This document shows positions 1 through 48,662 of a stretch of 48,662 nt of DNA, in pieces. The translations under genes were made by a program, and so were the position numbers. Origin of the DNA: Nitrospira sp. CG24C. Lineage in GTDB: Bacteria; Nitrospirota; Nitrospiria; Nitrospirales; Nitrospiraceae. A model generated the notes under the pieces. It did no database searches. It worked only from the letters and a program-made list of their open reading frames with translations, and was not told the DNA's origin. The stretch lies in contig NEWR02000017.1 of NCBI GenBank assembly GCA_002869885.2, positions 54,597-103,258 on the forward strand, written 5' to 3'. The number at the start of each line of letters is the position of its first letter. The first letter of the stretch is position 1.

Positions 1-20
1 GAGCTGCTCAGGGCAGCTCT
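1..20. other. Short hairpin at the window edge
   Basis: GAGCTGC (1-7) and GCAGCTC (13-19) form a perfect 7-bp stem around a 5-nt loop. It lies beyond the 3' end of the minus-strand tRNA-Pro, so it could be the base of a terminator for that transcript, but any U-tract would fall outside the window. Function is uncertain. Confidence 0.35.
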
Positions 21-29
21 CTGGTCACG

Positions 30-83
30 TGCTGAGTGCTTGATATCCTCTTCGTCTCAGCACTCATCGCTCAGCACTCTATA
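30..83. repeat. Heptamer inverted-repeat element (TGAGTGC family)
   Basis: The left arm reads TGCTGAG TGCTTGA (30-43). The right arm reads CTCAGCA CTCATCG CTCAGCA CTCTATA (56-83) in exact 7-nt register. The arms are complementary, so the element can fold into a hairpin just past the 3' end of the tRNA. The same GTGCTGA heptamer recurs at 36713-36740. It belongs to the class of degenerate heptamer elements found at six places in this window. Confidence 0.7.
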
Positions 84-86
84 TTT

Positions 87-163
87 TGGTCGGGGCGAGC
101 CGATTTGAACGGCCGACCACTCGCACCCCAAGCGAGTACGCTACCGGGCTGCGCCACGCCCCG
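87..163 (-). tRNA. tRNA-Pro (anticodon GGG)
   Basis: Read on the minus strand, a 7-bp acceptor stem (CGGGGCG with CGCCCCG, 157-163 and 91-97), discriminator A and an encoded CCA (87-89) frame a normal cloverleaf of 77 nt. The anticodon stem CTCGC/GCGAG encloses loop TTGGGGT, giving anticodon GGG, which reads proline CCC/CCU codons. The T loop carries the usual GTTCAAATC. It lies 91 nt downstream of the MerR-type gene on the same strand and may share its transcript. Confidence 0.95.
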
Positions 164-254
164 ACGGGCTCTATTCAATTTCACCGGCTACCGCATTGTC
201 TCCTTGGAAGCGGCTGGAATGCAACCGGTTTGCAACAGATGCGCGGGACCGTTG

Positions 255-605
255 TCAGTCGGAATGTGACTCCAACACTTTGAGAATCGCCTGGAGATTC
301 CCCCGCAGTTTCTGCGCGAGTTCTTTGGGGCCCACCCGTTGGTGTGCGACCCGGCCGCGCCTGGCCCAATACCGTTTGACGCCTGCAAGCGTATGCCCTT
401 CTTCATAGAGCATCCGCTTGATCTCCAATACCGTTTCGACTTCGCGCCTGACATAGAGCCGCTGATTCCCACGACTTTTCTTCGGCTTGAGAAACGGAAA
501 TTCCGACTCCCAGAACCGCAACACGTAAGCCGGTAGCTTGGTAATTTGGCTGACTTCGCCGATTTTATAAAAAACCTTGCTGCCCAGCCTGGGCTCGTTC
601 CCCAT
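255..605 (-). CDS. MerR-family transcriptional regulator
   Basis: A 116-residue protein with a MerR-type winged helix-turn-helix at its N-terminus: KIGEVSQIT (about 14-22) is the first helix-turn, followed by VLRFWESEF and the wing RGNQRLY. The remainder is a short helical segment with no obvious effector domain and no cysteine cluster, so it is not a metal sensor of the classical kind. This short form is the type often found directly after ihfA and before tRNA-Pro, as here: ihfA ends 42 nt upstream on the same strand. Target genes cannot be told from the sequence. The start at 605 places the conserved helix at the usual distance from the N-terminus. Confidence 0.85.
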   Translation of the reverse strand: MGNEPRLGSKVFYKIGEVSQITKLPAYVLRFWESEFPFLKPKKSRGNQRLYVRREVETVLEIKRMLYEEGHTLAGVKRYWARRGRVAHQRVGPKELAQKLRGNLQAILKVLESHSD

Positions 606-647
606 GACCGGTCCTCGTGGTGGGATGAGTTAAGGTGGTTGAACGAA

Positions 648-923
648 CTATGAATTGACGTACTTCTTAAACACTTGACTGGGACGAAAGGTCACCACAC
701 GGCGAGGCGTGATTCCTATTTCTTCTCCGGTACGAGGGTTCCGGCCCTTCCGCGCCCCTTTGCTGCGCACCACAAAGTTTCCGAACCCGGCAATCTTGAC
801 CGACTCTCCCTTATGCAACACTTCTTTCAACATATTCAGCACAAGTTCGACAATATCCGCCGCTTCGTTTTTTGAAATACCGACCTGCTTGTAGATTTCG
901 TTCGCGATATCTGCCTTTCGCAT
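648..923 (-). CDS. ihfA: Integration host factor subunit alpha
   Basis: A 91-residue HU/IHF-family DNA-bending protein, full length for the family. The conserved core GFGNF (46-50) and the beta-ribbon arm with RNPRTGEE (61-68) are present; Pro63 is the residue that intercalates into DNA and kinks it. The N-terminus MRKADIANEIY resembles the alpha rather than beta IHF subunit, though HU/IHF assignment from sequence alone is never absolute. It acts on the nucleoid as a heterodimer; the partner is not in this window. It is first in a unit with the MerR-type gene and probably tRNA-Pro, and a promoter-like sequence lies about 80 nt upstream. Confidence 0.9.
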   Translation of the reverse strand: MRKADIANEIYKQVGISKNEAADIVELVLNMLKEVLHKGESVKIAGFGNFVVRSKGARKGRNPRTGEEIGITPRRVVTFRPSQVFKKYVNS

Positions 924-1002
924 GCGTTCCCCTCCGACAACCGCACAAACTTCTTGAATGACCGTCTCTGTACCGATTACGAACGATTAGCAGTTTTGCT
1001 AT

Positions 1003-1031
1003 AAGTTACGTGAGGTTATACGACCTGTCAA
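1003..1031 (-). promoter_or_regulatory. Putative sigma-70 promoter of ihfA
   Basis: On the minus strand a perfect -35 TTGACA (1026-1031) is followed by a 17-nt spacer and a weak -10 TAACTT (1003-1008). Transcription would start near 996, about 73 nt upstream of the ihfA start codon. The -35 is strong and the -10 is poor, so the call is moderate. Confidence 0.5.
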
Positions 1032-1060
1032 GAAGAAAGATGTCGGATCGGATGTCCCGC

Positions 1061-2713
1061 TCATTCGTCTTTGACAAGCAACTTGTACTCAATGCTGTCC
1101 GCCAGCGCCTGCCAGCTCGCTTCCATGATGTTCTCGGACACGCCAACCGTGCCCCATTTATCCTTATGATCGCCTGATTCGATCAACACCCGGACCTTGG
1201 ACTCCGTCCCGCGATTGGCCGACAGTACTCGCACCTTGTAGTCGAGCAGTTTGACTTCTTGGAGTTGAGGGTAGAACTTTTCCAACGCTTTCCGTAGCGC
1301 ATGATCGAGCGCATTGACCGGACCGTCTCCGACTGCTGCCGCATGTTCCACTACTGCGCCGACCTTGACCATCACTGTGGCCTCCGAGGAGGAGGTTCCA
1401 TGATCTTGTTTTTTTTCGACAATGACCCGAAAGCCCAAGAGTTGGAACGATGGCCTGTGTGTTCCCATCGCTTTCCGCATGAGCAACTCAAAGGAGCCTT
1501 CCGCCGCCTCAAACTGGTAGCCCTCGCTTTCACGCTCCTTCAAGGTATCGATCAGTTCTTGCAACTTGGCGTGCCCCTTGTCCAATTTAATTCCATAAGC
1601 CTCGATCTTCTCCCGCAACCCGCTCCGGCCCGCCGCATCCGACACCAACACACGCTGGCGGTTGCCGACCAACTCCGGGGTCACATGTTCATAGGTTGCG
1701 GGATTCTTGAGCACCGCATGGATATGAACCCCACCCTTGTGGGCAAATGCCGAATCCCCCACATAGGGCTGGTGCTTATTGGGCATGAGGTTCGCGATCT
1801 CGGTCACGAATCCCGAAACCCGTTTGAGGTGGCTCAAACGGTCTTTCAACGCCGGACGTTTCATCTTCAGTTCAAGATTGGGAATAATCGAACAGAGATT
1901 GGCATTGCCGCATCGTTCGCCGATCCCGTTAATCGTCCCCTGCACTTGCACGACCCCGGTTTCGATCGCCACCAGCGAATTTGCGACGGCCATTTCGCAA
2001 TCGTTGTGAGCATGAATCCCCAAGGGCACCGCACATTCCCGCCGAACGATCCGGCAGATATCTTTGATTTCCCAGGGCATCGATCCGCCGTTGGTGTCGC
2101 AGAGAATCACCCGTTCAGCTCCAGCCGCAACGGCGTGACGAATGGTCTCCAGCGCGTAGTCAGGATTGGTCTTGTATCCGTCGAAGAAATGCTCCGCATC
2201 GTAGAACACCCTCCGGCCTTTCGAACGAAGATGGGCCACGGAATCGCTGATGAGTTCGAGATTCTTTACCAGGGAAATGCCGAGCGCATCGGTGACGTGC
2301 AACGACCAGGTTTTTCCGAAAAGCGTGATGATCGTGGTCTCCGCCTCAAGCAATGCCCGGATATTCGGATCCTTCTGCACCGCGTTGCTGGATTTTCTCG
2401 TCGCCCCGAATGCCACCACCGTCGCCGTCTGCAACGGGACGGTTTTGATCATCCGAAAGAACTCGATGTCTTTCGGGTTCGCCCCGGGCCATCCGCCTTC
2501 AATGAACTGCACACCCAGCCCATCCAACTGTTGGGCGACCCGAACCTTGTCTTCAGCCGAGAAACTGACATCTTCGGCCTGGGCTCCATCCCGTAAGGTC
2601 GTGTCATAAATCTCCAGCGTTGCCTGGAGGGCAGCTGACGAGGACGCGCCGGACGACGCAGCATGAGCCGGCTTGCCCTGAGAAGATCGTGGTGGTGTAG
2701 ATTTTCGAGCCAT
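1061..2713 (-). CDS. cimA: (R)-citramalate synthase
   Basis: A 550-residue member of the isopropylmalate/homocitrate/citramalate synthase family. It condenses acetyl-CoA with pyruvate to citramalate, the first step of the threonine-independent route to 2-ketobutyrate and isoleucine. Visible features are DTTLRDGAQ (37-45) at the start of the TIM barrel, HAHNDCEMA with the metal-binding histidines, GERCGNANL, and a C-terminal LeuA-type allosteric domain (about 420-545) that usually mediates feedback inhibition by isoleucine. The overall pattern and length fit the long CimA form rather than LeuA. Residues 1-30 are a low-complexity Ser/Ala-rich extension. It is last in the threonine operon, 58 nt after lysC, so threonine and isoleucine precursors are made from one transcript. 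Confidence 0.9.
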   Translation of the reverse strand: MARKSTPPRSSQGKPAHAASSGASSSAALQATLEIYDTTLRDGAQAEDVSFSAEDKVRVAQQLDGLGVQFIEGGWPGANPKDIEFFRMIKTVPLQTATVVAFGATRKSSNAVQKDPNIRALLEAETTIITLFGKTWSLHVTDALGISLVKNLELISDSVAHLRSKGRRVFYDAEHFFDGYKTNPDYALETIRHAVAAGAERVILCDTNGGSMPWEIKDICRIVRRECAVPLGIHAHNDCEMAVANSLVAIETGVVQVQGTINGIGERCGNANLCSIIPNLELKMKRPALKDRLSHLKRVSGFVTEIANLMPNKHQPYVGDSAFAHKGGVHIHAVLKNPATYEHVTPELVGNRQRVLVSDAAGRSGLREKIEAYGIKLDKGHAKLQELIDTLKERESEGYQFEAAEGSFELLMRKAMGTHRPSFQLLGFRVIVEKKQDHGTSSSEATVMVKVGAVVEHAAAVGDGPVNALDHALRKALEKFYPQLQEVKLLDYKVRVLSANRGTESKVRVLIESGDHKDKWGTVGVSENIMEASWQALADSIEYKLLVKDE

Positions 2714-2771
2714 AGAGGAAACGATACCAGGAGCGGGACAACCCTGTCGAGACTCACCTCGCCGAAATCCG

Positions 2772-4013
2772 CTATTTCACACTCCGGTCCCCTGCCGGCG
2801 ACTGATCCAATCCAAATGCGTTATGGAGCGAGCGCATCGCGAGTTCAACATACTTTTCATCGATGACACAGGAGATCTTGATCTCCGACGTGCTGATCAT
2901 GAGAATATTCACGCCTTCCTGCGATAAGACCTCGAACATCTTGGCGGCGACTCCTGAATGGGAACGCATCCCGACGCCGACCAGCGAGACCTTCGCAATC
3001 GCCTCAGTGACGGCAACCGATTTGGCCTCGACACCTTTCGCCACATCCTGGATCAGCGGCAGAGCTTTCTTGATGTCCGCCCGTGGAATCGTGAAGGAAA
3101 TGTCCGTCAGGCCCGACTGACTCATGTTCTGGATAATCATGTCGACATTGATGTTGGCCTTGGCCACCGGCCCAAAGAGTTTGGATGCAATGCCCGGTTT
3201 GTCCGGCACACCCACAATCGTAATCTTGGCTTGGTTTCGATCGCCGGTGACTCCCGATACCGCAACCGCTTCCATATCCTCATCTTCACGTGTCACGAGC
3301 GTCCCCTTTCCTTCTTTGAAGCTGGAGTTCACCTCCACCGGCACGTTGAACTTTGCGGCAAATTCGACGGAGCGGCTCTGCAGAACTTTGGCGCCCAAAC
3401 TGGCCATTTCCAGCATTTCCTCATAGGAAATTTTTTCGATTCGCCGAGCCGCCGGCACAATGTTGGGGTCCGACGTGTAGACACCGTCGACGTCGGTAAA
3501 GATGATGCACCGATCAGCCTTCAGCGCCGCCGCCAATGCGACGGCTGTGAGATCGGAGCCTCCGCGCCCCAACGTCGTGACATCCGATTGCTCGTTGATC
3601 CCTTGAAACCCGGCAACCACTGGAATGACCCCGTTGAGCAGAGCCTCGCGGATTCGATCGGCGCTCACACGGGTGATACGCGCTTTCGTATGGGCGCTGT
3701 CGGTCATGATCCCGACTTGGCGTCCCGTAAAGGATTGGGCATCGAGTCCCCGCGCCCGCAGGGCCATCGCCAGCAAGGCGATGGTCACCCGCTCTCCGGT
3801 CGACAACAACATGTCGAGTTCGCGATCGTCCGGCAGCGGCGCGACTTCGTTCGCCAGCCGAATCAATCGATCCGTTTCTCCGCTCATTGCTGAGAGGACT
3901 ACCACAATGCGATGGCCATCTTGATGAGCCTTCTCGACGCGGTCCGCTACACGGTGAATCCGTTCGACCGTACCCACCGATGTCCCACCATATTTCTGGA
4001 CAATCAGCGCCAC
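2772..4013 (-). CDS. lysC: Aspartate kinase
   Basis: A 413-residue monofunctional aspartokinase that phosphorylates aspartate, the entry step to lysine, threonine and methionine. The N-terminal kinase domain begins with the family signature KYGGTSVG (7-14), and [16 protein letters not shown] binds nucleotide and substrate. Two ACT domains occupy about 265-405 and provide feedback control; [10 protein letters not shown] is the typical effector segment of the second. Length matches lysine/threonine-sensitive class II aspartokinases. It starts 5 nt after the stop of the phosphomutase-like gene, so it is translated as part of the same operon. An internal start producing a separate beta subunit is possible in this class but was not established here. 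Confidence 0.95.
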
Positions 4014-4018
4014 GACCG

Positions 4019-5260
4019 TCAGGTTCCTTTTGCGAACAGTCGCACGACGAACTTCGTCGCATCACGAGGAGGCACGACCGAGGCTCTAGCATCGGCTTCG
4101 ATAAATCTCCGTGCGGCCTCGACAGAGGGGGCCGCCGCACTATCACGATAGGCAAAGAACCCAGGACCTTCTGCCGCCTGACCATGATGCACGTTACCCG
4201 AGTCGCAGACGGCCACGATGCGATAAGTTCCTAATTTGGCCAGTCCTTCGAATAGCGGCCCCACCAGCTCGCGATCGACCGCTTCGATCCCCTTCACCTT
4301 GGCCGCGACATCCTCCCCGTAGACCACCTCGTCCGGTAACTTCACATGGATGTAGGCAAAATCCTTTTTCTTCAACTCTTCCAGAGCGACCGCCGCTTGC
4401 GTGCGAAGATCCGCACCGGCCAATCTCGCGCCGTCCACGGCTTCGAGCCCGGCCATGATGCCGAGTCCGCGATGGACATCGTTCGGTGAAACCACCACAC
4501 CGGACATTTTCAATCGCTCAGAGAGGCTTGGCCAAAGAAGGGCCTTGCCTTGGCCCCAGAGCCAGAGACAATTGGCCGGCTTCTTCCCAGCTCCAGACCG
4601 TTCCTCATTGAGGGGATGGTCGCGCAAAATCTGAAACGAAGCGTCCATGAGTTTCCAGAGAAAGTCGGCCCCATCCCCCGCCGGCAATACATCGGCGATC
4701 GGTCGACCAACCAATAACTGTGGATCTGTACAAACCGCTCGCGACTTCCCGCCGACCCATACCATGAGATGTCGGTGGCCCAAGCCTTGGTAGAACTGAA
4801 TCATCTCAGACCCGAGCTGCTCATTGATCACCTCAATCACCTCGCGGGCCTCTTCTGTCGAGATCAGGCCCGCGGTCGCATCATCCATGACCATGTGCGG
4901 TCCGAGCTTCTTGATCTCGTTCAATCCGCCTTTACTCATAGAGTGGGCATCCGCCCGCAGCGTGACCATCGTACAGCGATAGACCACATCATGCTCGCCG
5001 ATGGCCACCCCCAAACTGGCGGCTTCGAGCGGACCGGGCCCCTGGTAGTATTTCTTGGGATCGTACCCGAGTATGGCAGTCCCCAGCAGACCGTTCCCTT
5101 GCCGCACATTCTCAGGCGCCGCGGCCAAGAGCCCAAACTCCCCTCCTTGCGCAAGGCGATCCAGGTGCGGGGTCGAAGCCGCCTCTAGAGGAGTCCGTCC
5201 GCCCAATTCCTTCCGAGGATGGTCTGCCATCCCGTCGGCATGGAGAATCACATGTTTCAT
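4019..5260 (-). CDS. Phosphoglycerate mutase (apgM)-fold protein, proposed homoserine kinase type
   Basis: A 413-residue homologue of the archaeal-type cofactor-independent phosphoglycerate mutases, in the branch once proposed to supply homoserine kinase where thrB is absent. Fold landmarks remain: HADGMAD (7-13), [33 protein letters not shown] and a C-terminal PDEV stretch. The position between thrC and lysC supports a threonine role. However, the motif that in active relatives reads PGSD, with the phosphorylated serine and a metal-binding Asp, reads QGNG here. The downstream Asp-His pair reads DS, and the PDEAGH histidine is missing. These replacements are seen directly and argue against normal phosphomutase chemistry. 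Whether it is a kinase, a regulator or a remnant is open. Confidence 0.7.
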
Positions 5261-5282
5261 AAAGGCCCTGCGCTCATTGTGT

Positions 5283-6341
5283 CTACACCCTTAAAAGACG
5301 AGCGACATCCTCCCGCGTCGCTCTAACGGTTTTCGGTTGGGTCGATACGCTGATGGCTGTGTCGGCATCTTTCAATCCATGGCCGGTCAAGGTGCAGACC
5401 ACTACCTCGCCTTCACGCAACCCACCCTGCTTGCTCAACTTCATCACGCCGGCAACCGAAGCGGCCGACGCCGGCTCGCAGAAAACCCCCTCCGTCGCCG
5501 CCACCGCCCTATAGGCCTGGAGAATCTCTTCGTCGGTCACCGAATCGATCGCGCCCGCGGATTCCTTCACGGCACTCAAGGCTGTTTCCCAGCTGGCAGG
5601 ATTGCCGATCCGAATCGCCGTGGCCACAGTCTGCGGATTCTCCACAATGCGGCCAAGCACGATGGGCGCGGCGCCAGCCGCTTGAAATCCAACCATGCGA
5701 GGCAGCCGCGTGGATTGATTGGCCGCACGATACTCCCGGTACCCCTTCCAATAGGCGGTAATGTTGCCGGCATTCCCCACCGGCAACACATGAACCGTCG
5801 GGGCATCGCCGAGCTGATCGCAGACTTCCATCGCGGCGGTTTTCTGCCCCTCGATCCGATAGGGATTGATCGAGTTGACCAGCTCGATGTGGTAGGACGC
5901 AGACAATTCTTTGACGATGGTCAAGGCCTGGTCGAAGTTTCCTTCAATCTGGATCACTGTGGCTTGATGCATCATGGCCTGTGACAGTTTCCCCATTGCA
6001 ATCTTCCCGGCAGGAATCAATACATAGACCGCCAATCCCGCCCGCGCGCCATAGGCTGCTGCAGAGGCGGAGGTATTCCCGGTCGAAGCGCAAATCACCG
6101 CCTTGGCGTCGGACTCAACAGCCTTTGAGATGGCCATCGTCATGCCACGATCCTTGAAGGATCCCGTCGGATTCATGCCTTCGAATTTGAGATAGAGATC
6201 GATGCCCGGGGCGATCTGCTGAGCCAACCTTGTCGCTTTGATGAGCGGCGTGTTGCCTTCTCCGAGCGTCACCACGGGGGTTTGGTCAGTCACCGGCAGA
6301 AACTTCCGATATTCTTCGATCACACCATGCCAGCGCTTCAT
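5283..6341 (-). CDS. thrC: Threonine synthase
   Basis: A 352-residue fold-type II pyridoxal-phosphate enzyme that converts O-phosphohomoserine to threonine. The cofactor lysine is Lys63 in [16 protein letters not shown] and the glycine-rich PVGNAGNI bind the phosphate groups. The compact length without a large N-terminal extension matches the short bacterial/archaeal class. It starts 4 nt after hom and ends 22 nt before the phosphomutase-like gene. Its substrate needs a homoserine kinase, and the only candidate in this operon is the unusual neighbour downstream. Confidence 0.95.
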
Positions 6342-6345
6342 CGCA

Positions 6346-7659
6346 TTACTCGTCCTTACCCTCGACCCGGATCAAGGTGGTGGGCTCGGAAATGAAGGCC
6401 ATGCGATTGATGGCGCGCAATGCCGTTTGGACATCACGCTCCATGGCGGTATGGGTCTTGATCACAACCGGAACCGTCTGCCCTTCGCGACGCCCCTGTT
6501 GGAGGACGGACGAGATACTGATGCCACACCGGCCCAACTCCCCTGCAATTTGTGACAAGACGCCGGGGCGGTCCAATACCATAAACCGGAGGTAGTAGAG
6601 CGAGCTGATTTCTTCCATCGTCCGCATCCGAAGCGGCCGACGCTGGTCCTGCCGGAACGAAGCAGGTGGCACTCGCCCAACCGCGCCTTTCAACAGATTA
6701 CGCGCAATGGCAACAAGATCGCCGACCACCGCACTGCCAGTCGGCATAGAGCCGGCGCCCCGGCCATACAGCACCACGTCGCCCACGGCATCGCCGACCA
6801 GTTGAATCGCGTTGTAGACTCCTTCGACCTGGGCGATTGGAGACGAGGACGGCAACATCGTGGGATGCACTCGGGCTTCGACTTCGTTGCCAACCAGCTT
6901 GGCAATGCCCAGCAGCTTGATCGTACAACCGAACTCTTTGGCGTAGGCGATGTCGAGCGGCGTGATGTGGGTGATCCCCTCGGTGTATACCTCTTTCACA
7001 TTGACCGGCGTTCCATAGGCCAATGCCGCAAGAATCGCCAGCTTGTGCGCCGAATCGATACCGGCTACATCGAATGTCGGATCCGCTTCGGCATACCCAG
7101 CCTGCTTCGCTGCGTCGAGTACCGCCTCAAAACTCTGGCCTTCATGGGTCATGCGCGAGAGAATGTAATTGGCCGTCCCGTTGATGATCCCATAAATGGA
7201 TTGGATGGTGTTGGCCGCCAACCCTTCCCGCAAGGCCTGGATGACGGGAATCCCTCCGCCCACGCTCGCTTCGAAGCCGAGGTCGACGCCCTTGCTGGAA
7301 GCCGCGGTAAATATTTCTTCTCCGTGTAACGCAAGCAAGGCCTTATTGGCAGTCACGACATGTTTGCCTGCTGCAATGGATTCCAGAATGATGCGTTTGG
7401 CAATATCGCAGCCCCCGATCAACTCCACGACGATGTCGATCGACGGATCGGTGAGAATCTGTTTCGCATCGGTCGTGAGGAGTCCTGGCGGCAGGGTAAG
7501 ACCTCGGTCCCGTGTCACATCGAGATCTGCAATCCGGACAAGTTCGATCGGCACACCGACCCGGCGGCTGATTAACGCGGCATTCTCCAAGAGAATCTTC
7601 GCGACGCCCGTTCCGACCGTTCCGAATCCAATAATGCCGACGCCCACGCGCGAAATCAC
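6346..7659 (-). CDS. hom: Homoserine dehydrogenase
   Basis: A 437-residue NAD(P)-dependent enzyme reducing aspartate semialdehyde to homoserine. The nucleotide-binding GFGTVGTG lies at 11-18, the catalytic domain with [11 protein letters not shown] and the conserved [15 protein letters not shown] follows, and an ACT domain (about 355-435, beginning [18 protein letters not shown]) gives likely threonine inhibition. Length is normal for the ACT-containing monofunctional form. Its ATG overlaps the stop of the aminotransferase gene by 4 nt (ATGA), indicating translational coupling. Confidence 0.96.
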
Positions 7660-8852
7660 TCTTCCGCCCCCTCAAGCTTCAGCGCCTTGCGAATGCCTCG
7701 CACGGCTTGTCTTGTACGATGTTCATTTTCGACGAGGCCGAACCGCACATATTCATCTCCGCCTTCACCGAATCCGATCCCGGGAGACACGGCCACTTTC
7801 GCCTCGCGGAGCAGGAGCTTCGAAAACTCCAACGACCCCGAAGACCGATAGGGCAACGGAATTCTGGCCCAGACAAACATGGTCGCCACAGGCTTGTCCA
7901 CCTGCCATCCAATTCGATTCAGCCCGCTCACCAACACATCGCGACGCTTCTGGTAGCGCAACACCGTCTCCTTCACACAATCTTGCGGTCCATTGAGGGC
8001 AATGACGCTGGCAATCTGAAGAGGCTGAAAAATACCGTAGTCGAGGTAACTCTTGATCTTCGCCAGAGCTCCAACAACCTCGCGATTGCCGCAACAAAAT
8101 CCCACACGCCAACCGGGCATGTTGTAGGCCTTGGAAAGAGTATAGAATTCGACGCCGACATCCTTCGCCCCGGGAACCTGCAGGAAGCTCGGCGCCTTAT
8201 ACCCATCGAACACCAAGTCGGCGTAGGCCAGGTCATGAATGACGATTACGTTATGCTCTTTGGCGAAGGCGACGATCTTCTTAAAAAATCCGAGATCCAC
8301 CACGGCGGTGGTAGGATTATGCGGAAAATTGATGACCAAGATCTTCGGCCTTGGGAACGTCTGGCGATAGACCCTCTGTAGATCGTCGAAGAAGTCACTG
8401 TCCTGGCGTAACTCGACCCCGCGGACTTCTCCGCCCGCAATGATGAAGCTATACATATGAATGGGATAGGTCGGCGTCGGTGTCAGAACGACGTCGCCGG
8501 GGCCGATCAAGGCCAGAGCCAGATGCGCCAATCCTTCTTTGGAGCCGATCGTAACAATGGTCTCGGTCTCAGGGTCCAGATCGACATCGTAATTCCGCTT
8601 GTACCATCCCGTGATCGCATGCCGCAGTTTCGTAATCCCGCGCGAGGCCGAATAGCGATGATTTTTCCCCTTCCTCGCTGCCTCGATCATCTTCTCGACG
8701 ATATGGCTCGGCGTCGGTTGGTCAGGGTTTCCCATTCCGAAATCGATAATGTCTTCGCCCTTCTGACGAGCCTCAAGCTTGAGGCTCTGCACCTGGGCAA
8801 ACACATAAGGCGGCAGCCGTTTGATGCGATAAAATCCGTCGCCAAATCCCAC
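7656..8852 (-). CDS. Class I/II aminotransferase (AlaC / LL-diaminopimelate aminotransferase-like)
   Basis: A 398-residue fold-type I PLP aminotransferase. The cofactor lysine is Lys241 in [14 protein letters not shown]; Asn179 in NFPHNPTT and the [12 protein letters not shown] segment complete the cofactor site. The N-terminal [13 protein letters not shown] resembles glutamate-pyruvate transaminases of the AlaC type, with LL-diaminopimelate and aspartate transaminases as alternatives. Being first in the aspartate-family operon, it could supply aspartate or a lysine-pathway step, but sequence alone does not decide the substrate. It is preceded by a clear promoter and a leader of about 65 nt. 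Confidence 0.85.
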
Positions 8853-8924
8853 GAGATCCCCTGTCAGTCATCCTCACGCGAGCAGAAGCAATCGAGTGAT
8901 TGCCCTCCACCGTATAGGGGGCCT

Positions 8925-8954
8925 ATTCTAATGGCGCAGAGCATATCTAGTCAA
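8925..8954 (-). promoter_or_regulatory. Sigma-70 promoter of the threonine operon
   Basis: On the minus strand TTGACT (949-954 of this kb, 5/6 match) is separated by 18 nt from TAGAAT (8925-8930, 5/6 match). Predicted start is near 8918, giving a 5' leader of about 65 nt before the aminotransferase. A small dyad CAATC-gagt-GATTG lies in the leader at 8889-8902. The same TTGACT-18-TAGAAT arrangement occurs before the ferredoxin at 29003. Confidence 0.7.
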
Positions 8955-9135
8955 ATTATGTCGTGATTCTGTGGGGTTCGGTATCTCGACCCTTTGGAAG
9001 GACCAGAACAACCGGTCACCACTCCCCCGCCCAGTCCTTGCCCCTCCCAGTCAATTTCTGTTACAACTGCAACGCCTTTCGCACTCATCGCGCCGCTCAG
9101 TTTCTCCTTGCTCCACATGACAGAATGGAGGGTCC

Positions 9136-9849
9136 GTGCCACGACTTGGGGTGAACATCGACCATGTGGCCACGTTACGGCAGGCCCGTGGTGGAACAGA
9201 CCCGGACCCCCTTGCCGCCGCCGTATTAGTGGAGCTAGCAGGCGCCGATGGTATCGTCGTCCACCTCAGAGAAGATCGGCGTCATATTCAAGACCGCGAT
9301 CTTCGCCTCTTGCGGGAACTGATCCACACCAAGCTCGATCTGGAGATGGCCGCCGACGAAACGATGGCCAAAATTGCCATAGCGATCAAGCCGGACCTCG
9401 TCACACTCGTCCCGGAACAGCGTCAGGAACTCACGACTGAAGGGGGCCTGGACGTAGCCGGCCATAAAGATCGTATCCAGCAGATCGTGAGCATGCTCCA
9501 CGAGGCAAGCATTCCCGTCAGCCTCTTCATCGAGCCGGATTTGGCCCAAGTCAAAGCTGCGCACAGAGTCTCAGCCGATTTCATCGAACTCCATACGGGC
9601 CGGTATGCGAATGCCAAACGTTCGAAAGATGCCGACGACGAAGTCGAAGCGATTACACAGGCCGCGAAACTCTCCTCCAAACTCGGCATGGGCGTCAATG
9701 CCGGACACGGCTTGGACTATCGCAATCTGACGCGACTGACCCATATTCCGGAAATCGTCGAATACAACATCGGTCACAGCATCATTGCCCGGGCGGTTCT
9801 GGTGGGCCTCGACCAGGCCGTGAGGGAGATGAAAGCGTTGCTAAGTTGA
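9136..9849 (+). CDS. pdxJ: Pyridoxine 5'-phosphate synthase
   Basis: A 237-residue TIM-barrel enzyme that condenses 1-deoxy-xylulose 5-phosphate with 3-amino-2-oxopropyl phosphate, the last ring-closing step of DXP-dependent vitamin B6 synthesis. The N-terminal [25 protein letters not shown] and the C-terminal GHGLDYRN and EYNIGHSI motifs are all family signatures. The start is GTG at 9136, which places the NIDH motif at residues 7-10 as in other PdxJ proteins, and GGAGGG at 9127-9132 lies just upstream. It heads a plus-strand group with nnr, tsaE and mutS. Confidence 0.96.
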
Positions 9850-9967
9850 ACCATCACCCCAGTGCGGGCGCCCTATGTCCTTCCATGGGTAACGCGATTC
9901 GCCCTTGTCATGACATTGCAACGTAAGCAACAGACCTCTGTTCTCCCTTCGCTCACCCGATTCCTCT

Positions 9968-9985
9968 TGCGGGATCGATCCCGCA
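9968..9985. other. Perfect 18-bp palindrome before nnr
   Basis: TGCGGGATCGATCCCGCA is a perfect palindrome ending 13 nt before the nnr start codon, directly upstream of the AAGG that probably serves as ribosome-binding site. It could be an operator or a hairpin affecting initiation. No T-tract follows, so it is not a terminator. The pdxJ-nnr gap (9850-9998) holds nothing else recognisable. Confidence 0.5.
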
Positions 9986-9998
9986 CCCAAGGCCACCG

Positions 9999-11552
9999 AT
10001 GAAGATCGTGACTGGAACCGAGATGCAGACGCTCGATCGCCGCACGATCACCGAAGCGCATGTCCCCGGTACCGTCTTGATGGAGCGGGCCGGTGAAGGA
10101 ATTGTCAGGTATCTGGAGGAACACTGTGGACCAGTGCGAGGCAAGACCATTACTATCCTCTGTGGAAAAGGGAACAACGGAGGAGACGGATTGGTTGTGG
10201 CCCGACTGCTTCACCGCCGACACGCGAGGATTCACGTGGTCCTCCTCACCCCGATCACCGACCTGAGTCGCGATGCCGCGACGATGTATCGCCGGCTCGT
10301 TCGAGTAGCCGGGAAAACGGCAATCGTTCGATTCCGGTCTGCCGCCCAAGCGCAGGCCCTTCTTGCCTCCAGCGACATCCTCGTCGATGCCCTCCTGGGC
10401 ACCGGATTATCCTCCCTAGTGACCGGAGCCTATCGTGAGGCCATCGAACTCATCAACAATGCCGGCAAACCAGTCATCGCAGTCGATATCCCATCCGGCC
10501 TCCATGCCGATACCGGCGCCGTCCTAGGGAGCGCGATCCACGCCACATTGACGATCGCATGCGGCCTCCCGAAGCTCGGCCTCTATGTCGGTGCAGGGAT
10601 CGACCAGGCCGGCGTGATCCGTGTCGTCGATATCGGCATTCCACCGGCCTATATGGATGCCATCGAGAGCCAGACCCTGTTGCTGACAAGCGACAGCGCG
10701 TTTCAGTCTCTACCGGAACGCCTACCCTCCTCCCATAAGGGAACGTTTGGCCATGCGGGGATTATTGCGGGGTCTGTCGGGAAAACAGGCGCGGCGGCAT
10801 TGGCGGCCCGAGCAGCCCTCCGCGTTGGAGCCGGCCTGGTGACCGTAGCCACCCCCAGCAGCGTCAATGATGTATTGGAAGCCAAGCTATTGGAAGCGAT
10901 GACGATGTCCATGCCTGAAACGAAGGCACGGACGTTGGCCCGCTCAGGACTCGACCGTGTCGTCGCCTTTATCCAGGCACGCACGGCGATCGCCATCGGC
11001 CCCGGGCTCTCGACCCATCCTGAAACCGTTGAACTCGTTCAGTCGATGATGAAACATCTGGATCGCCCCTCGGTTCTGGATGCCGATGCGCTGAATGCCT
11101 TGGCCGGACGAGCCTCATTGCTGACGGAATGTAAAACTCCCCCCATTCTCACTCCGCACCCAGGTGAAATGGCCCGGCTCGAAGTCGATGCCACTACGCA
11201 GAGCGTCAACGCAGACCGCATCGGCACAGCAAGACGATTTGCCAGAGAACGCGGCGTGTTCGTCGTCTTAAAAGGCGCACGAACCGTCATCGCACGCCCC
11301 GATGGGCTTGTCGCCATTTGCCCGACCGGCAATCCCGGCATGGCCACGGCAGGAACCGGCGACGTCTTGACCGGCATGATCGTCGGGTTACTGGCGCAAA
11401 GAATTCCCGCATGGGAAGCCGCCTGTGCCGCAACCTATTTCCATGGATTGGCCGGCGACTTGGCCTCCCGGCATCTTGGTCAGCCCGGGATGCTCGCCGG
11501 CGACCTGATCGCTCAGATTCCTTATGCGCTCCAACGAACGACAACGGCTTAG
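9999..11552 (+). CDS. nnr: Bifunctional NAD(P)H-hydrate epimerase / ADP-dependent dehydratase
   Basis: A 517-residue fusion of the two nicotinamide-nucleotide repair enzymes. The N-terminal YjeF_N domain (about 1-215) contains CGKGNNGGDGLVVAR (55-69) and interconverts R and S forms of NAD(P)HX. The C-terminal ribokinase-like domain (about 225-510) has HKGTFGHAGIIAGS, TPHPGEMARL and the nucleotide-binding GTGDVLTG near residue 452, and dehydrates S-NAD(P)HX with ADP. The full domain order is intact and the length is typical. It follows pdxJ by 149 nt and is separated from tsaE by 1 nt. Confidence 0.95.
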   Translation: MKIVTGTEMQTLDRRTITEAHVPGTVLMERAGEGIVRYLEEHCGPVRGKTITILCGKGNNGGDGLVVARLLHRRHARIHVVLLTPITDLSRDAATMYRRLVRVAGKTAIVRFRSAAQAQALLASSDILVDALLGTGLSSLVTGAYREAIELINNAGKPVIAVDIPSGLHADTGAVLGSAIHATLTIACGLPKLGLYVGAGIDQAGVIRVVDIGIPPAYMDAIESQTLLLTSDSAFQSLPERLPSSHKGTFGHAGIIAGSVGKTGAAALAARAALRVGAGLVTVATPSSVNDVLEAKLLEAMTMSMPETKARTLARSGLDRVVAFIQARTAIAIGPGLSTHPETVELVQSMMKHLDRPSVLDADALNALAGRASLLTECKTPPILTPHPGEMARLEVDATTQSVNADRIGTARRFARERGVFVVLKGARTVIARPDGLVAICPTGNPGMATAGTGDVLTGMIVGLLAQRIPAWEAACAATYFHGLAGDLASRHLGQPGMLAGDLIAQIPYALQRTTTA

Positions 11553-11553
11553 C

Positions 11554-12150
11554 ATGGCACGGCCAGCCAAAACGAAACAGCCTGCCGCTCGCCGGAGGGC
11601 CTTGTCGAACCGGCCCTGGCAACTGCTGTCCACATCGCACCGGCACACCGATCGGCTAGGCCAAGCGATCGGCCGCGCGCTCCGCGGGGGGGAAACGATT
11701 GCGCTCTACGGGCCGCTCGGAGCCGGCAAGACAGCGCTCGTTCGCGGAATCGCACAGGGGCTAGGCGCATCGCCGTCGGCAATCAGCAGCCCGACATTCG
11801 TCGTGATTCACGAATACGATCAAGGACGCCTGCCGCTTGCCCATGTAGACCTGTACCGTATTCGCTCGCCACGCGAACTTGAATCGACAGGACTGACAGA
11901 ATATTTCTCCGGCCAAACCGTGACGGCAATAGAATGGGCCGACAAGGGCCTGGCGGCGCTTCCGCAGGACCGGATCGACATTACGCTGGACCATCGCGCC
12001 GCGCGGAGCCGGACAATTCAGTTTCGCGCAACGGGGCCGAAGTCTGACGAAGTCATATCTCTTGCGCGCATACAGTACGGCAAGACCGAAAAGGTGCATC
12101 GAACGCCGCCACGCCGAGATGTAAAAAGAGAGGCGCCGACGAGGTCATGA
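11554..12150 (+). CDS. tsaE: tRNA threonylcarbamoyladenosine biosynthesis ATPase
   Basis: A 198-residue P-loop protein of the TsaE family, the ATPase that works with TsaB and TsaD to make t6A37 in ANN-decoding tRNAs. The Walker A motif GPLGAGKTAL starts near residue 53; SSPTFVVIHEY and LAHVDLYRI follow in family order, then the conserved IEWADKG. It is longer than the usual 140-160 residues because of a basic N-terminal extension (about 1-33) and a C-terminal tail. The start at 11554 immediately follows the nnr stop; an upstream in-frame ATG at 11524 lies inside nnr and is less likely. The stop overlaps the next gene by 4 nt. Confidence 0.9.
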   Translation: MARPAKTKQPAARRRALSNRPWQLLSTSHRHTDRLGQAIGRALRGGETIALYGPLGAGKTALVRGIAQGLGASPSAISSPTFVVIHEYDQGRLPLAHVDLYRIRSPRELESTGLTEYFSGQTVTAIEWADKGLAALPQDRIDITLDHRAARSRTIQFRATGPKSDEVISLARIQYGKTEKVHRTPPRRDVKREAPTRS

Positions 12151-12491
12151 TTAGGCTGATTCTGGTCGGAGTGCTGCTGCTCCTCTCCCTGGCTTTTTTC
12201 CTTCAGAACCAGGAGCAGGAAGTCACGCTCCGATACTTCTTTGGACTCTTTGAAGCCTCGACGCCGATCTATAAACCCATCTTGGCTGGGTTTGCGGTGG
12301 GACTGCTGGTCTCCGGCATTCTGCTCTTTCCACCCTGGGTGCGGAGCCGTATCGAACTCCGCCGAAAAACAAAAGCATTGCAAGAGGCCGAAGTGGACTT
12401 AGAGCGACTACGCCTCTCGCTCGATAAAGTGTCCGGCCGAGTATCCCCCGCCCAGACCGGCGAAACACATCGAGACCAACGCGATGAATGA
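12147..12491 (+). CDS. LapA-domain small membrane protein
   Basis: A 114-residue protein resembling the lipopolysaccharide assembly LapA/DUF1049 family. The N-terminus (about 1-23) is a hydrophobic segment ending at FLQNQEQEVTLRYFFG, the family signature, and a second hydrophobic segment spans about 46-66. The rest is a charged, probably coiled-coil cytoplasmic tail (about 70-105). LapA proteins sit in the inner membrane and, in enterobacteria, help control LPS synthesis through FtsH/LapB; whether that holds here is inference. It overlaps tsaE by ATGA and mutS by 8 nt, so the three genes are translated together. Confidence 0.8.
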   Translation: MIRLILVGVLLLLSLAFFLQNQEQEVTLRYFFGLFEASTPIYKPILAGFAVGLLVSGILLFPPWVRSRIELRRKTKALQEAEVDLERLRLSLDKVSGRVSPAQTGETHRDQRDE

Positions 12492-15150
12492 TGCAGATGC
12501 CTCACCCTTGATGCGGCAATACCGCGAGATCAAACGCGGCTATCCTGACGCCGTGCTGTTGTTCCGCGTCGGCGACTTCTACGAAATGTTTTACGAAGAT
12601 GCGCAGATCGCCTCCAAACTGCTCTCCATTGCCCTCACCTCTCGCGACAAATCCAGCGCCAACCCGGTTCCACTCTGCGGAGTGCCCTACCATGCGGCAC
12701 AAGCGTATATCGCCAAGCTGCTCAAGGCCGGGAGGACTGTCGCCCTCTGCGAACAGGTGGAAGACCCGAAACTCGCAAAGGGTCTCGTGCGCCGAGAAGT
12801 CGTTCGTTTATATACGCCCGGCACGCTGATCGATACTGAACTTCTCTCTCCGGGAGAATCGCATTTCCTTGCGGCTGTCGCCTTCTCCGACACGACAGTC
12901 CCCTCTGCCAAGGGGCAATCCGTCATTGGTCTGGCCTGCCTGGATATCTCCACCGGGGAATTTTGGATGACAGAGTTCCAGGGGACACGGGCAGAGGTTC
13001 AACTCATGGATGAACTGGCTCGGCTGGAACCACGGGAGTTACTTCACCCGGACTCCCTTGCAAATGCCGGATCGTGCTTGGCTCGTCTGCATGGGCCACG
13101 CCTCTGTGCGCAACTCTCGGCCTCCTTCAATCCCAAAGATGCAGCACAATTACTCCAGACACAATTCGCCGTGCATTCGCTCGACGGATTCGGCTGTCGC
13201 GGTCTGAGCGCCGGGATTGGAGCCGCCGGAGCGATCCTACGATATGTTCGTGAGACCCAGCCAACCGCCTCCCTCGCACACCTTCGCCACATACAGACCC
13301 GGTGGAGCGGCGACGCCATGCATCTGGATAGCGCCACGATTCGCAATCTCGAGCTTGTGCGGCCATCGGGAGCCGGTGAGCAGCGATTGGGTCAAGAACA
13401 GCCGACAGTCTTGTCGGTGTTGGACCGCACCGCAACGGCCATGGGCAGCCGCTTGCTACGCGACTGGCTTGTCAGACCGCTCCTCAATCGCGAGGCCATT
13501 CACGCCCGGCTCGATGCGGTCGGGGAGTTGAAAGACCGGATTCAACAACGTGTGTCGCTCAGGACTCTGCTCCGTGATGTACAAGATATCGCCCGTTTGA
13601 GCAGCCGCGTCACACTCGGCGTCGCAGGGCCTCGCGAGTTACTTGCATTGAAGCAGTCCATGAGTGCCTTGCCGGAGTTACGAGCCCACCTCCAGCCCTT
13701 CCGCGCCTCCTTGCTGGTCGGCGCCCTCGAGTCGTGGGACGATTGCCGCGACGTGCATGACGCGATTGAGCAGGCCATCAAGCCGGACGCGCCGATGGCG
13801 CTCCGCGACGGTGGCATGATTCGCGAGGGCTACCATGCCGGGGTCGATGAACTGCGCAAGGCGAGCACGGAAGGTAAAGGCTGGATCGCGTCGCTGGAAG
13901 CCAAAGAGCGGGAGCGGACGGGGATCGACTCGTTGAAGGTTCGCTACAATCAGGTCTTCGGCTACTATATCGAAATCACCAAGACACACTTGGCCCGCGT
14001 CCCTGCAGATTACATCCGCAAGCAAACACTGGTCAACGCCGAACGATTCATGACGCCTGAGCTGAAGGATCTGGAAGAGCGCGTCACGGGCGCTGAGATG
14101 AAACTGCTGGCGCTCGAGCAGGAACTGTTCGAACAACTGCGTGGGCGCTTGGCGAACGAAGTGCCTCGTCTTCAAGCCATGGCTCAGACTGTCGCGTTGC
14201 TCGACGTCCTCGCCGGGCTGGCCGAGACCGCCGCATTACATCGCTACGTTAAACCCCTTGTCGACGAGAGCAGCGCGATCCTCATTCGGGAAGGCCGCCA
14301 CCCTGTCGTGGAACAGCTCAGCAGCGATCTGATCTTCGTACCCAACGACACAAACCTTGATTGTGAAGACAGCAGGCTGGTGATCCTCACCGGACCTAAC
14401 ATGGCGGGTAAAAGCACCTATCTCCGCCAGGTCGCGCTGATCGTCCTATTGGCACAGATCGGAAGTTTCGTGCCTGCGGCCGAAGCTCGCATCGGAATAG
14501 TAGATCGGATTTTCACGCGCGTAGGAGCTTCGGACAACCTGGCCGCCGGACAGAGCACCTTTATGGTGGAGATGATCGAATCTGCTCACATCCTGAACAG
14601 TGCCACCGTTCGCAGCCTGATTCTCCTGGATGAGATCGGCCGGGGAACCAGCACCTACGATGGGCTGAGCATCGCCTGGGCGATTGCGGAACATATCCAG
14701 GACCGCCGATATTTGGGAGCCAGGACACTGTTCGCCACGCACTATCACGAGATGACGCAACTGGAAGGGTTACGCGAGGGAATCAGAAACTATTGCGTGG
14801 CGGTCCAGGAACGGGATGGAGACGTGGTCTTCTTGCGTAAAATTGTACCGGGCGGCGCCGACCGGAGTTACGGTATCCATGTCGCCAAACTGGCGGGGCT
14901 CCCTCCGACGGTCATCGCCCGGGCACAACAAGTGCTGGCCCAGTTGGAACAGCCGGATACCACCATCGAAAACGCAGCCCTGTCTTCGAAAGAAGAGCCG
15001 CCTCCTACTTCACTTCCCCATCCCCATCCGATCATCGAGGAAATGAAACAGATCGACCTCTTCTCCATGACGCCCCTCGATGCGCTCAACCGCCTCGCCG
15101 ACCTCCAGCGCCGGATCGGTCCAACCGCTCAAGACGATCGCGGAGAATAA
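12484..15150 (+). CDS. mutS: DNA mismatch repair protein MutS
   Basis: An 888-residue full-length MutS1. The mismatch-wedging Phe-x-Glu motif is F32-Y-E34 within GDFYEMF. Connector, lever and clamp domains follow, and the ABC-type ATPase has Walker A GPNMAGKST near 637, Walker B LILLDEIGRGTSTYDG near 715 and the conserved FATHYHE. A C-terminal helical tail ending in LADLQRRIG is the segment that usually supports tetramerisation. It recognises base mismatches and small loops and recruits MutL. The gene begins inside the LapA-like gene and ends at a strong terminator one nucleotide later. Confidence 0.98.
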   Translation: MNDADASPLMRQYREIKRGYPDAVLLFRVGDFYEMFYEDAQIASKLLSIALTSRDKSSANPVPLCGVPYHAAQAYIAKLLKAGRTVALCEQVEDPKLAKGLVRREVVRLYTPGTLIDTELLSPGESHFLAAVAFSDTTVPSAKGQSVIGLACLDISTGEFWMTEFQGTRAEVQLMDELARLEPRELLHPDSLANAGSCLARLHGPRLCAQLSASFNPKDAAQLLQTQFAVHSLDGFGCRGLSAGIGAAGAILRYVRETQPTASLAHLRHIQTRWSGDAMHLDSATIRNLELVRPSGAGEQRLGQEQPTVLSVLDRTATAMGSRLLRDWLVRPLLNREAIHARLDAVGELKDRIQQRVSLRTLLRDVQDIARLSSRVTLGVAGPRELLALKQSMSALPELRAHLQPFRASLLVGALESWDDCRDVHDAIEQAIKPDAPMALRDGGMIREGYHAGVDELRKASTEGKGWIASLEAKERERTGIDSLKVRYNQVFGYYIEITKTHLARVPADYIRKQTLVNAERFMTPELKDLEERVTGAEMKLLALEQELFEQLRGRLANEVPRLQAMAQTVALLDVLAGLAETAALHRYVKPLVDESSAILIREGRHPVVEQLSSDLIFVPNDTNLDCEDSRLVILTGPNMAGKSTYLRQVALIVLLAQIGSFVPAAEARIGIVDRIFTRVGASDNLAAGQSTFMVEMIESAHILNSATVRSLILLDEIGRGTSTYDGLSIAWAIAEHIQDRRYLGARTLFATHYHEMTQLEGLREGIRNYCVAVQERDGDVVFLRKIVPGGADRSYGIHVAKLAGLPPTVIARAQQVLAQLEQPDTTIENAALSSKEEPPPTSLPHPHPIIEEMKQIDLFSMTPLDALNRLADLQRRIGPTAQDDRGE

Positions 15151-15186
15151 AAAAGGCGGCATCCCCTTTCGGAGATGCCGCCTTTT
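15151..15186. terminator. Bidirectional rho-independent terminator
   Basis: AAAAGGCGGCATC (15151-15163) pairs perfectly with GATGCCGCCTTTT (15174-15186) around a 10-nt loop. There is a run of T on the plus strand after the stem and a longer run on the minus strand. It serves the convergent mutS (plus) and 15213-15884 (minus) genes. Confidence 0.95.
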
Positions 15187-15212
15187 GAAGTCTTAGCGTA
15201 CCGAATCTTAGC

Positions 15213-15884
15213 TCAATGAGCAGAGCCCTTGTTGTACTTTGCGGTCCAGGGAATCAAACCGGCGATGGGCGCTCCACCTGGAAGCAACACATCGTATTGC
15301 ATGGATACAGCGGCCCCGTCAGGAGACTTCGGTGAGGTATTGAGGCCTTGTTTCGCTGCTGCACAACCTGCCTCAACTTCGCTCTTCCCCGCGCACTCCT
15401 TCAACCGCAGACCGGAGATGCTCAGAGGCTTCCCCATAGAGCCTGCCACTTCCTGAAGTTTCTTGACTGAGGAAATGACACGATGATTCTGCTCCGGTTC
15501 TGTCGCGACAAACTCGATCAAGTCGGTCGTGCTGGAAGGCGGCACTTCTTTTGCGGCAGCCGGTCCCGCATGGGGACGGCCCATCTTCTTGAGTTCATCC
15601 CAAGCACCCTTGTCGGCATAAAACTTTAGGGTCTTGCCAGGATGAATCTTCTGCCAGTAGAGACCGCTTTCAGCGTTGCCGCCGAACACGGCCACATTGA
15701 TCCAGACCGCCTCATCGTACGGATCGAGCACGATCACCCGACCCTGTATGGTGGTCGGCTTGCTCATATCGCCCCACTCAAAACGCTCCTGGAATGATTC
15801 GATTGCCAGTGCGCTGGAAGCTGCAGATGCGACCAACGCTACAGCGGCCATCACGGCCCAGCCTTTCGTATGAAGCTTCATCAT
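15213..15884 (-). CDS. Exported protein of unknown function
   Basis: A 223-residue protein with a clear signal peptide: basic MMKLHTKG, a hydrophobic core rich in alanine, and a likely signal-peptidase I site after SSALA (about residue 27). The mature part has one beta-rich region (PTTIQGRVIVLDPYDEAVWINVAVF) and two cysteines in the C-terminal half (KECAGKSEVEAGCAAAK) that could form a disulfide. No family was recognised. It follows a second exported protein by 46 nt and shares its promoter, and it ends at the bidirectional terminator. The start is supported by AAGGGGGACACG just upstream. Periplasmic location is inferred. Confidence 0.75.
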   Translation of the reverse strand: MMKLHTKGWAVMAAVALVASAASSALAIESFQERFEWGDMSKPTTIQGRVIVLDPYDEAVWINVAVFGGNAESGLYWQKIHPGKTLKFYADKGAWDELKKMGRPHAGPAAAKEVPPSSTTDLIEFVATEPEQNHRVISSVKKLQEVAGSMGKPLSISGLRLKECAGKSEVEAGCAAAKQGLNTSPKSPDGAAVSMQYDVLLPGGAPIAGLIPWTAKYNKGSAH

Positions 15885-15930
15885 CGTGTCCCCCTTAACA
15901 GAACATGAAAGAATTATCGCTTGTTAAGGC

Positions 15931-16440
15931 CTACTCCTTAATAACCTTAAATCCGGTGATCGTCCGACCATCCAGATTCACTTCCATGGCAACGAGCTCC
16001 TGGGAAGCCTTGATGATCTGGTCCATAAGAGCCTTGTCCTTCACCGCCAGCCGGACGGTTGTCGCGGCATGGTACCATCCCGAATAGGGGCTATTCTTAT
16101 CCGTTCCACCGACGAAGCCCCAGCCACAACAAGTCAGCAATGGATCCGGCGGCTTCACATCGAGATCGGAAGATGAACGGCCATTCGGGGTTCCGGATGC
16201 CGGCTCGCCGCTGTTCCAATATTGAATTCCGAAGAGCAACTCTCCATCCGGATTGTCGGCCCATTGTGACCATACCCGGCCCTTGAGCGTCTTGGTGACT
16301 TCACCCTTCATCGGCTTTCCACCGGCAATGTTGTCAGTTGGACCAGCTCCAGGGGCATCTGCTGCAACGGCAAACTCCGTCGTCAGCATGCCGAACATGA
16401 AAAATACTGCCACGGCGGCGATAAGTATGGCCTTTGGCAT
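15931..16440 (-). CDS. Exported protein of unknown function with a CC motif
   Basis: A 169-residue protein with a signal peptide (cleavage likely after FAVA, about residue 27). The mature protein contains GRVWSQWADNPDGELLFGIQYW, a double cysteine in LLTCCGWGF and a C-terminal segment LVAMEVNLDGRTITGFKVIKE. No family was recognised. The start was chosen at 16440 because AAAGGAGGGA precedes it at the correct distance; an in-frame ATG 33 nt upstream lacks this. Its own promoter and a perfect dyad lie 160-220 nt upstream, so it and the following exported gene are probably a regulated pair. Confidence 0.75.
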   Translation of the reverse strand: MPKAILIAAVAVFFMFGMLTTEFAVAADAPGAGPTDNIAGGKPMKGEVTKTLKGRVWSQWADNPDGELLFGIQYWNSGEPASGTPNGRSSSDLDVKPPDPLLTCCGWGFVGGTDKNSPYSGWYHAATTVRLAVKDKALMDQIIKASQELVAMEVNLDGRTITGFKVIKE

Positions 16441-16603
16441 ACCTAGTCCCTCCTTTATTAAATTAACAGCCACAATAAACGAAAGATGCGTATTTCTAAT
16501 GACGAAGAACGTTACAAAACTGTGTCAGTGTTATGAGCCACGAATGCAGGCATTCCGCTGAATTTTCCTTGCTCTTCCTCGCGCTGCATCCCACATTGAT
16601 AGT

Positions 16604-16620
16604 CTGACAATCGTTGTCAG
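16604..16620. promoter_or_regulatory. Perfect 17-bp operator-like dyad
   Basis: CTGACAAtcgTTGTCAG is a perfect inverted repeat (7 bp arms, 3-nt centre). It begins about 5 nt downstream of the predicted transcription start of the two exported-protein genes, a position where a bound repressor would block initiation. The rest of 16441-16791 is AT-rich leader and spacer with no gene seen. Confidence 0.65.
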
Positions 16621-16631
16621 AAATTTTCGCC

Positions 16632-16660
16632 ATGGTACTGAAATCATGAAACGCTGTCAA
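16632..16660 (-). promoter_or_regulatory. Sigma-70 promoter for the exported-protein pair
   Basis: On the minus strand a perfect TTGACA (16655-16660) is followed by a 17-nt spacer and TACCAT (16632-16637, 4/6). The start would be near 16625 and the leader about 185 nt long. It is immediately followed by the 17-bp dyad. Confidence 0.65.
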
Positions 16661-16791
16661 GAAAATGTTTGCCCCATCGATTGCATAGAATGTTATTCAA
16701 TAGGCGATGAATAATCAACATCTTACATCAATCTTCCCGGACGTGTTTTTACCACTCTTTGAGGGCCTGACGAGATTCGATGAGAGAGTTT

Positions 16792-18045
16792 TTATCTATA
16801 GGCCTGCAGGCTACGCGGGGCGAGAGGCCCGAGCCCGGTGATCGCAAGGGAATCCAGCTTGAAAAATTGACGGCTCACATTGAAGACCTGCTCCACATTC
16901 ACGCGATCGATATGAGCCAGCATGTCGTCCAACGACGTATGCCTGCCATAGGTGAGTTCGTCCTTCGCCAATTTGCTCATGCGGCTGTGCGAACTCTCCA
17001 GGCTCAGCATCAAGCTGCCCTTCATTTGAGTTTTCGCCCGTTCAAGCTCAGCGCGTTCGACACCTTTGATCCCGATCTGTCGAATCTCCCGGCAGACAAG
17101 ATCCACGACGCGATCCACCTCTTTCGGCCTTGTCGCCGCATACACCGTGATCATGCCGCCATCCGAATAACCGGACAGGAAGGAGTAAATCGAATAGGCG
17201 AGACCCCGCTTCTCTCGAACCTCCTGGAATAGTCGTGAACTGACACTGCCGCCCAATACGCTGTTGAGCGCATACAACGCATACCGATCTGGATGTCCCG
17301 CAACAACGCCTTTGAGCCCGAGACAGAGATGCACCTGCTCCAGCCGTTTTTTCTTCAGCAAGACACCGCCATGCACCTCAGGAGGACGGCGCCCCTTGAT
17401 GGGGGCCGTCGTTGCAGCCCAGCCCTTGCCGAAATACCGCACAACCAGCCGGTCAAGTTTGGCCTGCTCAAAATTCCCGGCAATCGACACCACGGTCTGC
17501 CCCGGATCGTAGTAAGTCTCGATATAGTTCAGCAGATCCCGGCGTCGCAGCCCTCTGATCGTCTTCTCTCGGCCTAGAATAGAACGACCGAGCGGATGAC
17601 GTCCCAGCACTTGACCCATGTGCAGCTCTTGCACGAGATCTTCCGGATCGTCCTGGACCATGCGGATTTCTTCCAGGACGACCTGTTTTTCTTTTTCAAT
17701 TTCTTTGGGTGCGAAACGGGAATGATGGAACAGGTCCGAGAGGAGTTCGAGCGCTCGCTCCAACTGCTGATCCAGCACCTTCACGTAATAGGTCGTCGTC
17801 TCACGAGAGGTGAAGGCATTCATCTCTCCGCCGAGCGCGTCGATTTCGCGTGAAATTTCCGCGGAGGAACGATTGCGCGTCCCTTTGAAGAGCATGTGCT
17901 CGATGAAGTGGGAAAAGCCGGCCTGAGATGGCTGCTCGTCCCGCGACCCGGCGTTGACCCAGACACCGACGGTGACCGACTTGAGCGTCGGCATCCGTTC
18001 GGTCACCACCCGCACTCCGTTGTCCAGGACGAGCTTGCGATACAA
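16792..18045 (-). CDS. M16-family zinc metallopeptidase (processing-peptidase-like)
   Basis: A 417-residue single-chain M16B peptidase. The inverted zinc motif HxxEH is H46-F-I-E49-H50, followed by the usual FKGTRNRS and EIDALGGEMNAFTSRE; the C-terminal half begins around residue 220 and contains GLAYSIYSF, the second-domain signature. Family members degrade short peptides or act as partners of an inactive homologue; no second M16 gene is adjacent. It lies 5 nt after pnp, a frequent neighbour of this peptidase, so it is the last gene of the translation operon. No signal peptide is visible, which suggests a cytoplasmic location. Confidence 0.92.
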   Translation of the reverse strand: MYRKLVLDNGVRVVTERMPTLKSVTVGVWVNAGSRDEQPSQAGFSHFIEHMLFKGTRNRSSAEISREIDALGGEMNAFTSRETTTYYVKVLDQQLERALELLSDLFHHSRFAPKEIEKEKQVVLEEIRMVQDDPEDLVQELHMGQVLGRHPLGRSILGREKTIRGLRRRDLLNYIETYYDPGQTVVSIAGNFEQAKLDRLVVRYFGKGWAATTAPIKGRRPPEVHGGVLLKKKRLEQVHLCLGLKGVVAGHPDRYALYALNSVLGGSVSSRLFQEVREKRGLAYSIYSFLSGYSDGGMITVYAATRPKEVDRVVDLVCREIRQIGIKGVERAELERAKTQMKGSLMLSLESSHSRMSKLAKDELTYGRHTSLDDMLAHIDRVNVEQVFNVSRQFFKLDSLAITGLGPLAPRSLQAYR

Positions 18046-18050
18046 GGCAG

Positions 18051-20168
18051 CTACCTGGCGGACGGATCAGGCGCACCGGCCCCGGCCGGTGCCGGCATGG
18101 CTTCTTTGCGGCTGAGGCGGATCTTTCCTTGCCGATCCACTTCCAAAACCTTCACCAGGATTTGATCGCCTTCCTTCACCTCGTCGGACACCGCTTGGAC
18201 TCGATGGTGCGCCAACTGCGAGATATGCACCAGCCCATCGGTTCCCGGCAGAACTTCGACAAACGCCCCGAAGTCCATGATCTTCCGCACCGTGCCCATG
18301 TAGATCTTCCCAATTTCGACTTCTTCGGTAATCCGGCTGATCATTTCCTTGGCCTTCTCGGCCGAGGCTCCGTCGACCGACGCGATCGTCACGGTTCCGC
18401 TGTCGTCGACATTGATCTTGACTCCGCAATCCGCGATGATGCTGCGGATCGTTTTGCCGCCCGGACCGATGATCTCGCGGATCTTGTCCTGCTTGACCTT
18501 CATCGTGAAGATCCGTGGCGCGTAGGCAGACAACGTGGTCCTTGGCGCTTGGAGCGCCTTTTCCATACAACTCAAAATGTGCAACCGTCCGGCTTTGGCC
18601 TGCTCCAGAGCCTTCTGCATCAAGGCCGACGTAATACCGCCGATCTTGATGTCCATCTGTAGCGCGGTCACGCCCTGCTTGGTGCCGCAGACCTTAAAGT
18701 CCATGTCGCCCAGGTGATCCTCCAGCCCAAGGATATCGGAGAGGATCATGACCCGATCGCCTTCCTTGATCAGCCCCATCGCGATCCCGGCAACGGCTTT
18801 GCTGACCGGCACGCCGGCATCCATCAACGCGAGGCTCCCGCCACAGACAGTCGCCATCGAAGAGGATCCGTTGGATTCAAGGATGTCGGACACGATACGG
18901 AGCGTGTAGGGGAAGGCTTCCTTGCTCGGAATCACCGGGGCCAACGCCCGTTCTGCCAATGCACCATGACCCACTTCCCGGCGGCCCGGCGAGCGAAGCG
19001 GCCGCGCCTCGCCGACGCTGAATGGTGGAAAATTATAATGGAGCATGAACGTCCTCATGTACTCCCCTTCCAACGCATCGATCCGCTGTTCGTCGTCTGA
19101 GGTCCCCAACGTGACTACGGCCAAACTTTGAGTCTCGCCCCTGGTGAAAATCGCGGAACCGTGTGTCCGTGGCAGGGCGCTGACTTCGCAGGTGATCGGA
19201 CGAATATCGGCCGGGCCACGTCCATCCGCCCGCGATCCCTTCTCCAAAATCATGTTCCGCACTTCCGTATATTCCAACTCGTGGAACACCAGCTTGACGT
19301 GCCGCTCTCGATTCGGATCATCCGCGTTCTTGAGCTTTTGGACAGCGTCGTTCTTGACCTCATCCAACCGCTCTTGCCTGGCCGCTTTGTTCGGGATCAT
19401 GATGGCATCCCGAATCCCTTGCGCCACGAGCGTCTTCACTTGAGCCGCAAGCGCGGAATCGATCTGCTCCTTCGCCACCTTCCGCTTGGACTTACCGGCA
19501 AGGGCTTGCAGTTCGCGAATCTTGGCTACAATCTTCTTGATCTCTGCATGAGCGAGTTCGATCGCCTCGAGCATGATGGCTTCGGACAATTCGTTCGCCC
19601 CTGCTTCGACCATCATGACCGCGTCAGCCGTCCCAGCCACCACGAGCTGCAACTCGCTCTTCGCTACCGTTTCAAGATCCGGATTCACAACGAACTTGCC
19701 ATCCAGCCGACCGATCCTCACGCCTGCGATAGGATTGTCGAAGGGGATATTCGAGACGGTCAGGGCAGCAGAGGAGGCGATAATGCCGAGGATGTCGGAC
19801 GAACCAGTCTGGTCGGCCGAGAGGACTGAGGCAATGACCTGCGTTTCGAAGTAATAGCCTTCAGGAAAGAGCGGACGGAGCCCCCGGTCGATCTGCCGGC
19901 TGGTCAGCACAGCTTTTTCCGATGGACGCGCTTCCCGCTTGAAATACCCGCCGGGAATTTTCCCGGCTGCAAAGGATTTTTCCTGATAATCGACCGTGAG
20001 AGGAAGAAAATCGATGCCCGGCTTGGCAACCTGCGACGCAACGGCTGTCGCCAACACCACGGTGTCGCCGTACGAGGCCCAAATCGAGCCGTCTGCTTGC
20101 CGTGCGACACGGCCTGTCTCAAGCCGTAAGGTACGCCCTGCAACCTCTATTTCGACTGTGTGTACCAT
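18051..20168 (-). CDS. pnp: Polyribonucleotide nucleotidyltransferase
   Basis: A 705-residue phosphorolytic 3'-5' exoribonuclease, the core of RNA degradation. Two RNase PH-like domains (about 1-230 and 310-545) flank an all-helical linker; FTRGETQSLAVVTLGT and DILGLEDHLGDMDFKVCGT are active-site regions of the second. A KH domain (IREIIGPGGKTIRSII) and an S1 domain (GKIYMGTVRKIMDFGAFVEVLPG) complete it. The C-terminal tail is short and Pro/Ala/Gly-rich. It is preceded by a 219-nt gap containing a large inverted repeat, the position where enterobacterial pnp carries the RNase III hairpin used in autoregulation. Confidence 0.97.
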   Translation of the reverse strand: MVHTVEIEVAGRTLRLETGRVARQADGSIWASYGDTVVLATAVASQVAKPGIDFLPLTVDYQEKSFAAGKIPGGYFKREARPSEKAVLTSRQIDRGLRPLFPEGYYFETQVIASVLSADQTGSSDILGIIASSAALTVSNIPFDNPIAGVRIGRLDGKFVVNPDLETVAKSELQLVVAGTADAVMMVEAGANELSEAIMLEAIELAHAEIKKIVAKIRELQALAGKSKRKVAKEQIDSALAAQVKTLVAQGIRDAIMIPNKAARQERLDEVKNDAVQKLKNADDPNRERHVKLVFHELEYTEVRNMILEKGSRADGRGPADIRPITCEVSALPRTHGSAIFTRGETQSLAVVTLGTSDDEQRIDALEGEYMRTFMLHYNFPPFSVGEARPLRSPGRREVGHGALAERALAPVIPSKEAFPYTLRIVSDILESNGSSSMATVCGGSLALMDAGVPVSKAVAGIAMGLIKEGDRVMILSDILGLEDHLGDMDFKVCGTKQGVTALQMDIKIGGITSALMQKALEQAKAGRLHILSCMEKALQAPRTTLSAYAPRIFTMKVKQDKIREIIGPGGKTIRSIIADCGVKINVDDSGTVTIASVDGASAEKAKEMISRITEEVEIGKIYMGTVRKIMDFGAFVEVLPGTDGLVHISQLAHHRVQAVSDEVKEGDQILVKVLEVDRQGKIRLSRKEAMPAPAGAGAPDPSAR

Positions 20169-20205
20169 CTGAGTCTCCTCTGGTTAGGCCCCACAGATGC
20201 CCACA

Positions 20206-20320
20206 GAGATGCGCTCTAATCGAATGGTCAATGGTGGATGTTTAATGATGAATTTGACGCAATTCTCGCATTGAACATTCATCATTGACCATCGAACATT
20301 GCACTGGCAGAGCGCATCTC
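20206..20320. repeat. Heptamer inverted-repeat element in the rpsO-pnp leader
   Basis: An outer 12-bp perfect stem (GAGATGCGCTCT at 20206-20217 with AGAGCGCATCTC at 20309-20320) encloses two heptamer arms. The left arm is AATGGTC AATGGTG GATGTTT AATGATG AATTTGA (20223-20257). The right arm is CATTGAA CATTCAT CATTGAC CATCGAA CATTGCA (20269-20303). All are in exact 7-nt register and the arms are roughly complementary. The transcript would form a long hairpin between rpsO and pnp. The remainder of the 20169-20387 gap shows no gene. Confidence 0.75.
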
Positions 20321-20387
20321 AGTGTTCACCTGTGCGACTGACTACTGCCTGCTGTTGTGCCCCCTGGCGCAACAGCGAGATGGGATC

Positions 20388-20657
20388 CTACTTTCTGATG
20401 CCCAATCGCTCGATCACTGCACGATAGCGTGCATCGCTGACGCCACGAAGATAATCAAGTAAACGCCGCCGCCGCCCGACCAAGAGCAGCAGGCCACGCC
20501 GCGAGTGATGATCCTTCTTGTGGAGCTTGAAATGCTCCGTCAAATACGTGATCCGGTTCGTCAGCACCGCGATCTGAACTTCCGGCGAACCGGAATCCGT
20601 CTCGTGCTGCCGGTACTGCTTGATCAACTCGGTCTTTGCTTCCTTGAGTAATGCCAT
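20388..20657 (-). CDS. rpsO: 30S ribosomal protein S15
   Basis: An 89-residue S15, the usual length. The signatures [34 protein letters not shown] and [11 protein letters not shown] are all present. It binds the 16S rRNA central domain near the three-way junction early in 30S assembly. It sits between truB (44 nt upstream) and pnp, the classical order. Confidence 0.98.
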
Positions 20658-20701
20658 GGGCTTCTTCCTTCCTCTTCCTTTCCTTCATCCGCAACAAAGT
20701 C

Positions 20702-21661
20702 TCATACGTCTTGATCGATCAACACCTTCTGAATTTTGAGCACATCTCCCGAATTGCCCGGACACTTCCCGATCGCCACTAGACACCCCCCTGTATCGTG
20801 AATACGAACCGGCGCCTGTGACCTGAGCTTGACATCGGCTGCCCCCTCCCAACGAAGGATCTTGTCCGCAGGCACCGGAGCCCCGTGTCGCACGTGGTCT
20901 GCGGTCTGTTCATCCACTACCGCAATCCCCAATTGATCCAACGCACGATCCAGCGACAACAGATCATCTCCCAACCGACCGAGAGCATGACGGGTAACCA
21001 CCTGATCAACCGTCAACGCTTGATCGATCGTCAAGGGACCCACCCGCCTTCGCTCCAGTGCCAACATATGACCGCCGACCGCCAACGCTTCTCCGATGTC
21101 AGCGCAGAGCGTCCGCACATAGGTTCCCTTTGAACAGACGATGCGTAAGGTTACATCCCGCCCCTGAATCCCCTCCACCTCAAGGGTATGGATGACGATC
21201 GTTCGCGCGGCCCGCGCAATCGTTTTGCCCGCCCGAGCGGACTTATACAGAGGCACGCCCCCGACCTTCACCGCCGAATACATCGGAGGCATTTGTTCGA
21301 TCGGCCCGCGAAATCGATCGACCGCCGCATGGATCGCCTCCGGCGTCACGGAGTCCGTCGTGCAGTGCGCCAAGACTGTTCCCGTCGCATCCTGCGTATC
21401 CGTCGTTTCGCCGAGGCGCAGTACGGCGCGATACTCTTTATCCCACTCAACAAGATATTCAGCAATGCGGGTTCCCCGTCCGATCAGCAGAGGCAAGACC
21501 CCCGTCGCGGCAGGATCGAGCGTGCCGGCATGACCGACCTTGACTCCGCCCAGAAGATGTCGAATTTTCGCGACGACATCATGGGATGTCCACCCGGATT
21601 CTTTCTTCATGGTCAGCACGCCGTCAATGGCGGCGCAGCTCTGTGCGAGGTCCATTATCAT
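20702..21661 (-). CDS. truB: tRNA pseudouridine(55) synthase
   Basis: A 319-residue TruB that converts U55 of the tRNA T loop to pseudouridine. The catalytic aspartate is about D49 in VGHAGTLDPAATGVLPL, and KEYRAVLRLG and GTYVRTLCADIG are family motifs; a C-terminal PUA-like region follows. The start was set at 21661 because further upstream codons lie inside rbfA. A second ATG at 21655 has GGAA at better distance and is equally possible. It is the sixth gene of the rimP-to-pnp unit. Confidence 0.93.
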   Translation of the reverse strand: MIMDLAQSCAAIDGVLTMKKESGWTSHDVVAKIRHLLGGVKVGHAGTLDPAATGVLPLLIGRGTRIAEYLVEWDKEYRAVLRLGETTDTQDATGTVLAHCTTDSVTPEAIHAAVDRFRGPIEQMPPMYSAVKVGGVPLYKSARAGKTIARAARTIVIHTLEVEGIQGRDVTLRIVCSKGTYVRTLCADIGEALAVGGHMLALERRRVGPLTIDQALTVDQVVTRHALGRLGDDLLSLDRALDQLGIAVVDEQTADHVRHGAPVPADKILRWEGAADVKLRSQAPVRIHDTGGCLVAIGKCPGNSGDVLKIQKVLIDQDV

Positions 21662-21671
21662 ATTTCCGATG

Positions 21672-22079
21672 TTACGAACTCGCCTGCTCTTCGGATGACT
21701 CGCCCTCGGCCTCCGTATCGACATGGAGGTCGTCCAATAACTTCAACACACGATCGCCTCTTGGCCCGCTGATATCCTCGGCAAAGACAATCTCCGGCAG
21801 ATACCGGAGCGAGAGCCGACGGCCCAGTTCGCCACGCACGAACCCGCTGGCTTGGGCCAGCCCGGCGAAGACGTTCCGCTCTTCCTCTTTCGTCCCCATG
21901 GTCGTCACGAACACGCGCGCAAGCCGCAGATCGCTGGTCAATTTGACGTCGGTCACGGTCACGGACTGCACGCGCGGGTCCTTGATTTTCCGCATGAGGA
22001 TATCGGCCACTTCCATGCGGATTTGATCGGCTACACGATCGGCCCGATGATATCCTGTCTTGGCCACCGCACACTCCAC
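21672..22079 (-). CDS. rbfA: Ribosome-binding factor A
   Basis: A 135-residue RbfA with a type II KH fold. RVADQIRMEVADILMRKIKDPRV and the following VTVTDVKLTSDLRLARVFVT are family signatures. It helps mature the 5' end of 16S rRNA and the 30S subunit under cold or stress. The C-terminus is an acidic Glu/Ser tail. It lies between the DUF503 gene (15 nt) and truB, the standard context. Confidence 0.93.
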   Translation of the reverse strand: MECAVAKTGYHRADRVADQIRMEVADILMRKIKDPRVQSVTVTDVKLTSDLRLARVFVTTMGTKEEERNVFAGLAQASGFVRGELGRRLSLRYLPEIVFAEDISGPRGDRVLKLLDDLHVDTEAEGESSEEQASS

Positions 22080-22094
22080 CTGGACAAGCCGCCG

Positions 22095-22382
22095 TCACAA
22101 CAATTCCACTCGCGATTGGACGATTTCCACCGTGGGGATGCCCCGAATCAGGTTCAGCGCCTGGTCACATACTTGGTTGACATGTCGCCCTTCATTGGCC
22201 ACGCAGGCAAGCCCCAACACGGCCTTCTGCCACAAATCTTGTCCATCGACCTCGGCAACGGAGAGATTGAACCTCTCCCGCAATCGATCTTTAAGACTCA
22301 ACAGCACCCGCCGCTTATCCTTCAACGACTGACTCTCGGGGATGAATAACTCGACCGTACAAAGTCCGACGATGATACCCAC
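22095..22382 (-). CDS. DUF503 (YlxP-like) protein
   Basis: A 95-residue protein of the DUF503/YlxP family. The signature region is VELFIPESQSLKDKRRVLLSLKDRLR followed by FNLSVAEVDGQDLWQKAVLGLACV. Proteins of this family are almost always encoded between infB and rbfA, as here, and are presumed to act in ribosome assembly or translation, but a biochemical role is not settled. Spacing to infB is 16 nt. Confidence 0.9.
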   Translation of the reverse strand: MGIIVGLCTVELFIPESQSLKDKRRVLLSLKDRLRERFNLSVAEVDGQDLWQKAVLGLACVANEGRHVNQVCDQALNLIRGIPTVEIVQSRVELL

Positions 22383-22398
22383 GGGGCAGACTCACGCC

Positions 22399-24975
22399 TC
22401 AGAGCTTTGCGGCAATCTTGTCGATGGCATAGGCTTCGATGATGTCCCCGGCTTTGACATCGTTGAAATTCTCGACGCTGATTCCACATTCATACCCCTG
22501 CTGCACTTCACGGACGTCATCCTTGAAGCGACGCAACGATCCGAGTTTTCCTTCATAGACCACCACGTTGTCGCGAAGCACTCGAACGCCGACCGCCGCG
22601 CGGGTGATCGTGCCATCCACCACGTAGGCCCCAGCAATGACACCGGCCTTGGACACCGTAAAGACCTGCCGTACCTCGGCCCTGCCCAACGCCCGCTCCT
22701 TGAGCGTCGGTTCGAGCAGCCCTTCCATCGCGGCCTTAATTTCGGCCATCGCGTCATAAATAATGGTGTACAGCCGGACATCGACGCCTTGCTGTTCAGC
22801 CAGGGCGGAAGCTTTCGGCTCCGGCCTGACATTGAACCCGACAACAATGGCGTTTGATGCAGCGGCCAGCAACACGTCTGACTCGGTGATCCCACCGACA
22901 CCGCTGTGAATGACTCGCAGCTTGACTGCGGCGGTCGCGAGTTTTTCGACGCCTGCGGTCAGCGCTTCAGCCGACCCTTGGACGTCAGACTTGATGACCA
23001 GCGCCAGCTCCTTGACCGATCCTTCTTTAATTTTGGCAAACAGGTCGTCGAGCGTGACCTTCGCGGACCCTGACAAATCAGCCGTTCGCTGCTTATGCGC
23101 TCGATCTTCCGCAATCTCCCGCGCAACCCGCTCATCCTTGACAACCTGAAATACATCGCCGGCGGACGGCACACCAGGGAGCCCAGCCACTTCTACCGGG
23201 ATAGACGGACCGGCCTCTTGCACCTTTGCGCCGGTATGCGTAATCAGCGCGCGAACTTTCCCGCTCACAATCCCGACGACGAACACGTCGCCGACGCGGA
23301 GCGTCCCGCTCTGAACCAGCACCGTCGCCACCGGACCACGCCCTCGCTCCAGCTTGGCTTCCACTACAACGCCCTTCGCCAACCGATGCGGATCAGCCTT
23401 CAATTCGAGCACTTCGGATTGCAGGAGAATCATTTCCAACAAGGTGTCCAGGCCAGTCTTTTCTTTGGCCGAGACCTCCACCATAATCGTGTCACCGCCC
23501 CAGGACTCGGAGATGAGTCCATGTTCAGACAATGCATTCTTTACACGATCGGAATTGGCGCCGGGCTTGTCGATCTTGTTGATAGCCACAATCATCGGAA
23601 CGGACGCGGCTCTGGCGTGATTGATCGCTTCGATCGTTTGCGGCATCACTCCATCGTCTGCGGCTACAACCAGAATGACGATGTCGGTAATCTTGGCGCC
23701 ACGGCCCCGCATGGCGGTGAAGGCTTCGTGGCCCGGCGTGTCCAGGAACGTCACCTGTTTCCCGCGGACCGCGACCGTGTAGGCGCCGATATGCTGCGTA
23801 ATCCCACCGGCCTCGCCTTCCGCCACCTTCGTTTGCCTGATGGCATCGAGCAGCGAGGTCTTGCCGTGATCGACATGGCCCATGATCGTGACCACAGGCG
23901 GCCGGGGCTCAAGCTGGAGATCTTCCTCCGTCTGCACGACGGACTCCAACAACTCTTCTCCGACCTTCTCCGTCGAGAGATCGATCTTGATCCCGTTCTC
24001 TTCCGCAATGATCACCGCTGCATCGATATTCATGGTCTGATTGAACGTGAGCATCTGGCCCATATCCATCAGCTTGCGCATGATGTCGGCCGGGCGCTGT
24101 CCGATCAGCTCGGCAAATTCCTTTACCGTCATGCCGGGCGTCAGCTTGAAGCTCTTCCTCCGAGGCTTGGTCACTTCCCCCGGTGTGCTGTGATGCACAT
24201 GCTTGCTGCGATCGTCGCGGCGCTGCTGCGCCGGGATGGCACGAAGATCCTGCCAGCGAGCCGCATCTTCACGGAGCCGAAGCTCTTCTTCTTCCCTTGT
24301 ACGGCCCGGCTTACGAGCTTTCTTCCCCTTCTCTTTCAGACCCTCGGCTTGCATCTCTTCAAGAGAAAGGGTCTTCTTTTTTCCTGTGATCACATCGATA
24401 CTTGACACAACGGAAGGCTTGACGGGAGTCGCGGGAACCGGAGCGGTCACAGCACCTACTGTCAGATTGGGCTGACCGGGCGTCGCCGTCCGATCAACAG
24501 GCGCAACGGTTGCCGTCTCGGCTTGCAGAAACGCCGCCGGTGGCGGGCTGCTCACGAGGGTATCGATGAGCGCTCCGCTTACGCTTGCCGATTCAACCGC
24601 GGGCAGAGATACGGCCTCTTCCGCCGGAACGTCATCGGCTCTCTTACGCTTGATCAGAATACGGCGCTTATCGGACTTGGGAGACGCGTCCGCTGCCGGA
24701 ATCGCCTGGGCTGACCCGGCTTTGACTCCCGTTGCATGACCGGAAACCATACTGGCCTTACCCCGCTCGACAGAACCTGCATCGGCCTCTGCCGCCTTGC
24801 CGGTCGTTGTGGTGGGACCTTTGAGTTTCGGGCCGAGCTTCTCCAACGCCTTCTGCACCACGTCATCTTCCAACGCGCTGCTATGCGATGAGACTGCGAT
24901 GCCCATCCGCTTCAATTCCGGGATGAGATCACGGTTTTCCATCCCGAGTTGCTTGGCCAATTCATACACGCGCAT
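22399..24975 (-). CDS. infB: Translation initiation factor IF-2
   Basis: An 858-residue IF-2. The N-terminus ([25 protein letters not shown]) is the IF2_N domain, followed by a long low-complexity linker (about 55-260) rich in Ala, Val, Thr and Lys, and a second IF2_N-like region. The GTPase core has G1 GHVDHGKTS near 365, DTPGHEAF and NKIDKP, then domains II to IV ending in [11 protein letters not shown]. It places initiator fMet-tRNA on the 30S subunit and promotes subunit joining. It lies 32 nt after nusA. Confidence 0.98.
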
Positions 24976-25007
24976 GAGGATATGACACCTGCTCCGCTTG
25001 ATCCGGT

Positions 25008-26171
25008 TTATTGAGCATCCGACTCCGATTCTGCCCGAGCCTTTAATTCCTGCTCTCGGGCTTCCTCTTGCTGATGCAGCGCTTCGGTTTCCTCCGCCAA
25101 CGCTGCCTTGATTTCTTTATCCCGTTCGGCCTTTTCTTTTTCGTATTCCGTCGCGCTGATGATGTCGATCTTCCAGCCGGTCAGACGAGCGGCCAACCGC
25201 ACATTCTGTCCATTCTTTCCGATCGCTAACGACAACTGGGAATCTGCGACGACGACCAGCGCCGACTTCTTTTCCTCATCGACGCCGACCTTCTCGATAC
25301 TTGCGGGATTCAACGCCTCGGCAATGAAAACGCGCGGGTCGGAGGTCCAGGTAATGATATCGATTTTCTCTCCGCGCAGTTCGCGGACCACCGCTTGAAC
25401 CCGCGAGCCCTTGATCCCCACACAGGCCCCGACCGGATCAACCGCCTTCTCGCGAGAGGTCACAGCAATTTTGGTCCGATCACCGGGCTCCCGCACGATG
25501 GACTTGATCTCAACGATCTTTTCAAGCACCTCAGGCACTTCCAACTCGAAGAGTTTTGCGACAAATTGCGGATGGCTCCGCGTCAAGATGACCTGGACAT
25601 CCTTCGGAGTTCTGCGCACTTCCAAGAGCATGGCCTTCACCCGATCGCCACCGCGATAGGTTTCCCGCGGAATCTGTTCCTGAATCGGCAGTACCGCCTC
25701 GGTCTTGCCGAGATCCACCAGGTAATTCCGGCGCTCTACCCCGAGAATGATGCCGTTGACCAGATCCCCTTGCCGCGTGGAGTATTCCTTTTGAACCGCC
25801 TCCCATTCAGCCTCCCGGACCTTCTGGAAGATGACCTGCTTCGCGGTCTGCGCAGCGATCCGCCCCAAATCGCTCATCTCGATGACGGACCCGATCTCAT
25901 CGCCAACCTCTGCTTCGTCGTCGAACTGGCGAGCCTCCTGAAGAGAGACTTCGGTTTTTGGATTGGTGACCGCATCGACGATAATTTTCTTCGACACGAC
26001 AGAAATCTCACCGGTCTTGGAGTCGATCTCGACTTGAATATTCTCAGCCTGCCCGAAACGTTTCTTGGCAGCCATTTGAAGGGCGGCTTCGATCGCCCCG
26101 ATCACGCGGCTCTTGTCGATGCCCTTTTGACGGCCCAGTTCATCGATGACTGAAATCAACTCTCGATTCAT
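25008..26171 (-). CDS. nusA: Transcription termination/antitermination factor NusA
   Basis: A 387-residue NusA with the N-terminal RNA-polymerase-binding domain (1-130), S1 domain (about 135-200) and two KH domains (about 230-345, with [26 protein letters not shown] and [23 protein letters not shown]). It ends in a charged Glu/Lys/Ala-rich helix. It lacks the acidic repeats of gammaproteobacterial NusA, as usual for other phyla. It modulates pausing, termination and antitermination. It starts 86 nt after rimP. Confidence 0.97.
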
Positions 26172-26257
26172 AGCTCACTCTCCGGTGACTGCCTTGCAGG
26201 CACATTCCACAATAGCAGCAGTATGCTTCTATACTGCGGTGATCGACTCCGTACAGA

Positions 26258-26734
26258 CTAAAACGTGACGACGCGACGCGCTTCGGTAATCGAGTCAAAC
26301 TCAAGGACGACATCCCGCTCAACACGCCGATCACTCACCTCGATCGTAACTCCCTGTTCACTCACGTCTGTCAACAGCCCGACCAGACGCCACTGTCCGT
26401 CGATCGGCTGCCTGAGCTTCACGCTCACTTGCTTCCCCACTGCCCGGCGATAATCCTGAATCCGTTTGAAGGCCCGATCCAGACCCGGCGAGGAGACTTC
26501 CAGCGTATAGGCATGGGGGAAGGGGTCAGCCACATCCAAGGCTGGACTGATCGCGAGATGTGCACGCCCGCAATCTTCTACCGTGACACCGCCCGCCTTA
26601 TCGATATACACACGAACGACTGATCGCGCACCTTGCCCCACAGACACGATATCGACCAATTCCAAGCCCAATGCCCACAGGATGGGTGACACCACCTCGC
26701 CGATGCGATCAACGACTGGTCGGGACTCCTTCAC
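26258..26734 (-). CDS. rimP: Ribosome maturation factor RimP
   Basis: A 158-residue RimP required for 30S maturation. The N-terminal alpha/beta domain contains GLELVDIVSVGQG and VRVYIDKAGGVTVEDC, and the linker YTLEVSSPGLDRAFK is the family hallmark, followed by a small SH3-like beta domain. It is the first gene of the long minus-strand operon and is separated from the preceding transaminase gene by an intrinsic terminator. Confidence 0.96.
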   Translation of the reverse strand: MKESRPVVDRIGEVVSPILWALGLELVDIVSVGQGARSVVRVYIDKAGGVTVEDCGRAHLAISPALDVADPFPHAYTLEVSSPGLDRAFKRIQDYRRAVGKQVSVKLRQPIDGQWRLVGLLTDVSEQGVTIEVSDRRVERDVVLEFDSITEARRVVTF

Positions 26735-26782
26735 CGACGCCCCTCACCCCGTTCTTTGGATAGCCCATTCAAGCGATCAAAC

Positions 26783-26806
26783 AAAAAAGTGGGCCTGAGC
26801 CCACTT
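26783..26806 (-). terminator. Rho-independent terminator of the DUF192-to-transaminase unit
   Basis: On the minus strand AAGTGGGC-tcag-GCCCACTT (26806-26787) is a perfect 8-bp hairpin followed by a T-run (26788-26783). It ends the upstream transaminase unit 45 nt after its stop codon and isolates the rimP operon. Confidence 0.9.
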
Positions 26807-26850
26807 CCAGCCGGGGACCATAGCACGCTACCTATGTCAAAGCAAGGGGG

Positions 26851-27690
26851 CTATCCGACCCGACTCGTAAAGCGTGCAGCGAGTCGTTGAGCGATCGGGC
26901 CAGGGCGTCCATCCCCGATGATTTTCCCATCTACACGGATGACGGCCAAGACCTCGACCGTGGTCCCTGTGAGAAACACTTCATCGGCCTCATAGAGGTC
27001 CGCCTGAGAGACAAAGCGTTCCTGGACCGGCAGGCCCTCGCTCCGGGCCAAATCCAACACCACAGTCCGCGTGATCCCGGATAGAATGCGCGGCCCTTGG
27101 GGGGCTGTCACCACTGTTCCCCCCTGAACCACCATCACGTTGCTGACCGCCCCTTCAGTGACCAATCCTTCATTGACTAAAATGGCCTCGAAGACCTGGG
27201 CCTGCTTGACTTGTTGTCGTGCCAGCACGTTGGCCAACAGATTCACGCTCTTGATGTCGCAGCGCCCCCACCGGATATCCTCGGTCGTTATGGCTTCCAC
27301 ACCGGCCACCTGTACCGACCGGTCGAGCGGGTGGAACTCACGAACCGTCATGACGACCGTAGGCGTCGCGTCATCCGAGTAGGCGTGATCACGGGGAGCG
27401 ACTCCCCTGGTGATCTGAACATAGATTTTTGCTTCAGGATAGGCAGCCCGCCTGATCCCTTCCAGAATATGGCGAGTCCAGTCATCGTGAGAATAGGGCT
27501 GCTTCAGGTCAAGCGCCGTAGCGCTACGATCCAGCCGAGCCAGATGAGCTTCGAGTTCGAACGGGCGTCCCTTGTATGTGCGGATCACTTCGTAGACGCC
27601 GTCGCCAAACTGAAAGCCTCGATCTTCGATCGAGACTTTCGCCTCGGCCATCGGCACGAACGTCCCATTGATGAAGGCCACATTCGGCAC
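26851..27690 (-). CDS. Class IV aminotransferase (D-amino-acid transaminase-like)
   Basis: A 279-residue fold-type IV PLP enzyme. The cofactor lysine lies in CDIKSVNLLANVLA, and the SIEDRGFQFGDGVYEVIR N-terminal motif and LSGITRTVVLDLA are family features. Length and the RGVAPRDHAY stretch favour the D-alanine transaminase (Dat) branch over branched-chain aminotransferase or aminodeoxychorismate lyase, but these are hard to separate by eye. D-alanine transamination would feed D-glutamate/D-alanine to peptidoglycan. It starts 2 nt after the chagasin-like gene. Confidence 0.85.
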   Translation of the reverse strand: MPNVAFINGTFVPMAEAKVSIEDRGFQFGDGVYEVIRTYKGRPFELEAHLARLDRSATALDLKQPYSHDDWTRHILEGIRRAAYPEAKIYVQITRGVAPRDHAYSDDATPTVVMTVREFHPLDRSVQVAGVEAITTEDIRWGRCDIKSVNLLANVLARQQVKQAQVFEAILVNEGLVTEGAVSNVMVVQGGTVVTAPQGPRILSGITRTVVLDLARSEGLPVQERFVSQADLYEADEVFLTGTTVEVLAVIRVDGKIIGDGRPGPIAQRLAARFTSRVG

Positions 27691-27692
27691 GA

Positions 27693-28049
27693 TTATGCAC
27701 TGCTCCGAGGCGAGGAATCCGAGGCTGTCACGTCAAAAACTCGCCGATCTTCGGCCGTGAATTTCCACCCCATGCGTTTTTCAAACAGCACCCGATGGGT
27801 TCCCGGCCTCACCGCTTTAAACTCGAACGTCCGCTGCCCATTATCCACCGCATTATTCCCGGCGATGCGAAGATAGTCGTCGGCCAACAACTGAAGCCCT
27901 GTGGGATCATACGTCGGAACCCAGAGTTCCCCTCGTGTCCTATCTTCCCAGAGATGAATCTGGATGGGGTGCTCAAGCGTTGCCTCAATGACCTTGGCCC
28001 CATCCGAATGTGCCGCATCGTTATAGTCGTGGCCGGATATCATACTCAT
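27693..28049 (-). CDS. Chagasin-like (I42) protease-inhibitor-fold protein
   Basis: A 118-residue beta-rich protein. The pattern TRGELWVPTYDPTGLQLLAD, then NGQRTFEFKAVRPGTHRVLFEKRMGW, parallels the three loops of the chagasin family, which block papain-like cysteine proteases. The classic NPTTGYxW loop is degenerate here. No signal peptide is seen, unlike many bacterial members. Its ATG overlaps the Rieske stop by 4 nt and it is followed closely by the transaminase. The assignment is by pattern only. Confidence 0.55.
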   Translation of the reverse strand: MSMISGHDYNDAAHSDGAKVIEATLEHPIQIHLWEDRTRGELWVPTYDPTGLQLLADDYLRIAGNNAVDNGQRTFEFKAVRPGTHRVLFEKRMGWKFTAEDRRVFDVTASDSSPRSSA

Positions 28050-28366
28050 GGTTTTCGCCGAGGCCCGACAAAAATCTCCGCTCCTTCCACCAGCACATCA
28101 TAACTCCCCACGCAATAGCCGCCGCCGTCTGTCCCTTGCCCGTTCCGAACGTCGAAGGCCAGATCGTGCCACGGACAGGCGACGACAAAACCCTTCACGC
28201 GCCCTTCACCCAAAGGACCACCTTCATGAGGACAAAGATTATGAATCGCGAAATACGTTCCCCCGATATTGAAGAGCGCAATCTCCCGATTGTTCACCAT
28301 GACGACTTTTGATTTTCCAGGCGGCAGCTCGTCGACTAGACCAACGGATTGAAACCCCTCTCGCAT
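28046..28366 (-). CDS. Rieske [2Fe-2S] ferredoxin-type protein
   Basis: A 106-residue soluble Rieske domain of the dioxygenase-ferredoxin type. The cluster ligands are C-P-H in HNLCPHEGGPLG and C-P-W-H in VVACPWHDLAFDV, the standard CxH...CxxH arrangement. There is no membrane anchor. It probably shuttles electrons to an oxygenase or reductase encoded elsewhere; no such partner is adjacent. It lies between DUF192 and the chagasin-like gene in one transcript. Confidence 0.9.
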   Translation of the reverse strand: MREGFQSVGLVDELPPGKSKVVMVNNREIALFNIGGTYFAIHNLCPHEGGPLGEGRVKGFVVACPWHDLAFDVRNGQGTDGGGYCVGSYDVLVEGAEIFVGPRRKP

Positions 28367-28415
28367 GCGGTACCGACCCCTCTCTTCATGCTGTTCGCCG
28401 AATCGCCCTCGTGCG

Positions 28416-28910
28416 TTACATCCGAAGCGTATACTTCAACTCCAACCCTATCGTAACTCCTTCCCGCTTGATGAAACCCGCTTCTGTTTGAATCACGTAG
28501 CGCACTGCTTCGGGAGAGGAACTATACTTAGGGCAGTCATCTTCCAGGCAAGGAGCAACATTTTCCTTCAACCCAACAATATGATGACTTTCATCAACCC
28601 ACATCATGTCCACCGGGAACCGGTACGCCTTTGTCCAGATATGGTTCTGGCCGGTCGACTCGAAGATATAAAGCATTCCACTATTTGCAGGCAATGCCTC
28701 CCGAAAGGCTAGACCGACGAGCAGCTTCTCCGGCGTATCCGCCACCTCCGTCTCGATCTCACGTCCGTTCGGAAAGGAGACGATAATGATGGTCTCCTCT
28801 TTTCGCTCGATGAGAAAGTAGGACGCGCTCATCAGAAAAATCGCCATCAGGGCGAGCGTGACGATACGCTTCTTTTTCTGTCCTCGATCGCTTGCAGGTA
28901 AGGAAGCCAT
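28416..28910 (-). CDS. DUF192 membrane-anchored protein
   Basis: A 164-residue DUF192 protein. After a basic stretch (QKKKR) comes one membrane segment (about 17-35) and then the DUF192 domain: PEKLLVGLAFREALPANSGMLYIF, IWTKAYRFPVDMMWVD and VRYVIQTEAGFI match the family. Function of the family is not established. The start at 28910 was preferred because AAGGA stands 6 nt before it; the upstream ATG at 28916 would sit on that ribosome-binding site. It is the first gene of a four-gene unit ending at the terminator near 26790. Confidence 0.85.
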   Translation of the reverse strand: MASLPASDRGQKKKRIVTLALMAIFLMSASYFLIERKEETIIIVSFPNGREIETEVADTPEKLLVGLAFREALPANSGMLYIFESTGQNHIWTKAYRFPVDMMWVDESHHIVGLKENVAPCLEDDCPKYSSSPEAVRYVIQTEAGFIKREGVTIGLELKYTLRM

Positions 28911-29002
28911 AAACATTCCTTAATCACAACTCACCATGATTATCTGGGCCCAAAGGCCCATTAATACAGGGAAGCTGGGCCTTCTGGACAAGTGCCGTTC
29001 TG

Positions 29003-29032
29003 TTGACTTGGAAAAGAGCGGCGGAATAGAAT
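29003..29032 (+). promoter_or_regulatory. Sigma-70 promoter before the ferredoxin
   Basis: TTGACT (29003-29008) and TAGAAT (29027-29032) are separated by 18 nt, the same boxes and spacing as the threonine-operon promoter. The start is predicted near 29039, giving a leader of about 85 nt to the ferredoxin. The rest of 28911-29123 is divergent spacer. Confidence 0.65.
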
Positions 29033-29123
29033 GGCGGTCATATCGCGGCACGCATAATGGTCGCGCCGGGGTAGACTTGTCAACCGTGTGTGTCTCTATT
29101 GTAGTGAGAAGGAGGCGAGGGTC

Positions 29124-29471
29124 ATGGCGTTGCTGATTACCGATGAATGTATCTCCTGTGGAGCCTGCCTGCCCGAATGTCCGAACGAGGCGATTTTTGA
29201 AACTCGCAGCGATGCGGAAACGAAGGGCAATCATGTGGGTGATGGCCAGGGAGTCGGCGATAGTATTTATGTGATTACGCACGACCGCTGCACCGAGTGC
29301 GTCGGACACTTCGACGAACCTCAGTGCTCCGCTGTCTGCCCGGTCGATAATTGCTGTATTGCTGACCCGTTGTATCCGGAAACAACGGAGGTTCTGCTAG
29401 CGAGGGCGAATGCGCTCAATCCGGATAAGGCGATTGATCCGGCAAAAGTCTGGAGCGGCGTGCGTAATTAG
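29124..29471 (+). CDS. 2[4Fe-4S] ferredoxin (YfhL type)
   Basis: A 115-residue ferredoxin with two cluster motifs: CISCGACLPECP (about 9-20) and CTECVGHFDEPQCSAVCPVDNC in the middle. The long spacing between the second CxxC and its CxxxCP is characteristic of the YfhL/Allochromatium-type ferredoxins, whose clusters have very low potentials. A C-terminal helix follows. The start at 29124 is supported by GGAGGCGAGG directly upstream. It is monocistronic, bounded by a promoter and a strong terminator. Confidence 0.92.
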   Translation: MALLITDECISCGACLPECPNEAIFETRSDAETKGNHVGDGQGVGDSIYVITHDRCTECVGHFDEPQCSAVCPVDNCCIADPLYPETTEVLLARANALNPDKAIDPAKVWSGVRN

Positions 29472-29493
29472 TTAGCACTCATCGTTCAACTAC

Positions 29494-29529
29494 GAAGGCC
29501 CTGCTTTTCTCGCGAAAAGCAGGGCCTTC
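29494..29529. terminator. Strong rho-independent terminator
   Basis: GAAGGCCCTGCTTTTC (29494-29509) pairs over 16 bp with GAAAAGCAGGGCCTTC (29514-29529) around loop TCGC. It lies 22 nt after the ferredoxin stop. The T-tract after the stem is short, but the stem is very stable. Confidence 0.9.
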
Positions 29530-29575
29530 TTGTTCGTGCATGGTCTGTCTGGTTCAACCAAACAACAGTCTTCCT

Positions 29576-29606
29576 CTGCTGGCGGACTTTTTCAGCATCC
29601 TGCTAA
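29576..29606. repeat. Dispersed hairpin motif, copy 1
   Basis: The stretch around GGACTTTTTCAGCATCCTG is shared almost exactly with 43035-43065; both copies have a short complementary stem (TGCTG...CAGCA) around the T-run. It may be a terminator-like or mobile intergenic element. Only two copies are seen here. Confidence 0.5.
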
Positions 29607-29612
29607 AAATGA

Positions 29613-29648
29613 CACTGCCCTCTCCGCGGTGTCGCGGGGAGGGCAGTG
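29613..29648 (-). terminator. Rho-independent terminator of the cupredoxin gene
   Basis: CACTGCCCTCTCCGCG (29613-29628) pairs with CGCGGGGAGGGCAGTG (29633-29648), a long stem with one wobble. On the minus strand it is followed by TCATTTTTAG, a T-rich tract. It lies 24 nt after the stop of the cupredoxin-type gene. Confidence 0.85.
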
Positions 29649-29672
29649 ATCGCTCAAATCTCGGTGCAGCTA

Positions 29673-30152
29673 TTACTTGATCATCAAAATCTTGCCGCCG
29701 ACATGTCCGGGATGCAAGTGGCAGCGATAGGTCAGCGTATTCCCTTGCGTCGCATAGAACATGTCGCTGGTCGGAATCCCAATGTACTTGGTTTCACCCG
29801 GCTTCAACACCACTTGGGCCTTCATGACGGTCGGAGTTCCGGTATTCACTGCGTCGGTCATCTCAAATCCATGGTCGGCAGTGGCTTTGTTCGTGACCTT
29901 GAGCAGGACAGGACGACCAGGCCGAACTTTGAAATCGATGATGGTGACTGGCGGATACCATACTTTGAGATCCCCGATCTCAATCGCGAACAGCGAAGCA
30001 TCGACATCCAACTCCTTGAACGACTGACCCACAACGGAGCCAGTCTCCAAATCCCCGACTTCGACTCCGCCTGCCTGGCTTGCAAATGCTACAGATGCCC
30101 CCGTTACGACCATCATGAGGCCGAAGAAGACCCCCAACACCGTCTTGCCCAT
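29673..30152 (-). CDS. Exported cupredoxin-fold protein
   Basis: A 159-residue protein with a signal peptide (cleavage likely after VAFA, about residue 24). The mature part is a cupredoxin beta-sandwich: copper ligands would be His in ATADHGFEM and Cys plus His in the C-terminal loop YRCHLHPGHVGGKI. The Cys-x-x-His-x-x-His order, with no Met at the last place, suggests either a type 1 site with an unusual axial ligand or a COX2-like site. It is probably a periplasmic electron carrier or copper protein. The start has a perfect TTAAGGAGG upstream, and its own terminator follows, so it is expressed alone. The 30153-30398 gap upstream is leader sequence without a recognisable gene. Confidence 0.82.
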   Translation of the reverse strand: MGKTVLGVFFGLMMVVTGASVAFASQAGGVEVGDLETGSVVGQSFKELDVDASLFAIEIGDLKVWYPPVTIIDFKVRPGRPVLLKVTNKATADHGFEMTDAVNTGTPTVMKAQVVLKPGETKYIGIPTSDMFYATQGNTLTYRCHLHPGHVGGKILMIK

Positions 30153-30398
30153 GACCTACCTCCTTAATAAAAAGAAGAGATGTGATTAGGTTGGTGAATA
30201 CCCCCGCCAAACCCATTTAACTCTGATCTTTTACTGAGCACGACTTCCTTACGCCGCCATCGATACCCTAACAGCATGTATCCGCTTTCAGCCCAACCCT
30301 ATAAATAGCACCGCGATGAAATCAGAAGCAAGAACGTTATTTCATACTATGTCCTGAGCACCTTAATGCAGACATTCGCACCAACAGGATCGCCCCAA

Positions 30399-31973
30399 TT
30401 ATTTCAGTAGTTTATCTGTCTCAGGCTGCGCCTCTTGAACCGTGGACCCGATCAAGAGATCGTACGGCGCATAGTCGTCGGTTAACACGAGACCGGCCTC
30501 CCAGGGTTGCGTCCGATTGGTAGTCAGTAAGGCGATGGCCTCGAAGGGAAGACGCTGCTGCTCAACCAATCTGTTCACATTCGCTACAATGCTCGTACGC
30601 GTGTGCCGTTCGAGCGGCGCACCGGCAAAAAAAATCAGATTCTCCGATCGCGCCGGAGAAGACGTCCAGGGCCCCTTGACCGCAAAGGACTCGATGTGGG
30701 GAAACGATCGTCTCATCGTCTGCACGACCGCATTGGCCCGCAACAGATCTCCACCCTCGCCCGACGAGGCGAGATTTACGGCCAGGATACCGTTCGGTGC
30801 AAGATGGGCGCGCAGCTCCGCGAAAAACTCCACCGTAGTCAGGTGAAACGGTATCATGAGCCGGGCAAACGCATCGACCCAAATGAGATCGTACGTCTGC
30901 TCCGTGGAATTCAGAAAGACCCGGGCATCCCGAACATGCACATGATGCTGGGGAGGCGGCCGATAGGAAAAATATTCCTCGGCCATACGAACGACTGCGG
31001 GATCGAACTCAACCACGTCCAGATCGAGTTCCGGCCATCGATGGGCGAGCCACTTCGCCAACGACCCGCCTCCATGACCGAGAATTAAACCCCGTTTCGG
31101 GTCCGGCACCAAAGCCAGCGACGCGACCATCAATTGACTGTAGGGGAGAAACAGGGCGATCGGATCGGCCTTCCACATGACCGCATGGAAGGTCCGGTCC
31201 AGGACGAGGTAACGAAAAAGATCGTCTTCGCGAATTCGTACTTGTTGATACGGACTGTCTTCCTGGTAAACCGGCGCCTTCAACATCTGAATCGGAAACC
31301 AAGCACCAGCCCCCAGGCCTCCAATACATAAGACGAGTAGGCCGATCACCAAGGGCCGCACGGTCGTCCTGCTGATCAGCCACCAGAGACCGAGCCCCAC
31401 TTGAATGGCGCCGAGCCACGCGACAAGCGTCTGGCTGCCGATCCAGGACAGAAAGAAAAACGCTGTCCCCCACGTTCCTACCAAACTCCCCATAGTCGAG
31501 AGTGCGATCATCCGACCGGTATGCCGGCCGAAATATTCAAGATCCGACACAGCCAATCGCAACAAAGCCGGCAGCACGCCGCTCAGACCGAAGGCCGGGG
31601 GGCCCAACAGCAGCGCCGCGGCAACACAAGGCCCCCACCGAGGATCCTCAATGACTCCCGCCACCTTAAAGAGCACCGGCTGGCCCAGCCACGCGATCAG
31701 AAAGGTCCAGCCTCCTGAGAACAACAGCAGCCCCGCCAGCACCTGAGCCCCGGGGTATCGGTCAGAGACCCAGCCTCCAAATGCATACCCGCTGCTCATG
31801 GCAGCAAGGATCACTCCGATCAATGCGCCCCAGACAAACAGGGAGTTTCCGAAGACAGGAGCTAACAGTCGGCTTCCCAAAATTTCGAGCGCCATCACCA
31901 CCGCGCCGGTCGCCAACGCCGTAAACAGAAGGAACCATTGAGGGGGATGAGCCGGCCGATTCACAACACTCAT
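30399..31973 (-). CDS. Membrane-anchored spermidine-synthase-like protein
   Basis: A 524-residue fusion of an N-terminal membrane part (about six to seven segments within 1-228, beginning ALEILGSRLLAPVFG) with a C-terminal spermidine-synthase-type methyltransferase fold. The fold has LILGHGGGSLAKWL for nucleotide binding, DVVEFDPAVVRMA, DARVFL and the closing TDDYAPYD. The Asp that in true polyamine synthases starts the catalytic DAF motif is present in WVDAF. The substrate of these fused proteins is generally unknown; polyamine synthesis should not be assumed. It follows a CBS protein by 58 nt. Confidence 0.82.
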   Translation of the reverse strand: MSVVNRPAHPPQWFLLFTALATGAVVMALEILGSRLLAPVFGNSLFVWGALIGVILAAMSSGYAFGGWVSDRYPGAQVLAGLLLFSGGWTFLIAWLGQPVLFKVAGVIEDPRWGPCVAAALLLGPPAFGLSGVLPALLRLAVSDLEYFGRHTGRMIALSTMGSLVGTWGTAFFFLSWIGSQTLVAWLGAIQVGLGLWWLISRTTVRPLVIGLLVLCIGGLGAGAWFPIQMLKAPVYQEDSPYQQVRIREDDLFRYLVLDRTFHAVMWKADPIALFLPYSQLMVASLALVPDPKRGLILGHGGGSLAKWLAHRWPELDLDVVEFDPAVVRMAEEYFSYRPPPQHHVHVRDARVFLNSTEQTYDLIWVDAFARLMIPFHLTTVEFFAELRAHLAPNGILAVNLASSGEGGDLLRANAVVQTMRRSFPHIESFAVKGPWTSSPARSENLIFFAGAPLERHTRTSIVANVNRLVEQQRLPFEAIALLTTNRTQPWEAGLVLTDDYAPYDLLIGSTVQEAQPETDKLLK

Positions 31974-32031
31974 GCAGAAACATGACAGAGGGTAGGGAGG
32001 CGATCCGGCGCCGGCCTGCGAGCCAGCACGA

Positions 32032-32442
32032 TCACAGACCGCCCCAGTTTTTGAAGTAGCGCAGAAGATCGCGGACGGAGATCATCCCGACGATCTGCCC
32101 CTCCTCGGAGATGGCCAAATGCCGAATCCCGTGTTCCGCCATCTTCTCACTCGCCTCGTGGGCCGATCTCGTTATCTCGATCGACAGCAGCGGGCTGCTC
32201 ATGACGGCACGCACCAACGTCTCGTGCGCCGGACAGGATTCGGCCATCCCCTTGCGAACCAAGTCCGACTCGCTGACTATACCGGTGTAACGACCGGCCT
32301 CTTGCACCAGCACTGCGCCGACCTTCGCGTCACGCATCAGCATGGCCGCCTCCAACAGCGTAGTGTCTGGACTGATCGCGCGCAAAGCCCGGCGCATCAT
32401 CACGGCGAGAGGTCGCTGAAGGGGCCTGCTCTGAGTCGCCAT
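32032..32442 (-). CDS. Tandem CBS-domain protein
   Basis: A 136-residue protein made almost wholly of two CBS domains: ISPDTTLLEAAMLMRDAKVGAVLVQEAGRYTGIVSESDLVRK and SIEITRSAHEASEKMAEHGIRHLAI through IVGMISVRDLLRYF. Such stand-alone Bateman modules bind adenine nucleotides and regulate partners. The start is uncertain: 32442 begins just before the first CBS domain, while an in-frame start at 32490 would add 16 residues. An even longer frame would run into the ugd promoter. It precedes the spermidine-synthase-like gene on one transcript. Confidence 0.85.
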   Translation of the reverse strand: MATQSRPLQRPLAVMMRRALRAISPDTTLLEAAMLMRDAKVGAVLVQEAGRYTGIVSESDLVRKGMAESCPAHETLVRAVMSSPLLSIEITRSAHEASEKMAEHGIRHLAISEEGQIVGMISVRDLLRYFKNWGGL

Positions 32443-32551
32443 ACGACAGGATCCGTCCGATGGAGGGAGCAAATAGTACCCAGCCCTCATGCGCCTGTCA
32501 ACGAGCGGCCCAGCGAATTCCTCGCTGTGAACTCGGTTCTCCATAACTTTC

Positions 32552-32580
32552 TTGCCCACCCCCTATACCGTTGCTATACT
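32552..32580 (+). promoter_or_regulatory. Sigma-70 promoter of ugd
   Basis: TTGCCC (32552-32557) and TATACT (32575-32580) with a 17-nt spacer; the start is predicted near 32587. An AGGAGG ribosome-binding site at 32603-32608 and the ugd ATG follow at once. Confidence 0.6.
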
Positions 32581-32616
32581 CGACCAATTCGTTCTTGCAT
32601 ACAGGAGGATAGAACC

Positions 32617-33939
32617 ATGCATATCAGTGTGATTGGAACCGGCTATGTCGGGCTGGTAACCGGAGCCTGTTTTTCGGAATTCGGGGTCAACGTGACCTGC
32701 ATGGATACCGACGCCAAACGGATCGCCAGGCTTGAGAAAGGCGATGTGCCCTTCTACGAACCGGGGATCACGGAACTTGTCGCCAAAGGCATTCGAGAAA
32801 ATCGGATCAGCTTTACCACCGACATCGCCAAAGCCGTCGACAAAGCCCTCGTCATCTTCATCGCGGTGGGAACCCCGCCGCGACCCGACGGATCGGCCGA
32901 TCTGTCGTATGTCGAAGAAGTCGGCCGCGGCATCGCCAAAAACATGACGGGGTACAAGGTCATCGTCACCAAGTCGACCGTCCCGGTAGGCACAGGAGAA
33001 AAGTTGCGGGAAGTGATCACCGCCAATCAATCGGGGAAATTCCGGTTCGACATTGTCTCCAACCCGGAGTTTCTGCGGGAAGGGTCCGCCATCGAAGACT
33101 TCTTGCGACCGAACCGGGTCGTCATCGGCGCCGACAGCGAGCAGGCAGTGGCGATCATGAAAGATCTCTACCGCCCTCTGTATCTCATCGAAACACCGTT
33201 CGTCGTCACCGACATCCCGACGGCTGAGATGATCAAATACGCCTCCAACGCCTTCCTCGCCACCAAAATTTCGTTCATCAACGAAATCGCAACTGTCTGC
33301 GAGCGGGTGGGCGCCAACGTACAGATGGTCGCGAAAGGGATGGGGCTCGATAACCGGATCGGCTCGAAGTTTCTCCATGCGGGGCCTGGGTTCGGGGGAT
33401 CCTGCTTCCCGAAAGATCTGGCCGCTCTTGTACAGACGGGGGAACGAGTCGGCTACCCGATGCAGATCGCCGGCGCCGCCGCCCTCATTAACGAACAACA
33501 ACGCGTCCGGATGATAGAAAAGATCACGAAAGAGGTCGGGAAACTCAAGGGAAAGACGTTCGCGATGTTGGGCCTATCGTTCAAACCCAATACGAACGAC
33601 CTACGGGATGCGCCGGCCCTGGCGATTGCGCAGGAACTGATAACACAAGGCGCGACGGTTCGCGCCTACGATCCCGCCGCACTTGAGGAGGCCTGTCAGA
33701 TCGTTTCCAACCTCGTTCCCTGCAAGGACGCCTACGATGCAGCGCAGGGAGCGGATGCGCTGATCCTCATGACCGAATGGAACCAGTTCCGCACCCTCGA
33801 TTTCGACAGACTGAAAACGCTCTTGCGCCAGCCCCTCTTCTTCGACTTACGCAATGTCTATGAACCGGACCGAGTCGCCGCCTTTGGCTTTCGTCACATT
33901 TCGGTCGGGAGGCCCAGCAAAGCGCCTGCTCAAATCTAG
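32617..33939 (+). CDS. ugd: UDP-glucose 6-dehydrogenase
   Basis: A 440-residue NAD-dependent enzyme oxidising UDP-glucose to UDP-glucuronate for capsule, exopolysaccharide or LPS sugars. The Rossmann motif GTGYVGLVTG starts at residue 7, STVPVGTG and EFLREGSAIEDF follow, and the catalytic cysteine is C263 in GFGGSCFPKDL. The C-terminal UDP-binding domain has LGLSFKPNTNDLRDAP. Length is typical. The start at 32617 is set by AGGAGG; longer upstream reading frames are not needed. It is a single-gene unit facing the HEAT-repeat cluster. Confidence 0.96.
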   Translation: MHISVIGTGYVGLVTGACFSEFGVNVTCMDTDAKRIARLEKGDVPFYEPGITELVAKGIRENRISFTTDIAKAVDKALVIFIAVGTPPRPDGSADLSYVEEVGRGIAKNMTGYKVIVTKSTVPVGTGEKLREVITANQSGKFRFDIVSNPEFLREGSAIEDFLRPNRVVIGADSEQAVAIMKDLYRPLYLIETPFVVTDIPTAEMIKYASNAFLATKISFINEIATVCERVGANVQMVAKGMGLDNRIGSKFLHAGPGFGGSCFPKDLAALVQTGERVGYPMQIAGAAALINEQQRVRMIEKITKEVGKLKGKTFAMLGLSFKPNTNDLRDAPALAIAQELITQGATVRAYDPAALEEACQIVSNLVPCKDAYDAAQGADALILMTEWNQFRTLDFDRLKTLLRQPLFFDLRNVYEPDRVAAFGFRHISVGRPSKAPAQI

Positions 33940-33982
33940 CCCGCATTACTCATGAACGCTTCTGCTGCAATCGCCAATGTTC

Positions 33983-34068
33983 AGGCGAGAGGCACGGGGC
34001 TAGTGGCGAAGCCTTCCAGTCGAAAAGACAGCTCTTCCCTCTAGCCACTAGCCTCGTGCCCCTAGCCT
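33983..34068. repeat. Heptamer inverted-repeat element (CTAGCC family)
   Basis: The left arm is AGGCGAG AGGCACG GGGCTAG TGGCGAA (33983-34010). The right arm is CTAGCCA CTAGCCT CGTGCCC CTAGCCT (34041-34068), in register. A 17-bp stem forms between 33991-34007 and 34044-34060 with one G-T wobble. It sits between the convergent ends of ugd and the first HEAT gene and may act as a terminator for both. Confidence 0.7.
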
Positions 34069-34090
34069 GGCCGGTTGGCTTACAGCCTCG

Positions 34091-34801
34091 TTACGTCAGG
34101 CGCGGCACCTCGACAACCTTGGCCGCATCGTTAACTTTCGGCTTGTAGCCCATCCGGTCCAACACCTTCATCACCCGGCTCTTCAGACGATCGTCGGCCT
34201 CGGCAAGCGCCGTGGCCAGCGGCTCGACGGCGGGCTTTCCGATTTTACGGATGATCTCCGTTACGGATTGTCTGATCTCATCTTCCTCCGACACCAGCAA
34301 AGGCACGAGCACTGACACAGCCGGGCCGCCGATTTTGATCAAGGAATCATAGGCGCGCTGCCTGACATCCCCGACTTCATCAGCCAACGCATCGACCAAC
34401 GGCTGCACGGCGCGAATTTCTTTGATTTCACCCAGCACTTCAGCCGCATACTTTCGATTGAGCCAGTGGCTATCTTTCAGGTCCAAGAGCATCGCGTCAG
34501 CTCGCGCCGCATTGGGGTCCTTCGCGCGAATCCGAAAGCTCTTGGCAATACGCCGCCCGCCTTCTTCCACAACACGGATGGTGGCGCCGTCTCCCACCTT
34601 GAGCTTCTTCAGATCTTCAAGCGCCTCGTCATCGACGTCCAGTACGACTGTCTTCCCATCGTAGGCCAGCAGTTCGACTTCGAGCTGTTTCAACTCAGGA
34701 TTCACCGCGACGACTCGTTCCGTAACGAGATTGAACCCGTCTTTCTTCGCGCCGCCCTTCGGACCGATCTGAATAAGCTTGGGAGCTGTTTCATCCGCCA
34801 T
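34091..34801 (-). CDS. HEAT-repeat protein with N-terminal beta domain
   Basis: A 236-residue protein. Residues 1-95 are a beta-rich domain (NLVTERVVAVNPELKQLEVELL, then VGDGATIRVVEE) of no recognised family. Residues about 100-215 hold roughly four HEAT/PBS-lyase repeats such as WLNRKYAAEVLGEIKEIRAV. No signal peptide is seen, so it is likely cytoplasmic. It is the last of five consecutive HEAT genes on the minus strand, 28 nt from its neighbour. HEAT repeats serve protein-protein scaffolding; a partner is not evident. Confidence 0.8.
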   Translation of the reverse strand: MADETAPKLIQIGPKGGAKKDGFNLVTERVVAVNPELKQLEVELLAYDGKTVVLDVDDEALEDLKKLKVGDGATIRVVEEGGRRIAKSFRIRAKDPNAARADAMLLDLKDSHWLNRKYAAEVLGEIKEIRAVQPLVDALADEVGDVRQRAYDSLIKIGGPAVSVLVPLLVSEEDEIRQSVTEIIRKIGKPAVEPLATALAEADDRLKSRVMKVLDRMGYKPKVNDAAKVVEVPRLT

Positions 34802-34829
34802 GAGATGTATCCTTTAACAGTGAAATAAA

Positions 34830-35594
34830 TTACTGCTTTGCACTCCATCCAAGACTCGCCAACACCCCTTCAACCGTTTCCTGCACCATCGTATTCTCAT
34901 CTTCGAGCAGCGGAAGCAAGGGGTCGATGGCCTGCTTGGCCCCGAGCCGCGCGAGCGACTCCGCCGCATTCCGCCGCACAAGCCAGTCTTCGTCCTTGAG
35001 CGATTCAATCAACGGATCGATTCCACGGGCATCGCCGATCTTACCCAGTGCTTCGGCTGCATGACGCCGCACCATCCAATTACTGCCCAACAACCCGTCG
35101 ATCAAGGCATCCACGGCCCGCGCGTCGCCGATTTTTTTCAGCACGCGCGCCACGTCCTCACGCACTGTGTGATCGGTCAGCGCTTCGACCAATCCAGGCA
35201 CGGCGCGCGCATCGCCGACGCGCTCCAGCGCCCACACTGCGGCAGTCCGCACTGCGCCGTCTTTATCCTTGAGCGCCTTCACGAGGGGATCGACGCCCCG
35301 AGGGTCTTTCAGCTTCCCCAATCCCGACGCAGCCTGCTCGCGAATCGCCCACTCATCGTCCCCCAACGCTTCGATCAACGAATCGACGACGGATGGACCG
35401 ATTCGCACAATCGCGCTGGTCGCCGCTTCCCGGACGAGGACATCTTCGTCCGCCATAAGCCCGATCAGCGGGCCTACCGCATCCTCACCCACCTGACTCA
35501 AACTGGCAATCGCATGGTCACGAAGCGCGTCATTGTCGTCCCGCAGGGCCCCGATTAATTGTTCGATCCGTTCAGCCTGCACATTGTCACTCAT
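34830..35594 (-). CDS. HEAT-repeat protein
   Basis: A 254-residue protein built almost entirely of about eight regular 31-residue HEAT/PBS-lyase repeats, for example DEWAIREQAASGLGKLKDPR and NWMVRRHAAEALGKIGDARG. No catalytic domain, signal peptide or membrane segment is seen. The start at 35594 overlaps the stop of the upstream HEAT gene by 8 nt (ATGAGTGA), showing translational coupling. A longer frame starting at 35633 would lie deeper inside that gene and is rejected. Confidence 0.85.
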   Translation of the reverse strand: MSDNVQAERIEQLIGALRDDNDALRDHAIASLSQVGEDAVGPLIGLMADEDVLVREAATSAIVRIGPSVVDSLIEALGDDEWAIREQAASGLGKLKDPRGVDPLVKALKDKDGAVRTAAVWALERVGDARAVPGLVEALTDHTVREDVARVLKKIGDARAVDALIDGLLGSNWMVRRHAAEALGKIGDARGIDPLIESLKDEDWLVRRNAAESLARLGAKQAIDPLLPLLEDENTMVQETVEGVLASLGWSAKQ

Positions 35595-36687
35595 CGTCGT
35601 CCTGCCCTCCCTGACTCCCGACAGGTGTCCCATCCAACGCTTCCAGCTTGTCGGCGATCAATCCGGAATTGTACGCGACCAACCCGTCCCGATCCGTTCT
35701 CAATCGATCGAACAATTCCTTATACGGCCGCAACACATCCACATCTTTCACTTTGGCTAAGGCTTCCATGGCATAGACCCGCAGGGGCCTGATGGGAATG
35801 GCCTCGATATAGAGTTGCGCCGGCCTGGCATCGCCAATCAGACCCAACGATTTCATCGCCAGCTCCTTCACACCCGTATCTTTATCGACCCGCAACCGTT
35901 CCATCAAGGGCTCGACGGCTCGCACATCACCGATCTTTCCCAGTAAGTCAGCGGCTGCCTCACGGATCACCCAATCGTCATCCTCCAGGTACTCGATCAA
36001 AATCTCCACGCTCGGACGCCCGATGGCCAGGAGATTGACCACCGTGCTCATACGAGCCTCTTCCCGTTCGCTCAACTCCTCGATCGAGCGAAGCCCATCG
36101 AATACCTCGTCGATCCGTTCACGAATCGCGCTCAGTTTTTTGAGTGTCCTCACGGCAATATCGCACACGGCCGGCTGCCCCATGGCATTGATGAACGAAT
36201 CCGCCGAACGGGGGTCGAGCAGATGTTCCAGCATCTTCGCAGCCATGATCTGCGCTTCCGGGTCCTGATGGACCAACATCTCGCAGAGCGGCGCGATCGC
36301 ATTAGGAATGACTCCCAACAACTGCGAGGCCGCCAGGCGAATCTCCTCATCCTTCGATTCATAGAGCAGCGAGGCCAACGCCGCCGCGGTCTTCTCGTCC
36401 AGCACCCCTGCCATATGTTCCAAAGCTGTAGCCCCGGCCTTGCGGACAGCCTCATCCTCATCGCGGAGTAAGCCGACTAGCGGCACGCCGGCCTGGGGAT
36501 CGTTCACCCGCGCCAGCATCGCCGCCACCTCGGCTTTCAATGCCGGCAGCCCGGTTTGCAGCGCGTGAATAAGCGCCTGTACCGCGCGCGGCCCGCCCGA
36601 CAGGCAGGCTGCCGTCGCGCGCATCCGCCGCCAGTCCTCTTCATGGACGAGTTCGGAAATCAGCGTTTCGATCGTTTCTTTTGGCAT
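35587..36687 (-). CDS. HEAT-repeat protein, divergent member
   Basis: A 366-residue helical-repeat protein. Repeats are less regular than in its neighbours in the N-terminal half (CLSGGPRAVQALIHALQTGL, EDEAVRKAGATALEHMAGVL) and become typical at DDDWVIREAAADLLGKIGDV. A non-repeat helix around IRERIDEVFDGLRSIEELSE interrupts the solenoid near the middle. The C-terminus is acidic. There is no signal peptide. It lies 108 nt after the next HEAT gene, the gap being filled by a heptamer element. Confidence 0.82.
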   Translation of the reverse strand: MPKETIETLISELVHEEDWRRMRATAACLSGGPRAVQALIHALQTGLPALKAEVAAMLARVNDPQAGVPLVGLLRDEDEAVRKAGATALEHMAGVLDEKTAAALASLLYESKDEEIRLAASQLLGVIPNAIAPLCEMLVHQDPEAQIMAAKMLEHLLDPRSADSFINAMGQPAVCDIAVRTLKKLSAIRERIDEVFDGLRSIEELSEREEARMSTVVNLLAIGRPSVEILIEYLEDDDWVIREAAADLLGKIGDVRAVEPLMERLRVDKDTGVKELAMKSLGLIGDARPAQLYIEAIPIRPLRVYAMEALAKVKDVDVLRPYKELFDRLRTDRDGLVAYNSGLIADKLEALDGTPVGSQGGQDDDE

Positions 36688-36712
36688 GGCGCGAGAACCT
36701 GGTATGGAATCA

Positions 36713-36789
36713 GTGCTGAGTTTTGAGTGCTGAGTGCTGAGCTATCAATCCAACATTCAACATTTCCCATTCACCATTCAACATTGCGC
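36713..36789. repeat. Heptamer element with two motif families side by side
   Basis: Eleven consecutive in-register heptamers: GTGCTGA GTTTTGA GTGCTGA GTGCTGA GCTATCA (36713-36747), then ATCCAAC, ATTCAAC, ATTTCCC, ATTCACC, ATTCAAC and ATTGCGC (36748-36789). The first family matches the element next to tRNA-Pro; the second matches the rpsO-pnp element. It fills the gap between two HEAT genes. Confidence 0.8.
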
Positions 36790-36795
36790 TTAGCA

Positions 36796-37881
36796 TCATG
36801 AGATGCGGCCTGCCCGCCAGCCCACCCTCGCCAACGTCTCTTTGACATGGTACCGGATGTTGTCATCCGACTCGCGTGCCAGGAGAGCCCGTAACGGCGC
36901 AATCACAGCACCCCCGAATCGAGTCAGCGCGTCGGCAGCGTCCGCTCGCGTCACCGTATAACGGAGCGCCTTCAGGAGCGACGGTATGGCCGTCTCGTCC
37001 CGGATCGCGCCCAAGGCCCGGACTGCCTCGCCTAACGTGAGTCTCTCTTCATCCCACTGATCGCCACAGCCGTCGATCGGCTGCGAGATCTCAGGCCGCT
37101 CTATACCCTTGAGCACGTCGATCAGCACCGGTACGGTACGACGATCGCCGATCTGGCCCAGCGCCGCAACCGCCAGCGGCCGCAGCCCCGGCTCTTTCAT
37201 CGCTGTGATGAGGAACTCCACCGCGCGCGCATCGCCGATCTGACCCAATGCGCGGATTGCATCCTCGCGAACCGCTCTATCCCGATCGTTGAAAAGCACC
37301 GACAAGAGCGGATCCACCGCCTCAGGCAACTTCGTTTTCCCCAAGGCCTCTACCGCATGTAGCCGCACCAGCCATTCAGTATGGGTCAGAGCGGCGAGCA
37401 GCGATGACAACGACGCCTCCCCGATAGCTGCGAGGGCTGCCGACGTCTCCTCGCGCACGGCCTTCACTTTGTCTTGCAGCAGCGGCACCAGCGGCGCCAC
37501 CGTTCCAGGGTCTTGAATCCGGCCTAGGGCCTTGGCGGCGTGCATCCGCACAATCCAGTCGGGGCTCTTGAGCGCCTTGACGAGCGGCGCGAGCACTCGC
37601 GCATCGGCAATGTTGGCCAACACCGATGAGGCCAATTCCTGAACCGTGAGCTCCGGATCGGAAAGACAGGCGCCCAGCGGTGTTACAGCCGGCTCTCCAA
37701 TGGCCAAGAGAGCGCCGATAGCCGCATCGCGAACCGCGCGATCGCCGTCACGAAGTACGGACACCAAGGGTGCCACAGCCCTCGGATCCCGAAGCGTGCC
37801 CAGCATAGCAGCGGCCTCTTCACGAATCGCCCAATCCTCGTCTTTAAGCGCGGCGATCTGTTCGGCTACCATGTCTGCCAC
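36796..37881 (-). CDS. HEAT-repeat protein
   Basis: A 361-residue solenoid of about eleven HEAT/PBS-lyase repeats, for example DEDWAIREEAAAMLGTLRDP and DRAVREDAIRALGQIGDARA; the latter is nearly identical to a repeat in the next gene, showing recent duplication or conversion. The C-terminus WRAGRIS lies outside the repeats. Start: GTG at 37881 has GAGG 5 nt upstream; an ATG at 37872 is an alternative. The longer open frame to 37968 crosses a heptamer element and is rejected. No targeting signal is seen. Confidence 0.83.
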   Translation of the reverse strand: MADMVAEQIAALKDEDWAIREEAAAMLGTLRDPRAVAPLVSVLRDGDRAVRDAAIGALLAIGEPAVTPLGACLSDPELTVQELASSVLANIADARVLAPLVKALKSPDWIVRMHAAKALGRIQDPGTVAPLVPLLQDKVKAVREETSAALAAIGEASLSSLLAALTHTEWLVRLHAVEALGKTKLPEAVDPLLSVLFNDRDRAVREDAIRALGQIGDARAVEFLITAMKEPGLRPLAVAALGQIGDRRTVPVLIDVLKGIERPEISQPIDGCGDQWDEERLTLGEAVRALGAIRDETAIPSLLKALRYTVTRADAADALTRFGGAVIAPLRALLARESDDNIRYHVKETLARVGWRAGRIS

Positions 37882-37903
37882 GCAAACCTCAATCCCAAGA
37901 GCC

Positions 37904-37981
37904 GTGAAAGGTGAAACGTATCTCGTGAAGCGTCGTTCGTTTCCGGATTCGAATGTTTCACGTCTCACGTTTTACGTTTCA
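37904..37981. repeat. Heptamer inverted-repeat element (CGTTTCA family)
   Basis: The left arm is GTGAAAG GTGAAAC GTATCTC GTGAAGC GTCGTTC (37904-37938). The right arm is TGTTTCA CGTCTCA CGTTTTA CGTTTCA (37954-37981). The arms are complementary in style and in 7-nt register. It lies in the gap between two HEAT genes; the same family recurs at 42931-43016. Confidence 0.78.
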
Positions 37982-38000
37982 CAAACGATTTCGCAGCTTG

Positions 38001-39365
38001 CTAGCCTCTTGAGGCGAAATCTCCCGACGGACCAAATCGACCTGTATCGCCAAGAGGCATGTCCACTCTGGCATTGTCGGCCACGCTTGAATTGACAGTG
38101 ATGTCTTCCGGCGCAGGCATCCAGCCCAATTTTTCGAGCGTTTCAAGCGCCAATTGCCGCAAAGCATCTTTCGCCGTGAGTCGAACCGACGCATAGGAGA
38201 GCACCCGTTCCCCTTCCGCAATGACTTCGGACGCCTTCGGGTCATAGAGAAAGGCGATCAACGGCTCGATCGCCGTATCGCCGATGGTGGCCAGGGCGGC
38301 ACTGGCCTTCTCACGCAACACGCCATCCTTCAACAGCATGATCAAGTCTGGAATGACGCGCGGGTCACGGAACTGGCCGAGCGCCGTCGCCGCCGCTTCC
38401 TTGATAAAGGCATCTTCGCTGACGATACAACCCGGGGTCGGGGTTCCGTCCTGTCGAATACCCTTGCCCTTCAACGCGTCGAGCACCGGAGCCAAGGCGC
38501 GAGGATCGCCGATCATCCCGAGCGACGCAATGGCATGCCGCTTCACGACGCCATCCTTCATCGCCTCGATCAAGGCATCGATGGCCCGTGGGTCGCCAAT
38601 CTGGCCCAGAGCGATCGTGGCATCTTCGCGCACAGCCCGATCCGGATCTTTCAACGCGGCAATCAAGACGTCGACGACTTTTGCGTCTCGCACCCAGGTT
38701 CGACCGATTTGATAGTCGGTCGTCATTCCACCGAGTGCTCGGGCAGCGTGGCACCGGACTACATAATCCTTATCCTTGAGGCATTCGATCAGCGGATCGA
38801 CGGAAGGCTGGCCGATAGAGATGAGTGCGGTTCCGGCCGTTTCTCGAACCGTTTTCGAAGGATCGCGGAAGAGTTTGCTCAGAACCGGGATCGCTCTCGG
38901 ATCGCAGATCTTGCCCAGCGCCTCCGCCGCCGCACTCTTCACAGCGCCATCACGGTCTCGACAGACGAGCATGAGCGCCTCGACGGCTCTCCGGTCCTTT
39001 ATTTCCCCACATGTTTTTGCGGCATATTCGCGGACACGCCAGCGCTCATCCTTCAATGCCACGATCAAACGGTCAACGACTACAGCTCCCATCGAGGCCA
39101 TAGCCCCCACGACATCGTTTCGCACATCCATGATGGAATCGTTAAATAGGACGATGAGCGCCTCCACCGCTTTTGTCCCCCCGATTCTAGCCACGCCCCG
39201 TCCTGCATGGCCTCGGACAGCCCAATATTCGTCTCCACAGGCGCCGACAAGCGCATCCAACGTGGTGGGATCGGCGAGTTCGGCGAGAGCCTTGGACGCC
39301 TCCTCACGGGTCGCGTCGTCGACATCCTCAAGTGCTTCTAACAGATCGCCGAGTGTCTGGGCCAT
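38001..39365 (-). CDS. HEAT-repeat protein, largest of the cluster
   Basis: A 454-residue protein with roughly twelve HEAT/PBS-lyase repeats, such as DERWRVREYAAKTCGEIKDR and DRAVREDATIALGQIGDPRA. Two loops interrupt the solenoid (MTTDYQIGRTWVRDAKV and GKGIRQDGTPTPGCIVSEDA). The tail after residue 420 (EDITVNSSVADNARVDMPLG) is not repetitive. No signal peptide or catalytic domain is evident. The start at 39365 has GAGGAG upstream. It is 22 nt from the small exported-protein gene before it. Confidence 0.85.
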   Translation of the reverse strand: MAQTLGDLLEALEDVDDATREEASKALAELADPTTLDALVGACGDEYWAVRGHAGRGVARIGGTKAVEALIVLFNDSIMDVRNDVVGAMASMGAVVVDRLIVALKDERWRVREYAAKTCGEIKDRRAVEALMLVCRDRDGAVKSAAAEALGKICDPRAIPVLSKLFRDPSKTVRETAGTALISIGQPSVDPLIECLKDKDYVVRCHAARALGGMTTDYQIGRTWVRDAKVVDVLIAALKDPDRAVREDATIALGQIGDPRAIDALIEAMKDGVVKRHAIASLGMIGDPRALAPVLDALKGKGIRQDGTPTPGCIVSEDAFIKEAAATALGQFRDPRVIPDLIMLLKDGVLREKASAALATIGDTAIEPLIAFLYDPKASEVIAEGERVLSYASVRLTAKDALRQLALETLEKLGWMPAPEDITVNSSVADNARVDMPLGDTGRFGPSGDFASRG

Positions 39366-39387
39366 TGGTACCGCTCCTCTACTGATA

Positions 39388-39813
39388 CTAGTAATCGCGC
39401 TGGCCGCTATACGGAGAGGTCCGGCTGCAGCGGACGGTTAAGGTCTGGGTCCCTCGCCCCTCCACACATTGGTCGAGCGACTGGGCAAACTCCAACTTCC
39501 CCTCCAAGTTCACCGCGAACGGAAAATCGAACGTGAAGCTTCCAAACTTATATTTCCCCGGCTTTAGTTTAAGAGCAGGGGACTCAGTCGTCTTGTAGGC
39601 ATCCAAAGACTCGGGGTCCGAGGCATAAATCGACGGGGTGACGCCGGGCACTTGCCACCAGGACTGAGGCGTAATGGTGGTCGCGTCGATGGTGATCGCA
39701 TGCTCCTGCTTGTAGGCAGCCGGTTGACCGGCTGTGGCCGGCTGGATGATCGTTGCGAAGCCCAGCAACCCTCCGACCAGACACCAACCCATATACCGTT
39801 TCATAATTTCCAT
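39388..39813 (-). CDS. Small exported protein of unknown function
   Basis: A 141-residue protein with a signal peptide (KRYMGWCLVGGLLGFATII, cleavage likely after ATAG near residue 29). The mature part has TTITPQSWWQVPGVTP, LKPGKYKFGSFTFDFPFAVNL and two cysteines near the C-terminus (DQCVEG and VRCSR). No family recognised. The start at 39813 was chosen since upstream codons lie in the phosphatase-fold gene, which ends 7 nt earlier; ATG at 39804 is an alternative. It connects the phosphatase-fold gene to the HEAT genes in one transcript. Confidence 0.7.
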   Translation of the reverse strand: MEIMKRYMGWCLVGGLLGFATIIQPATAGQPAAYKQEHAITIDATTITPQSWWQVPGVTPSIYASDPESLDAYKTTESPALKLKPGKYKFGSFTFDFPFAVNLEGKLEFAQSLDQCVEGRGTQTLTVRCSRTSPYSGQRDY

Positions 39814-39820
39814 CGCTGAC

Positions 39821-40840
39821 CTACTCCGAAGATCCCCGCGGGGCCGCAGTAAAGGCAGCCTGAAAAATTTCTTCCACGGCATGACTCTCCCATTCGGTAT
39901 GGGTCTGTAATCCCAATGTCCGCATCACCGTCGCGCCGGTATCTAAAATGGAGACCGGCTGGTGAATCGCGTGGCCAGGCTTAATCCCCATCCCCGAGGC
40001 AATCCATGGAACCATTGGAACCGCCGCGTCAGTCTGTTCCTGGTTCGCATCCCTGCCTTCGGCGCTGAGCGACGTCACGAACAGGGTCGTTCGCTTGATC
40101 AATCCATGTTCTTGGTAGATATCCAACACGGAGTGCATGGCCCCATCCACCCTGCGAAGGGCTTCGCGATACTCCTTCGACGTCCAGCCTTTCGACGCGC
40201 CCACCCGGCCCGCCTCAGGAAGATGTACAACCAGGAAGTGTGGCAGCGAAAGGATGGCATGCCCGTAGCCATGGCCGCTGGTCGCTTTCTTGAAGTATTG
40301 GCGGATATAGGACACGATCCGTTCCGTACTGCATTCGGGCTTCAAAGGCCCACACATCTGGTAGTCCGTGTAGGGCTCTGGCCGCGCCAACTGATAGAGC
40401 GACTCATCCATGAGAAAAATCGCACTGTCGCGCCCCCCGCTGAGATCGAGGTAGTCGAACAGACTCGGAGCGCGTGGATAGCCCCGGTTGAACTCAAAGG
40501 TGTTCCAGGTAATGCCGTGTTTCTCGACCGGCATTCCCGTAATCAATGACGCCATCGTCGGCAGCCTCAGTGCAGGCTTCACAGCGGTGGCAGACCAGGT
40601 GACCGCCCCTTCCTTGATCAGCCGGTTGAGAGTCGGCATCGTGCCGCCTTTCAAGGAACCTTGGCCGAACCCTTCCAGGACAAAAAGAATGACGTGCTCG
40701 GTTGGAGCCATTAAGGCAGGGGCCGGGTCCGATCCAGCAGCAACCACCCCGTCTCTCGGAAGGACCAGACAGAGGAAGAAAAGGGATAGGGCCAGTATCC
40801 GAATCGACCACCTACGATCAAGGCTCAATAACCTGTGCAC
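39821..40840 (-). CDS. Alkaline-phosphatase-fold protein, probable pseudo-enzyme
   Basis: A 339-residue exported protein (signal segment about 11-35, cleavage near VVAAG) of the type I phosphodiesterase/sulfatase superfamily. Fold landmarks are clear: VILFVLEGFG, MPTLNRLIKEGAV, ASLITGMPVEKHGITWNT and the C-terminal DTGATVMRTLGL. The residues that bind the two metals are replaced: the first Asp is Glu (LEG), the nucleophile position before LPTMAS is Arg, the usual PD..GH stretch reads PEAGRVGASKG, and the SDHG motif reads SLSAEG. It therefore probably binds but does not cleave a ligand. The start is GTG at 40840. It heads the HEAT cluster. Confidence 0.72.
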   Translation of the reverse strand: MHRLLSLDRRWSIRILALSLFFLCLVLPRDGVVAAGSDPAPALMAPTEHVILFVLEGFGQGSLKGGTMPTLNRLIKEGAVTWSATAVKPALRLPTMASLITGMPVEKHGITWNTFEFNRGYPRAPSLFDYLDLSGGRDSAIFLMDESLYQLARPEPYTDYQMCGPLKPECSTERIVSYIRQYFKKATSGHGYGHAILSLPHFLVVHLPEAGRVGASKGWTSKEYREALRRVDGAMHSVLDIYQEHGLIKRTTLFVTSLSAEGRDANQEQTDAAVPMVPWIASGMGIKPGHAIHQPVSILDTGATVMRTLGLQTHTEWESHAVEEIFQAAFTAAPRGSSE

Positions 40841-41054
40841 AGATCAGTTCTTTCTATTCTGTTCCAAGGGGGCTTCTACGCTATCATGGCGTTTTCCGCC
40901 AAGGCAAGCGAGCCAAGGCCTCGTCTACAAGACTCATCGGGATTCATGCGGATTGAACGGTTCCTGGCACAACGACAGTGGCGGTGTTATGCTGATTCAC
41001 AACTTCCTGGCCGTCAGCAAATCGGCCACTGGCGTACTCTAGAAGGTGAGGGCG

Positions 41055-42371
41055 ATGTCACAGATCCTGCCTCAACGTACTATCGCCCAACCGACAGTCT
41101 TTCGAATACCACCGACGAGACTAGGCCTTCTGGCACTGCTCATCATTCTATCTATGTGGCCCACGATTACTCTGGCAGAAGTCCGGGTTGTGACCGCTCA
41201 GGGTGAACACCGGATGGGAGACCGTGACACCAGAGAAGAAGCCATCCGCCTGGCCACCGAGGCGGCCAAGCGAAATGCCCTCGAACAGGTCGCCGTCTAC
41301 CTTGAAAGCATCACCATCGTGGAAGGTCTCGATGTGACGAAAGACGAAATTCGAACCTATACCGCTGGGTTAGTCCTTGTTCTGGAGCAAAAAACCAACA
41401 CCACGCTCGATGAGAACACCGTCGTGATCAAAACAGATCTGGTGGCCCAGATCGATACGGAAGAAGTGCGCCAAGCTATCGCAGCCTTGCGGGAGAACGA
41501 GGATGCCCGGCGGCAACTCGTCGAGCTGCAACAGGAAAACGACCAGCTACAACAGGATCTCGATGCAGCAAACCAGGCCTTGGCACAAGCCTCGACTTCA
41601 GAGCAAACACAGCAAGCAGCGCAGCAACGCCAAAACATCTTGAATCGGGTGCAATCGAACGCCATGGTCTCACAGGCCTGGACGGATTGGGTGCTCGTCT
41701 CGCCGGTTGTCTACTCCTCTTCTTCCTTGGTGGGGCTGGCCCAACTTCAGGCTCTCCTGAACGCCGCGCAGGGTTTATATCCGACAAGCCCACATGTCCA
41801 CATGGCGCAACAAGTGATTACCACCAGACAGCCGTCAGCGCCGCCACAACCGCCCTTTCCCCCAGTGCCGGGAATGAGGCAACCGACCATGCCACGCCAT
41901 CAGATCACCCCGGCGCCGGGATCGCAGACTGTTCGGCGAAGATTGAATGAATTCACTTACAACACACCGACGGCGCCACCTCACATCGACAATCAACCAG
42001 ACGTCATACATCACGCGCCGCCCTCGACGGAATCGGGAACGTTGACCGAGGTCCGCCAGATGAATCCCTTCATGCAGCCATCGAGTGCTGCACCTCCCCA
42101 ATTGGAACAGACTCAGATGCCCGGCTCACGGTCAGCTCGATCTCTTCAGCAGTTCTTGCAGTCGCCGGCGGCAGCGGCCGGCGCTCCACCGGCTATGCAA
42201 TCACCTATGCCAAGACATTTACCCCCGGCGATGAATCAGATCCAGCCGTCTCCCTTCCAGCAGGCGCCACACATGCCCCATCAGATCGCGCCAAGAGGAT
42301 TTGGGGACGGCAGACACAACGGTGGGGGTGGTCGAGGAGGCGGAGGAGGGAGCGGCGGACACAGGAGGTAA
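41055..42371 (+). CDS. Exported protein with LPP20/FlgT-like domain, coiled coil and Pro/Gln/Gly tail
   Basis: A 438-residue protein. A signal peptide (hydrophobic about 24-40, cleavage after TLA) precedes a domain resembling the LPP20/FlgT N-terminal fold: RVVTAQGEHRMG, then REEAIRLATEAAKRNALEQV. A coiled coil follows (about 150-200, many Gln/Glu), then a long Pro/Gln/Met-rich region (about 255-415) and a glycine-rich end (GGGGRGGGGGSGG). It is likely an envelope protein with an extended tail. The start at 41055 is preceded by GGTGAGGG; a GTG at 41046 is an alternative. It is divergent from the phosphatase-fold gene. Confidence 0.72.
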   Translation: MSQILPQRTIAQPTVFRIPPTRLGLLALLIILSMWPTITLAEVRVVTAQGEHRMGDRDTREEAIRLATEAAKRNALEQVAVYLESITIVEGLDVTKDEIRTYTAGLVLVLEQKTNTTLDENTVVIKTDLVAQIDTEEVRQAIAALRENEDARRQLVELQQENDQLQQDLDAANQALAQASTSEQTQQAAQQRQNILNRVQSNAMVSQAWTDWVLVSPVVYSSSSLVGLAQLQALLNAAQGLYPTSPHVHMAQQVITTRQPSAPPQPPFPPVPGMRQPTMPRHQITPAPGSQTVRRRLNEFTYNTPTAPPHIDNQPDVIHHAPPSTESGTLTEVRQMNPFMQPSSAAPPQLEQTQMPGSRSARSLQQFLQSPAAAAGAPPAMQSPMPRHLPPAMNQIQPSPFQQAPHMPHQIAPRGFGDGRHNGGGGRGGGGGSGGHRR

Positions 42372-42374
42372 CGC

Positions 42375-42929
42375 GTGAGTGGGAAAAGTCGTCAGCTCAT
42401 TGTTGCGTTGATTGCTATTGGCTGTTCAGCCTTGCTGCCGCTGCATTCGTTTGCTGCGGATTCAGGCGATGTCCGAACCCATGCGGAACAATCCTTTAAT
42501 CAACTCAAGCAGCAGGCAGAGCAACAAGACTCCCCGAAAGCGTCGTCCGGGATGCGCCTCAAAGTTGAAGATCGCAACAGCTATTCATCCGATCAGTACC
42601 TTGTCGGCAATGGCCAGGGAGACATGGCGAAAGGACAGATTGTCTGCCAGCGGGTGTCGGAACTCTCTGCCCGCACCGACTTGGCCAAGCAGATTCGGAT
42701 TCTGGTGAAAGAACACATGGTCGACCGGGTTCGTGAGCGGACAGGCCGGGAAGCGGAACAGGACATCGAACTCACTAGGGAAGAAATCGTCCAGGAATAC
42801 CTCCAGGGCGTGAAGATCGTGGATCGCCAAATCGATGAAGGCAGCAAAACTTGTAGCGCCACCGCCATCATGCCCAAAAGCCAAATTCAGCCCAAACCGG
42901 CACCAGACCGCCCCGAGCCCACCCGTTAG
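42375..42929 (+). CDS. Exported LPP20-like protein
   Basis: A 184-residue protein with a signal peptide (cleavage likely after SFAA, about residue 28). The mature part has a Gln-rich helix (EQSFNQLKQQAEQQ) and a region similar to LPP20-type domains (GQGDMAKGQIVCQRVSELSARTDLAKQIRILVKEHM), with two cysteines that could pair. It starts with GTG at 42375, 3 nt after its neighbour; its ribosome-binding site (GGAGG) is inside the end of that gene, so the pair is translationally coupled. Periplasm or outer membrane is inferred. Confidence 0.72.
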   Translation: MSGKSRQLIVALIAIGCSALLPLHSFAADSGDVRTHAEQSFNQLKQQAEQQDSPKASSGMRLKVEDRNSYSSDQYLVGNGQGDMAKGQIVCQRVSELSARTDLAKQIRILVKEHMVDRVRERTGREAEQDIELTREEIVQEYLQGVKIVDRQIDEGSKTCSATAIMPKSQIQPKPAPDRPEPTR

Positions 42930-42930
42930 A

Positions 42931-43016
42931 CGTGAATCGTTAAACGTGAAACGTTTCGGAGAAAGAGCACTCAACCGTCCTACGTTTCACCTTTCACGTC
43001 TCACGTTTCACGTTCC
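42931..43016. repeat. Heptamer inverted-repeat element (CGTTTCA family)
   Basis: The left arm is CGTGAAT CGTTAAA CGTGAAA CGTTTCG (42931-42958). The right arm is ACGTTTC ACCTTTC ACGTCTC ACGTTTC ACGTTCC (42982-43016). Both are in 7-nt register and mutually complementary. It begins one base after the stop codon of the preceding gene and could end its transcript. Confidence 0.78.
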
Positions 43017-43034
43017 TCTGAGCGAAGCGAGAAC

Positions 43035-43065
43035 GATGCTGGGGGGCTTTTTCAGCATCCTGATA
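43035..43065. repeat. Dispersed hairpin motif, copy 2
   Basis: GATGCTG (43035-43041) pairs with CAGCATC (43053-43059) around a G-run and T-run. Compared with 29576-29606, the stretch CTTTTTCAGCATCCTG is identical and the flanks are similar. Confidence 0.5.
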
Positions 43066-43111
43066 ATCTTCCGTTGCAGTCCGCCACCGTCATCGGGTAT
43101 GTAACTCCCCC

Positions 43112-44383
43112 ATGCCGATCGAAAACAGTTTTCAGCACGACGAGATGTCCCGAAAGAATCCCGGCGAGCGGATCTCCGTTCGGGAGGTCATCTTGACTGT
43201 CCTGTCCGAGTCACCCTCCGGGCAGGACTCGATGGCCGCCCTCGGTAAGCATCTCTCGCAAGCCGGTGTCCGCGTGATCGTCTTGCTGCATGGCTCCATC
43301 ATGGGGGCCGACGTCTTTGGAGTGCAACGGTTGGATGAACTGGGCGGGCTCAAACGTGGCTACTCGCGCGGCGTGACGGGACTCGATGCCTTATTGGCCC
43401 TGATGCGAGAAGGCAGTAATGGCATCTCCCCGCTGCCGGGCGGATTGAAGCCGCCCCTTGCCAACGATGACACGACCAAGAGACTGCTTGATGAGCAGCT
43501 TGGGGATGCCGGAAATTTCACAAATGCCTACCTGGAACTGATGAGACAGTCGCTCAACCGAGGCCTGGATCAGCCGATCCATTGCATCCGCGAACTCTGG
43601 TCCTCTGAACACCATCATCTGGGCCGGGCTATGGCGGCTGTCTCGATACTCGGCTATCTTCGCGACCGGGTTGAGGCACACAAGCTGGGCCAAGGAGATC
43701 GGATTCTCATACAGGCTCATGGGCAGGCTGGGCTAGTGCTCGCTCTTGTTTCAAACCTCTTATGTGTAACCGCGAATAGCAGCCGGAAACGGCTGTTTGC
43801 CCTTTTGTCGGATTTTGCCTCGCAGAGCAACCGACCAGACATCGCCTCGACGATCCAACGTACCGCTCCGTTGCTGGCGAACGGCGCCCTCCTCAATGGA
43901 GCGATGCTGGATGTCGTCACCTTTGGCATGCCGGTACGTTATGGGTGGGATCCTTCTGGATTGGGAAAACTGCTGCACATCGTGAACCACCGAAGCATGC
44001 GGACCGATGGAAAGGCCTGGCTCTCGAAAATGGAGTTGCCTCAGATCACGATGGAAATGCCGATCGCCTGGGGCGGAGATTACATCCAAGAATTGGCTGT
44101 GGCCTGCAGCGATGCTGTACCGACCACCAATGAGGCGAAAGCAGCAAACAAAGCGGTGTGGGAAATGGTCGAACCGTTTGATGGATTCGAACGCTGGCTG
44201 GAATGTGCCCGCCGCGCCGTCCGTATCCCGAGTGAGGGGCAGGGAATGCTCGCCGACTACAAAGATTCCACCGGGTCAACCAATGTGCGCGACCACTACT
44301 TCGGCCACGCGGCCTATACCCGTCTCAACGCGATGCTGTTCAACACGACAGAAATCGTGCAGGCGCTCTACTCTGCCAAATAA
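43112..44383 (+). CDS. Lipase-like alpha/beta-hydrolase-fold protein without nucleophile serine
   Basis: A 423-residue protein. VRVIVLLHGSIMGADVFG (about 53-70) resembles the first strand and oxyanion loop of alpha/beta hydrolases, and VVTFGMPVRYGWDP resembles the lipase strand that follows the active site. The strand expected to carry the GxSxG nucleophile elbow reads ILIQAHGQAGLVLAL: the serine position is Gly. The segment IAWGGDYIQELAVACSDAVP is typical of a family of uncharacterised lipase-like proteins. No signal peptide is seen. The start is uncertain (43112, or ATG at 43145). It is therefore either a non-catalytic member or uses another residue. Confidence 0.6.
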   Translation: MPIENSFQHDEMSRKNPGERISVREVILTVLSESPSGQDSMAALGKHLSQAGVRVIVLLHGSIMGADVFGVQRLDELGGLKRGYSRGVTGLDALLALMREGSNGISPLPGGLKPPLANDDTTKRLLDEQLGDAGNFTNAYLELMRQSLNRGLDQPIHCIRELWSSEHHHLGRAMAAVSILGYLRDRVEAHKLGQGDRILIQAHGQAGLVLALVSNLLCVTANSSRKRLFALLSDFASQSNRPDIASTIQRTAPLLANGALLNGAMLDVVTFGMPVRYGWDPSGLGKLLHIVNHRSMRTDGKAWLSKMELPQITMEMPIAWGGDYIQELAVACSDAVPTTNEAKAANKAVWEMVEPFDGFERWLECARRAVRIPSEGQGMLADYKDSTGSTNVRDHYFGHAAYTRLNAMLFNTTEIVQALYSAK

Positions 44384-44416
44384 AATACGCCTATCGCTTC
44401 GCCCAAGGCTTGGGCT

Positions 44417-44701
44417 TCATCCTGCGAGATTCCGCGCGCCATGCGCAACCGCAAGAATCTGGACGCTCCCCTTCTTCAACCGGTAAATAACTCGATAGCT
44501 TTCGACAAGAAGCTCTCGGACCTTTGGGTCTTTTGATTCGGGCACCCGCCGGCCGCTTTCTGGAAACGATTCGAGCCGGTCGACGGACAAAATCAGCCGC
44601 TCGATCATCGCATCGGCATATTCGGCAGAGTCTTTCGCGATGTAGTCTTGGATATTTTCGAGATCGGCAAAGGCGGGTTCGGTTCATTCGAGGCGGGTCA
44701 T
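44417..44701 (-). pseudogene. RelE/ParE-type toxin gene interrupted by a TGA codon
   Basis: From the ATG at 44701, which overlaps the antitoxin stop (ATGA), the frame reads MTRLE, then TGA at 44686-44684, then TEPAFADLENIQDYIAKDS and on to YRVIYRLKKGSVQILAVAHG before the proper stop at 44417. The position of the TGA is where this toxin family has a conserved Trp (TGG), so one G-to-A change explains it. The remainder (94 codons in all) is intact. A start at an internal ATG (44608) would drop the first helices and probably the activity. Read-through is an alternative but unproved. Confidence 0.8.
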
Positions 44702-44877
44702 TTCTTGATGAAGCGCTTCTTTACGTCTTCGTGGGACACCACTCTCCCTTCATCGGCAGCTTGAATCCCGGCTTCGATCCTCTTACGCACGTACACTCCA
44801 TACATAATATCGTCCCACGTCGCCTTGACCGGCAATTTCTTGACCATTTCGAGCGCCTGTTTCTTCGCAGTCGGCAT
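44698..44877 (-). CDS. Antitoxin of the RelE/ParE-type module
   Basis: A 59-residue protein, too short for many gene finders. It reads MPTAKKQALEMVKKLP, then ATWDDIMYGVYVRKRIEAGI, and ends DVKKRFIKK; the basic helical pattern and size match antitoxins paired with ParE/RelE toxins. GAGG lies 7 nt before the ATG. Its stop overlaps the toxin start. It is preceded by a promoter with a dyad at the -10 box, as expected for an autoregulated module. It remains intact although the toxin is broken. Confidence 0.8.
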   Translation of the reverse strand: MPTAKKQALEMVKKLPVKATWDDIMYGVYVRKRIEAGIQAADEGRVVSHEDVKKRFIKK

Positions 44878-44908
44878 CGGTCACCCTCTTTTTGTTATGA
44901 TTCCGCCA

Positions 44909-44937
44909 AGTCTAGGTTGCGCCTAGCGTGGAGTCAA
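44909..44937 (-). promoter_or_regulatory. Toxin-antitoxin promoter with overlapping operator
   Basis: On the minus strand TTGACT (44932-44937), 17-nt spacer, TAGACT (44909-44914). An inverted repeat CTAGG-ttgcg-CCTAG (44912-44926) covers the -10 region, the usual position of the operator bound by an antitoxin. The start is predicted near 44902, 25 nt before the antitoxin ATG. Confidence 0.7.
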
Positions 44938-44962
44938 GAATCCCGCTGCTGGGCAAGGCTCC

Positions 44963-45829
44963 TTATCCCTCTCTTAACTGCACCGCTAGAGGCTCCCACG
45001 AAAATATGCCGTCCAGGTAGGCATGGCCGTTCGGGGTGGTGGCGACGAGTTCGATGGATTCGTACACGCTGATCGTTGTGCCGCTGCCGGCTGAAGCAGA
45101 AACTTGCATCGTGAGGGCTGCGCTCGGCGCTGGTGACGCAATGTCCTGATGAGTCCGCAGTTGTTTTGGTGAGGCAAGCAGGTTCACGAACTGGGCGGGT
45201 GGCGCCTGACGAAACTCGCCATCATAGGTGACCCACAGCCGCACGGTAGCCGACACATGGGAATACCACTCGTCTCCAATTGCATTCGATTCGACCCAAT
45301 TGAACAGGGTGTTCACCCGCGACATAATCGACACCGTCGTCGGTTCCATCGAGGCGGGAATCTGCAGCAGGGTCGTGTAGCCTGCGTGGACATATCCGAG
45401 CGTATCCCAGAGCGAAGGATTCGCCCCAACGCGCGCCTGGACCGATTTATTCGGCAGCACATGCTCCACGTAGTGGGGATTTGCGGCAAGACGAAGATAG
45501 CGCGTGTCTTCAAGGTACTTGATCTGATCGAGCCTGCACAGCGTTTCATCCCGGTCGCCGAATCCAATGGTGTTCGGCGCCGAGACACTATCCGCCCCGG
45601 TAAAGATCAGCTTGCTCCAGCCAATCGGCGCTATGCAGCTGGCGCTTGCCGACCCATTCAGCTTTTCCAACACCGCCACACGGCTCTTGATGTCGTTGAA
45701 AACCGACTCCAGCCCTTCTTTCGTTCCGCGAACCCGTTCGACCAACAGGGTCTTTTCAAGTTTCCGTTGGTCTTCGAGTTGCCGCACAAACGAGTCTGTC
45801 TGCCGATCGAGTTCCAATACAGGTGCCAT
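44963..45829 (-). CDS. Hypothetical protein
   Basis: A 288-residue protein of no recognised family. The N-terminal about 55 residues are a charged coiled-coil (DRQTDSFVRQLEDQRKLEKTL). The rest mixes helices and strands, with ATVRLWVTYDGEFRQ and SVYESIELVATTPNGHAYL; there is no signal peptide or membrane segment. The start at 45829 is supported by AAGGGGGA 5 nt upstream; a longer frame to 45898 is rejected. It stands alone between the toxin-antitoxin module and the 45830-46222 spacer. Confidence 0.7.
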   Translation of the reverse strand: MAPVLELDRQTDSFVRQLEDQRKLEKTLLVERVRGTKEGLESVFNDIKSRVAVLEKLNGSASASCIAPIGWSKLIFTGADSVSAPNTIGFGDRDETLCRLDQIKYLEDTRYLRLAANPHYVEHVLPNKSVQARVGANPSLWDTLGYVHAGYTTLLQIPASMEPTTVSIMSRVNTLFNWVESNAIGDEWYSHVSATVRLWVTYDGEFRQAPPAQFVNLLASPKQLRTHQDIASPAPSAALTMQVSASAGSGTTISVYESIELVATTPNGHAYLDGIFSWEPLAVQLREG

Positions 45830-46222
45830 CGGATCCCCCTTTTCATGTTCATGGAACGCCCTCTCTCCCACACATGGAAACCAGAGGGAGATCAGCAAGA
45901 GGGATACCCCCCTAACCCCGCGTAAATTGGCCCTGGGAAAAGGCTAACTGAAGGCAAGAAGCGACTAGAAGCACAGGTTTGAACGGTTGATGAGGCGGGT
46001 CTGGGTCAGATAGCACGGCCTGGTAACGCCTTGCGTTCGAGAACGCGGCATTCTGCTCCTTCCCTAGAAGTGCTATCTATTTCTGAAAATGGTTCCTGAC
46101 ACTTTTTGATTCTCGTCGGGAAAACCAATGACTGCCCAAGAGGGCGAGGCAGGGCGGGTACGGTCGGGGAGAAATGGCACCAAGACCGCACGGTGCCCAA
46201 GCCCCTCCAGGCATTATCGAAA
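45830..46222. other. Intergenic region without a supported gene
   Basis: No gene is supported here. A short stretch at 46084-46106 (GGTTCCTGACACTTTTTG and flanks) resembles sequences often seen at the edges of IS200/REP-associated transposase elements, so an element remnant is possible. Short open frames in this stretch have no coding character. Confidence 0.35.
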
Positions 46223-46690
46223 TCAGTATGTCTTGCCGACAGCTATATCGAAGATTGTCTCGCGACCAGCCGGACGCCAACGCTTTTCGATGAGTTCCTT
46301 AAATCGCTCCAGATCCCCCTGTATCCGCTGAGACACCGTTTCCAATGCCGCTCCTGCATCTTCGGCGGAACCCTGAGGATCATATTCTACTTGCAGGGTG
46401 ATCGTTGACTTGGCACTCGAGAGCGGGTGAAATGCCATGGCCCATCCCTTGATAACGCTGTCTCGACTCGTCCACGCAAGGCGCTGGTCCGCTGCTTCCT
46501 CTGTGATCTCCGTCTCCCACTCTTTGACCTGGCCCGCGATCTCCGCTTTCCAATGAAACCGCTTACCATCCAGCCGTTTAACTTCTTTCACACCCTCCAT
46601 GAACTGAGGAAATTCCTCAAATTTCATCCATTGAGCATAGGCCGTATACTCAGGCACGTTCACCTCAATGGATGTCTCAATAGTCGACAT
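46223..46690 (-). CDS. SRPBCC (polyketide cyclase/dehydrase-type) protein
   Basis: A 155-residue START-like protein. The SRPBCC pattern is clear: SIEVNVPEYTAYAQWMKFEEFPQFM, VKEVKRLDGKRFHWKAEIAG, and the C-terminal long helix LETVSQRIQGDLERFKELIE. Such proteins hold hydrophobic ligands in a deep cavity; this subgroup is often linked to stress responses, but ligand and role are unknown. Start at 46690 is preceded by AAAGGAGGAATGC. It lies 93 nt from the end of the OLD-family gene. Confidence 0.88.
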   Translation of the reverse strand: MSTIETSIEVNVPEYTAYAQWMKFEEFPQFMEGVKEVKRLDGKRFHWKAEIAGQVKEWETEITEEAADQRLAWTSRDSVIKGWAMAFHPLSSAKSTITLQVEYDPQGSAEDAGAALETVSQRIQGDLERFKELIEKRWRPAGRETIFDIAVGKTY

Positions 46691-46783
46691 GCATTCCTCC
46701 TTTCCGTAATTTTTGGTGAATCGGGACGTCTGGGAATCAAATCTACGGGTGTCAAATCCCTTTGTTTACTTGGAACTTACTGA

Positions 46784-48370
46784 CTAAAGGGAGGCAAGAA
46801 ATTCACCAATGTCTGTCGTTTCTAACTCTTGCCATTTCATGCGCCGCGCAATACGCCAACTTTCTCTTTTATCCCAAGCATTCGATGAAGCTTTCAGTGC
46901 CTCGTATGGTCCTAATGCCTTGAAGCTAGGACCGCGCTCTTCTTTAATTGCTCGATCACTCAAATAATTCTCAATCGCACGCCGTTGGGTCAACTGAACT
47001 TTGAAACCCAATTTTTTACATGATTGCTCAAATAGAGTCCTCGCGGCTATTGGCGCTGCACCTGCAGAACCTCTCTCACTATCGACAAGCGCCGCGATGT
47101 TACCAGGTGACGTTATCCTGGCAAGTTCTCCCAATTCCACTTCAACATTTCCTTTCGCAAGTTGATCGCCTCCCAAGGGAAGAACAACCACTTTATGGTC
47201 TTTATTAAGTAATCGCAAAAACTGCTGGATCGTTTTAACGTCCGTGACTCCTTCCACCAACAAAATACGTTCGAATCCTAATTCCTTGAAACTAGAGAAG
47301 CTCATTTCCCCCAAGAACTCAGCATAATTGGGCGTTTGCTCAAAGGGTTTGCAGATAACACCATTGCCTTTCTTCTGCAGAGAGAAAATGCGGTCGCCAA
47401 TAGAGCGTGCCAGGCCAATAGAATGGGTTGCAAATACGACACCCTCTGCCGCATAGGAGGCAAGACTCGTCAAGAAGTCAATTTGCAACGAAGGATGGAG
47501 GCTTAGCTCTGGCTCATCAATGAAAATGTAATCAGGCTTTCTGATGGCAGCACTAGCAAAGACAACAATGAATTGAGAAAGGCCAGCCCCATGCTCTCCT
47601 AACTTGAAAGGTCTTCCATCGACATTCACCTGCAAAGTTTTCAGATCCGGAGTCGCAGTAATCTCTAGTTTAATGAAACCGAATATATTTCGTATATCTT
47701 CAGTAATTCTCTCAATGGCTAAGTTTTGCCCTTTATTTGGCCCGGTCTTCCATTGATTCCAAGTATTAATAAACTCAGTTCCAATTGAAATATCAAAGTA
47801 GCTAGATGAGGCCTGGCTGATTGCGTTACGGAATGGCCCAATATACATTCCATTTACCAGTTTCTTGAAATGATCAATCATGCTCCGGCCATCAATTCTA
47901 ACTTGCCCTGAGTCATCCATTAACGTGCTCTCGTCAAATACCCTCATCTGATGCTTCGCCGGATCAAAATTAGGGTTACAACTATAATTAACGCTGTAGT
48001 TCAAGCTCGCTCGTTGAGCAGTCATTCGAATATGGTTAACTACACGCACATGCTCAGTACCAAGGCTCTCGGGCAATAACGTAAAATCGATCTCCATATC
48101 TCGCGTGTTAGAATCACAAAATATTTCCCTTTGATCGTTGACTCCTTGAGGACTTAATCCCCTAATGTTTCCTCTGAATAATTCCCGGAATTCGTCCTTG
48201 TTTGAAAGCTGAGACCAGAGGCCTCTAAGTTCGTAGAACATTTTGAGCAAAGAAGATTTTCCTGCGTTATTAGGGCCAACAAGTGCTGTAAATCCTTTGC
48301 CAATAGTAATTATTAGAGGAGTGCTGTCCTCAAAGCCTCGGTAATTCTTCACCCGGATCTGCAATTCCAT
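46784..48370 (-). CDS. OLD-family ATPase/TOPRIM nuclease
   Basis: A 528-residue overcoming-lysogenization-defect protein. The N-terminal ABC/SMC-like ATPase has Walker A GPNNAGKSS (32-40) and Walker B YIFIDEPELSLHPS near 285. The C-terminal TOPRIM nuclease has LLVEGVTDVKTI near 370 with the catalytic Glu, and NIAALVDSERG near 428 with the Asp. OLD proteins cleave DNA and many serve phage defence, alone or with a helicase partner (Gabija). No partner is visible; the upstream side lies beyond the window. The gene is clearly AT-richer than its neighbours, suggesting transfer. The start at 48370 has AGGAG 5 nt upstream. Confidence 0.88.
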   Translation of the reverse strand: MELQIRVKNYRGFEDSTPLIITIGKGFTALVGPNNAGKSSLLKMFYELRGLWSQLSNKDEFRELFRGNIRGLSPQGVNDQREIFCDSNTRDMEIDFTLLPESLGTEHVRVVNHIRMTAQRASLNYSVNYSCNPNFDPAKHQMRVFDESTLMDDSGQVRIDGRSMIDHFKKLVNGMYIGPFRNAISQASSSYFDISIGTEFINTWNQWKTGPNKGQNLAIERITEDIRNIFGFIKLEITATPDLKTLQVNVDGRPFKLGEHGAGLSQFIVVFASAAIRKPDYIFIDEPELSLHPSLQIDFLTSLASYAAEGVVFATHSIGLARSIGDRIFSLQKKGNGVICKPFEQTPNYAEFLGEMSFSSFKELGFERILLVEGVTDVKTIQQFLRLLNKDHKVVVLPLGGDQLAKGNVEVELGELARITSPGNIAALVDSERGSAGAAPIAARTLFEQSCKKLGFKVQLTQRRAIENYLSDRAIKEERGPSFKALGPYEALKASSNAWDKRESWRIARRMKWQELETTDIGEFLASL

Positions 48371-48443
48371 AATCACTCCTGACTGAATGCAATACTGTGA
48401 TGAAATTGTTCAGCGATAGAGTGGTTGCTCATGGGCACGCAGC

Positions 48444-48560
48444 TTACCAATCTTGCAAGTCCAGAAATCCACTTCCAATGACACCAAGAGCCCGATTCGC
48501 CTCTACCCATCCAGCTTCATCTTGGGCAGCTGAAATTTCCTCCAAGCTCGCTCGTTATCT
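48444..48560 (-). pseudogene. Possible 3' fragment of a lost gene
   Basis: On the minus strand a frame with coding character reads LEEISAAQDEAGWVEANRA and then LGVIGSGFLDLQDW before the TAA at 48446-48444. It has no good start; a TAA closes it upstream, next to a hairpin element. It may be the remainder of a gene cut by that element, placed 73 nt before the OLD gene. Support is weak and no family is recognised. Confidence 0.25.
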
Positions 48561-48580
48561 CTTCAGGGATGGGGGCTAAT

Positions 48581-48648
48581 TGATCTTCCACTGCGCGCGT
48601 CCAACGAGGGCCTTCTGAGGCCGCGCGTTGCGCGAGCACAGAAGATCA
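48581..48648. repeat. REP-like imperfect palindrome
   Basis: TGATCTTC (48581-48588) pairs with GAAGATCA (48641-48648), CAACG (48602-48606) with CGTTG (48626-48630) and GGCCT with AGGCC at the tip. Together they give a 68-nt imperfect hairpin of very high GC content within AT-richer DNA. It looks like a dispersed palindromic element near the boundary of the OLD region. Confidence 0.6.
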
Positions 48649-48662
48649 TCAGCCTCCATCCC

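Follow-up and report, generated by a model that had tools for sequence, protein, structure and literature searches.

Intergenic DNA in this Nitrospira genome carries many dispersed elements, mostly 50-110 bp long, which we take with moderate confidence to be short non-autonomous mobile hairpins of a REP/MITE-like kind, their arms being inverted arrays of 7- or 9-nt units with a family-specific core. A mobilising activity acting in trans would spread whole elements, and slippage or unequal exchange would add and remove units, so that the phase stays as point mutations drift the sequence. A protein, most simply the one that mobilises the elements, may recognise each unit separately, and the elements would settle where they are tolerated, in intergenic DNA and, at some sites, on the tips of existing hairpins. 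Three features were unexpected, namely a nonamer class, conservation that follows the individual unit and the swapping of hairpin tips. With dozens of related genomes available, and related elements of different ages among them, slippage, constraint and mobility become separable.

Heptad and nonamer elements in the window and the genome

The window, that is, the whole stretch of 48,662 nucleotides that was analysed, corresponds to positions 54597-103258 of contig C9 in its source genome (G000; 2.99 Mb, 22 contigs). By its PNPase, which shares 99% identity with the enzyme of a MAG labelled Nitrospira lenta and 96-98% with those of MAGs CG24A, RSF6, RSF8 and RSF48, it belongs to the Nitrospira lineage (Nitrospirota) and not to the filamentous cyanobacteria. 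Genes were called with a longest-ORF heuristic, phase was tested against 3000 dinucleotide shuffles per locus (p at lag 7 and over any lag 3-15), and hairpin strength was expressed as a fold z-score against 200 shuffles. The sequences agree with those given in the earlier note. It had described six intergenic loci as consecutive 7-nt units that keep phase, and this stands for five of them, which beat the shuffles with any lag of 3-15 allowed (p 0.0003-0.0027). Lag-7 identity was 0.541 at 20223-20303, 0.443 at 33983-34068, 0.643 at 36713-36789, 0.549 at 37904-37981 and 0.582 at 42931-43016. It does not stand for 30-83, where the identity of 0.426 gave p = 0.018 at lag 7 and p = 0.17 over the lags.

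This last locus (E1) is a weak heptad hairpin (TGCTGAG / CAGCACT; fold z -2.1) lying directly 3' of a tRNA-Pro gene. E2 (20223-20303; AATGGTC / CATTGAC; fold z -6.5) caps the conserved stem of the pnp leader, and E3 (33983-34068; GGCTAGT / CACTAGC; fold z -5.9) is joined to the left end of a second dispersed repeat (CCCGCATTACTCATGAACGC...; 33940-33974, forward strand). At E4 (36713-36789) a GTGCTGA array and an ATTCAAC array adjoin, as the earlier note had it; these are two unlike arrays side by side and make a poor hairpin (fold z -1.0). E5 (37904-37981; GTGAAAC / GTTTCAC; fold z -5.8) lies upstream of a HEAT-repeat gene, and E6 (42931-43016; CGTGAAA / TTTCACG; fold z -3.1) is a heptad hairpin of the F1 family. 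The stretch 34091-39365 contains a group of HEAT/PBS-lyase repeat genes, and four scanned proteins there match HEAT_2. The listed GTG start of the HEAT gene at 36796-37968 overlaps E5; since in many relatives the alignment begins only near residue 30 (query base 85-89), this start is probably spurious and the true one probably lies near 37880. A plasmid search with 36600-38100 of the window gave no match.

The periodic signal extends well beyond these loci. In a 448-kb sample of the genome, some stretches of which were selected for motif matches, intergenic lag-7 identity was 0.2845 vs 0.2496 in coding DNA, and lag 9 was nearly as high as lag 7 in intergenic DNA (0.2824). A motif-blind sample of seven stretches (140 kb in total, one adjoining the window) held 14 intergenic segments at lag 7 and 16 at lag 9, together with 4, 1, 0 and 1 at lags 4, 5, 6 and 8 and 0, 0, 0, 2, 6 and 0 at lags 10, 11, 12, 13, 14 and 15. 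Simple extrapolation from these 140 kb suggests ~300 period-7 and ~300 period-9 arms per genome. The earlier note had tied its case to an intergenic excess at period 7 and to phase above that of shuffled sequence, and when tested both were found; however, it had spoken of heptamers only, and the nonamer class that it lacked proved equally common in the motif-blind stretches. There, 10 heptad elements cover 559 and 12 nonamer elements 771 of 17,410 intergenic bases. Some of the sequence between Nitrospira genes consists of repeat debris, and this bears on promoter and small-RNA calls in these nitrifiers.

When the 91 ungapped intergenic hairpins of the 448-kb sample were sorted by their best arm period, 23 had period 9, 17 had period 7, 13 had period 14 (a class owed partly to chance, with few comparisons in short arms) and 12 had some other value, the remaining 26 having no arm period. 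By eye, the units fall into the families GTGAAAC (F1), GTTGAAT (F2), GTTCTGA/GTGCTGA (F3), GTTCGAG (F4) and GAAGGCT (F5), with the GGCTAGT type of E3, AAAAGTC at pnp and the nonamer AACCAAAYR as further types. At up to two mismatches, ACGTTTCACGTTTCACG occurs at 148 places in the genome vs 1 for the reversed control. A nonamer core like GGTTGAACGAAACTAACC is common to many elements, with 46 matches at up to five mismatches, some of which are one element counted on both strands.

Dispersed copies, gain and loss

A genome search with 42925-43020 returned 39 matches, including the query and partial ones; 40 of 60 first-look candidates were scored. Fourteen near-full-length relatives of E6 were found, 13 at 77-86% identity over 79-94 bases and one at 74% over 86, and these matches bear out the claim that unit families recur at distant loci. 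When aligned, E6 and its 14 relatives have a core and position-specific units in common from end to end; the phase has therefore been inherited through copying and not re-made at each locus, and the copying process that had been offered as one explanation is supported by these dispersed relatives. Like REPIN/REP sequences, they are short intergenic palindromes dispersed in many copies. Their units run head to tail at period 7, as in heptamer SSRs; near-perfect iteration of one unit, the other mark of such SSRs, was not found in the 15 F1 copies, whose left arms hold 26 distinct units among 60 and right arms 18 among 60.

At up to two mismatches, the F1 motif is present in 32/32 genomes of the genus, at 13-343 places each. 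At up to one mismatch it is present in 38/46 genomes of the window's family and in 8/152 other Nitrospirota genomes, several genomes outside the family also having control matches, up to 19. The nonamer motif was detected in 29/32 genomes of the genus (0-384 places) and in 36/198 of the phylum sample, with a reversed control that is not clean because the pattern matches the same arrays. Such uneven bursts of motif counts fit mobile elements better than a common regulator.

The window was compared between its own genome and eight relatives (nine genomes). The site 33940-34090 measures 151 bp in the own genome vs 10-12 bp in 8/8 relatives, E3 thus being filled here only. The E4 site was read by eye, and for L128 with a regular expression, in the 28 loci, from 32 genomes of the genus, that have the HEAT gene 36796-37968: E4 arrays, whole or partial, were present in 15, an E3-like array in two and none in 10, and one locus was cut off. 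In G005 a deletion appears to have joined a heptad arm and a MITE end at this site, a possible route to chimaeras. For the 10 of the 15 arrays that were caught by a regular expression, the lengths were 43, 51 (four loci), 65 (three), 72 and 79, after correction for a one-base difference in the expression in three; 9/10 are equal modulo 7, and 41 of 56 pairwise gaps above 1 are multiples of 7, although the pairs are not independent. The slippage of whole units that the earlier note had envisaged is supported by these lengths.

The intergenic region 34802-34829 is 28-32 bp in the own genome, G018, G025, G008 and G004, longer in G007 (an AGGCTGA-type element), G002 (a nonamer) and G003 (a MITE), and masked in G005. 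The G007 insertion bears AGATTACG(G) at both ends vs the empty site of G004, a duplication of 8-9 bp, and is the sole such case, no target-site duplication being found in the other filled/empty pairs. Dispersed AGGCTGA-type loci in the own genome are related to this insertion, whose heptad signal is weak (lag-7 identity 0.340; simple shuffle, p = 0.008), falling below the period-7 segment threshold and with lag 14 slightly higher than lag 7.

An excess of heptamers in bacteria has long been noted, and we know of no settled explanation of why the number is seven. Polymerase slippage might by itself build heptamer microsatellites locally, with shared units arising by chance or drift, and the whole-unit indels fit this, as does the abundance of heptamers, reported as the commonest class of long SSRs, for which polymerase contact has been put forward (as summarised in the available parts of PMC4679880 and PMC4692102). 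However, the shared cores argue against slippage as the sole cause, since copies have core and position-specific units in common end to end; moreover, a period-9 class is equally common, the arms are inverted and whole elements are present or absent between relatives. We consider slippage alone very improbable.

Conservation of the unit and what might read it

The least expected result is conservation at the level of the unit. Column entropy of the 15 F1 copies, which have common ancestry, is structured at phase 7 (p = 0.0004), and no structure was seen at periods 4-6 or 8-10 (p 0.34-0.99). Within the unit GTGAAAC, G1, T2 and A4 are kept in both arms and positions 3 and 7 are mostly free; A5 and A6 are kept chiefly in the right arm and vary in the left, and C7 is invariant in the second left unit, which leaves the unit pattern imperfect. 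In nonamers the columns show a phase-9 effect that is weaker (p = 0.035). Pooled unit counts, in which units are not independent, are uneven by position in F1, F2, F3 and the nonamers; F5, represented by one arm of 6 units, showed no unevenness (p 0.50), and no F4 arm passed the threshold. The kept phase is thus due in part to inheritance by dispersed copies, and conservation in F1 also follows the unit, which suggests that each unit is read by some factor. The same pattern could partly have arisen if variants were exchanged between units. Per-unit conservation supplies a motif, with GTnA at its heart, for seeking a binding protein.

Such a reader might be a global DNA-binding regulator or nucleoid protein, with paired binding-site arrays kept in place for regulation, a reading drawn by analogy from Geobacter metallireducens that we regard as rather unlikely. 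It would accommodate unit-wise conservation in the two arms, which lie on opposite strands, and the opposite-strand MTYCTGA pairs of G. metallireducens share TYCTGA with GTTCTGA here, though not the first base. However, positions are unconserved between species, unit families substitute for each other at one site and counts range from none to hundreds within one genus. Divergent-gene placement, at 8 of 55 elements, is likewise not enriched (depletion p 0.05 by base share, 0.20 by count).

The elements could instead work as RNA, forming hairpins that terminate transcription or stabilise mRNA at the 3' ends of genes, which appears distinctly unlikely. Placement lends this some colour, as E1 lies after a tRNA and, in the 36 tandem-gene cases among the 55 elements, the upstream stop is nearer than the next start (median distances of 17.5 and 47 nt, p = 0.07); yet convergent-gene placement, at 11/55 vs 46/235 intergenic regions, shows no enrichment, nor does placement suited to terminators, and Rfam 15 gave 0 matches above the gathering score in the window. 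In the 15 F1 copies, 80.0% of cells are paired vs 79.8% when shuffled, and two-sided changes number 5 vs 4.0 pairs, so compensatory change is not above shuffles. G-U pairs outnumber A-C in transcript sense by 51 vs 38 (p = 0.20), with 14 vs 14 in non-periodic hairpins. Selection on hairpin structure, which the earlier note had raised, thus finds neither covariation nor a significant G-U excess, and selected RNA structure is rejected for now. Together, the pairing, G-U and placement tests leave an RNA role without support and a protein that reads the units as a possibility.

Architecture of this kind has precedents. Inverted heptad arrays are already known from Xanthomonas and G. metallireducens, so the inverted-arm class proposed in the earlier note does exist here but, as the available parts of these papers have it, is not new to bacteria (PMC4692102, PMC2700814). 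The parts at hand of the G. metallireducens paper describe three classes, of 8, 24 and 21 pairs, as hypothesised global-regulator sites: classes 1 and 2 are octamers or 8-9-mers, with IS elements near class 1, and class 3 comprises opposite-strand pairs of five tandem MTYCTGA heptamers (PMC2700814). The present elements resemble class 3 as multicopy tandem heptamers paired on opposite strands, a likeness of architecture only, but they differ from all three in having 148-356 places per motif and in their drift, polymorphism and tip swapping, which do not figure in that description as far as it was available (PMC2700814). The Xanthomonas heptamers GGGNATC / GGGANTN are intergenic and heterogeneous and form convergent inverted pairs, 70 in one genome and 75 in another, with gene context mostly equal in both and variable length; in the accessible text a G-quadruplex is proposed and association with mobile elements is generally lacking (PMC4692102). 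They consist of one G-rich unit, whereas here there are many units, hairpin arms and copies with cores. TAACTGA repeats of Beggiatoaceae, cyanobacteria and some Bacteroidetes are also intergenic 7-nt tandem units of patchy spread; however, in the available account they are direct, of one sequence and mostly just upstream of starts, whereas ours are inverted, drifting and not at starts (PMC4679880). For Nitrospira, the openly accessible literature on the genus and on heptamer or palindromic repeats, as far as it was surveyed, yielded no such elements, and neither copy families nor a nonamer class, conservation by unit or swapped tips were found in it.

Exchanged tips, MITEs and a proposed mobilising activity

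The rpsO-pnp intergenic region (20169-20387, reverse strand) contains the conserved stem GAGATGCGCTC ... GAGCGCATCTC that bears E2. By analogy with E. coli, where pnp has an autoregulatory leader of the RNase III type, the hairpin is perhaps such a leader. Scored by eye in 31 relatives and the window, the stem is conserved and the tip variable, with three or four unit families at the apex: AATGTTC-type heptads in the window, L024, L026 and L037; GTGCTGA-type in L010, L017 and L035; AAAAGTC-type in L012, L020, L023 and L036; and AAAGTG-type, perhaps one family with the last, in L021, L039 and L040. At the remaining loci among the 31 the tip is short or of another kind. L010, which has the closest PNPase, differs at 5 of the 279 bases that precede the tip and at 1 of the 42 that follow, and its tip is another one. 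The strict period-7 threshold is exceeded in 9/72 sequences of the region; around pnp in named genomes, one other intergenic region has period-7 segments, in 2 loci.

Next to E6, at 43047-43061 on the reverse strand (converted from C9:97643-97657), lies the end (AGGATGCTSAAAAAG) of a palindromic MITE of ~122-126 bp, and a further MITE end next to a nonamer-type remnant (GGTTCAACCAAAC) is found at 29587-29601 on the same strand (converted from C9:84183-84197). This MITE, with ends CAGGATGCTSAAAAAG, occurs in the own genome, with examples at L093 6133-6254, L105 7672-7796 and other loci; AGGATGCTSAAAAAG ends within one mismatch number 218 in the genome vs 0 for the control. The interiors are variable, and by eye the left end often stands right behind TAA or TAG. 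Two complete MITEs have F1 interiors, in the relatives G003 and G007. A MITE end lies within 160 bp on one side of 9/15 F1 copies vs 10.5% of random intergenic places, and 0/15 F1 copies of the own genome have ends on both sides. The MITE was rejected as a general vehicle of heptad elements, with 3/43 candidates by MITE ends vs 8.6% at random. An GAAGACNGTT end is found on one side of 10/33 nonamers and 6/43 heptad candidates, vs 1.7% at random, and on both sides of none of these 33 and 43.

At the E6 site the right MITE end is retained in the own genome (F1 element), G007 (F1), G018 (canonical) and G004 (nonamer, with the end altered), and a 904-bp allele of G025 also ends with it; G005 and G002 are empty, G008 gives an ambiguous match (2196 bp) and no match was found in G003. 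Replacement of the tip on a kept stem is thus shown at particular sites, not everywhere: the general test of nesting in flanking palindromes was mildly positive (6/55 vs 3.1% at scores of at least 8; 0/55 vs 0.6% at scores of at least 12), so swapping is established at those sites only. A reading built on this has, throughout the genome, a dedicated protein recognise inverted arrays of 7- or 9-nt units one unit at a time and insert or exchange them at palindrome apices, those of the pnp leader and of two MITE families, with the stems staying in place; taken as a whole, we hold it to be unlikely.

For the mobile hairpins favoured here, no transposase was linked to the elements. In REPIN/RAYT systems movement takes place in trans, and REPIN/REP sequences have a GTAG-type tetranucleotide at the foot of the stem. 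The present elements resemble REPINs as small dispersed intergenic palindromes but, as far as the available parts of those papers allow comparison, differ in having no adjoining RAYT and in arms of periodic units (PMC3116915, PMC2817692). The genome has one RAYT gene (PF01797), whose 3.3-kb locus is free of heptads, nonamers and MITE ends. Five genomes have at least 50 nonamer places and no PF01797 match, four of them 70-81% complete, and nonamer and RAYT counts do not correlate (rho 0.20, p 0.27). A RAYT is disfavoured as mobiliser, being a single gene unflanked by the repeats; yet the number of F1 places is correlated with that of RAYT genes (rho 0.53, p 0.002), a link that may run through genome completeness.

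The second dispersed repeat, which starts CCCGCATTACTCATGAACGCTTCTGCTGCAATCGC, has 9 copies at up to six mismatches in 790 kb (own sample and 8 relatives), with sites at window 33940-33974 and in L098, L099, L102, L143, L155, L156 and L159. It adjoins a heptad hairpin in the window (E3) and, as judged by eye, also in L099. Two longer MITEs, of 474 bp (L101 4655-5128) and 254 bp (L099 12808-13061), have interiors that look hairpin-like by eye. A palindrome of the form ...TTCGCCCTGAGCTTGTCGAAG...CTTCGACAGGCTCAG..., which we take to be common in environmental genomes, was also seen at L097 11298-11381.
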